This document shows, in pieces, positions 1-53,335 of a stretch of 53,335 bases of DNA. The notes below the pieces were generated by a model. The model was given only the letters and a program-made list of their open reading frames with translations, was not told the origin of the DNA and did no database searches. This stretch comes from Pirellulaceae bacterium. GTDB lineage: Bacteria; Planctomycetota; Planctomycetia; Pirellulales; Pirellulaceae. The translations under genes and the position numbers were made by a program. The stretch is from positions 1-53,335 of the forward strand of contig JAKVBZ010000030.1 in assembly GCA_022448645.1 (NCBI GenBank), in the 5' to 3' direction. Position 1 is the stretch's first letter. Each line of letters opens with the position of its first letter.

Positions 1-1158
1 CGCTGGGAAAATCATCAGCAGCTTTTCACTCCGGACGATTGGGATTATGGAGAGACGCAATTTCTTTGGTCAATGTTGCTAAAGCGAGGTGATCTGTACC
101 TTCTGCATACATCCATTCACCATGACGACATTGATCGTACTGCGGGTTGGACTGCCTTGTCGACAAGCCGCGATCTGTACCATTGGACACGACATCGAGA
201 CATGTTTATCCCCTATGGTGAAAACCCCAAACGAGGTGACAAGTGGTTCATCGCCTGGGGCAATCAGGAGATTTTCATCCAGGACGATTACATGTATTTG
301 GCGTTTCGAGTGCAGGGGTCTCATAAACCGCCACGTAGAAAGTTTAGGGGTTGCGCGCGTTTGCCATTGGATCGCTTTGTCTCTCGCGGCGCACGCCGGA
401 ATCTTGTGGGAACATTGACGACTCCTTTATTGCACTTTGCACCGGGTGTTGAGCAATTGCAGCTTAACGCTGACGTGCACCAAGGAGGCCAGATATTGGT
501 GCAATTGAGCGATGCCCGCGGTCAAGTTCTTGAAGGGTATTCATTCCAAGATTGTGTGCCTGTGACCGGAGATTCGCTGCGCCACCCAGTTCGTTGGCGA
601 ACGGTGAAACGATTGCCCAGGGCGGTTCATCCTGAGCAACCAGTGAGGATCGAGTTTTCCCTGCAGCAGGCAGAACTGTTTGCCTTTTATTTGATTGGAC
701 CAGAGTGGCAGCAGGATGAAGATTCCTTGGTACGTGTGGATTGGCCAAGTCCTGATCACTATTCCGTGTATGAACTGCTGGATATCACACCACCGCAACA
801 TCGACCACAGACAGCTTCGGGTCCTAAGTTGCTCGTGCCAGAGAAGCTATTGCGTTTCAAGATCGTCAAAGACAAGGGGCTCGCCTATGCCGGCCACGCG
901 CCTGATAAAACGCTTAAGATCGATATTACTGATCGGACGATAGGTTGGGCCATTGAAGAAAATATTTCTTGGTTGGATGTGTCGCCAACGGCCGGAGACT
1001 GTGCGGATGGACCGGCCCAAGTCACGGTAGTGGCAGTCGGGCATGCGCAAAGACCCGGTCGTTTTTTGGGGAAGATACGAGTTGTGGCTGCCGGCGCTGT
1101 CAATAGCCCTGTTGAGATTCCCGTCGAGCTTGAAATGATCGAAGCTGAATTGCCGTGA
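1..1158 (+). CDS. Glycosidase-like protein with BACON-like C-terminus, 5' end missing
   Basis: The reading frame is open from base 1, so the true start lies outside the window; the first internal ATG is at 73. The visible N-terminal part has aromatic/acidic repeats typical of a five-bladed beta-propeller of the GH32/GH43 type, such as LYLLHTSIHHDD, SRDLYHWTRH and a WGNQEIFIQDDYMYLAF stretch. A beta-sandwich-like middle follows. The last ~90 residues (IGWAIEENISWLDVSPTAG...) resemble a BACON-type domain, which in known proteins is linked to carbohydrate binding. A secreted or periplasmic polysaccharide-processing role is likely, but the substrate cannot be told and the signal peptide would be in the missing part. 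Transcription reads toward the DUF1559 gene, 264 bases away, with no clear terminator. Family placement is by eye, so a non-catalytic propeller protein remains possible. Confidence 0.6.
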   Translation, partial: RWENHQQLFTPDDWDYGETQFLWSMLLKRGDLYLLHTSIHHDDIDRTAGWTALSTSRDLYHWTRHRDMFIPYGENPKRGDKWFIAWGNQEIFIQDDYMYLAFRVQGSHKPPRRKFRGCARLPLDRFVSRGARRNLVGTLTTPLLHFAPGVEQLQLNADVHQGGQILVQLSDARGQVLEGYSFQDCVPVTGDSLRHPVRWRTVKRLPRAVHPEQPVRIEFSLQQAELFAFYLIGPEWQQDEDSLVRVDWPSPDHYSVYELLDITPPQHRPQTASGPKLLVPEKLLRFKIVKDKGLAYAGHAPDKTLKIDITDRTIGWAIEENISWLDVSPTAGDCADGPAQVTVVAVGHAQRPGRFLGKIRVVAAGAVNSPVEIPVELEMIEAELP

Positions 1159-1387
1159 AAGGTCGCGGCTTGAATATCCTTTTGGGATGCAGCTTACGAG
1201 GGTCTTCGAATACACTGTCGCTCTGGACACACTTCAGCGATCTTGGTGGCTGTCGCCTCCGGCCCTCGTAGAGGAATGACTCATGGTTGATTGGCGAAGC
1301 AACAACACTCAGCTTGCAGACTACCGATCCATCGGTTGTGATTCGATATTTACGATACGTTTTAAGATTTTTTATCGGGGGGGAAAG

Positions 1388-1416
1388 TTGCATGAATTTT
1401 TTGCCTTTGTTACAAT
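1388..1416 (+). promoter_or_regulatory. Possible sigma-70 promoter placing the start at the ATG
   Basis: TTGCAT (1388-1393) and TACAAT (1411-1416) are separated by 17 bases. The -10 box is a 5/6 match, but the -35 box shares only TTG with the consensus. The expected start point, about 7 bases after the -10, falls on or next to the ATG at 1423. The transcript could therefore be leaderless, which fits the lack of any Shine-Dalgarno sequence. Confidence 0.35.
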
Positions 1417-1422
1417 AAACCG

Positions 1423-2472
1423 ATGGTTGTCGTAGAGTTTTGGAGACGGAGTCGTCCGAGGCGGGGTTTTACCCTGGTTGAGCTGTTGGTGGTCATCGCC
1501 ATCATCGCAATTTTGATTGCGCTATTGTTGCCGGCAGTTCAGGCAGCTCGAGAAGCAGCACGTCGGGCTCAGTGCTCAAATAACATTAAGCAAATTGCGT
1601 TGGCAGTTCTTAACTTTGAGTCAACGCATAAAAAGATTCCGGCTGGCCAAGTGTGGGACGAAGCTCCCAACTGGATGATCATGATTCTGCCTTTTCTCGA
1701 AGGGCAGAACTTGGGGGACCTGTTCGACACTTCCCAGCGCTGGCATCACGTCAATAATCAGGCGGCTTGGGGGAACAATATTCCTGCGTTCCAATGTCCC
1801 ACCAGGTCCCGTCCGCGGTTATTTACCCCCGGTGACTTGGCGAGTCCTTTGCCTGCTCCGGCATTTTTTGGCGAGCCTCATCCACCTGCTCCCTATGGTG
1901 ATTACGCTGGCAATTTCGGCACCGCGTTTTGTTGTTGCGATTTCAATCAGGCGACACCGAAAACTGATGCCCAACAGCCTTATCCTGGCGTGATGTGGAA
2001 CAACAACGGCGTGTTGCTCCAGCAACTTTGGGGATCTTCAGACGAGCCGTTCGACCCGTACAAGTCGGCGATCAGGATCGCCAGTATTCGGGATGGGACT
2101 TCCCAGACATTTTTATTGGGTGAGAAACACGTGATAGAGGGCAAGCATGGTCCGTCGGCCGGGGCATGCCACTCCAATTGCGGTCCGCCCTTTCCCAACA
2201 TTAACGATTTGGGCAGCGACGGTTCGTGGATGTCTGGTAACGAGTGGTATTCCTATTCACGTTTGGCCGGCATTGACTATCCGCTGGCGCGTAATTCCCA
2301 AGATGACTTGTTTACAGATACAATCGTCATCTTTGGCAGCTGGCATCCTGGTGTCTGTCAGTTTGCGATGTGTGACGGAAGCGTTCAAGTATTCTCAGTT
2401 ACGGTTGATGGCAATGTGCTGGAAGATTTGACTTCTCGTAATAGTCAGATTCCGCCATGTGTTGCGCCGTGA
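1423..2472 (+). CDS. DUF1559 prepilin-like protein
   Basis: A 349-residue protein with a type IV pilin-like N-terminus: a short basic leader, then [20 protein letters not shown], in which the G-F pair is the prepilin peptidase cleavage site and the following hydrophobic helix carries the pilin glutamate. [14 protein letters not shown] leads into the DUF1559 domain. The C-terminus carries [12 protein letters not shown], the H-X9-DG motif of the planctomycete DUF1559 family. Such genes occur in dozens of copies per planctomycete genome; they are probably pseudopilins or envelope proteins, but their role is not established. No SD precedes the ATG at 1423, and the start was chosen because it leaves a normal ~14-residue leader. 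The small lipoprotein gene follows 34 bases after the stop, a common pairing in this phylum, so the two are probably co-transcribed. Confidence 0.9.
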
Positions 2473-2506
2473 GTTGAGCGTTGAGGATGGTACGGCGACT
2501 CTAATA

Positions 2507-2977
2507 ATGATGCAAATATTCAGTTTTCGATCCTTGGTTTTTCGAACGCGTATTGTCTGTCTGTTATTGGTGCTGGCCATTTTGGTGGGTTGCGACAAGG
2601 GATTAAAGACCTACTCCGCTTCCGGTTTTGTGCACTTCCCGGACGGCTCGGCACTGCCAGGCGGGAATGTGATCTTTCAGTCTGCTGACTCAGGCATCCA
2701 GGCACGCGCTAAAATACAAGAGGATGGTACGTTCGTGTTGGGTACCGAGTCGCTCAAGGATGGCGCTATCGAGGGTAGATTTAAGGTTTCGGTTCGTCCC
2801 AAACAGGAGGGACCTGCTATGGGAACCAGCCATCCGATCCATCGCAAGTTTCATTCTGTGCGTACGAGTGGTTTGGAGTTCACTGTCACTCCGGACGGCG
2901 AAAACTACTTTGATATCAAGGTAGAACCACCGGCAGATCCAACCACCACGCAGCAGGTTTTTGACCTGGATTTGTGA
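2507..2977 (+). CDS. Small lipoprotein, carboxypeptidase-regulatory-like fold
   Basis: A protein of about 156 residues. After a basic start comes a hydrophobic stretch ending in LAILVGCDKG, a lipoprotein lipobox with Cys in position +1. The mature part (GFVHFPDGSALPGGNVIFQS...) has the look of a carboxypeptidase-regulatory or transthyretin-like beta-sandwich: a 'property, then default value, then modification' pattern with GAIEGRFKVSVRPK and a closing D-x-x-V segment. Planctomycetes often encode such a lipoprotein directly behind a DUF1559 gene, as here. Two adjacent ATGs (2507 and 2510) are possible starts; an upstream start at 2459 would overlap the DUF1559 gene and give an overlong signal region. 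It is probably anchored in a membrane facing the periplasm. Its function is unknown. Confidence 0.75.
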   Translation: MMQIFSFRSLVFRTRIVCLLLVLAILVGCDKGLKTYSASGFVHFPDGSALPGGNVIFQSADSGIQARAKIQEDGTFVLGTESLKDGAIEGRFKVSVRPKQEGPAMGTSHPIHRKFHSVRTSGLEFTVTPDGENYFDIKVEPPADPTTTQQVFDLDL

Positions 2978-3226
2978 AATCTCTGCGGATTTGCAACCGC
3001 TGATCAGTGCTTCACGACCGTTCATTCTCTAGGGGCGAGTTGATGATCGGCGTTTGGTACCACAGCCCCAGTATAGGGACGTGGCCCGTGCGATCACTAA
3101 GGTCCATTGTCACAGACCACAAAGCATGCATTTAGACCTGCTTGGTCCGGTCTGGAGTCCCAGCAAGAGGTCGAAATAGGCTTGGAATAGCTCGCCGCAA
3201 TGAGTGCACATTTTGCACGATTCTTG

Positions 3227-3232
3227 TATAAT
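3227..3232 (+). promoter_or_regulatory. Perfect -10 box upstream of the PEP-CTERM gene
   Basis: TATAAT lies 34 bases before the ATG at 3266. No good -35 hexamer is found at 16-18 bases upstream (the best is GTGCAC), so this is only a partial sigma-70 promoter. Confidence 0.35.
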
Positions 3233-3265
3233 AGTAGGGACTATTTGTTTCCTCGGGGTGTGTGA

Positions 3266-4960
3266 ATGAACTTTAAATCAGGTGAAACTATGAAGCGCAG
3301 TTTTTCGATTGGTACAATATTTCTAGTTGTGACCATGTCCTCATTTTCAGTGTGGGCGATCAATCTGGATGACATAGTAGTGGGAACGACGAACGATTTC
3401 GCTTTCCCTATCTACGACAATGGATCTCTTATCTCGATAGACGGACAGAACCTGGGCTTGATCGCTGAGGTTAGAGGAATGGGAGGAGACGTTGTTGGTG
3501 TAAACTTCCAGAGCGACGGTGATGTGTTCTTTGCGCCGAACGCCGTGGGAGGAACAAACGCGCATTTTGGAATCCGTAATCCTGACGATATGAGCGTGGT
3601 TGTTCCTCAAAATGGTTTGGGAGCCGAGCTTTCCACCGCTTCTGTTTTCAGCAACGGTGATGTTTTTATGGGAACAGGCACGAATGCTAGTGGACATAGT
3701 GTCCACAATCAGATTCGCCGTTTTCCTGAAGATCCGAGTCACCCGAACTATCCGGGTGGCGTTATCGTAGGAGGTCCCGCCGGAGTGGGGGCTCGGATGA
3801 TCGACTCGGTCGTCCAAAGTGATGACGACTTGATCATCCTTTACGATTGTCCAGTGGGAAGTTTGACATGTGGTCAACCGCGTTCACGAGTCCGTCGCAA
3901 TCCCCCTCCGGGTCTTTTTCTAAATAATATTGGCGTGGACCAGACTTTGGCTAATCTAGGAGTGGCTGTCGACCTGTTGAGCGATGACAGCGTGGTCATC
4001 GGCCGAGAAGACCGAATTGTACAGATCTATCGTGGCGACACCCTGTCACCCGATTTAGGAGGGTTCGAGGTCACTAGCGGGCAATTAGGGAACGCGAATT
4101 CGACGATTGTCGACGTGGTGTCGCTTAGCAATGATGACGTTGCCGTTGCGTTGTACGATAGTGTGGGCAACCAGAGCTTTATTCAGGTGTTTGATCTGGA
4201 CATACCGGGTCAGCAAATGAACAGCATTGCGCTCGGGACGTTTTCAGGTTTAGAAATCACGAAAATGGATTCGCAGAGTGACGATCAGTTGGTCGCCGGT
4301 ACGACGACGGGGCTGGTCAAGCTGTACGACTTCGGAGGTGGTAATGTTACCGAAGCCCTTAGTGCTGATCTGGCGGTGCTGCTCAATGGAACGGCTGGCA
4401 CTGCAGGACCGATTACGTCGCTGGCGGTAAATCCTTTTGGAGATCCCCCGGTAGTGTCTTGCGATTTCGATGCCAGTGGCATGTGCGACATCGACGATAT
4501 CAATTTGATGTACCAGCAAGGTAACCTGGTCGCGGGAGTGGCTGTCAACACGGGAAACAGCAAATTCGATTTGAACGGCAACAATTCGATTGACAATGCA
4601 GATCTATCGACTTGGCTGACGGACGCTGCCACAGAAAATGGCTACGGCTCGGCGTATCGCCGTGGGGACACGGACGATGTTAGTAACAAGTCTCCGGCGA
4701 TTCGTGATGTGGACATTACAGACTTCAATGCTCTGTCTGCCAACTTTGCCCCATCAGGGACTCCAGGTGCCGTTTTCGTCGGCAACTGGCACTTGGGAAA
4801 TTTCGACGGTGACGGCGATATTGACATCACCGACTTTAACGCCCTTTCGGCGAATTTCGCACCCAGTAGTTATGGCGCACAGTCCATTCCCGAGCCGACC
4901 AGCATTGGCCTTATTTTGGTCGGTGTGGTGCTGCTGGCACAACTGCGTCGAGGCAGGTAG
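3266..4960 (+). CDS. PEP-CTERM exported protein with dockerin-like repeats
   Basis: A 564-residue exported protein. It starts with a basic/hydrophobic signal peptide ending around VWA-INLDD. Residues ~30-390 form a repetitive beta-rich region with recurring S-D-D and V-x-x-Y-D elements, probably a beta-propeller. Residues ~395-540 hold acidic calcium-loop-like segments: DFDASGMCDIDD, DLNGNNSIDNAD, and two copies of the DITDFNALSANFAPS motif, one preceded by FDGDGDI. These resemble dockerin type I or EF-hand repeats. The C-terminus IPEPTSIGLILVGVVLLAQLRRGR is a PEP-CTERM sorting signal: Pro-Glu-Pro, one membrane helix, then an Arg-rich tail. The tail predicts processing by an exosortase, which is not in this window. 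An alternative start at 3290 (MKRSF) is preceded by CAGGTG and gives a shorter signal peptide. The ligand of the propeller cannot be told. Confidence 0.85.
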   Translation: MNFKSGETMKRSFSIGTIFLVVTMSSFSVWAINLDDIVVGTTNDFAFPIYDNGSLISIDGQNLGLIAEVRGMGGDVVGVNFQSDGDVFFAPNAVGGTNAHFGIRNPDDMSVVVPQNGLGAELSTASVFSNGDVFMGTGTNASGHSVHNQIRRFPEDPSHPNYPGGVIVGGPAGVGARMIDSVVQSDDDLIILYDCPVGSLTCGQPRSRVRRNPPPGLFLNNIGVDQTLANLGVAVDLLSDDSVVIGREDRIVQIYRGDTLSPDLGGFEVTSGQLGNANSTIVDVVSLSNDDVAVALYDSVGNQSFIQVFDLDIPGQQMNSIALGTFSGLEITKMDSQSDDQLVAGTTTGLVKLYDFGGGNVTEALSADLAVLLNGTAGTAGPITSLAVNPFGDPPVVSCDFDASGMCDIDDINLMYQQGNLVAGVAVNTGNSKFDLNGNNSIDNADLSTWLTDAATENGYGSAYRRGDTDDVSNKSPAIRDVDITDFNALSANFAPSGTPGAVFVGNWHLGNFDGDGDIDITDFNALSANFAPSSYGAQSIPEPTSIGLILVGVVLLAQLRRGR

Positions 4961-5085
4961 GAGAAGGTTGTGCCGTTTTGTAGTCGGCTCAAGGGACCAA
5001 CCCACGCGTCGATTTGCTTGTACCAGCGGTGGCCAATCAAAAAGACTAGCTGCTCCTTCCCAATTTGATTACATCCACGCGCCCC

Positions 5086-6369
5086 TTAGCGATAGGGACG
5101 CCACGTGGGGGTACGTGGCCGATCAGAAACCCGAGGCGTCTCCGAAGGCAAAGGACTAGCCGGTGCAGGTGGCCGATCGAGGGACTCGACTTGATGTGGA
5201 GCCTGTTCGGTTGCTGGATTCTCAGCGATAAGTTCTTCCTCTGCGGATTCGTTTGATTCGACAGGATGTCCTATCACGTCATCGGCCAGCTGATCTCGCA
5301 TGTTATTCAAACGCCGTTGTTGGCGTGAAAATCGTGTGGACGGGGTCCAACGCGATGAAATGTCGTCTTGTCGCTCGATGGTAATTTGTTGGTCGGCGAC
5401 CAGGCGACGGCCGTCGACTGTTTCGTAGCGGGCAAACACGTGCACCCGGGAATGTTGCGGTGGTGCGTGTTGCCAGGGAAGCTCCAGGTAAATCCCCCGA
5501 TTGGGACCAATTTCGAACAGGGATCGAGACGCGTCGGTACTTTCGACTTCCCAACGTGCAACTCGTGCATCTTCGCCTTTCATTTGTGGGTCGAGGACAA
5601 CCACTGTCATTGGACCAGCAAGGGGAACGAACTGACCATTTGCGTTACGGGGTTCCACGACAACCGTGATCCCTTCGTCTCCAGGGCTGCCGTCCAGATC
5701 GGCTCCACCAGTACGACGATCGTTGAACACAATATGGGTGATATGAGGATCAATCGGCTGCTCTGCTACCATTTCTTGCTGCCGCGGATGCTCCCTGTTC
5801 GCACCATCGGGGAGAAGATCCGATTCCCCGCTATCGAGCAGTTCATCTAATTCAGAATCGATGTCTTCGAGATCATCCGGAAAATCGCTGTTTGCACCAG
5901 GGGCAGCCGATTCGGTGTCATCCTGAGGTTCTATGGGGTTGGCATTCGTAGGCAGGTTGACTGATGGCAGTCCGTCGGCAGCATTAGTTTCTGTGGGTGG
6001 CTGCAGATTGAAATCTCCTCCCAATTCGATATTGGGAACCATTCTCACGTTCTCGTTATCTTGGTGCGTGGGAGGATCGATTGGAGGCGACGTGGCGCGA
6101 TCCGTTTCATGTAGCACGCTGGACGGTAGTCCGTCGGGTGAAGCCGAATTGTTTTCGTCACCGAGTTGATTCAGGCGATTGGTAGCGTGGGCTAATTCAT
6201 CTTCCAAGTGGTAGATGTAATCTTCCATTTGCCGCATTTCCTGGTGAAGCAGCTCAAACTCCATCCCCGCACGGCGATGGCTGCAACAACCGGAAAATAG
6301 GAACAGATTGGCGCAAAATGCACCGGAGACGGCAAGCATCCTTGCTGTGCGCATCATGGCGTTACCCAT
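5086..6369 (-). CDS. Coiled-coil lipoprotein, unknown function
   Basis: A protein of about 427 residues, not assigned to a named family. The N-terminus (MGNAMMRTARMLAVSG...FLFSGCC) reads as a lipoprotein signal with Cys at the lipobox. A short heptad-rich segment (ELLHQEMRQMEDYIYHLEDELAHA...) predicts a coiled coil. A long disordered region rich in Pro, Asn, Asp and Glu follows. Residues ~230-340 form a compact beta-rich domain (GGADLDGSPGDEGITVVVEPRNANG to VHVFARYETVDGRRL). The C-terminus is Pro/Arg-rich and disordered. The start was taken at the ATG at 6369; ATGs at 6357 and 6354 and a TTG at 6405 are alternatives, and no clear SD decides. It lies 277 bases behind clpP on the same strand, so a shared transcript is possible but unproven. 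It converges with the PEP-CTERM gene. Confidence 0.65.
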   Translation of the reverse strand: MGNAMMRTARMLAVSGAFCANLFLFSGCCSHRRAGMEFELLHQEMRQMEDYIYHLEDELAHATNRLNQLGDENNSASPDGLPSSVLHETDRATSPPIDPPTHQDNENVRMVPNIELGGDFNLQPPTETNAADGLPSVNLPTNANPIEPQDDTESAAPGANSDFPDDLEDIDSELDELLDSGESDLLPDGANREHPRQQEMVAEQPIDPHITHIVFNDRRTGGADLDGSPGDEGITVVVEPRNANGQFVPLAGPMTVVVLDPQMKGEDARVARWEVESTDASRSLFEIGPNRGIYLELPWQHAPPQHSRVHVFARYETVDGRRLVADQQITIERQDDISSRWTPSTRFSRQQRRLNNMRDQLADDVIGHPVESNESAEEELIAENPATEQAPHQVESLDRPPAPASPLPSETPRVSDRPRTPTWRPYR

Positions 6370-6646
6370 TGAGAATGAATAGTGAATGGTTCTCGTTGGA
6401 ATCAACGAGTTGTCAACCGACTGGTTGTATCAGGAAAAGTTGCTAGGCCACGATGGTTGGCCTGGCCGGTGAATATGTAGGGCGAAATGTCACGTCACGG
6501 TATTTTCAAGGTTGTAGCGGAAAGGCGTCAGCCCTGCTGTTTCCAAAACATCTATCCATACCGGACAGCTTGTGTCCTGCCGTTGCGATTTGAATGAACG
6601 CCGTTAAGTGCCACTGCCCGCTTTTACGATGTGACATCCGATCTAC

Positions 6647-7237
6647 TTATTTGGCATCGATCGTTTCAATCACTTTGTCGATCAGAGCATATTCCATGGC
6701 TTCCACGGCAGTCATGAAACGGTCGCGATCGGTATCTTCTTCGATTTTTTCCAGGGTGTGCCCGGTATGTTTGATGAGGATTTCATTCATTCGTTTTTTC
6801 ACGCGTCGCAATTCTTTGGCGTGAATCATGATTTCTTCGGCAGTTCCTTGCATACCGGCAAGTGGTTGGTGGATCATGATCCGCGAATTGGGTAATGCAT
6901 GTCGTTTTCCGTTGGCTCCGGCTGTCAGCAGGACGGCTCCCATCGACGAACATTGTCCGATGCAAAAGGTAGCGATGTCACAATTGACAAATTGCATCGT
7001 GTCGTAGATGGCCATGCCGGCGCTGATGCTGCCGCCAGGCGAGTTGATATACAGCTGGATGTCAGCGGCCGGATCTTCTGATTGCAGAAAAAGCAATTGT
7101 GCGACGATTGTATTGGCCACTTCATCGTTGATGGCAGAGCCGAGGAAGACAATCCGGTCATTGAGCAATCGACTATAGATGTCAAAGACACGTTCTTCAC
7201 GGCCACTTGTCTGGATGACGTAGGGAACCAAGGGCAT
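6647..7237 (-). CDS. clpP: ATP-dependent Clp protease proteolytic subunit (second copy)
   Basis: A 196-residue serine peptidase of family S14, the usual ClpP length. It keeps the catalytic triad: Ser98 in GQCSSMGA, His123 in MIHQP and Asp172 in [15 protein letters not shown] and YDTMQFV are the oxyanion-strand and handle signatures. With a Clp ATPase it degrades unfolded or tagged proteins in the cytoplasm as a double heptameric ring. It is the last of three consecutive genes tig-clpP-clpP; the gap to the upstream clpP is 125 bases. A clpX gene, often found in this position, is absent. Two different ClpP subunits suggest mixed or alternative rings, as in other bacteria with two clpP genes, but that is inference. 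The ATG at 7237 gives a normal N-terminus; no strong SD is seen. Confidence 0.96.
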
Positions 7238-7362
7238 GGTAAGCTGAACTCCGTATTGGCGGTTATATTTTCCGTTGGAAAACGGAACGATACGACCAGA
7301 GTAAGTTAGTCATGTAGGAAAAGGATCAACATCAAAGGCTCAACCGCCGGAAAATCGAGGCA

Positions 7363-8136
7363 TCACTTGTTATCTTCGTCATCATCATCTTCTTCACTTC
7401 CGAGCGCTTTGGTGAGTACATCATCCACGAGGCCATATTCTTTGGCCTCGGCGGCATTCATGTAAAAGTCCCGGTCGGTATCTTGAGCGATTCTGTCCAC
7501 GGATTGTTCTGTGTGGTTGGCGAGTACTTGGTTCAGGACATCCCGCGTCTTCAGGATTTCTTGTGCTTGGATTTCAATGTCGCTGACTTGACCGCCGACT
7601 CCACCATGGGGTTGATGGATCATCACTTTGGCATGGGGTAGCGCGAATCGTTTTCCTTTCGAACCGCCGGCCAACAGGACAGCGCCTCCGCTGGCGGCCA
7701 AGCCAACACAATAGGTGGCAACTGGGCAGCTGAGGATTTGCATGGTGTCATAGACGGCCAGTGTGGCAGTGACGCTACCGCCGGGTGAATTGATGTAGAA
7801 GTGGATTTCCTTACGACGGTTTTCGCTCTGCAGGTACAGCAGTTTCATAACCAATTCGTTGGCATTGCCGTCATAGATTTCGCCTTGCAGGAATACGATG
7901 CGGTTCTCCAACAGCAAGTCACCCAAGGTCAACTGCCGTTGTTGCTGATAATCTCGATGGGCGTATTGGTTCATAGAGGGTGTAAGCGAGGGGTTTTCCA
8001 TCATACCGGCGACGCCATGCGGACTGAGCGTGCCGGAGTTGGCGTTAGAGGCAAGGATGGTTTGTCCGGATTCGCGTGGTACGTCAACGTGAGATGGGAC
8101 ATCATGATTGGGGATGTCATGATTCATGCCAGGCAC
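7363..8136 (-). CDS. clpP: ATP-dependent Clp protease proteolytic subunit with N-terminal extension
   Basis: A 257-residue ClpP with an extra ~65 residues before the conserved core, which begins near [17 protein letters not shown]. The extension is rich in His, Asn, Pro and Ser ([17 protein letters not shown]). The triad is present: Ser149 in GLAASGGA, His174 in MIHQP and Asp223 in DTDRDFY. The residue after the nucleophile is Gly where ClpP usually has Met. A negatively charged tail ([10 protein letters not shown]) closes the protein. The start is a GTG at 8136 with AAGGA four bases upstream; an ATG at 8127 is the alternative. If the extension is not a processed propeptide, it would sit at the axial pore, where it could affect docking of the ATPase. 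It lies 224 bases behind tig. Confidence 0.95.
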
Positions 8137-8360
8137 ACTTTCCTTAGTAAAAGGCAGTTCGAAACGAGACGTGCGACTTGTCAGTCTACGCCAATGGAGG
8201 CTCTAGACACCCGGGCTGGGGCGCCATAGGGACAACGACCTATCCATCCATCCTTGATCCATCGTTCTGTCGTTGGGTGGCACACTGTGTGTCAGTGTGG
8301 TTTTCTGCTGCGTGATTTCCTATTGTGCAGACTGGGGGGGTGGGGATGTCGAACGGTGGG

Positions 8361-9947
8361 TCAACTGCGATCGACAGGTCGTCTTAACGACTGCCCATCC
8401 GGCGCGTGTTTGGCTTCGGGAATCTGTGCGTCGTTTGCACCTCCACCGATTGCCGTATCAACCGCTTCGACATTGTAGTCCAGCCCTTCAAATTTTACTT
8501 CCTTGAATTTTGCATGGGACTCGATCTGTTGTAAGACTTTGCGTTCAATCACCTGATTCCGCAGCGCATCCATTCCGCCACTCTTTTCCAGGCGAGCTCG
8601 AATACGGCGAGGACTTTCGTTACGCTGCATTGCGATCAACGCTAGTTCGCCTTCCATTTCTTCCTCATTCGCTTCGATTTCTTCCTGTTCGGCAATGCGT
8701 TCCAGGATGAAATGTTCCTTCAACGCCTTTTCCGTAGACGCTTCCGCGTTTTGGCGGATTTCGTTCTCATGTGCCTGAATGTATTCTTCATCGAAGCCGC
8801 TGGCTTCCAATTCCAGTACAGCTCGTTCCAGCTCGCGGCCACTTTGCCGCTTGAGTAAGTCAGGGGGAAGTTCCCAATCTGCCGATTCGGTGAGCATATC
8901 GGTGATCTGCTGACGAACCTTTTGCTGTTGGACATAGGCCAGCTGTCGGTCTAGCGAGCTTTCTACTGCATCCCGCAATTCGCCTTCGTCGCCGAACTCT
9001 CCCAAGAGGCTCAATGTTTCGCGATTAAGTTCTGGTAACTCGAGCTTTTTGACCTCCAACACTTCGAATTCGACCGTCAGGTTAGCTCCTCGCAGCTCAC
9101 GGTTGGTTGCGGTATTGCCGAGTTGCGTTTGAGCTTCTTTTTTGTCCCCTTCTTTAGCTCCCACGATGAGCGTGTCAAAACCTTCGATGCGACAATCGCG
9201 AAAACTGAGCGTGGGCCGGACTCGCAAAGACAGTTCTTCCTGGCGAGCGACGACTTTGCCCTCATGCCGTGTCGTGACATTCGCCACGACGTAGTTACCT
9301 TTCTCAGCAGAGCCGTCGAAGGGCACGATATGAGCTTTTGAAGCAAGCATTCTTTCGATCTGATGATCTACATCTTCGCCGGTAACGTTGCGAGTTGGTT
9401 TTTCTAGCTTGAGCTCTTTCCAGTCTGGCATATCGAATTCGGGCCTGACTTCGATGTCAAACTCAAACGTCATCGGGCCTTCGTTTGGAACCGTAACCGC
9501 TTCAAAATCAAAATTAGGTTCGCTAATGGCCGAAAACTCCTGCTCCTCAACGACTTGGTTGATTGTGTCCAGCAGCAAGGAACCTTTGACTTGATCTGTC
9601 ACATCTTGGCGGAAACGCGATTCGACCAGTTTGCGAGGTGCACGACCTGGACGAAAGCCGGGGACAGACGCTTTGGGCATCAGCTCGTCGATCGCTTCAT
9701 TGAAATAGCGATCAACGTCTTCGCGGGAGATCAGAACCGTCACGTGACGTTCGCACGCGCTGGGGCTCTCGACGGTGACCTCCAGTGTTAAGCTTTGAGC
9801 TTCCTCTTCCTGACCGTTTCCATCCTGGCCGGTGTTTGCCTGACCAGATTCAGTTTGGCTGGTCGCATCCTGCTGTTCTTCCGCATGACCGGTCTGAGAG
9901 GGATCGTTTTCGGTGGGTTCAATCAAAGTGTCTTCGTTAGTAGCCAT
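8361..9947 (-). CDS. tig: Trigger factor
   Basis: A ribosome-associated chaperone with peptidyl-prolyl isomerase activity that shields nascent chains. It has 528 residues, longer than the ~430-450 usual. The first ~50 residues are a disordered Gln/Glu/Thr/Ser-rich tail. The ribosome-binding domain follows, with the signature GFRPGRAPRKLV. The middle is a diverged PPIase domain (NYVVANVTTRHEGKVVA...), and then comes a long helical C-terminal chaperone domain (ALIAMQRNESPRRIRARLEKSGGMDALRNQV). A ~40-residue tail extends past the usual end (KEVKFEGLDYNVEAVDTAIGGG...). The ATG at 9947 was preferred over the upstream TTG at 9971. The tig-clpP order is conserved widely; here two clpP genes follow. 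Confidence 0.95.
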   Translation of the reverse strand: MATNEDTLIEPTENDPSQTGHAEEQQDATSQTESGQANTGQDGNGQEEEAQSLTLEVTVESPSACERHVTVLISREDVDRYFNEAIDELMPKASVPGFRPGRAPRKLVESRFRQDVTDQVKGSLLLDTINQVVEEQEFSAISEPNFDFEAVTVPNEGPMTFEFDIEVRPEFDMPDWKELKLEKPTRNVTGEDVDHQIERMLASKAHIVPFDGSAEKGNYVVANVTTRHEGKVVARQEELSLRVRPTLSFRDCRIEGFDTLIVGAKEGDKKEAQTQLGNTATNRELRGANLTVEFEVLEVKKLELPELNRETLSLLGEFGDEGELRDAVESSLDRQLAYVQQQKVRQQITDMLTESADWELPPDLLKRQSGRELERAVLELEASGFDEEYIQAHENEIRQNAEASTEKALKEHFILERIAEQEEIEANEEEMEGELALIAMQRNESPRRIRARLEKSGGMDALRNQVIERKVLQQIESHAKFKEVKFEGLDYNVEAVDTAIGGGANDAQIPEAKHAPDGQSLRRPVDRS

Positions 9948-10056
9948 GAGTGTAGGTTGACCAGAAAGCAATTTAGGTTACAGCAACTACGTGACAGATG
10001 AGTCTTCTTCCGAGGTAAGAAAAGTACGAATGTCAACGAGCTGAAAAGGAGTTAAG

Positions 10057-10129
10057 AGCGGGTGATGGGATTCGAACCCACGACAACAACGTTGGCAACG
10101 TTGTGCTCTGCCAACTGAGCTACACCCGC
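10057..10129 (-). tRNA. tRNA-Gly (anticodon GCC)
   Basis: A 73-base cloverleaf. It has a 7-bp acceptor stem GCGGGTG/CACCCGC, D stem GCTC/GAGC, anticodon stem CAACG/CGTTG around loop TTGCCAA (anticodon GCC), and T stem GTGGG/CCCAT with loop TTCGAAT. The discriminator base is U, as expected for glycine. The CCA end is not encoded. It lies upstream of tig on the same strand. Confidence 0.97.
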
Positions 10130-10627
10130 TGACGTTTTTGGCCTCCAACCAACCTCAAGGTTCCAACTTTGGTTTCCGCTAAGGTTGTTTCCACTAAGAT
10201 TGCATTCCTTCCGAAAAGCAACTTGCAGGACGTTCGTTGGCCAGTGTACACAAAAACAAACAAAGTACAGTCAAAACCACGCTAGGTAGGTCGGCTGACG
10301 ATGATGCGCGCAAACCCACCTGCAACTCCGGATTATAGATCGGTCAGGGTGGGTTGCAAGGGCAGTTCGGGAGACTTGGCTAGCTTCCTGCTCGAATTTC
10401 GTTTGTGGGGTGACTCTATGTTCGTAAACCGGACGTGCTCCAGGGTCGGGCAGCTTGGCCATCAGGGGCCCACAGATAGTGCTATCGGATCACAACCCAA
10501 TCCCTGGCAGCGAACGCGCTAGCGTTGGGGGGGCGTACAGCGATGGCCCTGATGGACAATGGCCACTTAGGCTCTCTCTATTGGTACCAACAACCTTGTT
10601 CCGCCTTTTTCAGTGGCTTGACGGACA
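10130..10627. other. Non-coding gap between ftsK and tRNA-Gly
   Basis: About 500 bases without a convincing gene. One small feature is an imperfect tandem duplication of 15 bases at 10173-10202 (TTTCCGCTAAGGTTG followed by TTTCCACTAAGATTG). No clear terminator with a T-run is visible for ftsK. Short open frames here lack an SD and any recognisable motif. Confidence 0.6.
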
Positions 10628-13600
10628 TCATTTCTCGTCTTCGTAGACGTACTCATATTCGTATTCGCCATCCTCTTCGTCAGCTTCGTCCTCTCCATCC
10701 TCTTCGTACTCGTATTCTTCATCTTCTTCATCTTCTTCATCTTCGTATTCTTCCTCAGCCTCGCCGGTAGGTTCACTGTTGTCTAGCTCTTTCTCGGAAT
10801 CGTCTTCGTAGGAGGCTGTGACTTCTGCCGGTTCGGTTTCAGCGAATTCCCCATCCCCGCTTTTTGCAAGATCCTCTTTCTCTTCTTCGTATTCGTCTTC
10901 TTCGTTTTCGTCCTCTTCGTATTCGTCCTCTTCGTCTGCCGCGTTTTGTTCCGCTTCCTCGCTATTCACCGTTGGCTCGTCAGGGGTACCCATTTCCTGG
11001 TCTTCCCAGTCCTCATTTTCTTCCTCGTCTTCATCGGCTACTTCTTCAAATGTGGCTGCGGCTGTGCCAGATTTTTCTATCTCCCAGGTCGATTCGACCG
11101 TTTCCTCTTCTTCGTTTTCTTCCCAGGGAGGCTGTGCATCCACGTCATCGCTGGATACCGATGACACCAATTTGACCGAGGTGGCGTCGACGGTGAGCGC
11201 TTGAGCGGGAGGGTGAATTCCCCCGTTCGCGGCATCTGTGGAAGCGGATGGTGTGTGCAACGTGACTGGCGCCACTGGCAACTGGGCGGACATGGTGTCT
11301 TTGGATGAGCCGAGCATCTGAAGGGCTTCTTCTTGCGACACCAGGACTTCTCGTGCTTGGGAACCAGCGTAGGCGCCCACGATGCCATCTTCGGCCATGA
11401 AATCGATCAAGCGTGCAGCTCTGCCATAGCCGATCCCCAGTGCTCTCTGTAACAAGGAGACACTACCTCGGCGTTCATTGACCACAATTTCGACAGCGGC
11501 GGCGTACAGCTCGTCGCGATTCTTCAGCGGGCCTGCTTCTGCTTGCTGCTGGTCTTCGACCTTCATCTGAATCAGCTCTTGCACAAAGTGTTGTTCGCCC
11601 GTACTGACACAATCCACGATCCGGTCAATTTCGTCGTCGCCCAGATACGTTCCTTGTCCGCGAAGCAGGGTACTGGTACCGGGCCAGAGGAAGAGCATGT
11701 CGCCGTTTCCGAGCAGTTTGTCAGCGCCCATTTCATCCAAAACTACTCTACTATCGGTACGGCTGGCCACCTGGAAAGCGATCCGTGCCGGCAGGTTCGA
11801 TTTAATCAAACCGGTGATGACGTCGACGGTCGGTTTTTGGGTTGCCAGTATCAGGTGGATACCGACGGCCCGACTTTTTTGTGCAAGCCGAATGATGTGT
11901 TGTTCCACTTCTTTGCCAGCAGTCATCATCAAGTCGGCCATTTCATCGGCGACGATGACGATGAACGGAAGGTGTAATGGGATGGCTTTGCGTTCTTCGT
12001 CGGAGACAGGTTCCAGACGATCCATCAGTTCTTCTTCACCCAACTGGTTATAGACACTAACATGCCGTACACCGGCTCGAGCCAGCAGTGCATAGCGTTC
12101 TTCCATTTTTTCGACGGCCCATGCCAGGATGGCTTCCGCCTTGCGCATGTCCGTAACCACCGGATGCATCAAGTGTGGCAGTGTTTTGTAGCCGCACAAT
12201 TCGACCATCTTGGGATCGATCATCAGCATGCGTACTTCATCAGGGCGCCGGGTCATGAGAATTGACGAGATGATTGCGTTAAGACACACACTTTTACCAG
12301 TACCCGTACGGCCAGCGATCAATAGGTGGGGTAAGGTAGACAGGTCGACCGCCAGCGGGTTACCTGACACGTCTTTACCTAGGAAGAGGGGAATCCTCAT
12401 TTTACGTGTCTGCTCATCCAGCTCTTCCATCACGTCGCGCAGTCGCACTAGTTGCCGTTGTTCGTTGGGGACTTCGATTCCCACGGTATTCTTTCCGGGA
12501 ATAGGAGCCACGATTCGTACACTGGGTACGCGGAGCGCGATGGCCAGGTCATCGGACAACCCGGTGATTCTCGACAGTCGAAGGCCTGCTGGTAGTTCGA
12601 CTTCATACTGGGCGATGACTGGGCCAGTGTCGACTTCGACGACCTTTACCTGGAATCCGAAACTTTCAAACGTACGTTCCAAGATCTTTGCCTTGCGTCG
12701 AACTTCCTTTTTCTGTTCGGTGTATGAAAAATTATCGCCAGGCAAGAGCAAATCGATTGGAGGTAACTCGTAGTTTTCTGGTTCGTCATTCTGGCTGGCG
12801 GCTTCCAGTTCCTCCATCAATTCTTGACGAGAGGGATCCTCTGGTTTTTGGATACCCAATGCTGAGGCCACTCGAGTGCGAAAACTGTCGCTTTTCGTGG
12901 CTTCTTTGTCTGCCGGTTTCGTGTTGCGATCTCCAGTAGAGCCAGCTGTTTCGCTTAATTCCTCTTCCTCTGCATCTTCTTCGTACTCGGATTCTTCATC
13001 GTAGGAATCTTCGGTTGGGGCCGCGGCGGGCTGGCCCTTAATACGAATAGGGACTTCCTCCTCCTCTTCGTATTCCTCCTCTTCGTATTCCTCCTCTTCG
13101 TGCTCATTATCAGTGTCTTCGTCCCACTCCTCTTCCGCCTCGTATTCGTCGTCAAGTTCCTCCTCGGCAACAACGGTGTGTCGACCTCGTGCACGTTGCC
13201 ATCCTTGTTGTACTATCCCTAGCCCCACAGCGGCAGCTCCCAACAAAACGTAGTCCGTGCATAGCAACAGACCAGCCACGGTTGCGCTGATGGCAAGGAT
13301 CAATCCACCGGCTAATGCAAAGTGAGTTTCCAGGAACGCGCAGGTGAGAGCACCGAGATAGCCGCCGGCACCGATGACCGGACCCGGTGACAAGCCAGGG
13401 ATCAGAAGCGTGATGGCAGCCGTTAATCCCGTGATCGACAGCAGCCAGCCGGAAAGGCGCAGCACGGGAGCTTGAATGGTCCAGCGCCGCAACATGACAA
13501 CGTCCAGGATCGCCAGCGAGACAACAAAATAGTAACTGCCTAATCCAAAGGCGTTAAGCAGGATGTCTGAGACCAGTGCTCCCCAGCTGCCACAAAGATT

Positions 13601-13783
13601 GGCCGTGTGTTCCCGTATCGGGTAGACCAACATATCCCGCACATAAAGTTGGTCAAACGGAGATGCGAGTGTCGGGAGCGGATCTGCCGGATGGTACGAA
13701 AGCAGTGCAACGGCAAGAAACACAACCAGCGCTAGTAAAGCTAGCGCAACAAGATCTAGTGAAAGACTTCGTTCTTGATGCAT
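10628..13783 (-). CDS. ftsK: DNA translocase FtsK with long acidic tracts
   Basis: A 1051-residue septal DNA pump that moves chromosome termini during division. The N-terminus has four to five membrane helices in the first ~200 residues. A strongly acidic Glu/Asp/Tyr linker covers ~205-270. The motor domain follows (from about residue 340), with Walker A GRTGTGKSV near 497 and Walker B VIVADEMADLMM near 611. The gamma winged-helix domain (EIVVNERRGSVSLLQRALGI...) is at ~757-815; in known FtsK it reads KOPS-type orienting sites. Unusually, ~230 more residues follow, ending in dense Glu/Asp/Tyr runs (EEYEDEEDEEDEEYEYEED). FtsK normally ends with gamma. The acidic tracts come from purine-rich GAA/GAG/GAT/TAC codons, giving a strand-biased DNA tract. 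The ATG at 13783 leads directly into the first membrane helix. Confidence 0.96.
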   Translation of the reverse strand: MHQERSLSLDLVALALLALVVFLAVALLSYHPADPLPTLASPFDQLYVRDMLVYPIREHTANLCGSWGALVSDILLNAFGLGSYYFVVSLAILDVVMLRRWTIQAPVLRLSGWLLSITGLTAAITLLIPGLSPGPVIGAGGYLGALTCAFLETHFALAGGLILAISATVAGLLLCTDYVLLGAAAVGLGIVQQGWQRARGRHTVVAEEELDDEYEAEEEWDEDTDNEHEEEEYEEEEYEEEEEVPIRIKGQPAAAPTEDSYDEESEYEEDAEEEELSETAGSTGDRNTKPADKEATKSDSFRTRVASALGIQKPEDPSRQELMEELEAASQNDEPENYELPPIDLLLPGDNFSYTEQKKEVRRKAKILERTFESFGFQVKVVEVDTGPVIAQYEVELPAGLRLSRITGLSDDLAIALRVPSVRIVAPIPGKNTVGIEVPNEQRQLVRLRDVMEELDEQTRKMRIPLFLGKDVSGNPLAVDLSTLPHLLIAGRTGTGKSVCLNAIISSILMTRRPDEVRMLMIDPKMVELCGYKTLPHLMHPVVTDMRKAEAILAWAVEKMEERYALLARAGVRHVSVYNQLGEEELMDRLEPVSDEERKAIPLHLPFIVIVADEMADLMMTAGKEVEQHIIRLAQKSRAVGIHLILATQKPTVDVITGLIKSNLPARIAFQVASRTDSRVVLDEMGADKLLGNGDMLFLWPGTSTLLRGQGTYLGDDEIDRIVDCVSTGEQHFVQELIQMKVEDQQQAEAGPLKNRDELYAAAVEIVVNERRGSVSLLQRALGIGYGRAARLIDFMAEDGIVGAYAGSQAREVLVSQEEALQMLGSSKDTMSAQLPVAPVTLHTPSASTDAANGGIHPPAQALTVDATSVKLVSSVSSDDVDAQPPWEENEEEETVESTWEIEKSGTAAATFEEVADEDEEENEDWEDQEMGTPDEPTVNSEEAEQNAADEEDEYEEDENEEDEYEEEKEDLAKSGDGEFAETEPAEVTASYEDDSEKELDNSEPTGEAEEEYEDEEDEEDEEYEYEEDGEDEADEEDGEYEYEYVYEDEK

Positions 13784-14168
13784 GGACGGAAGAAAGTGAA
13801 AGTGACGTGAACGTCAAGTTACCAATGACGAATGAGCTTGGGCCCGTCCATGCCCGGAAAATCCTTGATTGCGAAAAACAAGGTTCTTATGGAACTTGTC
13901 TTGAAACTACCTTAGGTAGTGGAATCGCTCTTTTACCTTCGTCAAGGCACGTGACTATTCGCCAACTTTGCAGCCAACGTCCTTGTTGTTTACCGAGAGA
14001 GAAACAATCGTATTATCGGAGGAGTGCGAACAATCGTGTCAGAATGTTTGCATGACTTGCTCCCCGCATGGAAGTTTAGCTTTTTTATTTCCGGACGGTC
14101 TGTGGTGCCGCTCGAATTGAAGTAGATTTGGCAAGAATTGGGCCGGTTGCAACGATCGTAGCGATCAC
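13784..14168. other. Non-coding gap upstream of ftsK
   Basis: About 385 bases between ftsK and truB on the minus strand. It must contain the ftsK promoter if ftsK is not read from truB, but I could not identify a confident -35/-10 pair. A perfect inverted repeat lies at 13906-13920 (listed separately). No gene is supported. Confidence 0.55.
13906..13920. promoter_or_regulatory. Inverted repeat upstream of ftsK, possible operator
   Basis: ACTACC-TTA-GGTAGT, a perfect 6-bp inverted repeat with a 3-base centre, ~125-137 bases before the ftsK ATG. The size and symmetry suit a dimeric repressor site. It could also be chance. Confidence 0.25.
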
Positions 14169-15029
14169 TCACATCAAGTTTCGCTCGGGGCCCCAACCAT
14201 CGTGACGGCGCACGAGGATTGCGCAAAGTTCTCCGCGCGGAGATATGGCGGCTATTTGATCACCAGCCGTTTCGGGGTCCCGGCAAATGGACTGTCCGGA
14301 TCTTACCAACGTCAGTTCGGCGTCGCTCAGTTGGATCTTTGGAAGTGAGGGCACAGCGGCCAGCAATGGCAACAGCAAATGAGGTATTCCATCCGCCGTC
14401 AATGTAGCCGGATGGTGTGCCTCTTCCAAACAAAATTCGCCAATGGCGGTACGCTGTAAGGCAGACATCACGGCAAACGTTTCCATTTTGTGCGCGATGT
14501 CGCGTCCCAAAGAACGCACATACGTGCCACCGCCACACACAATGTCCAGCTCGAGTTTTGGATATTGATACTTCACCAAATTCAAGCTGTAGATATGGAC
14601 CGAGCGTGCGGGTAGTTCGAACGAGACGCCTTGGCGTGCCAAATCATAGGCACGCCGCCCAGCCACATTCAAAGCGGAATACTTGGGGGGGACTTGTTGG
14701 ATTTTCCCTAGGAATGACGGTAGAGTTTCTGCCACCTGTTGTGGCGTCGGTTGTGGGCATTCCAGCCGACTTATGACTTCGCCTTCCACGTCGTCCGTCT
14801 CGCTCTGCCTGCCCAGCAAGAACGTACTTCGATAGTGTTTGGGCATGCGTTGAATGAATTCGGTCAGTCTGGTCGCCGAGCCGAGACAGAGAACCAGAAT
14901 TCCGGTAGCCAGTGGATCCAGAGTTCCGGCATGTCCCACTTTCGTGGGGCGTACGAGACGTTGGACACGATTGACGACGTCTCGTGAAGTAACGCCCCCG
15001 GGTTTGTTCACAACGAGCAGGCCTTGCAT
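14169..15029 (-). CDS. truB: tRNA pseudouridine(55) synthase TruB
   Basis: Converts uridine 55 of the tRNA T loop to pseudouridine. About 286 residues, close to the family norm. GLLVVNKPGGVTSRDVV is the TruB N-terminal signature. The catalytic Asp is in GHAGTLDPLATGIL. RRAYDLARQGVSFELPAR and CGGGTYVRSLGRDIA are further conserved blocks. The C-terminal part has only a small RNA-binding extension. An ATG at 15029 was chosen rather than the TTG at 15047, which overlaps the upstream MmgE/PrpD stop codon; starting at 15029 places the first conserved residues at a normal distance. Only 14 bases separate it from that upstream gene, so the two are probably co-transcribed although their functions are unrelated. 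Confidence 0.96.
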   Translation of the reverse strand: MQGLLVVNKPGGVTSRDVVNRVQRLVRPTKVGHAGTLDPLATGILVLCLGSATRLTEFIQRMPKHYRSTFLLGRQSETDDVEGEVISRLECPQPTPQQVAETLPSFLGKIQQVPPKYSALNVAGRRAYDLARQGVSFELPARSVHIYSLNLVKYQYPKLELDIVCGGGTYVRSLGRDIAHKMETFAVMSALQRTAIGEFCLEEAHHPATLTADGIPHLLLPLLAAVPSLPKIQLSDAELTLVRSGQSICRDPETAGDQIAAISPRGELCAILVRRHDGWGPERNLM

Positions 15030-15043
15030 GGTGTCTACAGGTC

Positions 15044-16582
15044 TCAATCAGTCACAGGTTTCGGATGTTCGGTAATCTCGAAATCGTATAGCGCACGAAT
15101 GTCCGAGGCCGTAGCATCTTGCAGCCCCGTGAGCGAATCGTACAGTTCATCGACGTTAGCAACTCCGTGAGCAGCCAACTTTCGAAACTTCAGCTGTAAC
15201 AGCTCGTCCAGTCGACCACTCGTATTGCGCGCGTGACCTTCGGGGTACATGACGAGTTGACTAGAAACTGGGCCCAGAGTTTTGTGCTCGATGTCCAACT
15301 TGGAAGGGATCCCATCCGGATACCTTGCGTCGAATTCGGGGCCACCATGCACGATCTGTATGAGTTGCATGATTCGTCGTGTAAGCGGATTCATTAGGCT
15401 GGAACGATCATAATCTTCGGGCATCAGCATCAAGTTAGCCCAATCGGTACAGCCGCTTTCCAACGCTTTCCGCAGGGTGGTCGACAGGATGTAAACCATG
15501 GAATGATCAGCACTTTGCCTGGTCTGGGGATCTTGTTTTGCCGGATCTGCAATGATGCTGCAGGCCGGTTCGTATAACGAGACCTGTATGCGCTGCCAGT
15601 CTTCGACTGTCTCCAGCAAGGCTGGATTCGCTGTGAGGAGCTCGATCAAGGCTTGCAACGCACCGGCCGACTGGTGTTCGTACAATCCGATTTTGAAATG
15701 CATGCCCATCACGGCAAAATCGTCGCCACGGATTGCTAAGGATAGGTCAAATGGGCTGCTATCTGGTTGTTGAGGTGGTTCGAATAGGCAGAAAATTGCT
15801 TGGGGGTTACGGAAAATATCACGTGGTCCCACAAAGCCCTGCATGGCTCGTTGCATACTCAACACGGCCGCTTCGGCAGACAGAGCGGCCGAGGCACCTT
15901 TGGAATCGGAAAGTTGTGTACCGGCCCGGATCGCGCGAAAGGGAACATAGTGGGCGACGAGCATCCCAATGGCCGCTTCGATTTCGTCCACGGTCGCCCC
16001 CAAAACGGCACCGTAAACCACTGTCGAGGCGATGGCGCCATGGACCACATGGTCAATCTTGTGGTCTCGTAACGCAAAGACTTCTGCCAGTCGGCCTCGG
16101 ATTTCGTCCAGGCAGATCATGGCTTTCAACGTACGAAGGCCATTCCAGCCGGCTAGCTGTGCGGCAGCGACAGCGACGGGGTAATAGTCGTTGTGCCCAA
16201 ACTCGCCACGCACGTCACCCGTTCTGGGGTTGTAGCCAAAATTGGTCCCGTTGGAATCCCATTCTCGCACGGCCGAACAGTTGGCGACGACAGCCTTTTC
16301 CGGAGGAACTGGCAGCTTGGAACCGAAACACGGTACGCCCTGGGGGTCTCCTTTGCCTGCATATCGCAGTGCCTCCTCACGTAGCACGCGGGGGGCGTTT
16401 GCCCGTAGCGCTAAGGCCGATACAGCGCAAGCGACACTGTCGCGGTGAAATTGTTCGACTTTGTCATATACCGTCGCAGCGGGCTGGCCTTCGTCTTGTT
16501 GCAAGAATCTTAGCCCGTATTCCGCCAGCCTGCGGGCTTGGTTTTCAGTGCTTAGCAGTTGGATCCATTGATTTTCAGTCAT
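15044..16582 (-). CDS. MmgE/PrpD family protein
   Basis: A 512-residue protein of the 2-methylcitrate dehydratase / aconitate decarboxylase fold. It shows family features: AVREWDSNGTNFGY near the active-site region, GHNDYYPVAVAAAQLAG, DHKIDHVVHGAIASTVVYGAVLG and GASAALSAEAAVLSMQRAM. The C-terminal lid domain includes LDIEHKTLG and YPEGHARN. PrpD acts in the methylcitrate cycle of propionate breakdown, but the family covers other dehydratases and decarboxylases, and no prpB or prpC is nearby, so the substrate is open. It starts at the ATG at 16582, 53 bases from the divergent hemB start, and lies directly upstream of truB. The pairing with truB gives no functional hint. Confidence 0.88.
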   Translation of the reverse strand: MTENQWIQLLSTENQARRLAEYGLRFLQQDEGQPAATVYDKVEQFHRDSVACAVSALALRANAPRVLREEALRYAGKGDPQGVPCFGSKLPVPPEKAVVANCSAVREWDSNGTNFGYNPRTGDVRGEFGHNDYYPVAVAAAQLAGWNGLRTLKAMICLDEIRGRLAEVFALRDHKIDHVVHGAIASTVVYGAVLGATVDEIEAAIGMLVAHYVPFRAIRAGTQLSDSKGASAALSAEAAVLSMQRAMQGFVGPRDIFRNPQAIFCLFEPPQQPDSSPFDLSLAIRGDDFAVMGMHFKIGLYEHQSAGALQALIELLTANPALLETVEDWQRIQVSLYEPACSIIADPAKQDPQTRQSADHSMVYILSTTLRKALESGCTDWANLMLMPEDYDRSSLMNPLTRRIMQLIQIVHGGPEFDARYPDGIPSKLDIEHKTLGPVSSQLVMYPEGHARNTSGRLDELLQLKFRKLAAHGVANVDELYDSLTGLQDATASDIRALYDFEITEHPKPVTD

Positions 16583-16635
16583 TGTGCAGAACGTACCCGG
16601 TTTTTTATGACGGTTGCCTCAACTATAACAGAGTT

Positions 16636-17640
16636 ATGTTTGCCGACTCTAGCTTTCCTGTCTCGCGGATGCGTCGTTTGAGGTATCACCCGGCCATGCG
16701 CGCCATGACGCAGGCGATTCGGTTGTCACCAGACAACCTGGTGTTGCCTCTGTTTGTCCATCATGGGAGTGGAATCCGGCGCGAAATCGCTTCGATGCCA
16801 GGTCAATTCCAGCTCTCTCCCGACCTGTTGGGAGACACGGTCCATGCGGCGGCCCAACTTGGAGTGGGCGGTTTCATCTTGTTTGGCATTCCTGAGACAA
16901 AGGATGCCACAGGTAGTGATTCTTTGGATACGGCAGGCATTATACAACAGGCAGTGTCAGTCGTGCGAGATGCGGCGCCCGACGCGCTCGTGATCACGGA
17001 TGTCTGTATGTGTGAGTACACGGATCATGGCCACTGTGGGATCATCACGGACCGGACCGGTCAAGCCGATGTCGATAACGATGCGACTTTGGAGTTGTTA
17101 GGTCGACAGGCTGTTAGCCACGTCGAAGCTGGTGCAGATATGGTTGCACCGAGTGGCATGATGGATGGCATGGTGGGTGCTATCCGTAAATCTTTGGATG
17201 AGCACGGAATGACGCATGTCCCAATGATGAGTTACGCAGCCAAATATGCCAGTTCCTTTTATGGTCCGTTTCGGGATGCGGCAGAAAGTACACCCCAGTT
17301 TGGTGACCGGCGAACTTACCAGATGGATCCAGCGGCAGACCCAGGGCAGGCGCTCCGCGAAGTGGCTTTGGATTTGCGTGAAGGCGCTGACATCATTATG
17401 GTGAAACCGGCGATGGCTTATCTGGATATCCTACGTGCTGTACAGGAGCATTTTCCGGGGGTACCTTTGGCAGCTTACAACGTTTCTGGTGAGTATAGCA
17501 TGGTGAAAGCCGCCGCCGCACAGGGCTGGATCGATGAGCGTTCCATCGTGCTAGAATCCTTGACGGCCATGCGCCGAGCCGGTGCCACGATGATTCTTAC
17601 CTATTGGGCTGCCGAGGTTGCACGGTGGCTTTCCGAATAA
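16636..17640 (+). CDS. hemB: Delta-aminolevulinic acid dehydratase (porphobilinogen synthase)
   Basis: Condenses two 5-aminolevulinate molecules to porphobilinogen in tetrapyrrole synthesis. 334 residues, the usual size. The Cys-rich metal site VCMCEYTDHGHCG is the zinc-binding type, with three cysteines. Two active-site lysines are seen in SYAAKYASSFYGPF and in IIMVKPAMAYLD, the latter being the Schiff-base lysine. The N-terminal RMRRLRYHPAMRAMTQ segment is the usual arm. The frame stays open far upstream, to 15733, but that part is antisense to the MmgE/PrpD gene; the ATG at 16636 gives the correct N-terminus. hemL follows after 17 bases, forming a hemBL pair. Confidence 0.97.
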   Translation: MFADSSFPVSRMRRLRYHPAMRAMTQAIRLSPDNLVLPLFVHHGSGIRREIASMPGQFQLSPDLLGDTVHAAAQLGVGGFILFGIPETKDATGSDSLDTAGIIQQAVSVVRDAAPDALVITDVCMCEYTDHGHCGIITDRTGQADVDNDATLELLGRQAVSHVEAGADMVAPSGMMDGMVGAIRKSLDEHGMTHVPMMSYAAKYASSFYGPFRDAAESTPQFGDRRTYQMDPAADPGQALREVALDLREGADIIMVKPAMAYLDILRAVQEHFPGVPLAAYNVSGEYSMVKAAAAQGWIDERSIVLESLTAMRRAGATMILTYWAAEVARWLSE

Positions 17641-17657
17641 CGAGGCATTGATTCCCC

Positions 17658-18959
17658 TTGAGTTCTCTAAGTCGAGAGAAAAGTCGTGCTGCTTTCGATC
17701 AGGCGCAGCGTTGGATTCCGGGAGGTGTGAACAGTCCGGCACGAGCGTTCGGTGCCGTGGGTGGGTCTCCGGTAGTCATAGAACGAGGGAAAGGCGCCTA
17801 TCTGTTTGATGTGGATGGCCAGCGCTATATCGACTATGTCGGTTCCTGGGGACCCATGATTCTCGGCCATGTGCACCCTCAAGTGACTCAGAAGATTCAG
17901 GATGCTGTTTTACGTGGGAGCAGTTTTGGTGCGCCCACGGAGGCAGAAAACCGGCTGGCAGAACTCATTGTGCAAGCCGTTCCATCCGTGGAAAAAGTCC
18001 GCTTAGTGAATTCGGGTACCGAGGCCACCATGAGCGCCATCCGGTTGGCTCGAGGCTTTACTGGCAAAGACGTGGTCGTCAAATTTGCCGGGAACTATCA
18101 TGGCCATGTGGACAGCCTATTGGTGGCAGCTGGCAGCTCGGCAGCGACCTTGGCCGTGCCTGACTCGCCGGGTGTCACCTCGGGTACAAGCCAAGATACC
18201 TTGGTTTTGCCATACAACGATGTGGTCGCTTCCGAGCAGGCGTTTGCCGAACATGCAGGTCGCATTGCGGCTGTTATCTTGGAACCGGTTGTGGGCAATA
18301 TGGGCTGTGTCCCGGCTTCGTCAGAGTTCCTGCAAGTGCTGCGTGATTTGACCGAAAAGTCCGGTGCGGTCTTGATCTTCGACGAAGTCATGACAGGATT
18401 CCGAGTCGCCTATGGAGGAGCCCAATCGATGATCGGGGTTACTCCAGATCTGACAACGTTAGGCAAAATTGTGGGCGGTGGCTTACCCATTGGGGCGTAT
18501 GGTGGTCGTGCGGACATCATGGACCACATTTTGCCAGTCGGGAAGGTATTCCAAGCTGGTACGTTGAGCGGCAATCCGATCGCCACGGCCGCGGGCATCG
18601 CGACGTTAGAGACGCTTCGTGACGAAGATCCTTATCCGCGATTGGAAACCCTGGCTAATCAATTGGCGGTGGGACTGGAGGAAGCAGCCAGTGCTATGGA
18701 TATCCCGCACACGGTGGCCCGCGCAGGGAGTATGCTGACATTGTTCTTCAATCCGGACAGAGTCACGGACTGGAGTGTCGCTAGCCGATCAGCAACCGAT
18801 CAATTTGCCAAATATTTCTGGGCGATGATGGATCGAGGTGTCTATTTGCCGTGTAGCCAATTTGAAGCATTGTTCGTATCGGTTGCCCATACGGAAGCCG
18901 ACATTGCTGCCACGGTAACGGTAGCGCGAGAAGCGCTTGCCGAGTTGGCGAAGGGGTAG
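17658..18959 (+). CDS. hemL: Glutamate-1-semialdehyde 2,1-aminomutase
   Basis: A PLP enzyme of the class III aminotransferase fold that makes 5-aminolevulinate from glutamate-1-semialdehyde, the C5 route. 433 residues. Signatures: WIPGGVNSPARAF at the N-terminus, SGTEATMSAIRLARGFTGK, GNYHGHVDSLL, the cofactor Asp in FDEVMTGFRVAYGGAQ, and the PLP lysine in TTLGKIVGGGLPIGAYGG. The start is a TTG at 17658; no ATG is available before the conserved region. It follows hemB by 17 bases, so these two early steps of haem synthesis are probably made together. It converges with tsaB after a 70-base gap with no visible terminator. Confidence 0.97.
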   Translation: MSSLSREKSRAAFDQAQRWIPGGVNSPARAFGAVGGSPVVIERGKGAYLFDVDGQRYIDYVGSWGPMILGHVHPQVTQKIQDAVLRGSSFGAPTEAENRLAELIVQAVPSVEKVRLVNSGTEATMSAIRLARGFTGKDVVVKFAGNYHGHVDSLLVAAGSSAATLAVPDSPGVTSGTSQDTLVLPYNDVVASEQAFAEHAGRIAAVILEPVVGNMGCVPASSEFLQVLRDLTEKSGAVLIFDEVMTGFRVAYGGAQSMIGVTPDLTTLGKIVGGGLPIGAYGGRADIMDHILPVGKVFQAGTLSGNPIATAAGIATLETLRDEDPYPRLETLANQLAVGLEEAASAMDIPHTVARAGSMLTLFFNPDRVTDWSVASRSATDQFAKYFWAMMDRGVYLPCSQFEALFVSVAHTEADIAATVTVAREALAELAKG

Positions 18960-19029
18960 ATTCTGCCTTGAGACGCCACGAACGGTCTTCCTGTGAGTCG
19001 TCCGCGCTAGCCTCGATCCCTAGTCCTGT

Positions 19030-19710
19030 TCATTCCGCTTGATTACGTTTCTCTTCCGCCGCACTTTGACGATAGTACTGTGGCACCACTTGCCACAAGT
19101 CATCTTGGCGTCCGGCGAGTAGTTGCGCATGAGCTAATTGGCCGACGGTTGTGGCTTGTGGTTGCCAAAGTTCCGAGTTCGCGATTGAAAATGCTTGTAG
19201 TTGCTCCGGGGAAAATTTTTCGAGGCCACTGCCACTGAGCGTTGCTCCGGGCGGCAACCAGGTGGGCCAGTTGGCATCCTCGATAACGCATGCGGGTACT
19301 TTTTCCTGGCAATTGCCAAGTGAGTTTCGTTCATAGACGGCAGTAAAGGTTTGTTGTCGGTAGGCATCGATGGCTGGTACGACAAGCAGGGTGTCCTCGG
19401 GGGTTTGCGCAGCAATGACCTCCAAAGTGTTGACTCCCACCAAGCGAATCTGCCAAACATAAGCAAGTGTTTTGGCGGTCGTTACACCAAGGCGTAGGCC
19501 GGTAAAGGAACCTGGACCCAGGGTGACGGCAATGGCCTCCAAATCGGTTCCTTGCCAACCCACTTGGTCCAGGCATTCACGAATACCAGGTGCCAATGTG
19601 GTGGCTGTCCTTTGAGGTGCCTGCAGCGGCAATTGGTGCAGTAGAGCACCATTTTCGAGCAAAGCGATGGATCCCCAACGCGAGCTGGTTTCGAGTGCAA
19701 TCAGTTTCAC
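19030..19710 (-). CDS. tsaB: TsaB, partner in tRNA t6A synthesis
   Basis: A non-catalytic ASKHA-fold partner of TsaD that helps transfer threonylcarbamoyl to A37 of tRNAs reading ANN codons. About 226 residues. KLIALETSSRWGSIALLENG is the N-terminal signature, and LEAIAVTLGPGSFTGLRLGV is the diagnostic block. The C-terminus is diverged, as usual. The GTG at 19710 was chosen: it gives M-K-L-I-A-L-E-T and has GGAG nine bases upstream; a GTG at 19725 is also in frame. The tsaC function is found ~9 kb away in a fusion gene, and tsaD is outside the window. It is divergent from the first metallophosphoesterase. Confidence 0.93.
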   Translation of the reverse strand: MKLIALETSSRWGSIALLENGALLHQLPLQAPQRTATTLAPGIRECLDQVGWQGTDLEAIAVTLGPGSFTGLRLGVTTAKTLAYVWQIRLVGVNTLEVIAAQTPEDTLLVVPAIDAYRQQTFTAVYERNSLGNCQEKVPACVIEDANWPTWLPPGATLSGSGLEKFSPEQLQAFSIANSELWQPQATTVGQLAHAQLLAGRQDDLWQVVPQYYRQSAAEEKRNQAE

Positions 19711-19970
19711 AACCACAAACTCCACAATCCGGTATAGTTAGTATGACTGGACAAATCAGCTTGACTGGTGAGAATAATGTAGATCACAAGCCCCCAGCTA
19801 ACAGATTGGTTGTCAGCCATCCGCACCGTTTCGCGATGTTCGTGACCCGGAAACTCGGCGTGGGGCAATTGCGTGGCGCATGATTGGATGGGTACATTTA
19901 ACGAAAGCATTTGACAGCGCACAATGGTGCGTTGTGTAAAGTGGGCAAAAACGTGCGAAAGTGAACTGGT

Positions 19971-20720
19971 GTGAAGCGAGCTCTGATTAGTGACATTCAC
20001 AGCAACCAGGAAGCATTAATGGCTGTCCTGGAAGACATCCAACAGCTCGGGATTGACGAGATCTATTGTTTGGGTGATGTGGTGGGTTACGGTCCCAATC
20101 CGCGCGAGTGTATCGACTTGTGCAGGAATTTGTCTGTGTCGATCTTAGGGAACCATGACCAGGCCGCCATCTTTGACCCCGACGGATTCAATCCTGTTGC
20201 GCTGCGGGCCATTTATTGGACTCGTGAAGAGCTAGAAGCTCGTCGAGGCAATCCGGCGGAGAACAGTCAACGCTGGGACTATTTAGGAGAGATGCCTCGT
20301 TCTAGGTCCGAGGGGAGCTTTCTGTTTGTGCATGGATCGCCCAGAGATCCCACCAACGAGTACGTGTTTCCGGAAGATGTTTATAATCATCGGAAAATCG
20401 ACAGCCTATTCGATCGGTTTGAAAAATACTGCTTTCAAGGGCATACGCATATTCCTGGCGTTTTTTCGCAGAACCGAGATTTTCTCTCACCTGACGAATG
20501 CGGATACGAGTACACATTGGACGACAACAAGATCATGGTGAATGTAGGATCGGTCGGTCAGCCACGAGATGGCGATCCGCGTTCGTGTTACGTCGTGCTG
20601 ACGGATGACCAATTGACGTTTCGGCGCGTGGGCTATGGAGTCGATACGACGGCGGCCAAGATCTATGAGAATCCCGAGTTAGATAACATGCTCGGTGATC
20701 GGATTCGTGAAGGGCGTTAG
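19971..20720 (+). CDS. Metallophosphoesterase, tandem copy 1
   Basis: A 249-residue calcineurin-like phosphoesterase. The metal-binding blocks are all present: SDIHSN (D-x-H), [17 protein letters not shown] (GD), ILGNHDQ (GNHD), FVHGSPRDP and GHTHIPGVF (GHxH). [20 protein letters not shown] closes the fold, a pattern seen in YfcE-like and diadenosine-polyphosphatase-like family members. The enzyme should hydrolyse a phosphomono- or diester using two metal ions; the substrate is unknown. The start is a GTG at 19971 without an obvious SD. A close paralogue begins 382 bases downstream with the same opening residues (MKRA-ISDIHSN), which implies a tandem duplication. Confidence 0.9.
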
Positions 20721-21102
20721 CTTGATGCTCTTATGACTTTGTAGCCTAACGGCGCAAGCCGTCTGGCATGAAGCGCCAAAACTCTACAAAAATCGACCCG
20801 GTTTGCGTTGCTTGGTCAGATGATCCTCGCGTTGAATGACCAAGTGAGTGGCATTGAGCGTTAGCTGCATGCCGCTGATCTGGTTGTGAAATTGACCTTT
20901 CAGATTCCTGTCGTGGGCTTGCTGGATTCATTCTGCACTTGACCATTCCAAATAGCGGATCTAGACTGCTGGGGTACGCGCCTCCTCCCGCCTAGCTGGT
21001 TTGTTATCCATTGTTAGTTTTCTTGATGCGCCCGAAACTGGTGCGCGTGGATTCCTAAGGCCGACGTAAGTAACGGTCGGATCGGCGCGAAGGTGCCGTT
21101 CC
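20721..21102. other. Spacer between metallophosphoesterase copies, with small hairpin
   Basis: About 380 bases. At 20749-20762 ACGGC-GCAA-GCCGT forms a 5-bp hairpin closed by a GNRA-type tetraloop, 28 bases after the first copy's stop codon; it may be a transcript-end or REP-like palindrome. No T-run follows. The rest shows no supported gene; the spacer does not look like a decayed copy of the neighbours. Confidence 0.5.
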
Positions 21103-21849
21103 GTGAAGCGAGCAATCATCAGTGACATTCATAGCAACCTCGAAGGCCTCGAGGCTGTGTTGGCCGACATTCAGTCACAAGGGATCGACGAGATCTTTTG
21201 CTTGGGGGACGTGGTAGGCTACGGTCCGAACCCTCGTGAGTGCATCGACTTGGTGATGCAAACCAAAGTTTGTGTCTTGGGCAATCACGACCAAGGTGCT
21301 TTGTTTGATCCAGAAGGGTTTAGCAGTGGGGCCGAACGAGCCATTTTTTGGACTCGCGACCAATTGGAGACGGGGGATGGCGATGCTCAGGCGGTAAAAC
21401 GTTGGGATTTTTTGGCGGAACTGCCGCGCAACTATCGTGAGGATCAGTTGTTATTCGTACACGGTTCTCCCAGGAATCCGTTGAATGAATACGTATTCCC
21501 TGAGGATATTCACAACGCAAAGAAGTTCGAGAAACTATTCAGCATGATCCAGGGAACCTGCTTCGTCGGGCACACCCACATTCCTGGTGTGTTTCATCAA
21601 GAACGTAGTTTTAGCTCGCCCGAAAAGTTGGGATACACCTATACGCTGGGTCATGAAAAAGCCCTGATTAACGTGGGGAGTGTGGGCCAGCCACGTGACG
21701 GAGATGCGAGGTCTTGCTACGTTGTTCTGGATGGCAATACCGTCAATTATCGCCGAGTGGAGTATCCGTGTGTGAAAACAGCAGAAAAGATTTTTGCTGT
21801 CGCAGAACTCGATAATTTCCTGGGTGATCGCTTGAAACTGGGGCAATAG
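21103..21849 (+). CDS. Metallophosphoesterase, tandem copy 2
   Basis: A 248-residue paralogue of the preceding gene, aligning end to end with almost no gaps. It has the same metal sites: [39 protein letters not shown] and GHTHIPGVF. The most diverged parts are around residues 50-60 and 85-110 and the last 40 residues, which border the active-site cleft in this fold, so substrate preference may differ from copy 1. The start is a GTG at 21103 with GAAGG nine bases upstream. yidC begins 58 bases after its stop on the same strand, so read-through into yidC is possible. Confidence 0.9.
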
Positions 21850-21907
21850 TCGGCGATGTTGTCCGAATGAACTTAAGGACCGAAAGGTACATCAGACAGG
21901 AATAGAC

Positions 21908-24409
21908 GTGGAAAAAAGATACCTGCTGTTTTTTGCCCTGACGTTTTTGGCCATCTTTGGCTATGCCCAGTTGACGATGTTGTTGGCTCCACCGCCTCAG
22001 GAACCAGTAGCCCAGCAGGAGGTGGACGATGGTGCCGAGCTGGCTGCTGGAGGCGAGCAAGCCGAGAAGGTAGCGGACGATCTGGCCGGAACGCCTGCGG
22101 GTGATACGGTCACTGCGACGACGGCAGTCGATTCTGAAGGCGACGATTCTGATAGCGACGGAAAAAGCCCTGTCGCCACTCCCGAACCCTTGGAATATGT
22201 GGTTTTGGGTTCGGCGGATCCTGAAGATCCATACGGGTTGTTGGTGGTGGTCAGTAATCGGGGAGCTTCACTGGCACAAATTGAGATCAACAATGCCAAA
22301 TATCCTGATCTGGGAACGGTCGAGAATCGGCAACGTTTCGGGCACATCATAAGTGGTTATCTGGGGCCGGAGATTGTTTCCGATGTGGAGGGACGTTCCG
22401 GGGTGCGCCTGGATGTGGTGGGGCCAGGGACTCCGGCGGCGAAAGCCAAGTTGGTGTCAGGTGAGGCTCAGCCAGGATTGCAGGCTGGTGACTTGATCTT
22501 GGCGATCGACGAACAGGAAGTCATAGACAAAGAATCCTATCGGGATGCGATGGGGCACACGCAGCCAGACACGGTGATTCGTGTCACCGTCGAACGTGAT
22601 GTGGACGGCGCGGCTACGGAGTTGGCATTCGACGTTGAGTTGGAACGTCCCCGTCTGAAGATTGTCCACGTGGAAGACGGGAATTGGAGCCAAACTCAAG
22701 ACGAGGAAATGCAACACGGTGAATCCACAGGTGTTGCTTCGTTTCATCTGGAACTGGAAAAGCTCGGTTCTGCTGCCATTAAAACGGGGAAGCCGAAGAT
22801 CGACGCTTTGCCTTCTTTACGTCATTCAAACTGGCGGATCACACAACGGCCTCAAACCAGAGGTGGTGAACAGATTGTCGAATTCACCATGGATTTGAAC
22901 ACCGGCCAACTCGCTGAGATCGGAGAGACTGGTGCCCTGCGTGTTGTGAGAAGATATCGCTTGGCTCCTATTGAAGAGCCGTCCTCATCCGAAAAAGCCT
23001 CGTTCACGAGAGGCTACCATTTGAAGATGGAGTTGGAGTTTCACAATCTGAGTGACCAACCACGCGATCTGGCGTACCGTTTGGACGGTCCTACTGGCTT
23101 GCCGACAGAAGGCTGGTGGTATCTCTACAAAGTTCATCCGCAGATGTGGCATCGTGCAGGCGCCCGTGATGTCATTTGGCGAACATCGCAAGGACATAAG
23201 TTAATCGGCTGTACCGACGTTTCCAAGCACGCTCAAAAGAACCGGCAAAACCCCTTCACGCAGATGAATGAGTCATCGCCGGCTGACTTTGAATACGCGG
23301 GTGTTGACACGCAGTATTTCGCGGCGGTGCTGACACCTGATCCGGACGAGCAGTCACGGCCTTTAAAGCTATCAGCCGCTATCGCGATGCCGGTGGGCGA
23401 AATTGAAAAGAAGAAGCTCAATTTGACCAATGTCTCTTTTCGACTCATTAGCCGTGCGACCACGATCCAACCGCAAGAAACGCTCAAGCAAAACTTTATG
23501 ATTTTCGCGGGCCCCAAAGATCCGCAAGTGTTGGCCGGTTATGGATTGGAAGACATCATCGTTTATGGCTGGTTCAAGGTGGTGGCTCAGCTGATGGGGT
23601 CCATCCTGCATGGTTTCTACTGGTTAACCACATTTGGCGGTGCGATTTCGGGAAGCTATGCATTGTCGATTGTGCTGCTAACGGTCCTGGTGCGGGGCTG
23701 CATGTTCCCGCTCGGTCGAAAACAGGCCCAAATGGCTGCCAAGATGCAGGAGTTGGCTCCGGAGATGAAAAAGATCGCGGAGCAATACAAAAACGACATG
23801 GAGAAAAAAGCGAAGGCTCAACAGGATCTGTTCAAGAAGCATCATTACAATCCGTTGAGCGGTTGCTTACCGATGTTTTTCCAGCTGCCGATTTTTATTG
23901 GCCTGTACCGTGCATTGAGTGTGGACATTGAGTTGCGTGGGGCGTCGATGGTTCCAGGATTACCTTGGTGTGAAAACCTGGCTGCTCCCGATCGACTCTT
24001 TTTCTGGGGCGACTTATTGCCCACAGCCTTGGGAGCGCCCAACGGATTTTTGGGCCCCTATTTCAACGTTTTGCCCTTAGTGACGATCGCTTTCTTCATC
24101 GTCCATCAGAAACTATTCACTCCTCCGCCCACGGACGATCAGACCCGTATGCAACACCAGATGATGAAATTTATGATGGTGTTCATGGGCTTCATTTTCT
24201 TCAAGGTGGCTGCCGGTCTGTGCATCTACATCATTTCCTCCAGTGCCTGGGGCGTGGCCGAACGTTTATTGCTTCCCAAGTCTCAGCCCAAATCGTCCGA
24301 TGGTGGCTCTCCAGCAGGAGAGATTCGGCCCTCCAAAGGCAGCAGCTCGAACGGCTCGGCCAAGGCGACGTCTTCGAAGAAAAAGAAAAAAGCCAAAGGA
24401 AGACGATAG
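21908..24409 (+). CDS. yidC: Membrane protein insertase YidC with PDZ-like insert
   Basis: Inserts and folds inner-membrane proteins, alone or with Sec. 833 residues, far longer than E. coli YidC (~550). An N-terminal helix (YLLFFALTFLAIFGYAQL) leads into an acidic, disordered linker to ~90. The periplasmic domain is interrupted at ~164-245 by a PDZ-like unit (VVGPGTPAAKAKLVSGE, GLQAGDLILAIDEQEVIDKESYRDAM, VRVTVERD-type strands). The conserved insertase core starts near residue 550, with the hydrophilic-groove Arg in LLTVLVRGCMFPLGRKQA, a cytoplasmic helical hairpin (AAKMQELAPEMKKIAEQYKN), and FFQLPIFIGLYRAL. The C-terminus is a Lys-rich tail (SSKKKKKAKGRR) like those that contact ribosomes in other YidC proteins. 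The start is a GTG at 21908 with AGGAA upstream. mnmE follows, a widely conserved order. Confidence 0.95.
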   Translation: MEKRYLLFFALTFLAIFGYAQLTMLLAPPPQEPVAQQEVDDGAELAAGGEQAEKVADDLAGTPAGDTVTATTAVDSEGDDSDSDGKSPVATPEPLEYVVLGSADPEDPYGLLVVVSNRGASLAQIEINNAKYPDLGTVENRQRFGHIISGYLGPEIVSDVEGRSGVRLDVVGPGTPAAKAKLVSGEAQPGLQAGDLILAIDEQEVIDKESYRDAMGHTQPDTVIRVTVERDVDGAATELAFDVELERPRLKIVHVEDGNWSQTQDEEMQHGESTGVASFHLELEKLGSAAIKTGKPKIDALPSLRHSNWRITQRPQTRGGEQIVEFTMDLNTGQLAEIGETGALRVVRRYRLAPIEEPSSSEKASFTRGYHLKMELEFHNLSDQPRDLAYRLDGPTGLPTEGWWYLYKVHPQMWHRAGARDVIWRTSQGHKLIGCTDVSKHAQKNRQNPFTQMNESSPADFEYAGVDTQYFAAVLTPDPDEQSRPLKLSAAIAMPVGEIEKKKLNLTNVSFRLISRATTIQPQETLKQNFMIFAGPKDPQVLAGYGLEDIIVYGWFKVVAQLMGSILHGFYWLTTFGGAISGSYALSIVLLTVLVRGCMFPLGRKQAQMAAKMQELAPEMKKIAEQYKNDMEKKAKAQQDLFKKHHYNPLSGCLPMFFQLPIFIGLYRALSVDIELRGASMVPGLPWCENLAAPDRLFFWGDLLPTALGAPNGFLGPYFNVLPLVTIAFFIVHQKLFTPPPTDDQTRMQHQMMKFMMVFMGFIFFKVAAGLCIYIISSSAWGVAERLLLPKSQPKSSDGGSPAGEIRPSKGSSSNGSAKATSSKKKKKAKGRR

Positions 24410-24590
24410 GTTGTGAACCGGGTTACGTACGTTTGAGAACGGTATTCGTTTGCAAGCGTTGTTCCAATCGCTTGGGGTTCGTAGCCGTGTTCTGTGTCCC
24501 AGGGTATTTTTAACGCGAGCTGCCCCATTTTATAGCGAATTGCATGGTCTCATGCTGGACGGCTCGCGCCGTTTCGCTACAAAGAAGAAG

Positions 24591-25973
24591 ATGTTGGGCC
24601 CCAGCTACTATTCGACTGACGACACGATTGCTGCGGTTGCCTCGGCGACAGGCGGTGCTTATCGAGGCATCTTGCGTCTCAGTGGTCCGTCGGTGGTAAG
24701 CTCCCTGGAACCACTTTTCGTTTCTGAAGATCCACGGCCATTGTCAGACATTCGAAATCCGACGGTCTTGGCCGGTCAATTTCGTTGGCGCGGCGACGAA
24801 TCGAAGGTTCCTTGTGATCTCTATCTGTGGCCAGATGCCCGTAGTTTTACCCGGCAAGTTCTGGCTGAGCTCCATACGGTTGGCTCGCCACCGGTCTTGT
24901 CAGCATGCCTGCGAACTTTGTGCCGCGCATCAGTTCGGCAGGCGAAACCTGGCGAGTTTACACAACGAGCCTTTCTTGCTGGCCGTTTGGATTTGACACA
25001 AGCCGAGGCGGTGCTAGGGGTGATTGATGCCAAAAGCCAACGGCAACTTGATGTTGCCCTACGTCAGTTGGCGGGAGGTCTTGCACACCCTCTCCAAAAG
25101 CTACGCGATGATCTACTTTCACTGCTGGCCCATGTCGAAGCAAGCCTTGATTTTGCTCATGAAGACATTGATACGATCAATCATGCACAGCTGGAGAATC
25201 AACTTGTCTTGGCGCGGAACCAGGTTTGTCAGGTGTTGCAACAAATGCAGGTGAGAGATCACACTCGACGTGGCGCTCGAGTCGTGCTTGTAGGAGCGCC
25301 CAACGTGGGTAAGAGTAGTCTGCTGAACTCGTTAGCTGGTGACCAGGTGGCACTCGTGTCGGATGTGCCAGGTACTACCCGGGACTATGTCTCACGTCAC
25401 GTCAACGTTGGAGGTGAGTTGTGCGAATTCATTGACACTGCCGGATTGGGCTCGGTGGGGCGGCAAGATCCGATCGATGAGCTCGCGCAGCGGGTGAGTG
25501 CCGAACAACATCGCCTGGCAGATTTACAATTATTGTGTATGGACGCTTCGACGAAGTCACAGGAATGGCAATTGGCCATGCAAGACTGCGACGAGACCAT
25601 GTCCCGAATATTGGTAGTGACGAAGACAGACCAACCGAGTTCTTCTACCGCTCCACCAGAAGCGATTCGAACCAGTGCCCTCACGGGAGCTGGACTGGAA
25701 GATTTGCGGCAAGCAATCGCAAACGCTTTAGCTTCCCAGGCAGCCGCTCCAGACGACGTCGTGATGGGCACAGCGGCCAGGTGCTGGTCCAGTTTGGAAG
25801 CTGCCAAGCGAGGCCTGGAAAGAACTCAACAAGTCGCTAGTACCCACCAAGATCTAGAACTAGTCGCGGCGGAGCTTAGATCGGTGTTGGATGATTTGGG
25901 GGAGGTAGTCGGGGCAGTGTATACCGACGATATCTTGGACAAGATTTTCAGCCAGTTTTGTATTGGAAAATAA
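24591..25973 (+). CDS. mnmE: tRNA modification GTPase MnmE
   Basis: With MnmG it adds the carboxymethylaminomethyl (or aminomethyl) group to U34 of certain tRNAs. About 460 residues. The N-terminal folate-binding domain opens with STDDTIAAVASATGGAYRGILRLSG and has PGEFTQRAFLAGRLDLTQAEAV. The inserted G domain has G1 GAPNVGKSSLL, G2 TTRD, G3 DTAGLG and a variant G4 TKTD in place of NKxD. The C-terminal helical domain ends with the essential FCIGK. The ATG at 24591 was chosen; in-frame starts upstream (24450, 24552) would add a non-conserved leader. It lies 181 bases behind yidC, the common neighbour of mnmE near the origin in many bacteria; no rnpA or rpmH is seen here. Confidence 0.96.
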   Translation: MLGPSYYSTDDTIAAVASATGGAYRGILRLSGPSVVSSLEPLFVSEDPRPLSDIRNPTVLAGQFRWRGDESKVPCDLYLWPDARSFTRQVLAELHTVGSPPVLSACLRTLCRASVRQAKPGEFTQRAFLAGRLDLTQAEAVLGVIDAKSQRQLDVALRQLAGGLAHPLQKLRDDLLSLLAHVEASLDFAHEDIDTINHAQLENQLVLARNQVCQVLQQMQVRDHTRRGARVVLVGAPNVGKSSLLNSLAGDQVALVSDVPGTTRDYVSRHVNVGGELCEFIDTAGLGSVGRQDPIDELAQRVSAEQHRLADLQLLCMDASTKSQEWQLAMQDCDETMSRILVVTKTDQPSSSTAPPEAIRTSALTGAGLEDLRQAIANALASQAAAPDDVVMGTAARCWSSLEAAKRGLERTQQVASTHQDLELVAAELRSVLDDLGEVVGAVYTDDILDKIFSQFCIGK

Positions 25974-26033
25974 CGAAAACCGTCTCGAAGGTCTGGCCAG
26001 TTCGTCTCGCGCTGCACTGACCAAATCATCAAC

Positions 26034-26063
26034 TTGGAATGATCGAACAGATTCTGTTATATT
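26034..26063 (+). promoter_or_regulatory. Possible sigma-70 promoter of the oxidoreductase gene
   Basis: TTGGAA (26034-26039) and TATATT (26058-26063), 18-base spacer, ending 36 bases before the ATG at 26100. Both boxes are 4-5/6 matches. Confidence 0.45.
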
Positions 26064-26099
26064 AACACGAAGCATTTCCGGTCAAAGGAGGTATTTCAA

Positions 26100-27428
26100 A
26101 TGAGTAGCCAGCAATCAACGTCACCCAAGTCAAACACGCCAAGCCGAAGAGAATTCTTTCAAAAAAGTGGAACCGCAGTCGCAGCAGGTGCAGCGTTGAC
26201 TTCCTTAGTACCTCCGGTACATGCGGCCGGTGACGATGTCATTCGTGTAGCGTTGGTGGGCTGTGGTTCACGGGGTCGCGGTGCAATTAGCCAGATTTTT
26301 AATACCAAAGGCAACACGCGGTTGGTCTCGATGGCGGATGCTTTTCGGTCATCGGTGGATTCTACACTGGGAGAGCTTCGTAAAAGGAATTCTGCCAAAG
26401 TCGATGTGCCAGAAGAGAGGATATTCGTTGGGTTGGACGCGTACCAAAAAGCGATCGACGTGGACTGCGACTTGGTCGTGATCGCCACGCCGCCCGGCTT
26501 TAAGCCTCAACAATACGAATATGCGATCGAGAAGGACAAGCACGTCTTTATGGAAAAACCAGTCGCAGTAGATGCCCCTGGTGTGCGGCGCTGCCTGGCG
26601 GCGACGGAACAATCCAAAAAGAAGAATCTGATGGTGGCAATTGGTTTGCAGCGGCGACATGAGCCTCAGTATTTTGAGACGGTTCAGCGAATTCACGACG
26701 GTGCGATTGGCGATATCATTGCCCAGCGAGTTTACTGGAACGGTGGCTCGATCTGGTACCGAGACAAGCAGCCAGGGCAAAGCGAGATGGAGTTCCAGGT
26801 CAACAACTGGTACCACTTCGTCTGGGTTGGTGGGGACCAAATATGTGAGCAACACATCCACAATCTCGACGTGGGGTGCTGGGTCAAGGGAGAATATCCG
26901 GTGGAAGCGAACGGGATGGGGGGATGGGCCATGCGAGAGGGCGGCGATCGTTCCCGTAGCCAAATTTTTGACCATACGTTTTGTGAGTTCACGTTTGCCG
27001 ACGGAACGAAGATGTTCAGTCAAGGCCGACATTCGCCTGGGTCTTGGGAAAACGTAGCAGAATTCGTGCATGGTTCCAAAGGAACGGCGAACCCGAACGG
27101 TCGTATCTTTGGACCGAAGGCTTGGGAATTCGGCGGTACACCGTTATCGGGACACCAACAGGAACAGCATGATTTGATCGAAGCTTTGATGCGAGGTGAG
27201 GTGTACAACGAAGGCGAATACGGTGCGAAAAGTACTTTCACTTCGATTTTGGGCCGAGAAGCGTGTTACTCGGGTATTGTCCTTCAATGGGACGAATTAT
27301 TGAAAGACGGCAAGGACTACTGTCCTGGAATCGAAAAGTTCACACTGCAGTCCGAACCGCCAGTCGTGCGTGGCTCCGATGGCAGTTATCCGGGGCCTTA
27401 TCCGGGACTGTATAGTCCGTTCGTTTGA
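26100..27428 (+). CDS. Tat-exported Gfo/Idh/MocA family oxidoreductase
   Basis: A 442-residue NAD(P)-dependent sugar oxidoreductase-like protein. The N-terminus has a twin-arginine signal (PSRREFFQKSGTAVAAGAAL) cleaved near VHA-AGDD, so it acts outside the cytoplasm, as many planctomycete members of this family do. The Rossmann fold starts with VALVGCGSRGRGA. EKPVAVDAPGVRR is the usual EKP motif. The C-terminal domain carries GGDQICEQHIHNLDVGCW, the family's active-site region, and a YNEGEYGAKSTFTSILGREA segment. It is preceded by an excellent SD, AAAGGAGG. The exported location raises the question of how the cofactor is supplied; glycosidases that use bound NAD are known in related families. 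The substrate is unknown and it stands alone on its strand. Confidence 0.9.
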   Translation: MSSQQSTSPKSNTPSRREFFQKSGTAVAAGAALTSLVPPVHAAGDDVIRVALVGCGSRGRGAISQIFNTKGNTRLVSMADAFRSSVDSTLGELRKRNSAKVDVPEERIFVGLDAYQKAIDVDCDLVVIATPPGFKPQQYEYAIEKDKHVFMEKPVAVDAPGVRRCLAATEQSKKKNLMVAIGLQRRHEPQYFETVQRIHDGAIGDIIAQRVYWNGGSIWYRDKQPGQSEMEFQVNNWYHFVWVGGDQICEQHIHNLDVGCWVKGEYPVEANGMGGWAMREGGDRSRSQIFDHTFCEFTFADGTKMFSQGRHSPGSWENVAEFVHGSKGTANPNGRIFGPKAWEFGGTPLSGHQQEQHDLIEALMRGEVYNEGEYGAKSTFTSILGREACYSGIVLQWDELLKDGKDYCPGIEKFTLQSEPPVVRGSDGSYPGPYPGLYSPFV

Positions 27429-27743
27429 GTTGGGACATGTTCTGCTTCAAGGTTCGCAGTTGAGCCACCCCGAAATTCTATTGGCATGGGCCATTGGGTC
27501 TGCCGAGGAACGGTGTCCGATATTGCGAGCCATTAGGTGTGTATCCCGCATAGCGGTTGTATTCTTTTTCTAAGGAAGCACAGCAGCCGAAGGGATTTCG
27601 TGTGGATGACCGTTTTCGAGATACTTCGATTCTCTCAAGAGGACACAACACGTTGTGTCTGGACAGCCTGACAGCCGCGGATTCACACTTCTTATTGCTA
27701 GCCAGAGAGAATTGCCAGCCAGCAGACGGAAAGGCATTCCGTT
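27429..27743. other. Convergent gap with a palindrome and a hairpin
   Basis: 315 bases between two converging genes. At 27642-27659 an 18-base near-palindrome pairs GACACAAC with GTTGTGTC around a 2-base centre. At 27726-27742 ACGGAA-aggca-TTCCGT forms a hairpin immediately after the rpiB stop codon. Neither is followed by a T-run on the minus strand, so they are weak terminator candidates. No gene is supported. Confidence 0.5.
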
Positions 27744-28193
27744 CTATGTTTGATCTTGTTCAATCTGTTGGATTTTTTGGACTCGTGCCGCGTGTCGTCC
27801 ACCTTCGAATTCGGTTTGCAGCCACGATTCCACGATCTCGGAACGAGCCGCGCGGTCCAGGTAGTCTGCGGATAAGCAGAGGACATTGGCGTTGTTATGA
27901 CGTCGGGAGTATTCCGCGAAATCCGTGCAGGTACAATTGGCAGCTCGTGCCCCCGGCACTTTGTTAGCGGCGATTGACATGCCGATCCCGGTAGCACAGA
28001 TGAGAATGCCGCGGTCAACCTGTCCGCTGGCCACTTGTTTTGCCACGGCCGCTGCATAGTCGGGGTAATCGACGCGTTCTTCGCTATGAAAGGCTCCTTC
28101 ATCCTTGACGCTGTGTCCCATACCTTCGACGAGTCTGCGGATTTCTTCTTTGACATCTAATCCGCGATGATCACTTGCAATGGAAATGTGCAT
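27744..28193 (-). CDS. rpiB: Ribose-5-phosphate isomerase B
   Basis: Interconverts ribose 5-phosphate and ribulose 5-phosphate. About 149 residues, the family norm. HISIASDHRGLDVK is the N-terminal signature. VDYPDYAAAVAKQVASG and ILICATGIGMSIAANKVPG contain the catalytic Cys (in CATGIG) and the anion hole, and ARRHNNAN-like SRRHNNANVLCLSAD supplies further conserved residues. The start is the ATG at 28193, with GGAGA six bases away (SD-like); it lies 14 bases after the stop codon of the TsaC-phosphatase fusion, so the two genes form a tight pair. The same neighbourhood (ywlC, ywlE, ywlF/rpiB) is known from Bacillus. Confidence 0.95.
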   Translation of the reverse strand: MHISIASDHRGLDVKEEIRRLVEGMGHSVKDEGAFHSEERVDYPDYAAAVAKQVASGQVDRGILICATGIGMSIAANKVPGARAANCTCTDFAEYSRRHNNANVLCLSADYLDRAARSEIVESWLQTEFEGGRHAARVQKIQQIEQDQT

Positions 28194-28206
28194 GGTAGTC
28201 TCTCCA

Positions 28207-29358
28207 TCACTGACTGCGAAATTCACCGATCAAAGATTCCAAATTCATCTGTCGAATCTGGATCTCAATCTGTGCATCGATTTGGTCAGCACATTGGCGA
28301 TAGACATCGATACTGCCACCGATCGGATCGGAGATATCACCTTGATCGGCGCGCAGCAAACGTACGCGGTTTTCGGCTTCCGGTAGCTGATTCACGACTA
28401 GGTCACGATGCGACTGAGTCATTGTCAAGATTAAGTCGGCGTGGCCTACCAAGTGGGCACTTAGAGGTTGGCTCAAGTGTGGAGATAAATCTAGTTCTCG
28501 CTCCAGCATCACATTGACGGCTTCGATGCTGGGGCGACCTCCAGGCATGGCAGCGATCCCAGCCGACATGACTTGGACTCCTTGTTCGTCCAACTGATCA
28601 ATTTGGCAGCCCAGATGGTTGGCCAATCTGCGGCGCATCAGCAGTTCCGCCATAGGGCTACGGCACGTATTCCCGGTACAGACCATCAGTACGAGAAATC
28701 TGGCCAGTCGCTTGATCGCCGCTTCAGAGACGACTCCTTCGCGCAGCATGTTGACTTGTCGGTCATGGACCAGAATGACCGAAGAGGACTGAGCAAACTG
28801 GCTGCGTCCGTCATCCAAAATGAGGTCGATACGGTCGCCCAAGGATTGTATCACGTCCTCTGCGGAAACGGCATCTGGTTCACCAGTGAGGTTGGCACTT
28901 GTCAAAGCCAATGGTCCGGCCATCAGTTGTAGGACGTCCAGAATCAATGGATGGGCCGGAACGCGCAGCCCCAAGGTACCTCGTGGAATGATGAATTCGT
29001 GAACCTGGCTGGGAAGACGTTGAATCAGACTGTCGGGGTGGTTGTTGCCCAAGACTAGAGTGACGGGGCCAGGCCAGCAACGTCGAGCTAATCGACGTCC
29101 CAAGGGAGAAATGTCCGGCACGTAGTCAAAAGCCTCATCGGCACTCTTAACGGCCAATGCCATTGGATGGTCGGCAGCACGACCTTTGACCTCAGCCAGG
29201 CGTTTGACGGCATCCGCATCCAATGCGCTGGCAGCGACACCGTAGACCGTTTCCGTAGGGAAAGCGACCAACTGTCCCTCAGCCAACGCCTGGACCGTGC
29301 GATGAACGACATCTCGCACGTCTTCGGCAGACCGGACGTCAATTACGGCAGCAGACAT
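28207..29358 (-). CDS. Fusion: TsaC/YrdC threonylcarbamoyl-AMP synthase + YwlE-like phosphatase
   Basis: A 383-residue two-domain protein. Residues 1 to ~210 are a YrdC/TsaC domain that makes threonylcarbamoyl-AMP for t6A: VAFPTETVYGVAASALD, the substrate-binding KGRAADHP and LTSANLTGEP. Residues ~222-383 are a low-molecular-weight tyrosine/arginine phosphatase: the P-loop VCTGNTCRSPMAELL has nucleophile Cys227 and Arg233, and the general acid is Asp344 in DPIGGSIDVYRQ. Thr231 in the loop corresponds to the threonine that gives Bacillus YwlE its phosphoarginine preference, where tyrosine phosphatases have Ile. In Bacillus the same two activities are separate genes next to rpiB; here they are one polypeptide and rpiB is next. 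The reading frame is continuous, and the boundary shows no stop or frameshift. Whether the phosphatase acts on proteins is inference. Confidence 0.92.
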   Translation of the reverse strand: MSAAVIDVRSAEDVRDVVHRTVQALAEGQLVAFPTETVYGVAASALDADAVKRLAEVKGRAADHPMALAVKSADEAFDYVPDISPLGRRLARRCWPGPVTLVLGNNHPDSLIQRLPSQVHEFIIPRGTLGLRVPAHPLILDVLQLMAGPLALTSANLTGEPDAVSAEDVIQSLGDRIDLILDDGRSQFAQSSSVILVHDRQVNMLREGVVSEAAIKRLARFLVLMVCTGNTCRSPMAELLMRRRLANHLGCQIDQLDEQGVQVMSAGIAAMPGGRPSIEAVNVMLERELDLSPHLSQPLSAHLVGHADLILTMTQSHRDLVVNQLPEAENRVRLLRADQGDISDPIGGSIDVYRQCADQIDAQIEIQIRQMNLESLIGEFRSQ

Positions 29359-29617
29359 GCAACAGTGTACCTCGGCGCAGTTTACCCTAATCCGTTATGC
29401 TAACGGTCGTTAGGGTGATCGGCAAGTGGTGACCATCCATCCGATGGCCGCGTCCAGGCTCATAGGCATCGGGAAAGACTCGAATCCTGGAGAAATGGCG
29501 ACGGATGAATGCCCACGGTTTTTTCTTTGACGAGAAAAAAGATGGGAACGCGTCCAGCGAAAACCAAGTTGTGGTAACCGATTGAATCTTTGGTCTATCC
29601 TTTCGTTACGGTGTACC

Positions 29618-30592
29618 ATGCGACCCGAGATTGGCTTCAAAATGACATGTTCCAGGTTCGCTTTGGGGTATCTGAGCTATCCTTTCCTCGTGTTGTTGTT
29701 GACGGTCCTGGGATGCCGAGGAGATTCGGATTCGATTGGACAAGTCGATTTGGTGTGGGGACGTCGCGGTATTTCAGCTGGTCGCCTACAGAAACCGCGC
29801 GCGATGGCTATTGACGCATCGGGAAATCACTATGTCGTCGACATGACGGCTCGGATCCAAGTGTTTGACGGTGAAGGGAACTACCTGCGAGGATGGCAGA
29901 CTCCTGCCTATGAGAACGGCAAGCCATCGGGGCTATCCTTTGACAATGATGGCAACTTGCTGGTCGCCGACACTCACTATTTTCGCATGTTGGTTTACTC
30001 ACCGCAGGGTGAGTTGCTGGAAGGGAGAACCATTGGCGGTTCCCATGGTCAGGGGCCTGGTGAGTTTGGTTTCGTTACAGACGCGGTCCAGGATTCTCAA
30101 GGTAATTTTTACATTGCCGAGTACGGCGAATACGACAGGATTCAAAAGTTCTCTGTCGATGGCAGGTTCCTGTTTGAGTGGGGAGGCCATGGTCACGAAC
30201 CAGGAAAGTTTCGTCGCCCTCAAAATTTGGCGCTTGATGAACACGATCATCTGTGGGTGGTGGATGCCTGTAACCACCGCATCCAAGTTTTTGATGCTAC
30301 GGGAGACGAAGCAAAGTTGTTGCGGATTTGGGGCGAGCACGGTGCAGCGCCAGGTTATCTGGAGAATCCTTACGATTTAGCGCTAGATCACGAAGGTCAC
30401 GTGTACATTTGCGAATACGGAAACCACCGAGTCCAGAAGTTTAGGTTGGACGGAAAGAGTTTGGGATGCTGGGGTCGTCCGGGTCGAGACGCAGGCGAGG
30501 TCTCCAGTCCTTGGGCCTTGGCCCGCGATCCCCAGGGGCGAATCTGTGTGTTGGACACGTTGAATCATCGCGTCCAACGCGTCAAGATGTGA
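29618..30592 (+). CDS. NHL-repeat beta-propeller lipoprotein
   Basis: About 324 residues. A basic start and hydrophobic stretch end in LLTVLGCRGD, a lipobox. The rest is six or so NHL repeats, each with a pattern like 'G-x-F-x-x-P-x-x-L-A-D-x-x-G-x-x-Y-V-x-D-x-x-N-H-R-I-Q-x-F': for example PRAMAIDASGNHYVVD, FVTDAVQDSQGNFYIAEYGE, PQNLALDEHDHLWVVD and PYDLALDHEGHVYICEYGN. NHL propellers bind proteins, carbohydrate or RNA; this one is extracytoplasmic. The ATG at 29618 was used; 29642 and a TTG at 29582 are alternatives. Just upstream, 29519-29540 holds a short A/T hairpin (TTTTTTCT/AGAAAAAA). The VWA gene follows 100 bases later on the same strand. Confidence 0.82.
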   Translation: MRPEIGFKMTCSRFALGYLSYPFLVLLLTVLGCRGDSDSIGQVDLVWGRRGISAGRLQKPRAMAIDASGNHYVVDMTARIQVFDGEGNYLRGWQTPAYENGKPSGLSFDNDGNLLVADTHYFRMLVYSPQGELLEGRTIGGSHGQGPGEFGFVTDAVQDSQGNFYIAEYGEYDRIQKFSVDGRFLFEWGGHGHEPGKFRRPQNLALDEHDHLWVVDACNHRIQVFDATGDEAKLLRIWGEHGAAPGYLENPYDLALDHEGHVYICEYGNHRVQKFRLDGKSLGCWGRPGRDAGEVSSPWALARDPQGRICVLDTLNHRVQRVKM

Positions 30593-30692
30593 TACGATGG
30601 GCGGGGAGATCGACGGAAAATCGGTGTGTACCATGACGACTTGAATCGCACGATTAATTGGTGGATCAACCGGACAGGAACAGGTGAGAGCA

Positions 30693-33600
30693 ATGCTTGG
30701 TTTTGACATTGCATTTGACAGTCCCTGGTATTTACTGCTGTTAGTGTTCTTGCCACTGCTCTGGGTATTCAGCTTCAAGTCTCTGTCGGGATTCGGTCCT
30801 ATACGGCGCATGTTTGCGCTGTTGTTTCGCACCGTGGTGTTACTGCTGATCGTATTAGCGTTGGCCGAAACCCAATACGAGCGGAAAAGCGACAAACTGA
30901 CAGTCATCTATCTGCTCGATCAGTCATTGAGTATTCCGGCAGAACAACGACAAGCCATGCTGGACTACGTGAAAAAGGAAGTTCAAGAACACCGCAATGA
31001 CAGTCGCGAAGACATGGCGGGTGTCATCGCGTTCGGACGGCAGGCGGCAATTGAAGTTCCACCGTTCGACGACGATCTGGCCACGACGGGCCGTATTGAG
31101 AGTTTGCTTGAGCTGCACCAGGATGCCACGAATCTTGAAGGTGCCATGAAACTTGCTTTGGCGACCTTTCCCGAAGACTCGGCGAAAAGAGTCGTGATCG
31201 TTACCGATGGGAATGAAAATATCGGAAACGCTCGAGAAATGGCGAGTGTGCTTGCCGAACGCGGCGTGAGCATTTATGTGGTCCCCGTACACATTGAACA
31301 CACGGGCGAAGTGGCTGTCGAAAAGGTGACTATTCCCAGTGATGTTCGCCATGGTCAGCCATTTGATGTGCGGATGGTGTTGAGTAACCACTCGGAAAAG
31401 AATGTCCCCGGCAAACTGATCCTCTACCGCAAGGTGGGAAGGCATCTCGAACCCAATGAAACCGCGGTGGAGCTTGCTCCGGGAAAAACTGTACTGACGT
31501 TACCTCAACAAATTGATCGCCCCGATTTTTACACGTATGAAGCGGAGTTTGTGCCGGACAACACTGAAGACGACTTGATGTTACAGAACAATCGCGCATC
31601 AGCTTTTACACACATTCGAGGGCAAGGGCACGTCCTGTTGATTGAAGATTGGGCGAATCCAGGTGAATTCGATTTTATGGTGGAACGGCTTCAAGCCATG
31701 AATTTGGAAGTGACGGTGATGGGCAGTGACGAGCTCTTCGCCAGCCTTGCTGAGCTGCAACGCTACGATACGGTTGTTTTGGCCAACGTACCCAGGTCGA
31801 GTGGTGAGCGTGCCGAAGCGGTAACCAATTTCTCGGACGCTCAAATTGAAATGCTGGTTCACAATGTGAAAAACATGGGGTCCGGACTAGTCATGATCGG
31901 AGGTCCTCGCAGTTTTGGAGCCGGTGGCTGGCAAAATACTGAGTTAGAAAAAGCGCTGCCGGTCGATTTCCAAATCCGCAATGCCAAAGTGGTTCCGCAA
32001 GGGGCCCTGGTGATGACGATGCACGCATCGGAAATGGCGCAGGGAAATCACTGGCAAAAACGGATTGGCGAAGAGGCACTCAAAACTTTGGGACCTCAAG
32101 ATTACTGTGGTTTGGTCCATTACGGAGTCAAAGGAGATGACTGGTTGTGGAACCAGCCTGACGGTTTGGTCAAGGTGGGAGGCAACCGCAAAGCCATGAT
32201 GGCGCAGCTCAGCCGTATGACTCCTGGTGACATGCCCGACTTCGACCCAGGAATGCGTTTGGCGGCGGCGGCATTTGCCAAAGTTCCTGATGTCGAAGTC
32301 CGCCACATGATCATTATCAGCGATGGTGATCCGACGCCGCCTTCTAGCGCAGCTATGAAACAACTGCAGAAGTTAAAAGTGAAAGTGTCGACAGTTGCCG
32401 TTGGCACGCACGGACCAGCTGGAAGTACGACTCTGCAGCGAATTGCCAGACAAACCGGCGGCAAGTACTACGCGGTCACCAATCCTAAAGCACTACCGCG
32501 CATTTACCAAATCGAAGCACGAAAGATTTCTCGACCCTTGATCAAAGAGGAGCCGGTCCCTGTCGAGGTGGTTTATCCACATGAAATGTTGCGCGGGATA
32601 GACATACAGCAAATGCCCCGCTTCATCAACGGATTTGTGCTGACCACGGTCAAGGACAATCCGCTCGTCGAAGTTTCTATGATTGCGCACGATCCGCCCA
32701 CACGCCGAAATGCTACGGTATTGGCAAGTTGGACATACGAATTGGGACGTACCGTGGCACTCACGACCGATGCAGGCCAGCGATGGGCTAAAGATTGGAT
32801 TGATTGGGAATACGACAAGTTGTACAGCCAGATCGTACGCTGGTCGATGAGGCCCGTGGCGGTAGAGGGACAGTTCACTGTGGCCACGGACGTTAGAGAC
32901 GGCAAGGTCAAGGTGGTGGTCACAGCGCTGGGAAACGACGACGAGTTGCTTAACTACCTGCACATTACCGGATCGGCGGTCGATCCCGGTATGGAATCGC
33001 TCGATTTCGAGTTGGAACAGACTTCCGCAGGGCGCTACATTGGTGAATTCGATGTCGACGAGGCGGGTAGTTATTTCCTGACACTGACGACACCCAATTT
33101 GAACGCGGCCCAGGGAGATACGAGACCTATCACGCTCCGTACGGGTGTGAATGTATCGTATTCTTCAGAGTTTCGTGATCGCGAATCGAATTTGGCACTG
33201 ATCGAATCACTCGTCCGCAGCACGCCGCAAGATGGCGGTGACGGTAAAGTGATCGCCGGACCGCTCTCGCCCAGCGGCATCCCTCAGCTGCTACAAACCG
33301 ACACATTCCTACATGATTTGGCCAAGGCCATGACTAGCCGTGACATCTGGCCCTGGTTGGTATTGGGGGCCAGTTGTGTATTCTTTGGTGATGTCTTTGT
33401 TCGACGTGTGACCGTGCATTTTTATTGGGTTTTTCCGATGTTGTTGGTTGCCCGAGACCGGTTGTTGCGACGAGAATCTGAACCTGTGTTGGTGGAGCGT
33501 CTAGAACGTTTGCGGAGTCGAAAAGAAGGAGTGACTCAGCAGATTGAGGAACGTCGTGTGGCCGCTCGGTTCGAATCCGACTCAGAGGAACAGCTCGATG

Positions 33601-33755
33601 TGGACGTTCTCGAGACGAAAGCGGCCACGGTGCCCGATTCTCAAAAGCGACGGCAGAAATCGGCGGGTGTCTCAGATTCAAAGACCGAAGAAGAAAGCTA
33701 TACCGAACGATTGCTGAAAGCGAAAAAGAAAGTTTGGAAAGATCGAGATAAATAG
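30693..33755 (+). CDS. Large VWA-domain membrane protein
   Basis: About 1020 residues. Two N-terminal membrane helices (WYLLLLVFLPLLWVFSF; FRTVVLLLIVLALAE) are followed by a VWA domain with a MIDAS motif DQSLS at 76-80, Thr in a later loop and VVIVTDGNEN. From ~310 a class-I-glutamine-amidotransferase-like domain begins (GHVLLIEDWANPG, then MIGGPRSFGAGGW). A second VWA-like part (IIISDGDPTPPSS) lies around residue 545. A further beta-rich region precedes a C-terminal helix pair (~882-920) and a charged tail. This architecture is typical of planctomycete proteins encoded next to MoxR ATPases. It is likely extracytoplasmic between the helices and may bind metal-dependent partners. The ATG at 30693 has GGTGAGAG upstream and was preferred over a GTG at 30684. 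moxR follows after 44 bases. Confidence 0.88.
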   Translation: MLGFDIAFDSPWYLLLLVFLPLLWVFSFKSLSGFGPIRRMFALLFRTVVLLLIVLALAETQYERKSDKLTVIYLLDQSLSIPAEQRQAMLDYVKKEVQEHRNDSREDMAGVIAFGRQAAIEVPPFDDDLATTGRIESLLELHQDATNLEGAMKLALATFPEDSAKRVVIVTDGNENIGNAREMASVLAERGVSIYVVPVHIEHTGEVAVEKVTIPSDVRHGQPFDVRMVLSNHSEKNVPGKLILYRKVGRHLEPNETAVELAPGKTVLTLPQQIDRPDFYTYEAEFVPDNTEDDLMLQNNRASAFTHIRGQGHVLLIEDWANPGEFDFMVERLQAMNLEVTVMGSDELFASLAELQRYDTVVLANVPRSSGERAEAVTNFSDAQIEMLVHNVKNMGSGLVMIGGPRSFGAGGWQNTELEKALPVDFQIRNAKVVPQGALVMTMHASEMAQGNHWQKRIGEEALKTLGPQDYCGLVHYGVKGDDWLWNQPDGLVKVGGNRKAMMAQLSRMTPGDMPDFDPGMRLAAAAFAKVPDVEVRHMIIISDGDPTPPSSAAMKQLQKLKVKVSTVAVGTHGPAGSTTLQRIARQTGGKYYAVTNPKALPRIYQIEARKISRPLIKEEPVPVEVVYPHEMLRGIDIQQMPRFINGFVLTTVKDNPLVEVSMIAHDPPTRRNATVLASWTYELGRTVALTTDAGQRWAKDWIDWEYDKLYSQIVRWSMRPVAVEGQFTVATDVRDGKVKVVVTALGNDDELLNYLHITGSAVDPGMESLDFELEQTSAGRYIGEFDVDEAGSYFLTLTTPNLNAAQGDTRPITLRTGVNVSYSSEFRDRESNLALIESLVRSTPQDGGDGKVIAGPLSPSGIPQLLQTDTFLHDLAKAMTSRDIWPWLVLGASCVFFGDVFVRRVTVHFYWVFPMLLVARDRLLRRESEPVLVERLERLRSRKEGVTQQIEERRVAARFESDSEEQLDVDVLETKAATVPDSQKRRQKSAGVSDSKTEEESYTERLLKAKKKVWKDRDK

Positions 33756-33799
33756 TGCAAACCATCCTTGCTATGAAACAGCATCAGAAAGATTGACCT

Positions 33800-34813
33800 A
33801 TGAGCGTTGGCACCAAAATGCAACAGCAGGCTGAGTTGTTCCGCAAACGGTACGCGGCGGTGCGCGAACAAATCGGTCGCGTTATCGTGGGACATGACGA
33901 AATCGTACACGGAGTGCTGACATGCATGTTTGTGGGTGGGCACGCGCTACTGGAAGGTGTGCCAGGGTTAGGAAAGACATTGCTGGTGAGAACACTCTCG
34001 CAGGCACTCGATCTCAAATTTAACCGAATCCAATTCACGCCTGACTTGATGCCAGCCGACATCTTGGGAACGAACATGGTCATGGAGACACCTGACGGAA
34101 AACGAGTCTTTGAATTCCAGCAAGGTCCTATCTTCACACAAATCTGTCTGGCAGATGAAATCAACCGTGCCACTCCCAAGACTCAGTCAGCAATGTTAGA
34201 GACAATGCAGGAGGGTACGGTGACCGTTGCGGGTACACGCTTCGAATTGGAAAAGCCGTTCTTCGTGTTGGCCACGCAAAACCCGATTGAACAGGAAGGC
34301 ACCTATCCGCTGCCGGAAGCCCAGCTCGATCGTTTTTTCTTTAAGCTGTTAGTGGGTTATTCTGGTCGAGAAGAACTTGGCACGATCATCGATCGCACCA
34401 CACGTGGTGTGGAGATTGTGCCCGAGAAAGTGATGGATGGGAAAGAGATTCGGCAATGGCAAAATTTGATTCGTGAAGTCATCCTGGCGCAGCACGTGCA
34501 AGACTACATCGTGCGGCTGACGCTCGCCACACACCCTGAAGGTCCCCTGGCACTACCCATTACCAACCAATATCTGCGTTGGGGCAGCAGCCCTCGAGGT
34601 GCACAAACGTTGGCGTTGGCCGCGAAAGTACGGGCGTTGTTGGAAGGACGCTACAACGTCAGCTTCGAAGATGTGCGGCGAGTCTATCTGCCGGCGATGC
34701 GTCATCGCGTCATCTTGAACTTTGAGGCACAGGCAGAAGGGATCGACGCCGATCATGTCCTGCTGGAAATCATTGAAAAGGTGCCACAGAAAGTGGACGA
34801 CAGTGAAGCCTAG
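33800..34813 (+). CDS. MoxR-family AAA+ ATPase
   Basis: 337 residues. MoxR-type AAA+ proteins act as chaperones that mature VWA-containing partners. Walker A is GVPGLGKTLLVRTL, Walker B with sensor is ICLADEINRATPKTQSAMLETMQEG, and sensor 1 is FFVLATQNPIEQEGTYPLPEAQLDRFFF, with the arginine finger in the last part. The C-terminal lid has RWGSSPRGAQTLALAAKVRALLEGR. It lies 44 bases after the VWA gene on the same strand, so they are probably partners. The DUF58 gene usual directly after moxR is absent; the next gene is on the other strand. A hairpin GCGTCA-tatgg-TGACGC at 34900-34916 may end the transcript, but has no T-run. Confidence 0.95.
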   Translation: MSVGTKMQQQAELFRKRYAAVREQIGRVIVGHDEIVHGVLTCMFVGGHALLEGVPGLGKTLLVRTLSQALDLKFNRIQFTPDLMPADILGTNMVMETPDGKRVFEFQQGPIFTQICLADEINRATPKTQSAMLETMQEGTVTVAGTRFELEKPFFVLATQNPIEQEGTYPLPEAQLDRFFFKLLVGYSGREELGTIIDRTTRGVEIVPEKVMDGKEIRQWQNLIREVILAQHVQDYIVRLTLATHPEGPLALPITNQYLRWGSSPRGAQTLALAAKVRALLEGRYNVSFEDVRRVYLPAMRHRVILNFEAQAEGIDADHVLLEIIEKVPQKVDDSEA

Positions 34814-34988
34814 TTCTGCTCCATGATGACGGGTGCGCCAAGGAAGACGGGCTTTTATGAGTTCTCGAGTCGTTCGCATGCACGATGTTTTTCACTTTTG
34901 CGTCATATGGTGACGCGCGACTCCGCTACCTAACACCGAAGGGATGGACTCTACGACGAAAGCTGGTTTGGTCCTCCGTCCTAAAAGG

Positions 34989-36026
34989 TCATTCGTCGGA
35001 AGAATCCTCCAGCATCCTGGATGAGTTGGTTCCTAGGTTTACCACAATCCGGCCCGTCGTCTCTCCGGCCAGCATGCGAATCACATAGTCATCCAGTTCA
35101 TACAAGCTGATCTCGCTGCGAAGACTGTCCAGTTTGTCAGGTTTCCACGCGCTGTTTAAATATTTCCAGATGTCTAATCGTGTAGGCATCGGACAAGCGG
35201 CCGAATCGATTCCGTCCAAGGTGATACCGCGCAGCAAAAATGGATAAACGGTCAACGCTAGTTCGTGTCCACCCACCAAGCCACAGGCGGTTACGCAACC
35301 GCGATGTTGCATCGATCGGACGATGGTTGCCAACGTATTACCACCGACGGTATCGACCGCACCTGCCCACTTAGTATCCAAGAGCGGTTTGCCACTGTCG
35401 TCTGAGACATCAGCTCGGTCGAGTATTTCAGCGGCGCCTAACTCACGTAGCATGTCGTGTGCTGCCGCAGTGCCGGTTACGGCAGTCACTTGGTAGCCAA
35501 TCTTTGCCAGGATAGCGACTGCTAGGCTGCCGACGCCCCCTGATGCGCCGGTCACGACGATCGGCCCTTTGTCCGGAACAATGCCGTGAAGTTGCAGTGA
35601 GCTGACGCTCTGTGCTGCCGTGAATCCAGCCGTGCCCAACGTCATCGCTTCCACAGCCGAAAGCTCTGGGGGGCGGCGTACCACCCAATCAGCAGGCACT
35701 CGGATATGTTCGCACCAGCCACCCCAACGTTCACTTCCAAGTCCGTATCCAGTAACCAGAACTTCGTCACCGACTTCCCAAGCAGGCGATTTACTGGCAA
35801 CGACTTGGCCGACTGAATCGATGCCAGGGATGTGTGGCAGTGAGCGGATTACCCCTCGGTGGCCTTTCGCTGCGAGAGCATCTTTGTAATTGAGTGACGA
35901 GTGCGTGACGCGGATCAGCACTTCGCCAGCAGGAAAATCGTCGTGGTTGACCGAAGTGATGGCCGACGAAATGCTATCGTCGGACGTTTGATTCACGAGG
36001 TAGCCGAGGCTGGTCGTAGCGTTCAT
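34989..36026 (-). CDS. YhdH/AcuI-type NADPH quinone/acryloyl-CoA reductase
   Basis: A 345-residue zinc-free medium-chain dehydrogenase/reductase. The N-terminal GroES-like half has LIRVTHSSLNYKDALAAKGHRGVIRSLPHIPGIDSVG, the diagnostic YhdH block. The Rossmann half begins VVTGASGGVGSLAVAILAKIG and continues through AVDTVGGNTLATIVRSM. Characterised relatives reduce acryloyl-CoA to propionyl-CoA with NADPH (AcuI) or quinones. There are no structural-zinc cysteines. The ATG at 36026 gives a normal N-terminus. It converges with the MoxR gene and is divergent from trxA. The physiological substrate is not shown by context. Confidence 0.9.
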   Translation of the reverse strand: MNATTSLGYLVNQTSDDSISSAITSVNHDDFPAGEVLIRVTHSSLNYKDALAAKGHRGVIRSLPHIPGIDSVGQVVASKSPAWEVGDEVLVTGYGLGSERWGGWCEHIRVPADWVVRRPPELSAVEAMTLGTAGFTAAQSVSSLQLHGIVPDKGPIVVTGASGGVGSLAVAILAKIGYQVTAVTGTAAAHDMLRELGAAEILDRADVSDDSGKPLLDTKWAGAVDTVGGNTLATIVRSMQHRGCVTACGLVGGHELALTVYPFLLRGITLDGIDSAACPMPTRLDIWKYLNSAWKPDKLDSLRSEISLYELDDYVIRMLAGETTGRIVVNLGTNSSRMLEDSSDE

Positions 36027-36167
36027 GGGATTTCCGGGTTCGTTGACAGCATGCGGTGGATTCGTATAATTTTGACTCGAAGTGATTGGTCACGATGCGA
36101 GCACCACATTGCCAGCAATTGGTGGCGCTGGAATCGTGGTGCTAGGATCATCTTATCTGTTGGAGTT

Positions 36168-36199
36168 AGCCTCGTCTGCGGCTGCAGGCCAACGAGGCT
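36168..36199 (+). promoter_or_regulatory. Hairpin in the trxA leader
   Basis: AGCCTCGT at 36168-36175 pairs perfectly with ACGAGGCT at 36192-36199 around a 16-base loop, 57 bases before the trxA ATG. A short T-rich stretch (GATTTCATTTT) follows, so it could act as a weak terminator or leader structure. Confidence 0.35.
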
Positions 36200-36255
36200 G
36201 ATTTCATTTTAAGCGACATTTGCAGGCATTCGAATCTGCCAAAGGGAGTACAACC

Positions 36256-36582
36256 ATGGCCGACCTATCTGAATTCACAGACGACAATTTTTCGAACGAA
36301 GTGTTGAGCTCCAACGAACCGGTATTGGTCGATTTTTGGGCTCCCTGGTGTGGGCCATGTCGTCAGATCGCCCCGATGATTGAAGAACTGGCAGGCGAGA
36401 ACGCTGGCACCGTGAAGATCGGCAAGGTAAATATCGACGAGAATCCTGGTGCGGCACAGAACTACGGGGTGCAAAGCATTCCGACTTTGATGATCTTCAA
36501 GGGAGGCGAAGTGGTTGAGCGGTTTGTGGGTGCTCAACCCAAGGTTCGGCTCCAGCAGGCGTTGGACGAAGTCAAAGCGTAA
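36256..36582 (+). CDS. trxA: Thioredoxin
   Basis: A 108-residue cytoplasmic dithiol reductase. The active site is [14 protein letters not shown], with both cysteines; the cis-proline is in [14 protein letters not shown]. Length and order match TrxA exactly, with no signal peptide. The ATG at 36256 is preceded by AAAGGGAG at a good distance (10 bases); an upstream start at 36220 would add a non-conserved leader. A dispersed-repeat element begins 20 bases after the stop. Confidence 0.97.
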
Positions 36583-36601
36583 GGATTCCAGCATCGAGCG
36601 A

Positions 36602-36700
36602 GTGTCATTCTGAGAATGGCCATTCTGAGGAGGCGCAGTGCCCCCCCGAATCCCGTGTGTGCTTCCCGCTTCAAGATCCTCGTTTCGCTCAGGATGACAC
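36602..36700. repeat. MITE/REP-like element with 13-bp inverted ends
   Basis: 99 bases bounded by GTGTCATTCTGAG and CTCAGGATGACAC, which are inverted repeats with one mismatch in 13. ATTCTGAG occurs twice near the left end. The right half contains TTTCGCTCAGGATGACA, which I recall as a common dispersed repeat motif in many bacterial genomes (recollection, not checked). There is no coding capacity. It sits between trxA and the coiled-coil gene and could fold into a large imperfect hairpin in RNA. Confidence 0.65.
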
Positions 36701-36882
36701 CATGTCATCTCAGCTGGTCCGCGTTGCTGTCAGTGCTGGCGGTGTTGGTCTATTGACCAAAAAGTTTCAGTTCCTGGTGGATTTAGTGCAGCCGTTTGCC
36801 GATAAGCCCCAGGATGAACTTTGCCGGTTGCGCAGGCTTTATGGATCAGTGGGGGCCAGTGCCAAGCAAGGATGCCAAAAAC

Positions 36883-38184
36883 ATGGCTACGAGGGAAGCG
36901 GTTCGTTTGGATGCCGGATCAACGGCTGAAAACGCAAACAAAAACACTCTGACGGGTAAAACGACTCGATTGGACCCGCCCCATGTCCCGGTTTCGACGG
37001 AGACAAGGACGGATGGGTTTCAGTCAACTTTGACCAGTGGCTCGGCTTTTACAGCTCCTGAACCATGCGAAGAATTTACGTCGCTATCTGACAACAGCTT
37101 GCGAGTGATGGAGCAGTTGCAACATCACGCCAACCAGTTGGCCACACATCTGCAGCGACAGCAAAAAGATCTCGACGATCGCGAATCGCGACTGAACGCT
37201 CATGTGGCATCGCAGGAGACCGAGCATCGTACGGCTCGTATGCAATTGGTTGAGTGGGAAAAGCAGCTGGAAGAGATGGAGCGTTCGCTGACGCAGCGGG
37301 AAGCATCGGTTCGTGCACGCGAACTCTCGCTATCGAAGACAGACCCAGCCAAAAAAACTGGATCTACTTCCGCCGCCAAGAAGGAAAAACTGCACAGCTG
37401 TCACCAGGAGTCAGCGACAGCGAAGTCCCCATCGTCCGAATCGACGAAAACGAACTTCCAGGACAGCAAACTGTCAGCCTCGAAACAAGACAAAGCTGCG
37501 GGGCAAACACCGGATGGTCAGTTGCCCGTGACTTCTCAGGCTGAGTTGGCCGAAGAAGGTCCCATCTCCCGTACGCTACGGAAGAAACAGGAAAGCTTTG
37601 CTAACGGGCGACGCGACAAGTTGATGGTCGAGCTGATGAAGAAAAAAGACAAGCTTGATCAGCGAGCAGATCAGTTAGAGCGGCGGCGAGCGGATTTGGA
37701 TGATCTACGTTGCGAAGTCACCCAGCTGCACAAGGACACGTTGGAAATGCGGTTGGCGACGGAAGAATTATGGGTGCGTCTCTCGGGACGCATGCCTCCT
37801 TCAGCGATGACATGCGCACTAGCGGAACTGCGTGGTAAATTGTCTGACCATTACCGGCTGGCCTCGGCTCACCTGGCACAGCAGAGATCCGAATTGGAGA
37901 CGTTGAGTAGCAACTTACACAGCAAATACCAGACTTTGGACGATCACCGCCGCAACTCGCAGGAGCGGTTCCATCGTCGGAACCAGGACATCGAAGAACA
38001 GGCGGCTCGTTTGGTTCGACGCGAACAGGAGTTGGACCGACAGGAAACTCTAATGCGAGAGTTCCGCGACAAGGTTCCATCGACGTCGAAAACGGTGTCC
38101 GCTTCCCCGCAGCCGAAGACGGGCGAAGCGGAGAAGAAACATTCTACCGCAACTTCAAAACAGAAATCGGTTTTAACGAAGTAG
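36883..38184 (+). CDS. Coiled-coil protein, unknown function
   Basis: About 433 residues with no recognised family. Residues ~60-150 and ~240-400 are heptad-rich helices (LQRQQKDLDDRESRLNAHV, KKDKLDQRADQLERRRADL, RFHRRNQDIEEQAARLVRR). A Ser/Lys/Thr-rich disordered segment lies between them, and the C-terminal tail is Lys/Ser-rich. There is no signal peptide or membrane helix, so a cytoplasmic scaffold or filament-like role is possible. Start choice is uncertain: the ATG at 36883 has AAGGA ten bases upstream, while ATGs at 36841 and 36814 and a TTG at 36796 are in frame without an SD. It converges with the glycine-rich gene 28 bases after its stop. Confidence 0.65.
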   Translation: MATREAVRLDAGSTAENANKNTLTGKTTRLDPPHVPVSTETRTDGFQSTLTSGSAFTAPEPCEEFTSLSDNSLRVMEQLQHHANQLATHLQRQQKDLDDRESRLNAHVASQETEHRTARMQLVEWEKQLEEMERSLTQREASVRARELSLSKTDPAKKTGSTSAAKKEKLHSCHQESATAKSPSSESTKTNFQDSKLSASKQDKAAGQTPDGQLPVTSQAELAEEGPISRTLRKKQESFANGRRDKLMVELMKKKDKLDQRADQLERRRADLDDLRCEVTQLHKDTLEMRLATEELWVRLSGRMPPSAMTCALAELRGKLSDHYRLASAHLAQQRSELETLSSNLHSKYQTLDDHRRNSQERFHRRNQDIEEQAARLVRREQELDRQETLMREFRDKVPSTSKTVSASPQPKTGEAEKKHSTATSKQKSVLTK

Positions 38185-38212
38185 CCTGTCTGCCGTGGAC
38201 TGAAACAACCGG

Positions 38213-39058
38213 TTAGGGTTGCCGCGCCGCTTGACCAGGGCTGTCGTAGCGGTGCGACTCAGAAGGCTCACGCGATTCGGCTCGCTGTTGTGAAACCTGG
38301 ACGACTTGGACTGCGCGGTACAGTTCGTCGCTAGTGAAATAGGGCTCGCGAGTCCCATTCAGGTGACGAATTTCTTTGTGCGCAAGCTCTTCCCAGGACA
38401 TCTCGTTTTGCAAGTGCCAAGCTGCGACTTGGGCAGCTCGTTGGTCGATCTCCCGATGGCCCAACATCGTACACAGTTCGACGACTTCTGGTTTGTCGGT
38501 CACTTTTTCTAGTGGTTTGATCACATAGGGAACACGCGGGCGTGGCTCGGCTTTTCCGTGTTCCAGGCACACGAGTGGAACCTTAATCTTGCCAACCTTG
38601 CCGGGGGCAACATTGAAGAATCCACCACCACCGCCGAATCCGCCCCCGCCTCGTCCCATACCGCCGCCTCCCATTCCGCCACCGACTCCTTGGCTACCGC
38701 CTCCTCCCATTCCGCCACCGCCGCCTCTTCCCATTCCGCCACCCCCGAAATTCTGTGCCAGGACTGGCAGTCCGGCGAATGCGGCTGGCAGTTTGATGTT
38801 CATCGGTGCGTCCGTCTTGTTGGTGAACAGCACGGTGGCTTGAGTGGAATCTTTTGGAATTAACTTGACTTCGAGATGCCCGGACTCGATCGCCGCAAAC
38901 ATTTCGATCTTATCACCGGCTTGGTTGCGAATTTGCCGGGTGGAGGCATTTGAATTTTTTGGTCCCCGAATCTCGGCCGATGCCCAACGAGGGACCAAAG
39001 AAACGCTTACCATTAGGGCCACAGCCCAGAAAGTGTTGATTTGCCACGAATGTTGCAT
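38213..39058 (-). CDS. Secreted protein with a glycine-rich segment
   Basis: About 281 residues, not assigned to a named family. A signal peptide (NTFWAVALMVSVSLVP...ASA-EIRG) is followed by a beta-rich domain (KIEMFAAIESGHLEVKLIPKDSTQATVLFTNKTDAPMN). A ~45-residue low-complexity run of Gly with Met/Arg (QNFGGGGMGRGGGGGMGGGG) precedes a second domain ending in helices (LCTMLGHREIDQRAAQVAAW, SDELYRAVQVV). I remember similar Gly-rich planctomycete proteins, but give no function. The ATG at 39058 has GAAAGG upstream and gives a normal signal peptide; an upstream start at 39124 would place the signal too far in. The Gly run comes from GGN repeats, so length variation between strains is likely. 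Confidence 0.75.
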   Translation of the reverse strand: MQHSWQINTFWAVALMVSVSLVPRWASAEIRGPKNSNASTRQIRNQAGDKIEMFAAIESGHLEVKLIPKDSTQATVLFTNKTDAPMNIKLPAAFAGLPVLAQNFGGGGMGRGGGGGMGGGGSQGVGGGMGGGGMGRGGGGFGGGGGFFNVAPGKVGKIKVPLVCLEHGKAEPRPRVPYVIKPLEKVTDKPEVVELCTMLGHREIDQRAAQVAAWHLQNEMSWEELAHKEIRHLNGTREPYFTSDELYRAVQVVQVSQQRAESREPSESHRYDSPGQAARQP

Positions 39059-39592
39059 GGAAGGTGCCTTTCTCTGCGTTGCTAAAGAGCCCTGAAGGGC
39101 CATATTCCGCGAGGTTTTGCCCATTTGGTGACTTTCTAGGATAGGCCGTTAGCATCCGGCTCTAGAGGCCGGTGTTCATCGAGCGGCAAATCACCAAAAC
39201 TTAGACGTCTCCACTACATATTCCAGAATAGTCGAGGGGGGTGAGTTTTCCAAGGATTTTCTGGTCCAGCTTGGCAATCGGCAAAATAGCCTGGGATATC
39301 CCAGATTACTAAGCTTGACAGCATTGCTGTGTCAAATTACACTCCCTCGCTTTACAAACCATTGTGGGGGCGGCAGTTGAGGCCCTCTGTGGGTAAGCAT
39401 TCTTTGAAAGGGAGTATTCCGAAAGGAAGCTTCAAACTGGTGACTGGTCCTGCACTCTCTTGCTTGGCCAGGTTCGGCATCCGCAAAAGTCGGATTGTCA
39501 TGTTGAGTTGAGCAAGTTAGTTATGGGTGAGTCTTCGGCGGTATAGTTCACCATTTGTTTTCTCCAATCTGTTTTGAGGTCCAGAACGAGCC
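39059..39592. other. Divergent intergenic region and hppA leader
   Basis: 534 bases. It contains a 14-base perfect palindrome CTGGGATATCCCAG (39291-39304), the hppA promoter candidate (separate entry), and then a ~240-base leader with one weak hairpin (ATCCG-caaaagt-CGGAT near 39480-39496). No gene is supported; a 60-codon open frame at 39329-39511 lacks an SD and any similarity I recognise. Confidence 0.5.
39315..39343 (+). promoter_or_regulatory. Probable sigma-70 promoter of hppA with overlapping inverted repeat
   Basis: Perfect TTGACA (39315-39320), 17-base spacer, TACACT (39338-39343). An inverted repeat TTGACA...TGTCAA (39315-39335, inner CAGCA/TGCTG) overlaps the -35 box and spacer, a good place for a repressor. 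It predicts a leader of about 240 bases before the hppA ATG. Confidence 0.55.
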
Positions 39593-42085
39593 ATGGATTT
39601 GTATTTCACTATTTGGTTGATCGCTTTTGGTGCATCGATAGTAGCCCTGGTACAAGCTTTTTTATTCTACAAGTCGATGATCGCTGCAGATGCCGGCAAC
39701 GAACGCATGGTCGAAATTGCCGGCTACGTGCGTGAAGGTGCCAATGCTTATTTGAGGCAGCAGTATGTTGTCGTGGCTGGGTTCTTTGTGGTGATTGTGG
39801 CTTTACTGGCAGTGGCTGCGTTCGGTTTGGAAGTCCAAAGTGGATTCGTACCGTTTGCTTTTCTTACCGGCGGATTTTTTTCCGGCTTGGCCGGTTGGTG
39901 TGGGATGAAGACGGCGACTTGGGCCAGCAGTCGTACTTCCCAAGGTGCCAGCCAGTCTTTGAATCAAGGATTGCAGGTTGCCTTCCGCTCTGGTGCGGTC
40001 ATGGGATTAACTGTTGTTGGTTTGGGACTACTAGACATTACGCTGTGGTTTGGATTCTTGTATTGGATCTGGCCCATGATCATGCCTGAGAGTGTTTTGG
40101 ATTTGGTTGACATCACTGTCACCATGCTGTGCTTTGGTATGGGAGCCAGCAGCCAGGCGCTCTTTGCACGTGTGGGCGGAGGTATTTTTACGAAAGCAGC
40201 AGACGTTGGAGCTGACCTGGTCGGTAAAGTAGAGCAGGGAATTCCTGAGGACGATGCACGTAATCCAGCAACGATTGCGGACAACGTGGGCGACAATGTG
40301 GGTGACGTTGCTGGCATGGGTGCCGACTTGTACGAGTCGTACTGCGGTTCCATCCTCGCCACGGCTGCCCTGGGAGTTGCTGCCTACTCGTCCAGTACGT
40401 TATTGGATGGTACTGGGTTGGAAGCGAATGACGCGCAATTACGCTCGTTGTTTTTGCCGATGGCCATAGCGGGCGTTGGTATTCTGTTGTCGATCGTGGG
40501 TATTTACCTCGTCCGCACCAAAGAGGATGCGACCCAAAAGAACTTGTTGCACGCTTTGGCCAAGGGTATCAATTTTTCGTGCTTTTTGATCATCATTGCT
40601 GCTGTCATACTGACTATTTGGCTCATGCCTAAGACGGCCGGGACACTCATAGGCCCAATTCCAGGCGCAGCGTTCAGTATCATTATCGGATTGGCTGCGG
40701 GTTGGTTAATCGGAAAGTGGACGGAATATGCAACCAGTGATGAATTCGAACCTACCAAGAAACTGGCTGACCAGGCGGTGACAGGGCCAGCAACGCTGAT
40801 TATCGGTGGTGTGGCTGACGGTATGATGAGCGTTTGGGTTCCCGTGATCACGGTATGTGTGGCGACGCTGTTGGCTTTTGGTTTTGCGAACGGATGGCAG
40901 TATTCTGACATTAACTATTTCGCTTTAGGTTTGTACGGAGTTGGCATCGCGGCCGTGGGTATGCTCTCTACGCTGGGTATTACCCTGGCGACAGATGCTT
41001 ATGGTCCGATTGCGGATAACGCTGGCGGTAATGCCGAGATGTCTGGTCTGGACCCGATTGTGCGCGAACGTACCGATGCACTTGACAGTTTAGGTAATAC
41101 GACAGCTGCTACCGGCAAAGGATTCGCCATCGGATCTGCTGCACTTACTGCCTTGGCATTGCTGGCTGCCTATGTCGAAGAAGTTCGAGTAGGTTTCGAA
41201 CGGTGGGGAGAATCGGTCCACGAACAGTTAGAAGAGGGTAGCTTTTATAAGTTGTCTCCCGGACTTGTGGCCGAAAGAGATGGCGATGAAGTGCACACGT
41301 ATTTGGCCATGCCCGATGATGTGCGCGACGGCCGGATCATTGAGGCATGGAACGGCATTGATTTTTCGCAAGGCCCTGTTGAGATTCCTGCGGACATGAT
41401 CGTGCACGCCGAAGGGCATGGACACATCGCGTTTGCTGAAACGGGTGATGAGTTGATTAGTGTCAAAGCAGCAACTCTGCCCGATTTTACCAAATACTAT
41501 GATGCTTCACTGATGAATCCCAAGGTTCTTGTTGGGCTCTTTTTGGGAGCGATGTCGACGTTTGTATTCTGTGCCATGACCATGAAAGCTGTGGGGCGCG
41601 CTGCCAAAGGTATGGTCGAGGAAGTACGTCGTCAGTTCCGCGAAAAGCCAGGTATCATGGAAGGCAAGGATATTCCGGACTATGCCGCCCCCGTGGCTAT
41701 CAGTACCAAGTCGGCTCAGCGGGAAATGGTCATTCCCTCCCTGTTGGGGTTGATCACTCCGGTGGCCGTTGGCTTGGTGTTGGGTGTGGGAGGCGTCTTG
41801 GGACTACTCGTCGGAACCTTGACCTGTGGTTTCTGTGTCGCCATTTTTATGGCCAATGCGGGTGGGGCTTGGGATAATGCCAAGAAGTTTATTGAGGCGG
41901 GAAATCATGGTGGCAAGGGATCTGAAGCTCACAAAGCGGGTGTAGTCGGTGATACGGTGGGAGATCCGTTCAAAGACACCAGTGGTCCCAGCCTGAATAT
42001 CCTCATCAAGCTGATGAGCATGGTGAGCGTCGTGGTTGCTGGTTTGGTCGTTCGCTACAGCCTGTTGGCCATGGGCATCTTTTAG
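39593..42085 (+). CDS. hppA: Membrane-bound pyrophosphatase, K+-dependent type
   Basis: A pump that uses pyrophosphate hydrolysis to export H+ or Na+. 830 residues with about 16 membrane helices. The substrate site is at ~205-248: [38 protein letters not shown], the family signature with its Lys and acidic residues. [18 protein letters not shown] has Ala and Gly at the two positions that are Lys/Thr in K+-independent enzymes, so it is predicted to need K+, the group that includes the Na+ pumps. Unusually, residues ~527-637 form a long hydrophilic insert ([20 protein letters not shown]...) between two membrane helices, where other pumps have ~15 residues. A C-terminal [20 protein letters not shown] motif is intact. 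rsfS and argS follow on the same strand. Confidence 0.95.
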
Positions 42086-42092
42086 GCCCTAC

Positions 42093-42125
42093 GTCGGGCG
42101 GAACCTGTCGGGCGGAACCTGTCGG
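42093..42125 (+). repeat. Short tandem repeat between hppA and rsfS
   Basis: Two exact copies of GTCGGGCGGAACCT (42093-42106, 42107-42120) followed by a partial third (GTCGG). The surrounding 195-base gap has no gene. Confidence 0.6.
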
Positions 42126-42280
42126 CTGGCACATGTGTCGGATTGGAGTACAATCAAGAGACTCCTGCAGCACCTCCGTTGGGCTGCCAGGTTGCCCGGG
42201 GTTCATTCCCTCAACTTGGCCGCGAACGTGATGGCGGAGGTAGCTGCTGACGCATTTCCAACGCCTATGGTAATCCGAAC

Positions 42281-42667
42281 GTGACAAGCGCCTCAGATAC
42301 TTCACAACAAGCATCGCGTAGCCTTCAGCTGGCGCTCGCCGCTGCCGATACGGCCGAAGAAAACGAAGGTCGCAACGTGGTCATTCTTGACCTGCGCAAA
42401 GTGTCGCCTCTGTTTGACTATTTCGTGATCGCCACCGGTTCGAGCCGCCGCCAAATGCACGCCATGAGTGAAGAAATCGATCATAAGCTCGAAGATGACA
42501 TGGGGGATCGTCGGCTGAGCATCGAAGGTTATCAGGACAGTCGTTGGATTCTGTTGGACTACGGCACAATCGTGGTGCACCTTCTGGACGAAGAGATACG
42601 CGAGTATTACGATCTGGAAAGCCTGTGGGCGGAAGCTACCTACGTCGAGCGCCAGTCCCTCAATTAA
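42281..42667 (+). CDS. rsfS: Ribosomal silencing factor RsfS
   Basis: A 128-residue protein that binds uL14 on the large ribosomal subunit and blocks subunit joining during starvation. The core is LDLRKVSPLFDYFVIATGSSRRQMHAMSEEI, then GYQDSRWILLDYGTIVVHLLDEEIREYYDLESLW, the conserved C-terminal signature. The first ~25 residues are a non-conserved Ser/Gln/Ala-rich tail. The start is a GTG at 42281. argS begins 32 bases after the stop, so translation functions are grouped here (rsfS-argS). Confidence 0.95.
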   Translation: MTSASDTSQQASRSLQLALAAADTAEENEGRNVVILDLRKVSPLFDYFVIATGSSRRQMHAMSEEIDHKLEDDMGDRRLSIEGYQDSRWILLDYGTIVVHLLDEEIREYYDLESLWAEATYVERQSLN

Positions 42668-42699
42668 ATAAATGCAGGCCAGGTTGGCCAGGTCTTTCT

Positions 42700-44658
42700 A
42701 TGTATTTGCTCCGCGAAATCCGACGTCGGTTTAGTGCCCCGTTGGCTACGCTTGTCAACAACGACGACATCGACCCGCTTTTGGAGATGATTCTTTCCAG
42801 CCAGGACGCCAAGTTTGGTGATTACCAGGCGAACTGTGCCATGCCTTTGGGGAAACGCCTGGGGGAGTCTCCACGCGAGATTGCTCAAAGGATCATTTCA
42901 CAATTAGAAATCGATGACCTCTGCCAAACTCCTGAAGTTGCTGGTCCAGGTTTTATCAACGTTTCGTTGCATGACGATTGGATGGTGCAGCAGCTGCAGA
43001 AACTGGTGCATGATCCGGAGCTGGGTATCAGGAAGATTAGCCAGCCAAGAACTTATGTCGTGGACTTTTCGTCGCCCAACGTGGCTAAGCCGATGCATGT
43101 GGGTCACATCCGTTCTACCGTGATCGGGGATGCACTCTGTCGGACACTGCGGTTCCTCGGGCATCGGGTGATTAGTGACAATCACTTGGGCGATTGGGGT
43201 ACGCAGTTCGGCATGATCATCTATGGCTACAAGCACTTTCGAGACGAGACGGCGTATGCCGCGAAACCGATTGTCGAGCTGAGCCGACTGTATCGGCTGG
43301 TGCGTCGTTTGATGGATTTTCACGAAGGTTGTGCTGATTTGTCGGGGATCAAGCAGGAGATCGAAAAGCAGCAGGCTCTGTTGAGTCAGCAGGAAACTGC
43401 GGCAGGCGGTAAACCAAACAAACACACAAAAAAACAGCTGCGTTCTTTGCGGGACAAGCTGGACGGGTTGATCGAACGACGTGACTCGATCTTAACATTG
43501 GTTTCGGAAGTGGAGGCGGATCCCCAGATCGGCACGTTGGCTGAGGATCATGCGGACATCGCTCGGAACGTTTTAGCAGAAACTGCCAAATTGCACGAAG
43601 GGGACAACGAGAATCGTGAGCTTTGGGAGCAGTTTCTGCCCCATTGTCGAGCTGACATCCAACGCGTTTACAAACGCTTGGACATTCAGTTCGATCATGA
43701 ACTGGGTGAAAGTTTTTATCACGATCGCCTGGGCGCCGTAGTCGACAACTTTGAAGAGCGAGGCATGGCGCGTGTGAGTGACGGCGCGGTGTGCGTTTTT
43801 CTCGAAGGCTTCGACACGCCTATGATCATTCGTAAGCAAGACGGTGCATTTTTATATGCCACCACCGATTTGGCCACGATAGCGTTCCGCAGCGAAACAT
43901 GGAATCCGGATGCCATGTTGTACGTCGTGGATCATCGACAAGGTGAACACTTTGACAAGCTGTTCGAGACGGCTCGGCAGTGGGGACATGACAGCTTGGA
44001 ATTCCAGCACATTAGCTTTGGGACCGTGTTAGGTTCTGATGGTAAGCCCTTCAAGACTCGATCGGGTGATACTGTCGGGTTGGAAGGATTGTTGGACGAG
44101 GCCGAAAGCAAGGCGTTGGATGTGGTTCTACAGAACAATTTGGGGGCTGAGTTAGACGGTCAGCAGTGCCAACAAGTGGCCAAAGTGGTCGGGATGGGGG
44201 CTTTAAAGTACGCCGACCTGTCGCACAACCGGACCAGCGATTATGTGTTTAGCTATGACAAGATGTTGTCACTACGTGGCAATACGGCAACCTATTGCCA
44301 ATACGCTTACGCGAGAACCCAAAGCATTTTTGCGAGAGGGGAAGTCGATGTGGATGCACTTCGCCAATCGTCGGTGACGCTGCGTCTACACGAGTCGGCC
44401 GAACGACGCTTGGGTTTGGAGTTGTTGCGTTTTCCTGATGCGGTGGCGTCGGTGGCTGACGATTATCGGCCTAATTTGCTCACGAATTACCTTTTTGAAT
44501 TAGCGAATTGTTTCGCGACATTTTTCGAAGCTTGTCCGGTGCTCAAGGCGGGAAATGAAGAGGATCGTCAAAGTCGGTTGCTTCTCTGCGACCTGACCGG
44601 CCGTGTGCTTCGTCAAGGCTTGGCGCTATTGGGCATCGACGTCGTCGACAAGATGTGA
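42700..44658 (+). CDS. argS: Arginyl-tRNA synthetase
   Basis: Charges tRNA-Arg. 652 residues. After an N-terminal tRNA-binding domain (SPREIAQRIISQLE...) comes the class I HIGH-type motif in KPMHVGHIRSTVIGDALCR. The second motif is the variant GSDGKPFKTRSGDTV. The DALR anticodon-binding domain is at the C-terminus (YCQYAYARTQSIFARG, LTNYLFELANCFATFFEACPVL). Between ~207 and 305 lies an insertion rich in Glu, Lys and Gln (IKQEIEKQQALLSQQETAA, KKQLRSLRDKLDGLIERRDS) that looks helical and longer than usual. The ATG at 42700 was chosen; the frame is open further upstream but overlaps rsfS. A 7-bp hairpin follows the stop codon. Confidence 0.96.
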   Translation: MYLLREIRRRFSAPLATLVNNDDIDPLLEMILSSQDAKFGDYQANCAMPLGKRLGESPREIAQRIISQLEIDDLCQTPEVAGPGFINVSLHDDWMVQQLQKLVHDPELGIRKISQPRTYVVDFSSPNVAKPMHVGHIRSTVIGDALCRTLRFLGHRVISDNHLGDWGTQFGMIIYGYKHFRDETAYAAKPIVELSRLYRLVRRLMDFHEGCADLSGIKQEIEKQQALLSQQETAAGGKPNKHTKKQLRSLRDKLDGLIERRDSILTLVSEVEADPQIGTLAEDHADIARNVLAETAKLHEGDNENRELWEQFLPHCRADIQRVYKRLDIQFDHELGESFYHDRLGAVVDNFEERGMARVSDGAVCVFLEGFDTPMIIRKQDGAFLYATTDLATIAFRSETWNPDAMLYVVDHRQGEHFDKLFETARQWGHDSLEFQHISFGTVLGSDGKPFKTRSGDTVGLEGLLDEAESKALDVVLQNNLGAELDGQQCQQVAKVVGMGALKYADLSHNRTSDYVFSYDKMLSLRGNTATYCQYAYARTQSIFARGEVDVDALRQSSVTLRLHESAERRLGLELLRFPDAVASVADDYRPNLLTNYLFELANCFATFFEACPVLKAGNEEDRQSRLLLCDLTGRVLRQGLALLGIDVVDKM

Positions 44659-44665
44659 CGGTCGC

Positions 44666-44686
44666 CCGAAAGCGTATGTCTTTCGG
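44666..44686 (+). other. Hairpin after argS
   Basis: CCGAAAG-cgtatgt-CTTTCGG, a 7-bp stem with a 7-base loop, 8 bases after the argS stop codon. No T-run follows, so it is more likely an RNA-stabilising 3' structure than an efficient terminator. Confidence 0.45.
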
Positions 44687-44825
44687 ATGGGGATGGTGTT
44701 ACGGCAACGTTTCACTGGCGGATGTTTGATTTTTGCGACATCGGCCAGGATGAAGCCAGCGGTCTTTTGAGGCATCCTTTCGAGATTTAACGGAGGAAAT
44801 CACAATTCCTTGATCCCTGGGTGAT

Positions 44826-44842
44826 TTGGCACACGGCTTGCT
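44826..44842 (+). promoter_or_regulatory. Sigma-54 (-24/-12) promoter
   Basis: TTGGCACACGGCTTGCT matches the consensus TGGCAC-R-N4-TTGCW at all fixed positions, with the required 10 bases between the GG and GC pairs. The predicted start is near 44853. It would be served by RpoN and an enhancer-binding ATPase, neither of which is in this window. It is read toward the hairpin at 44856 and the gene at 44946. Confidence 0.75.
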
Positions 44843-44855
44843 ATTTATCCGAGTG

Positions 44856-44916
44856 CCTACCAGTCGTTACAGAGCCTTCGTCCCCTCGGGCTCTGTCGGC
44901 TGGTGGGTATTTTTTT
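44856..44916 (+). terminator. Strong Rho-independent terminator or short hairpin RNA
   Basis: A long stem: TACCAGTCG (44858-44866) pairs with CGGCTGGTG (44897-44905, including two G-U pairs), and after a TT bulge ACAGAGCC (44869-44876) pairs perfectly with GGCTCTGT (44889-44896) around a 12-base loop. Seven Ts (44910-44916) follow. It can end transcription from argS, but it also starts only ~3 bases after the predicted sigma-54 start, so that promoter alone would give a ~64-base, mostly double-stranded RNA, or require read-through to reach the next gene. Confidence 0.8.
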
Positions 44917-44945
44917 AGGACCGTTGAAGCAGATAACACAGACCT

Positions 44946-45767
44946 ATGCAATCTGGCGAACTAGTCGAATTGGCCGCAATCTTAGCGACACACGGCGAAT
45001 CTATCGTTCGTTGTGAGGCTCGGTTGACCGAGCGCAGTTTGCAAGATTACTGGAACTCCTCTCGCTGCCGCATGGAGCGTTGGTCGCAGTGTTTGCACCG
45101 CTATACCGTGTTTACCGAGCGTCAGGTACAGCCGCTATTGCCCCACGACTCTATCTGGACTCACATACGAGCGACACTCGAGGAGATTTTTACTGCCGAG
45201 ATTATTACGCGCGTCTGGGCCGCCATTGCGGTAGCTTATGACGCTCGACGCGACTCCAGCGAGATAGAGTCGATGGCTCGCAGCATTTTGATCAGCCATG
45301 TTGAAATTCGTCACCGAGTGTTGCGATTGTTGATCGATCCAATGGCGATGCATCCGACAGAAGCAGAGTGGCTGAATCAATTGCGCAAGCGATGCGACCG
45401 TTGGACCGATTTGCTCATTGGCCGCCTGATGGTACGCCAACTGGGGGATCTGGCAGGGTTGGCGTGTGATGCAGACCGTGCCAACGATTTTGCGAAGGAC
45501 TTACGACGTGATCAAGCTGCGAATGCTGACACAACGGCTTGGCCGTTGATGTTAGATTCGTTAAGGTCGGCTTTTCAGCGTACCAAAGAAACCGTCAGTC
45601 CAAATGCGGATTTGAATTCGGCCATCGCCGTGTCTCTGTTGGCCAGTTTTCCAGCCGACATGTTTGATTCTACTGGACTGGTGGGTTCGTTATGGCAAAT
45701 CCGATTGACTCATCTGATAGATGATGTCGAGCAAATGATTGACCGAATCGCGTCTGAGGCAAACTAG
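44946..45767 (+). CDS. Helical protein of unknown function
   Basis: 273 residues with no recognised domain. It is predicted to be almost all helical, with charged amphipathic helices (SIVRCEARLTERSLQDYWNS, MRHRVLRLL-like EIRHRVLRLLIDPMAMHPTE, WLNQLRKRCDRWTDLLIGRL). There is no signal peptide, membrane helix, metal site or nucleotide motif, so it is probably cytoplasmic. It is preceded by a sigma-54-type promoter and a hairpin/T-run in its leader, so its expression may depend on read-through. No SD is evident before the ATG at 44946. Its stop codon shares the palindrome CTAG with the stop of the convergent lysC, so the coding regions overlap by four bases. Confidence 0.7.
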   Translation: MQSGELVELAAILATHGESIVRCEARLTERSLQDYWNSSRCRMERWSQCLHRYTVFTERQVQPLLPHDSIWTHIRATLEEIFTAEIITRVWAAIAVAYDARRDSSEIESMARSILISHVEIRHRVLRLLIDPMAMHPTEAEWLNQLRKRCDRWTDLLIGRLMVRQLGDLAGLACDADRANDFAKDLRRDQAANADTTAWPLMLDSLRSAFQRTKETVSPNADLNSAIAVSLLASFPADMFDSTGLVGSLWQIRLTHLIDDVEQMIDRIASEAN

Positions 45768-47545
45768 CCCATCACATCGGCAAACGCTTTTCTCAGGTTC
45801 TTCAAAGCAGCTGTGCCTTTGGCTCCGTCCACAACGACGTTGACGCGAACTTCGCTGGTGTTCACCATGTCGATGTTGATTCCTGCTTCGGATAGAGAGC
45901 GGAACATGCGAATAGCAACTCCAGTATGACTGCGTAGCCCAATACCTGAGACGGACAGTTTGGAGACATCTTGACTGCTGGTAACGGGACCACAGTGGAA
46001 TTCGTTCGTCAGCCCATTCGCCACTTGTCGGCTTTCCTCTAATTTGTTCTTAGGAACGGTAAAGCTCAGGTCGGCTCGACCATCGTGCCCATCGCTTTGG
46101 ACGATCATGTCAACGAAGATACCGGCAGCTGCCACATCTTCGAAAACTTTGGCAGCCACGCCGGGGGTGTCAGGCACGTTGTTGATGGTTACCCGAGCTT
46201 GAGAATCGTCGTGAACAATGTGATCAATGATCAGACCTTCCATACCTATTTCTTGAAGGCGGTTGACAACGTCCGATCCGCTGCCAGTTTGCTGTGAGGA
46301 TGAACTCACCGGCGGATTGAAATTCTTGGGTGTGCGGTCCAGTTCGAACGCTTGATGAACCGTTTCTAACGCCTGGGTCGCTTGGTTCTTGGAGACAAGT
46401 ACGGAGATCTTGATTTCGCTGGTGGTAATCATTTGGATGTTGACGTTTGCTTCGGAGAGAGCCCGAAACATGCGATCAGCCACGCCCGTTTGTTTAGCCA
46501 TCCCCAGACCGACGACCGAGACCTTCGCTACATCCTCATCCGACGAGACTGCTTTCGCGCCCAATTCTTTGGCAGTTTCTTGAACCACCTTGAGGGTCGC
46601 TGACAATTCGTCTCCCGGAACTGTAAAGGAAATATCGGCCAGGTTTTGTTCGCCCACATTTTGGACGATCATGTCGACACTGATGTTTTGATCGGCAATG
46701 CGCGAAAAAATGAGCAGGCTTGTTCCAGGGACGTCGGGCACCCCCGCTACCGTCACGCGCGCTTCGTCCATCGTGATCGCGGCACCTCCCACGGCATGAT
46801 CTGGGGATTCGGCTTCGGCGACGATCATCGTTCCAGGTTCTTCTGTGAAAGATCCTCGCACGTGAATCGGTACAGAGAACTTCTTGGCAAATTCAATGGA
46901 CCGGCTGTGCATCACACCAGCACCGAGGCTGGCCAGCTCTAACATTTCGTCGTAGCTGATTTGGCGGACTCGACGGGCCTTTTTCTTGAGCTTACGCGGA
47001 TCGGTGGTGTACACACCGTCGACATCGGTATAAATCTCACAGGTGTCAGCGCCGAGTGCTGCTGCCAGGGCGACGGCCGTTGTGTCACTTCCCCCGCGTC
47101 CCAGGGTCGTAATGTTGAAGTCTTCGTCGATCCCTTGAAAGCCTGCAGCAATCACAATGTTGCCGCTGTCGAGGAGTGGTTGCACTCGCTCTGTCGAAAT
47201 GGATGAAATGCGTGCTTTGGTGTGAGTGCTGTCGGTTCGAATACCAATTTGGGCTCCGGTTAGGCTAACAGCTCGATGTCCCAAAGCATGGATAGCCATT
47301 GCCATCAGCGCCACACTGACCTGTTCACCGGTGGACAGCAGCATGTCCATTTCGCGCGCTGGCGGTTGAGGGTTAATGTCTCGTGCCAATTCGATGAGCG
47401 AGTCAGTGTTTTTTCCCATGGCGCTGACGACCATGACAACACGGTTTCCATCTTCGTGAGCGGCCACAGCTCGACGGGCTGCGGCTAGTATTTTTTCACT
47501 GTTCGCGACGCTAGTGCCGCCAAACTTTTGCACAATCAGAGACAT
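45764..47545 (-). CDS. lysC: Aspartate kinase with four ACT domains
   Basis: Phosphorylates aspartate, the first step toward lysine, threonine and methionine. 593 residues. The kinase domain begins with VQKFGGTSVANSEKI and has TLGRGGSDTTAVALAAALGA and EIYTDVDGVYTTDPR. From ~265 to the end there are two pairs of ACT domains, the second pair repeating the first: VTVAGVPDVPGTSLLIF and VTINNVPDTPGVAAKVF, and VSVVGLGMAKQTGVADRMF and LSVSGIGLRSHTGVAIRMF. The usual enzyme has one pair (about 400-460 residues); four ACT domains are also known from cyanobacteria. They should bind lysine and/or threonine for feedback. It follows the ApgM gene by 55 bases in a hom-apgM-lysC row. Confidence 0.96.
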   Translation of the reverse strand: MSLIVQKFGGTSVANSEKILAAARRAVAAHEDGNRVVMVVSAMGKNTDSLIELARDINPQPPAREMDMLLSTGEQVSVALMAMAIHALGHRAVSLTGAQIGIRTDSTHTKARISSISTERVQPLLDSGNIVIAAGFQGIDEDFNITTLGRGGSDTTAVALAAALGADTCEIYTDVDGVYTTDPRKLKKKARRVRQISYDEMLELASLGAGVMHSRSIEFAKKFSVPIHVRGSFTEEPGTMIVAEAESPDHAVGGAAITMDEARVTVAGVPDVPGTSLLIFSRIADQNISVDMIVQNVGEQNLADISFTVPGDELSATLKVVQETAKELGAKAVSSDEDVAKVSVVGLGMAKQTGVADRMFRALSEANVNIQMITTSEIKISVLVSKNQATQALETVHQAFELDRTPKNFNPPVSSSSQQTGSGSDVVNRLQEIGMEGLIIDHIVHDDSQARVTINNVPDTPGVAAKVFEDVAAAGIFVDMIVQSDGHDGRADLSFTVPKNKLEESRQVANGLTNEFHCGPVTSSQDVSKLSVSGIGLRSHTGVAIRMFRSLSEAGINIDMVNTSEVRVNVVVDGAKGTAALKNLRKAFADVMG

Positions 47546-47600
47546 AATGCATCAACGGTAAAATGATTGGAAAAAGTAATGAGACGTTTGTATTGTAGCT

Positions 47601-48815
47601 CTAGGAGGCTGTGCCATTCAAAAAGAAATCCATCAGCTGCCAGCCTTCGACGAAGTTGGCTGCTGAGTGACCTGCTACATCTTCGTCATACGTGGTGGAG
47701 GAGTCTGCAGCGATTCCAGTGCCGGCCATTGCAAAGGGTACAAAACCGTGGCTATGTGTTTTGGTACGGAGTGGGGTCGGATGGTCAGGTGAAACCAGCA
47801 ATCGGAACTCACCATGGGACTGCAGGGCTGACAGCAGCGGAGCCACAATTTCGCGATCGATGGCTTCCAGGGCAGCAATCTTGGCTTGAACGTCGCCTTC
47901 GTGGGATGCTTCATCGGTAGCTTCCACATGCACACAGATGACGTCGGTAGTGGGTAGGGCGTCGATCGCGTATTGGCCCTTGGCGGCGTAATCGGTGTCC
48001 GTGTATCCCGTAGCACCAGGCACTTCAATCCGGTCCCATCCGATCAATTTTGCTAGGCCTCGCAGCAGGTCCACGGCGGTAATCATTTTGCCAGTTTTGC
48101 CATAGCGAGTTTGGAAAGATTCCAGGGCTGGTTGGCGTCCCAATCCCCACAACCACACATTGGTGGCGGGCAGCCGATCATTCTTGCGACGTGTTTGATT
48201 GACCGGGTGGTTGGCAAATAATTCGACAGTACGGCTCATCAGGTCGTTCAGCAAATCACTTCCTGGGCCACGAGGAAAGTCATCCACAACAGGCTTGTCC
48301 GTCAGATCGTGCGGCGGGGTTGTGAGGGTCTCGGTTGAAAAAGGTGCTACCTGTTGTTCTCCGCGAAAAATGAGCAGATTTCGGTAGCTGACGCCAGGCT
48401 GATAATTGAGTGCGGGATGATCGACCAGCTGTTCTTGGGCGGCCGTCAGTAATTGTTGGGCTTCTTCGTTCGTGATGTGATCTGCAGTGAAGTCTCGCAT
48501 GACCTGATCGACGACGGTTACTAGGTTGCAACGAATTGCCCAATCGTTTTCTCCCAGCTCAATGCCCTGCGCCGCGGCCTCTAATGGTGCGCGTCCGGTG
48601 AAGTTTGCGACAGGGTCGTAGCCTAACAGGCTCATGTTGGCAACTGCTGATCCTGCGGGAAGATGAGACGGTACGTTGTTGGCTCGGCCGACCATACCGA
48701 GTTGGGCCACCGAATCCATGGCGGGGACATTGGCTGTTTGGAGAGGCGTTTTCCCGTCCAGCGATTCCTGGGGTTCGTCGGCACAGCCGTCGGGGATGAT
48801 GATGGCGTATTTCAT
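47601..48815 (-). CDS. ApgM-type phosphoglycerate mutase, proposed homoserine kinase
   Basis: 404 residues of the alkaline-phosphatase superfamily, archaeal-type 2,3-bisphosphoglycerate-independent mutase. YAIIIPDGCAD has the first metal-binding Asp. The nucleophile Ser region is PAGSAVANMSLLGYDP. FTGRAPLEAAAQGIEL, VHVEATDEASHEGDVQAK and SPDHPTPLRTKTHSHG hold further metal ligands. Members encoded next to threonine genes were proposed to act as homoserine kinase (a TIGRFAM 'proposed homoserine kinase' model exists). Here it lies between hom and lysC with no thrB in the window, which supports that role more than glycolysis. The start is the ATG at 48815; a TTG at 48824 is also in frame. hom ends 18 bases upstream. 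Confidence 0.88.
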   Translation of the reverse strand: MKYAIIIPDGCADEPQESLDGKTPLQTANVPAMDSVAQLGMVGRANNVPSHLPAGSAVANMSLLGYDPVANFTGRAPLEAAAQGIELGENDWAIRCNLVTVVDQVMRDFTADHITNEEAQQLLTAAQEQLVDHPALNYQPGVSYRNLLIFRGEQQVAPFSTETLTTPPHDLTDKPVVDDFPRGPGSDLLNDLMSRTVELFANHPVNQTRRKNDRLPATNVWLWGLGRQPALESFQTRYGKTGKMITAVDLLRGLAKLIGWDRIEVPGATGYTDTDYAAKGQYAIDALPTTDVICVHVEATDEASHEGDVQAKIAALEAIDREIVAPLLSALQSHGEFRLLVSPDHPTPLRTKTHSHGFVPFAMAGTGIAADSSTTYDEDVAGHSAANFVEGWQLMDFFLNGTAS

Positions 48816-48833
48816 AGTGGTCAAGTTTGGGTG

Positions 48834-50135
48834 TCAGTCCAGAATCCGCATCTTGATCATTTCACCTCGGACACTGTCCAAGTTTTGAATGGATTGATCT
48901 GCGGACCGCATGGCACCTTCGGTCGCCGTATGTGTGATGATGACCAAAGGTACTCCTGGGGACTTGGATTCAGTGGATGGTTCATGTTGGATCACGGAGG
49001 CGATCGAGATATTTTGCTGTGCGAGTAATCCGGCAATTTCAGCCAGTACGCCGGGATCATCGTCCACAGCTAGCCGCAGGTAGTAGCGAGCAGCTACTAG
49101 GTCCGGATCACTTAATTCGACTCGAGAAGATTCCTGCGACCATAGATCCAAAGTTTGAAAGGTCAACCGCGTGCGCCCCACTGCCGTATCGATCATGTCG
49201 GCCATGACGGCCGATGCGGTCGGCATTTGTCCTGCACCTAAACCATGGAAGAACACGTCGCCCACAGCATCTCCCACGACGCTAATCGCGTTGTAAGCTC
49301 CACGTACTTCACCCAAGGGGGTCCCGCGACGTACGAGTGTTGGAGAGGCGTGCAGTTCGAGCCCTTCAGGAGTCAGTTCTGCCATCGCCAGCAACTTAAT
49401 GCGATAACCTAGTTCCGATGCAAACTGCATGTCGACTGAATCGAGCGATTGGATGCCAGTACGTGGAATGTCGCGCCAATCAACGCGAGCTCCAAAAGCC
49501 AGATGTGCCAAGATGGCCAATTTTTGTACCGCATCAGTACCATCAACGTCCATCGTGGGATCGGCTTCGGCGTAGCCTCTGTCTTGTGCTTCGGCTACCG
49601 CCTTGTCATACAGTTGGCCTTTCTCTTCCATCTGGGAAACGATGAAATTGCTAGTGCCGTTAAGAATGCCGCTCAACGATTGGATCTGATTCCCCGAAAG
49701 GCATTGACTGATATTTGCGATAATAGGAATGCCGCCTGCCACCGAGGCTTCGAACGCGATGGATCGTCCTAATTTCCTTGCCAGTTCGAACAATTCGGGC
49801 CCATGTTCGGCCAGTAAAGCTTTATTTGCGGTGACCACATCTTTGCCAGCTTTTAACAATTGCATCATGATCGTGCGGGCTGGCTCAAGGCCTCCGATCA
49901 ACTGAGCGACCACCGCGATGTCAGGATTGTCTACGATTGAGCTCAGATCTTCGGAGACAATGCTTGCGGGAAGTTCGCATTGGCGAGGTTTGCTTTTGTC
50001 CTTGACGACGACTTGCGCTAGATGTAATGGACATCCTGCATGTCGAGCCACGCGGTCGCTGTGCTCAATGAGTATCTGGGCGACACCCGAACCGACCGTA
50101 CCGAGGCCAATCAGACCGACGTTCAATGTTTTCAT
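48834..50135 (-). CDS. hom: Homoserine dehydrogenase
   Basis: Reduces aspartate semialdehyde to homoserine. 433 residues. The NAD(P)-binding motif is VGLIGLGTVGSGVAQIL. ANKALLAEHGPELF and VAGGIPIIANISQCLSGNQIQSLSGILNGTSNFI are catalytic-domain signatures, and GYAEADPTMDVDGTDAVQKLAILAHLAFG holds the active-site residues. A C-terminal ACT domain (LRLAVDDDPGVLAEIAGLLAQQNISI) allows threonine feedback. It is the first gene of the hom-apgM-lysC row; the row's promoter would lie in the short region before 50136, which also holds an 18-bp tandem repeat. No obvious promoter or threonine attenuator was found. Confidence 0.97.
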   Translation of the reverse strand: MKTLNVGLIGLGTVGSGVAQILIEHSDRVARHAGCPLHLAQVVVKDKSKPRQCELPASIVSEDLSSIVDNPDIAVVAQLIGGLEPARTIMMQLLKAGKDVVTANKALLAEHGPELFELARKLGRSIAFEASVAGGIPIIANISQCLSGNQIQSLSGILNGTSNFIVSQMEEKGQLYDKAVAEAQDRGYAEADPTMDVDGTDAVQKLAILAHLAFGARVDWRDIPRTGIQSLDSVDMQFASELGYRIKLLAMAELTPEGLELHASPTLVRRGTPLGEVRGAYNAISVVGDAVGDVFFHGLGAGQMPTASAVMADMIDTAVGRTRLTFQTLDLWSQESSRVELSDPDLVAARYYLRLAVDDDPGVLAEIAGLLAQQNISIASVIQHEPSTESKSPGVPLVIITHTATEGAMRSADQSIQNLDSVRGEMIKMRILD

Positions 50136-50268
50136 GACAATGTTTTCATAACAATAAAGGCCAATAAGGGTGATTGCTCAGCAGACCCAATTGTCCGGTA
50201 TTTGTCCCCAGCTGGAAAGAAGTATGCCTGAAGAGCAATTCACGATATGTTAGGATGTTCGTTAGACG

Positions 50269-50358
50269 GTCGTCAAGCAAGCCACTGTCGTCAAGCAAGC
50301 CACTACCGTCAATCAGACCACTGCCGTCAATCAGACCACTGCCGTCAATCAGACCACT
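50269..50358 (+). repeat. Five-copy 18-bp tandem repeat
   Basis: Five consecutive 18-base units: two of GTCGTCAAGCAAGCCACT, then one of ACCGTCAATCAGACCACT and two of GCCGTCAATCAGACCACT, followed by the partial GCCG. The two unit types differ at a few positions. The array ends 32 bases before the M42 peptidase ATG, and lies between divergent genes hom and the peptidase. No spacers, so not a CRISPR. It is open in one frame on the minus strand, but no gene is supported. Confidence 0.9.
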
Positions 50359-50390
50359 GCCGAGGAGTCTCACGATAACTGGGATCGATC

Positions 50391-51449
50391 ATGGAATCTG
50401 CTGCACGAAATCTTTTAATCCAACTGTTGGAAACCCCTAGCCCTTCAGGCTATGAACGGCCGGTTCAGGACTTGGTGCGAGAATACGCCGAATCGTTTGC
50501 CGATGAAGTTACCACGGATGTGCACGGCAACGTGATTGCCTGTGCGAATCCAGGTGCTCCACTGCGAGTCATGTATGCTGGTCACTGCGACCAAATCGGT
50601 CTGATTGTGACTCAGATTGATGGAGATGGATTCATCTACACCCAAACGATCGGTGGCTGGGACCCACAACAGCTGATTGGCCAGCGAATGACTATCTGGA
50701 GCAGTGAAGGCCCCGTCCCTGCGGTGATTGCTCGAAAAGCTATCCATCTATTGACGGATGAGGAACGCAAGCAAGTCGTCAAAGCCAAAGACTTGTGGTT
50801 GGATATTGGGGCTCGCGATCGCGCTGAGGCCAAACAACGGGTGCGTGTGGGAGATCCTGTGACGTTGGAGCTGGGGTTTCAGGAGATGGCCAATGATTTG
50901 GCCAATGCGCCGGGAATGGATGATGCGACGGGGCTGTGGGTAGTGCTCGAAGCCTTGCGGCGCGCTCAACAAAAAGGGCTTCAATGCACACTCTATGCCG
51001 TGTCGACGGTTCAGGAAGAAATTGGATTGCGTGGCGCAAAAACGAGTGCGTTTGGTATTGATCCTCATGTGGGAATTGCAGTGGACGTCACTCACGCCAC
51101 CGATTGTCCGACGGTCGACAAGAATCAGTTAGGGGAGATTCGATTGGGAGGGGGTCCGGTTGTCTTTCGCGGACCGAACATGAACCCAGTGGTCGTAGAA
51201 AATTTGCTGGCCACATGCGAGTCGGACGACATTCCGTATCAGTTGGCTGCCAGTGGTAGAGCGCAACCGAATGACTCCAATACGATCCAAGTCAGTCGAG
51301 CTGGGGTTGCTGCCGGCTTGGTGGCGGTTCCCAACCGTTACATGCACAGTGCAGTGGAGACCATTTCGCTGCAGGATATCGATCGAGCTGCTGATTTGTT
51401 GGCAGGTTTTGCGGTGGGATTGGATCAGTCCAGTGATTTTACGCCATAG
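50391..51449 (+). CDS. M42-family aminopeptidase
   Basis: A 352-residue dinuclear-metal peptidase of the endoglucanase M / PepA-type glutamyl aminopeptidase family, which builds tetrahedral dodecamers that degrade peptides released by proteases. Metal and catalytic motifs: AGHCDQIGLI (His and Asp; the usual is H-M-D), GMDDATGLWV (bridging Asp), VSTVQEEIGLRGA (catalytic and metal Glu), AVDVTHATD (Asp) and YMHSAVE (His). SPSGYERPV is the N-terminal signature. It lacks a signal peptide, so it is cytoplasmic. The ATG at 50391 has no strong SD within reach; GAGGAG is ~25 bases away. It converges with the serine-protease gene, 8 bases apart. Confidence 0.93.
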   Translation: MESAARNLLIQLLETPSPSGYERPVQDLVREYAESFADEVTTDVHGNVIACANPGAPLRVMYAGHCDQIGLIVTQIDGDGFIYTQTIGGWDPQQLIGQRMTIWSSEGPVPAVIARKAIHLLTDEERKQVVKAKDLWLDIGARDRAEAKQRVRVGDPVTLELGFQEMANDLANAPGMDDATGLWVVLEALRRAQQKGLQCTLYAVSTVQEEIGLRGAKTSAFGIDPHVGIAVDVTHATDCPTVDKNQLGEIRLGGGPVVFRGPNMNPVVVENLLATCESDDIPYQLAASGRAQPNDSNTIQVSRAGVAAGLVAVPNRYMHSAVETISLQDIDRAADLLAGFAVGLDQSSDFTP

Positions 51450-51457
51450 GAGGTAGC

Positions 51458-52525
51458 TCAGTCGTTTTCACCAAGTGGCATGGGAGTCACGCTGGCTTCT
51501 CGCAATACGTCTCGGATTGCATCGACAGCAATGGCGAAATTCAGATTTTGCGCGTCGCCTTGACCGGTGACTGTATTGACTCCGACAACTTCTCCTCGCA
51601 TGTTAACGAGTGGTCCGCCGCTGTTGCCTTCAGAGATAGAGGCGTCTGTTTGGATCCAATTGACGTTAGAGAGAACGCCTGCGTTACGCATTTCTTGCGG
51701 GGTTCGCAGGCCGCTGACGACTCCTTTCGTCATCGTAAACGAGAAATGGAAGGGGGCTCCGAAAGCGGCAACTTCTTCACCCTTCCGGGGCGACTCCGGT
51801 GCAAGTTGTAAAGCAGGTAGAGGGCCAGCAAGCGCCGATAGCTCCAATATGGCGAGGTCCTTGTCTGGAGCGAGCAACAGATATGCTTTGACCGAAGACA
51901 TTTTTCCATCGTTAAATTCGACGTTGGCTAATTTGACATCCTGGATGACGTGATAGTTCGTCACGATGATGCCGCTGGAATGGACCACAAAGCCGCTGGC
52001 GGTTCCCTTCCGGCTGCCACGCAAGGTATTAATGCGGACCACAGCAGGTTCGACTAAATCAACCAGGTCGGCCCAATTCGCGAGTGGTTGTCGACGAGGT
52101 CCATCGGGAAGTTTCCCCCAATTGGGGGGGGTGCCATCGTGCGATGGGTCTAGGCCTCGTCGGCGAATGTAGTCATTGGCTAAGGCGCGGGCTTCGGAGT
52201 CGATTTCGACGAGGTTTGCTTCCTCGAATCGAGCTTGGCTGCTGCGTTTTTCAGCTGCCTGGCGAGACATTAGGAACCCCGTGACGACGATCATCAGGCA
52301 GCCGGCACAGACTAGGATTCCTGCGGTAAGGAAGCGGAGATTTGCCCGAAACCAGGACTTTTGGCGCGAATCGTTGGAATCGCGGGTGAACATGCTTAGT
52401 GGTAGCCAGATGCGAGGCACGTGGAAGACCTCGCAGCAGACGGGACATCGAGCCAACCGGCCCTTGATTTTGGTTGGTAAAGGCAAACTCTGGCCGCAAT
52501 GTGGGCAATTAATGGGGACAATCAT
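51458..52525 (-). CDS. Membrane-anchored trypsin-like protease with N-terminal zinc ribbon
   Basis: About 355 residues. The first ~35 residues form a treble-clef/zinc-ribbon (CPHCGQSLPLPTKIKGRLARCPVC) of the kind found in planctomycete regulators. A membrane helix follows (FLTAGILVCAGCLMIVVTGFLM, ~65-90). The protease domain is of the S1C/DegP type with the triad His192 (TNYHVIQD), Asp223 (DKDLAILEL) and Ser302 (EGNSGGPLV). It has no PDZ domain. The zinc ribbon should be cytoplasmic and the protease outside, so a signal across the membrane is conceivable. The ATG at 52525 was preferred over one at 52558 because the ribbon then starts close to the N-terminus; no SD decides. Confidence 0.88.
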   Translation of the reverse strand: MIVPINCPHCGQSLPLPTKIKGRLARCPVCCEVFHVPRIWLPLSMFTRDSNDSRQKSWFRANLRFLTAGILVCAGCLMIVVTGFLMSRQAAEKRSSQARFEEANLVEIDSEARALANDYIRRRGLDPSHDGTPPNWGKLPDGPRRQPLANWADLVDLVEPAVVRINTLRGSRKGTASGFVVHSSGIIVTNYHVIQDVKLANVEFNDGKMSSVKAYLLLAPDKDLAILELSALAGPLPALQLAPESPRKGEEVAAFGAPFHFSFTMTKGVVSGLRTPQEMRNAGVLSNVNWIQTDASISEGNSGGPLVNMRGEVVGVNTVTGQGDAQNLNFAIAVDAIRDVLREASVTPMPLGEND

Positions 52526-52745
52526 GACACGGGTCGAACGATTATAAGTGAAAAACATTGCACGCCGTCGGCAACTTTAATCATACCCAGTTAGCCTATA
52601 GGGAGTCAGCTAGAGGCGGACCGAATTCGTCCGTCTGCCAAATTGGCACATTCATGAAGTAACCAATGGGTACCGTTTAGGTTTGTTACTCGACATGTTT
52701 CTCTAAATCCTTGTATTTACGTGGTTTGTGCTCTCTGGGTGGCTC

Positions 52746-52762
52746 TTGGCACGGCGCTTGCA
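52746..52762 (+). promoter_or_regulatory. Sigma-54 (-24/-12) promoter of groEL
   Basis: TTGGCACGGCGCTTGCA matches the consensus TGGCAC-R-N4-TTGCW at all fixed positions, with 10 bases between GG and GC. The predicted start is ~52773, 137 bases before the GTG. Just upstream is CTGGGTG, which also precedes the other sigma-54 site of this window (44826). Confidence 0.75.
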
Positions 52763-52895
52763 GTATACGCCGTACTTGTGAAGGCTAACTGCCAAAAAAG
52801 CGAATTCCATATATCAATCTTGCAGTTGCTTTGGGTTCCCGGCCGTAGATGGCAATCAGCCACAGGAAGGTCCCGAAGGCGAGTCCCTCAAATCT

Positions 52896-52901
52896 AGGAG
52901 G
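52896..52901 (+). promoter_or_regulatory. groEL ribosome binding site
   Basis: A perfect AGGAGG with 8 bases to the GTG start at 52910, which decides the start codon. Confidence 0.8.
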
Positions 52902-52909
52902 AATGCGAC

Positions 52910-53335
52910 GTGGCGAAACTGATGGTATTTGAAGACGAAGCGCGTCAGCCGTTGTTGGCAGGCGTATCCAAGCTGGCGCGAGCTGTCAAAAGCACATTGG
53001 GGCCGCGTGGTCGCAACGCGGTGCTCGACAAAGGTTGGGGGTCTCCCAAGATCACCAAGGACGGCGTGACAGTTGCCGAAGATATTGATTTGGATGATCC
53101 CAATGAGAATTTGGGTGCTCAGTTGGTGAAGGAAGCCGCGAGTAAAACAAATGATGTTGCGGGTGACGGAACAACCACCGCCACGGTGTTGGCGGAAGCG
53201 GTCTTTCGTGAAGGTCTCAAGATGATTGCGGCTGGGGCTGATGCCATGGCGTTGGCTCGGGGTATCAATCAGGCAACTGACGCTGTGAGTACGGCCATTA
53301 GCAAGCAGGCCGTGTCGATCGACGAGAAGAATCGT
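52910..53335 (+). CDS. groEL: Chaperonin GroEL, 3' end missing
   Basis: 142 codons are visible, and the window ends inside the gene. The ATP-binding part of the equatorial domain is clear: [27 protein letters not shown] and the [14 protein letters not shown] nucleotide motif with its Asp. The start is a GTG with an AGGAGG upstream. GroEL forms a double heptameric ring that folds proteins in the cytoplasm with GroES. No groES precedes it, although groES-groEL is the usual order; it may be an extra copy, of which planctomycetes often have several. The upstream sigma-54-type promoter is unusual for a groEL gene. Confidence 0.96.

Follow-up and report, generated by a model that had tools for sequence, protein, structure and literature searches.

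A predicted sigma-54-controlled hairpin RNA with a nearly invariant C-rich loop, usually linked to an uncharacterised protein gene, in Pirellulales-type planctomycetes

Qrr is a sigma-54-dependent small RNA. CrcZ, CrcX, CrcY and GlmY are likewise described as small RNAs whose RpoN promoters are controlled by an enhancer-binding protein (PMC8657755, PMC7073468). A second relevant group is defined by a sequence motif rather than by its promoter: LhrC, and also RsaE, RNAIII, SprD and FsrA, are described as UCCC-motif small RNAs whose UCCC loops contact G-rich sites near start codons (PMC4132741). The CcsR (“cuckoo”) RNAs are reported to share a promoter with the gene of a small DUF1127 protein, CcaF1, whose product acts on them (PMC10253847). 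Among planctomycetes, small regulatory RNAs are hardly documented in the literature searched, and a search on planctomycete small RNAs and sigma-54 gave, judged by titles, no paper on such an RNA. For Planctomycetia, PMC12316311 predicts sigma-54 promoters ahead of genes that include those of chaperones and proteases; its main text contains neither “small rna” nor “hairpin”. RpoN control with TGGCAC and CTGCTT boxes is described for a PEP-CTERM gene of Aquincola (PMC9850573).

The stretch of DNA analysed here (hereafter the window) comprises 53,335 nt from a Pirellulaceae bacterium. It contains the following features, all on the forward strand:

44827–44842, forward strand: sigma-54 type -24/-12 promoter TGGCACACGGCTTGCT, an exact match to TGGCAC-N5-TTGCT
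44853–44910, forward strand: hairpin with a long interrupted stem from the predicted +1, identified by folding, covariation and covariance model R1
44877–44888, forward strand: C-rich apical loop UUCGUCCCCUCG with the nearly invariant core GUCCCCUC, from an alignment of 57 copies
44910–44916, forward strand: run of seven T, the tail of an intrinsic terminator, read from the sequence
44946–45767, forward strand: ORF273, an uncharacterised protein of 273 aa encoded by a conserved downstream gene, with homologues in relatives

This arrangement resembles CrcZ, CrcX, CrcY and GlmY in placing an RpoN-type promoter, here predicted from sequence, before a structured RNA. It differs from them in its planctomycete host, in consisting of a single short hairpin without an Rfam match, and in being closely followed, as a rule, by a protein gene that belongs to the same unit. 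As with the LhrC-type RNAs, the loop is C-rich and contains UCCC; however, the hosts of LhrC are low-GC Gram-positive bacteria and LhrC has several UCCC sites, whereas the planctomycete element has one loop. The hairpin shares its promoter with a protein gene as the CcsR RNAs do, although there the protein gene comes first and the promoters are of the RpoH type, while in the planctomycete unit the hairpin precedes the gene, the promoter is of the sigma-54 type and ORF273 has no known domain. The Rhodopirellula-1 motif (Weinberg 2010), the one planctomycete candidate in the literature searched, is given in PMC2864571 as a candidate structured RNA of Proteobacteria and Planctomycetes, ambiguous as an RNA, probably cis-regulatory and without an Rfam number, and no tested function stands in the text of that source; compared by its published table row alone, it may or may not be the same element.

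An earlier note on this DNA had pointed to a perfect -24/-12 element with a start near 44853, and this holds: the match is exact and, with the C at 44841 taken as -12, the predicted +1 is 44853. Matches without mismatch number two in the window, compared with a mean of 0.09 in 100 dinucleotide shuffles, one of which reached two. Since matches with up to two mismatches are no more frequent than chance (35 in the window against 32.0), only an exact match is telling. The second exact element, TGGCACGGCGCTTGCA at 52747–52762, lies about 150 nt 5′ of a chaperonin gene (start 52910, Pfam Cpn60_TCP1), a position that fits the sigma-54 control of chaperones predicted for Planctomycetia (PMC12316311).

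Homologues of ORF273 extend this picture. With the GG and GC of the motif obligatory, at least nine of the ten fixed promoter letters occur in 83 of 133 unique homologue upstreams (duplicates removed by the last 100 nt), against none on the reverse strand and one after base shuffling; at least eight letters occur in 120, against 10 and 8, respectively. By these counts the promoter characterises the family whether the hairpin is present or not. It stands ahead of 54 of the 57 aligned hairpin copies with a score of at least 8 out of 10; two more score 7, and in L073 the start of the contig is too near for a judgement. The distance from the -12 GC to the aligned hairpin block has a median of 24.5 nt (range 10–99, 54 copies).

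The hairpin might instead be nothing but the terminator of argS, preceded by a chance promoter match, a reading that the earlier note reserved for a hairpin kept in close relatives that had lost the promoter. The relatives compared, which are distant kin of the window (the best ORF273 among the 397 genomes searched is 45% identical; the nearest proteins, P0002–P0004, at 66–73%, come from other contigs), show the reverse, the promoter being more widely conserved than the hairpin. The hairpin does lie 3′ of argS, which ends at 44658, and has a T-run; yet about 195 nt separate it from the argS stop, and promoter and hairpin recur together before ORF273. When six window genes were compared with all loci, many of which have flanks of only about 1.5 kb, ORF273 alone recurred, save for an argS fragment in L080. 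With argS not a recurring neighbour and the promoter conserved, we reject this reading as very improbable. Comparison of sequences thus confirms the promoter and hairpin as real elements, and their conservation in relatives is stronger evidence for this than the window statistics.

The segment 44853–44918 folds as one long stem from its first base (MFE -37.1 kcal/mol, z -7.50, none of 200 shuffles as good). The hairpin and seven-T run of the earlier note are thereby upheld, with the correction that the stem begins at +1 and not three bases later. Model R1 scores the window copy at 50.7 bits, this copy being part of its training set. A looser hairpin survey, whose 83 rows included many duplicates and chance matches, served only to supply candidates. 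The 57-copy alignment omits near-duplicates such as L039, L233 and L234 as well as the variant loops of L012 and L022, and retains L015, which has a changed loop. Two-sided changes, already present at 9 of 13 stem pairs in the first 25 copies, affect 10 of 13 in all 57, with 88.5% of cells paired, so that the covariation the earlier note proposed to look for in relatives is found. The covariation score is 0.512, compared with 0.203 (sd 0.015) for shuffled and at most 0.229 for slid alignments; relatedness inflates such scores, and the slid controls share that inflation. The bare count of two-sided changes is less striking, being reached by 29 of 500 shuffles and exceeded, at 11, by two slid versions.

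On this changing stem the loop is remarkably constant. Eight of its columns have identities of 0.95–1.00 and the two preceding columns 0.84 and 0.46; the outer stem reaches 0.61 and the flanks 0.42. UCCCCUC is present in the loop of 56 of the 57 copies (the exception is L015), and L128 and L145 carry it on a quite different stem. That the loop stays constant while the stem changes freely suggests that it is the loop which is recognised. A plain terminator or a 5′ hairpin that stabilises the mRNA, with no sequence-specific partner, would agree with the strong stem at the mRNA 5′ end, with the T7 run of the window and with the runs of at least five T (hereafter T5) near 10 of the 54 gene-linked copies. 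An invariant loop is not required for such a role, however, yet the loop columns hold while the stems covary, and L128 and L145 keep UCCCCUC on their different stem; we consider this explanation quite unlikely. The judgement of the hairpin as a conserved structured-RNA element of Pirellulales-type planctomycetes is one of comparative sequence analysis.

Rfam 15 returned one tRNA elsewhere in the window and no match to the hairpin; for 44700–45000 the best score was 14.9 bits against a cut-off of 69, and five whole element-bearing loci gave only a group II intron, away from the element. GAGGGG, the complement of the loop, occurs downstream of none of 53 copies, compared with 5.2 expected from base shuffles, and no conserved cis partner is seen. 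An avoidance of GAGGGG downstream was considered and dropped, as hairpin-free homologues are about as low.

The T-run distinguishes the copies. At least five consecutive T within 30 nt follow 10 of the 54 gene-linked hairpins, compared with all three of the stand-alone copies described below, and a control stretch 60–90 nt further on has T5 in 0 of 54. A GC-rich stem followed directly by a T-run, the mark of an intrinsic terminator, is therefore present in the window and not family-wide, and because 44 of 54 lack T5, intrinsic termination by itself would not free a short RNA at most gene-linked copies. A generic terminator scan of the window did not list the 44853–44910 hairpin, probably because it takes loops of 3–8 nt only. 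A classical attenuator with a competing antiterminator is unlikely in the window, where a stem that opens at the predicted +1 leaves no room for a 5′ leader. Of the alternatives in the earlier note, a small RNA or an attenuator or leader of the mRNA at 44946, a putative sigma-54 unit for a short structured RNA and/or a leader is supported and the classical attenuator is not; the stand-alone units in three genomes favour the small RNA.

ORF273 starts 29 nt 3′ of the T-run, and its start is supported by an M1 that is invariant in a 27-row alignment. At E ≤ 0.001 there are 52 matching proteins, including one with 99% identity and three that bear planctomycete names. The protein is predicted to be all-helical (AlphaFold2 pLDDT 87, pTM 0.84) and its family has many conserved Arg and Trp residues; neither Pfam (DUF1127 included, E up to 0.1) nor NCBIfam gives a match. 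No locus emerged when genomes were scanned with ORF273 alone, whereas an alignment-based scan found 45. Upstream of these stands a -24/-12 element, in many cases with a hairpin of the same loop, though the proteins are 31–45% identical to that of the window. Profile searches found ORF273 in 116 of 196 genomes of the order and in 178 of 397 of the class. One assembly, G007, has two ORF273 paralogues (L030, L034), each with its own promoter and hairpin. At L030 a group II intron match (RF01999, 6777–6861) begins about 45 nt past the ORF273 match and runs off the contig end.

Not every ORF273 gene has the hairpin: 75 of 130 labelled rows of the protein tree are hairpin-free, a label based on a motif search plus reading of the loci, with L192, L193 and L198 among a few misjudged starts. 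The tree holds 132 of 135 proteins, three being too short, and has many weak forks; with gain and loss counted together, the hairpin label needs 21 changes on it, compared with a shuffled mean of about 42, and at least 10 of these are forced by starred branches.

Model R1 found the element in 31 of 196 genomes of a first draw and at 45 places in 44 of 396 genomes of a second, many repeated from the first. A renewed search of five genomes, with up to 150 candidates in each, yielded a single match per genome, and L054 (28.1 bits) was discarded as chance. A second model, R2, gave five matches in 392 genomes of the phylum, four of them already known, with 13 candidates scored per genome, so that absence outside the order is weakly tested; G624 (30.1 bits with R2) was rejected, TCCCCT being on neither strand of its locus.

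ORF273 lies downstream on the same strand, within about 200 nt, at 42 of the 45 places. At the other three (in G116, G207 and G226) promoter, hairpin and T-run stand alone. The profile that detected ORF273 in 116 of 196 genomes gave no match at E 0.01 or better in these three, which included no positive control and may be incomplete assemblies. In L238 (G207) and L239 (G226) the gene beyond the T-run is convergent; it belongs to an ABC transporter in the former and carries the Pfam adhesive domain pAdhesive_15 in the latter. The neighbours of L112 (G116) are an ORF that has no Pfam match and, on the same strand, padR; related versions of both are found near L239. As two of the three share the flanking ORF and PadR gene, the stand-alone units are perhaps two independent cases. 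Between L112 and L239 the hairpin and T-run are identical at 46 of 50 positions, compared with identities of 0.48 in the left flank and 0.34 in the right; the -24 box and dyad region likewise stand out by eye. About 60 nt or less 3′ of the L112 hairpin there is a second perfect inverted repeat, CCCCTCCCTATTATAGGGAGGGG. A gene for a stand-alone small RNA should have its own promoter and terminator and no dependent frame, and the sequences of L112, L238 and L239 fit this description; the window unit, unlike these copies, runs on into ORF273.

These copies make an RNA working without ORF273 the more likely reading. A cis-acting leader, in which the hairpin would be the 5′ end of the ORF273 mRNA and its binding partner, a protein such as perhaps ORF273 or another factor, would control translation, stability or read-through, nevertheless keeps about a third of our belief, because 42 of 45 matches are linked to the gene and T5 follows only 10 of 54 gene-linked copies. 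The matches lie directly 5′ of ORF273 with no other recurring neighbour among the window genes, the element precedes both paralogues of G007, and the conserved Arg and Trp of ORF273 would be compatible with RNA binding. Such a leader is harder to reconcile with three units that lack a detectable ORF273 and with the majority of labelled ORF273 genes, which lack the hairpin.

Upstream of the promoter the family has a further element. A first count found GTTGC/GCAAC dyads (at least 9 of 10 letters, spacer 3–8) in 94 of 132 upstreams, compared with 12 of 132 shuffled, and 108 matches with a spacer of exactly 6, compared with 1 in the shuffled set; in a recount, GTTGC-N6-GCAAC occurs in 89 of 132 family upstreams and in 36 of 2640 shuffled regions. 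Among 98 dyads 5′ of a promoter scoring at least 8, 74 end 85–125 nt before it, in 66 of 132 upstreams, and the median distance of all such dyads is 111. The upstreams of L133, L135 and L137 have two copies, 18 nt apart. The spacer-6 dyads of the stand-alone units score 9/10 in L112 and L238 and 8/10 in L239. In L112 and L239 the distance from dyad to promoter is about 142 nt, more than is usual in the family. The window has no dyad of at least 8/10 at the family spacing, and near-matches over its whole length, 5 compared with 2.4 expected (7 of 100 shuffles had as many), do not exceed chance.

The exact dyad plus promoter occurs at 72 places in 55 of 196 genomes, compared with 8 for a reversed-pattern control. 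Nine of 30 such loci that were read lead into ORF273. By eye, some of the remaining loci lead into ORFs that resemble chain-length determinants, FemAB or RpoD, and into one acyl-carrier-like ORF; as the four that were scanned gave NCBIfam matches below curated cut-offs, these names are leads. The dyads are probably activator sites of a sigma-54 regulon in the family, which may include exopolysaccharide-like and RpoD-like genes.

The promoter, the hairpin, its covariation, the constancy of the loop, the linkage to ORF273, the stand-alone copies and the family dyad are computed observations. The explanation that we favour, with about even confidence, is a sigma-54-controlled small RNA that would act through its loop, ORF273 being made by read-through. 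RNA polymerase with sigma-54 would be switched on by an enhancer-binding protein at the upstream dyad, and transcription would start at the foot of the hairpin, whose loop GUCCCCUC is nearly invariant. In copies with a T-run, such as that of the window, frequent stopping at the run would release a small RNA of about 64 nt, and read-through past the T-run would give the ORF273 mRNA. The small RNA would then act in trans via its loop, pairing with G-rich mRNA sites like the UCCC-motif small RNAs or binding a protein. Transcription, termination, release, the trans mode, the activator and any target are steps that we infer. A wider and unlikely version is a riboregulatory module in which one sigma-54 unit would provide both a C-loop small RNA, pairing with G-rich sites in the mRNAs of a regulon for exopolysaccharide and stress functions, and a dedicated helical partner, ORF273; the RNA could persist alone where the partner is absent.

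With RpoN as its predicted switch, the loop as its predicted active site and stand-alone copies occurring in nature, the element allows cis and trans models to be separated by ordinary tests. ORF273, a widespread planctomycete protein without a known domain, emerges as a frequent predicted sigma-54 target. A short hairpin RNA linked to sigma-54 suggests a regulatory RNA in many planctomycetes.
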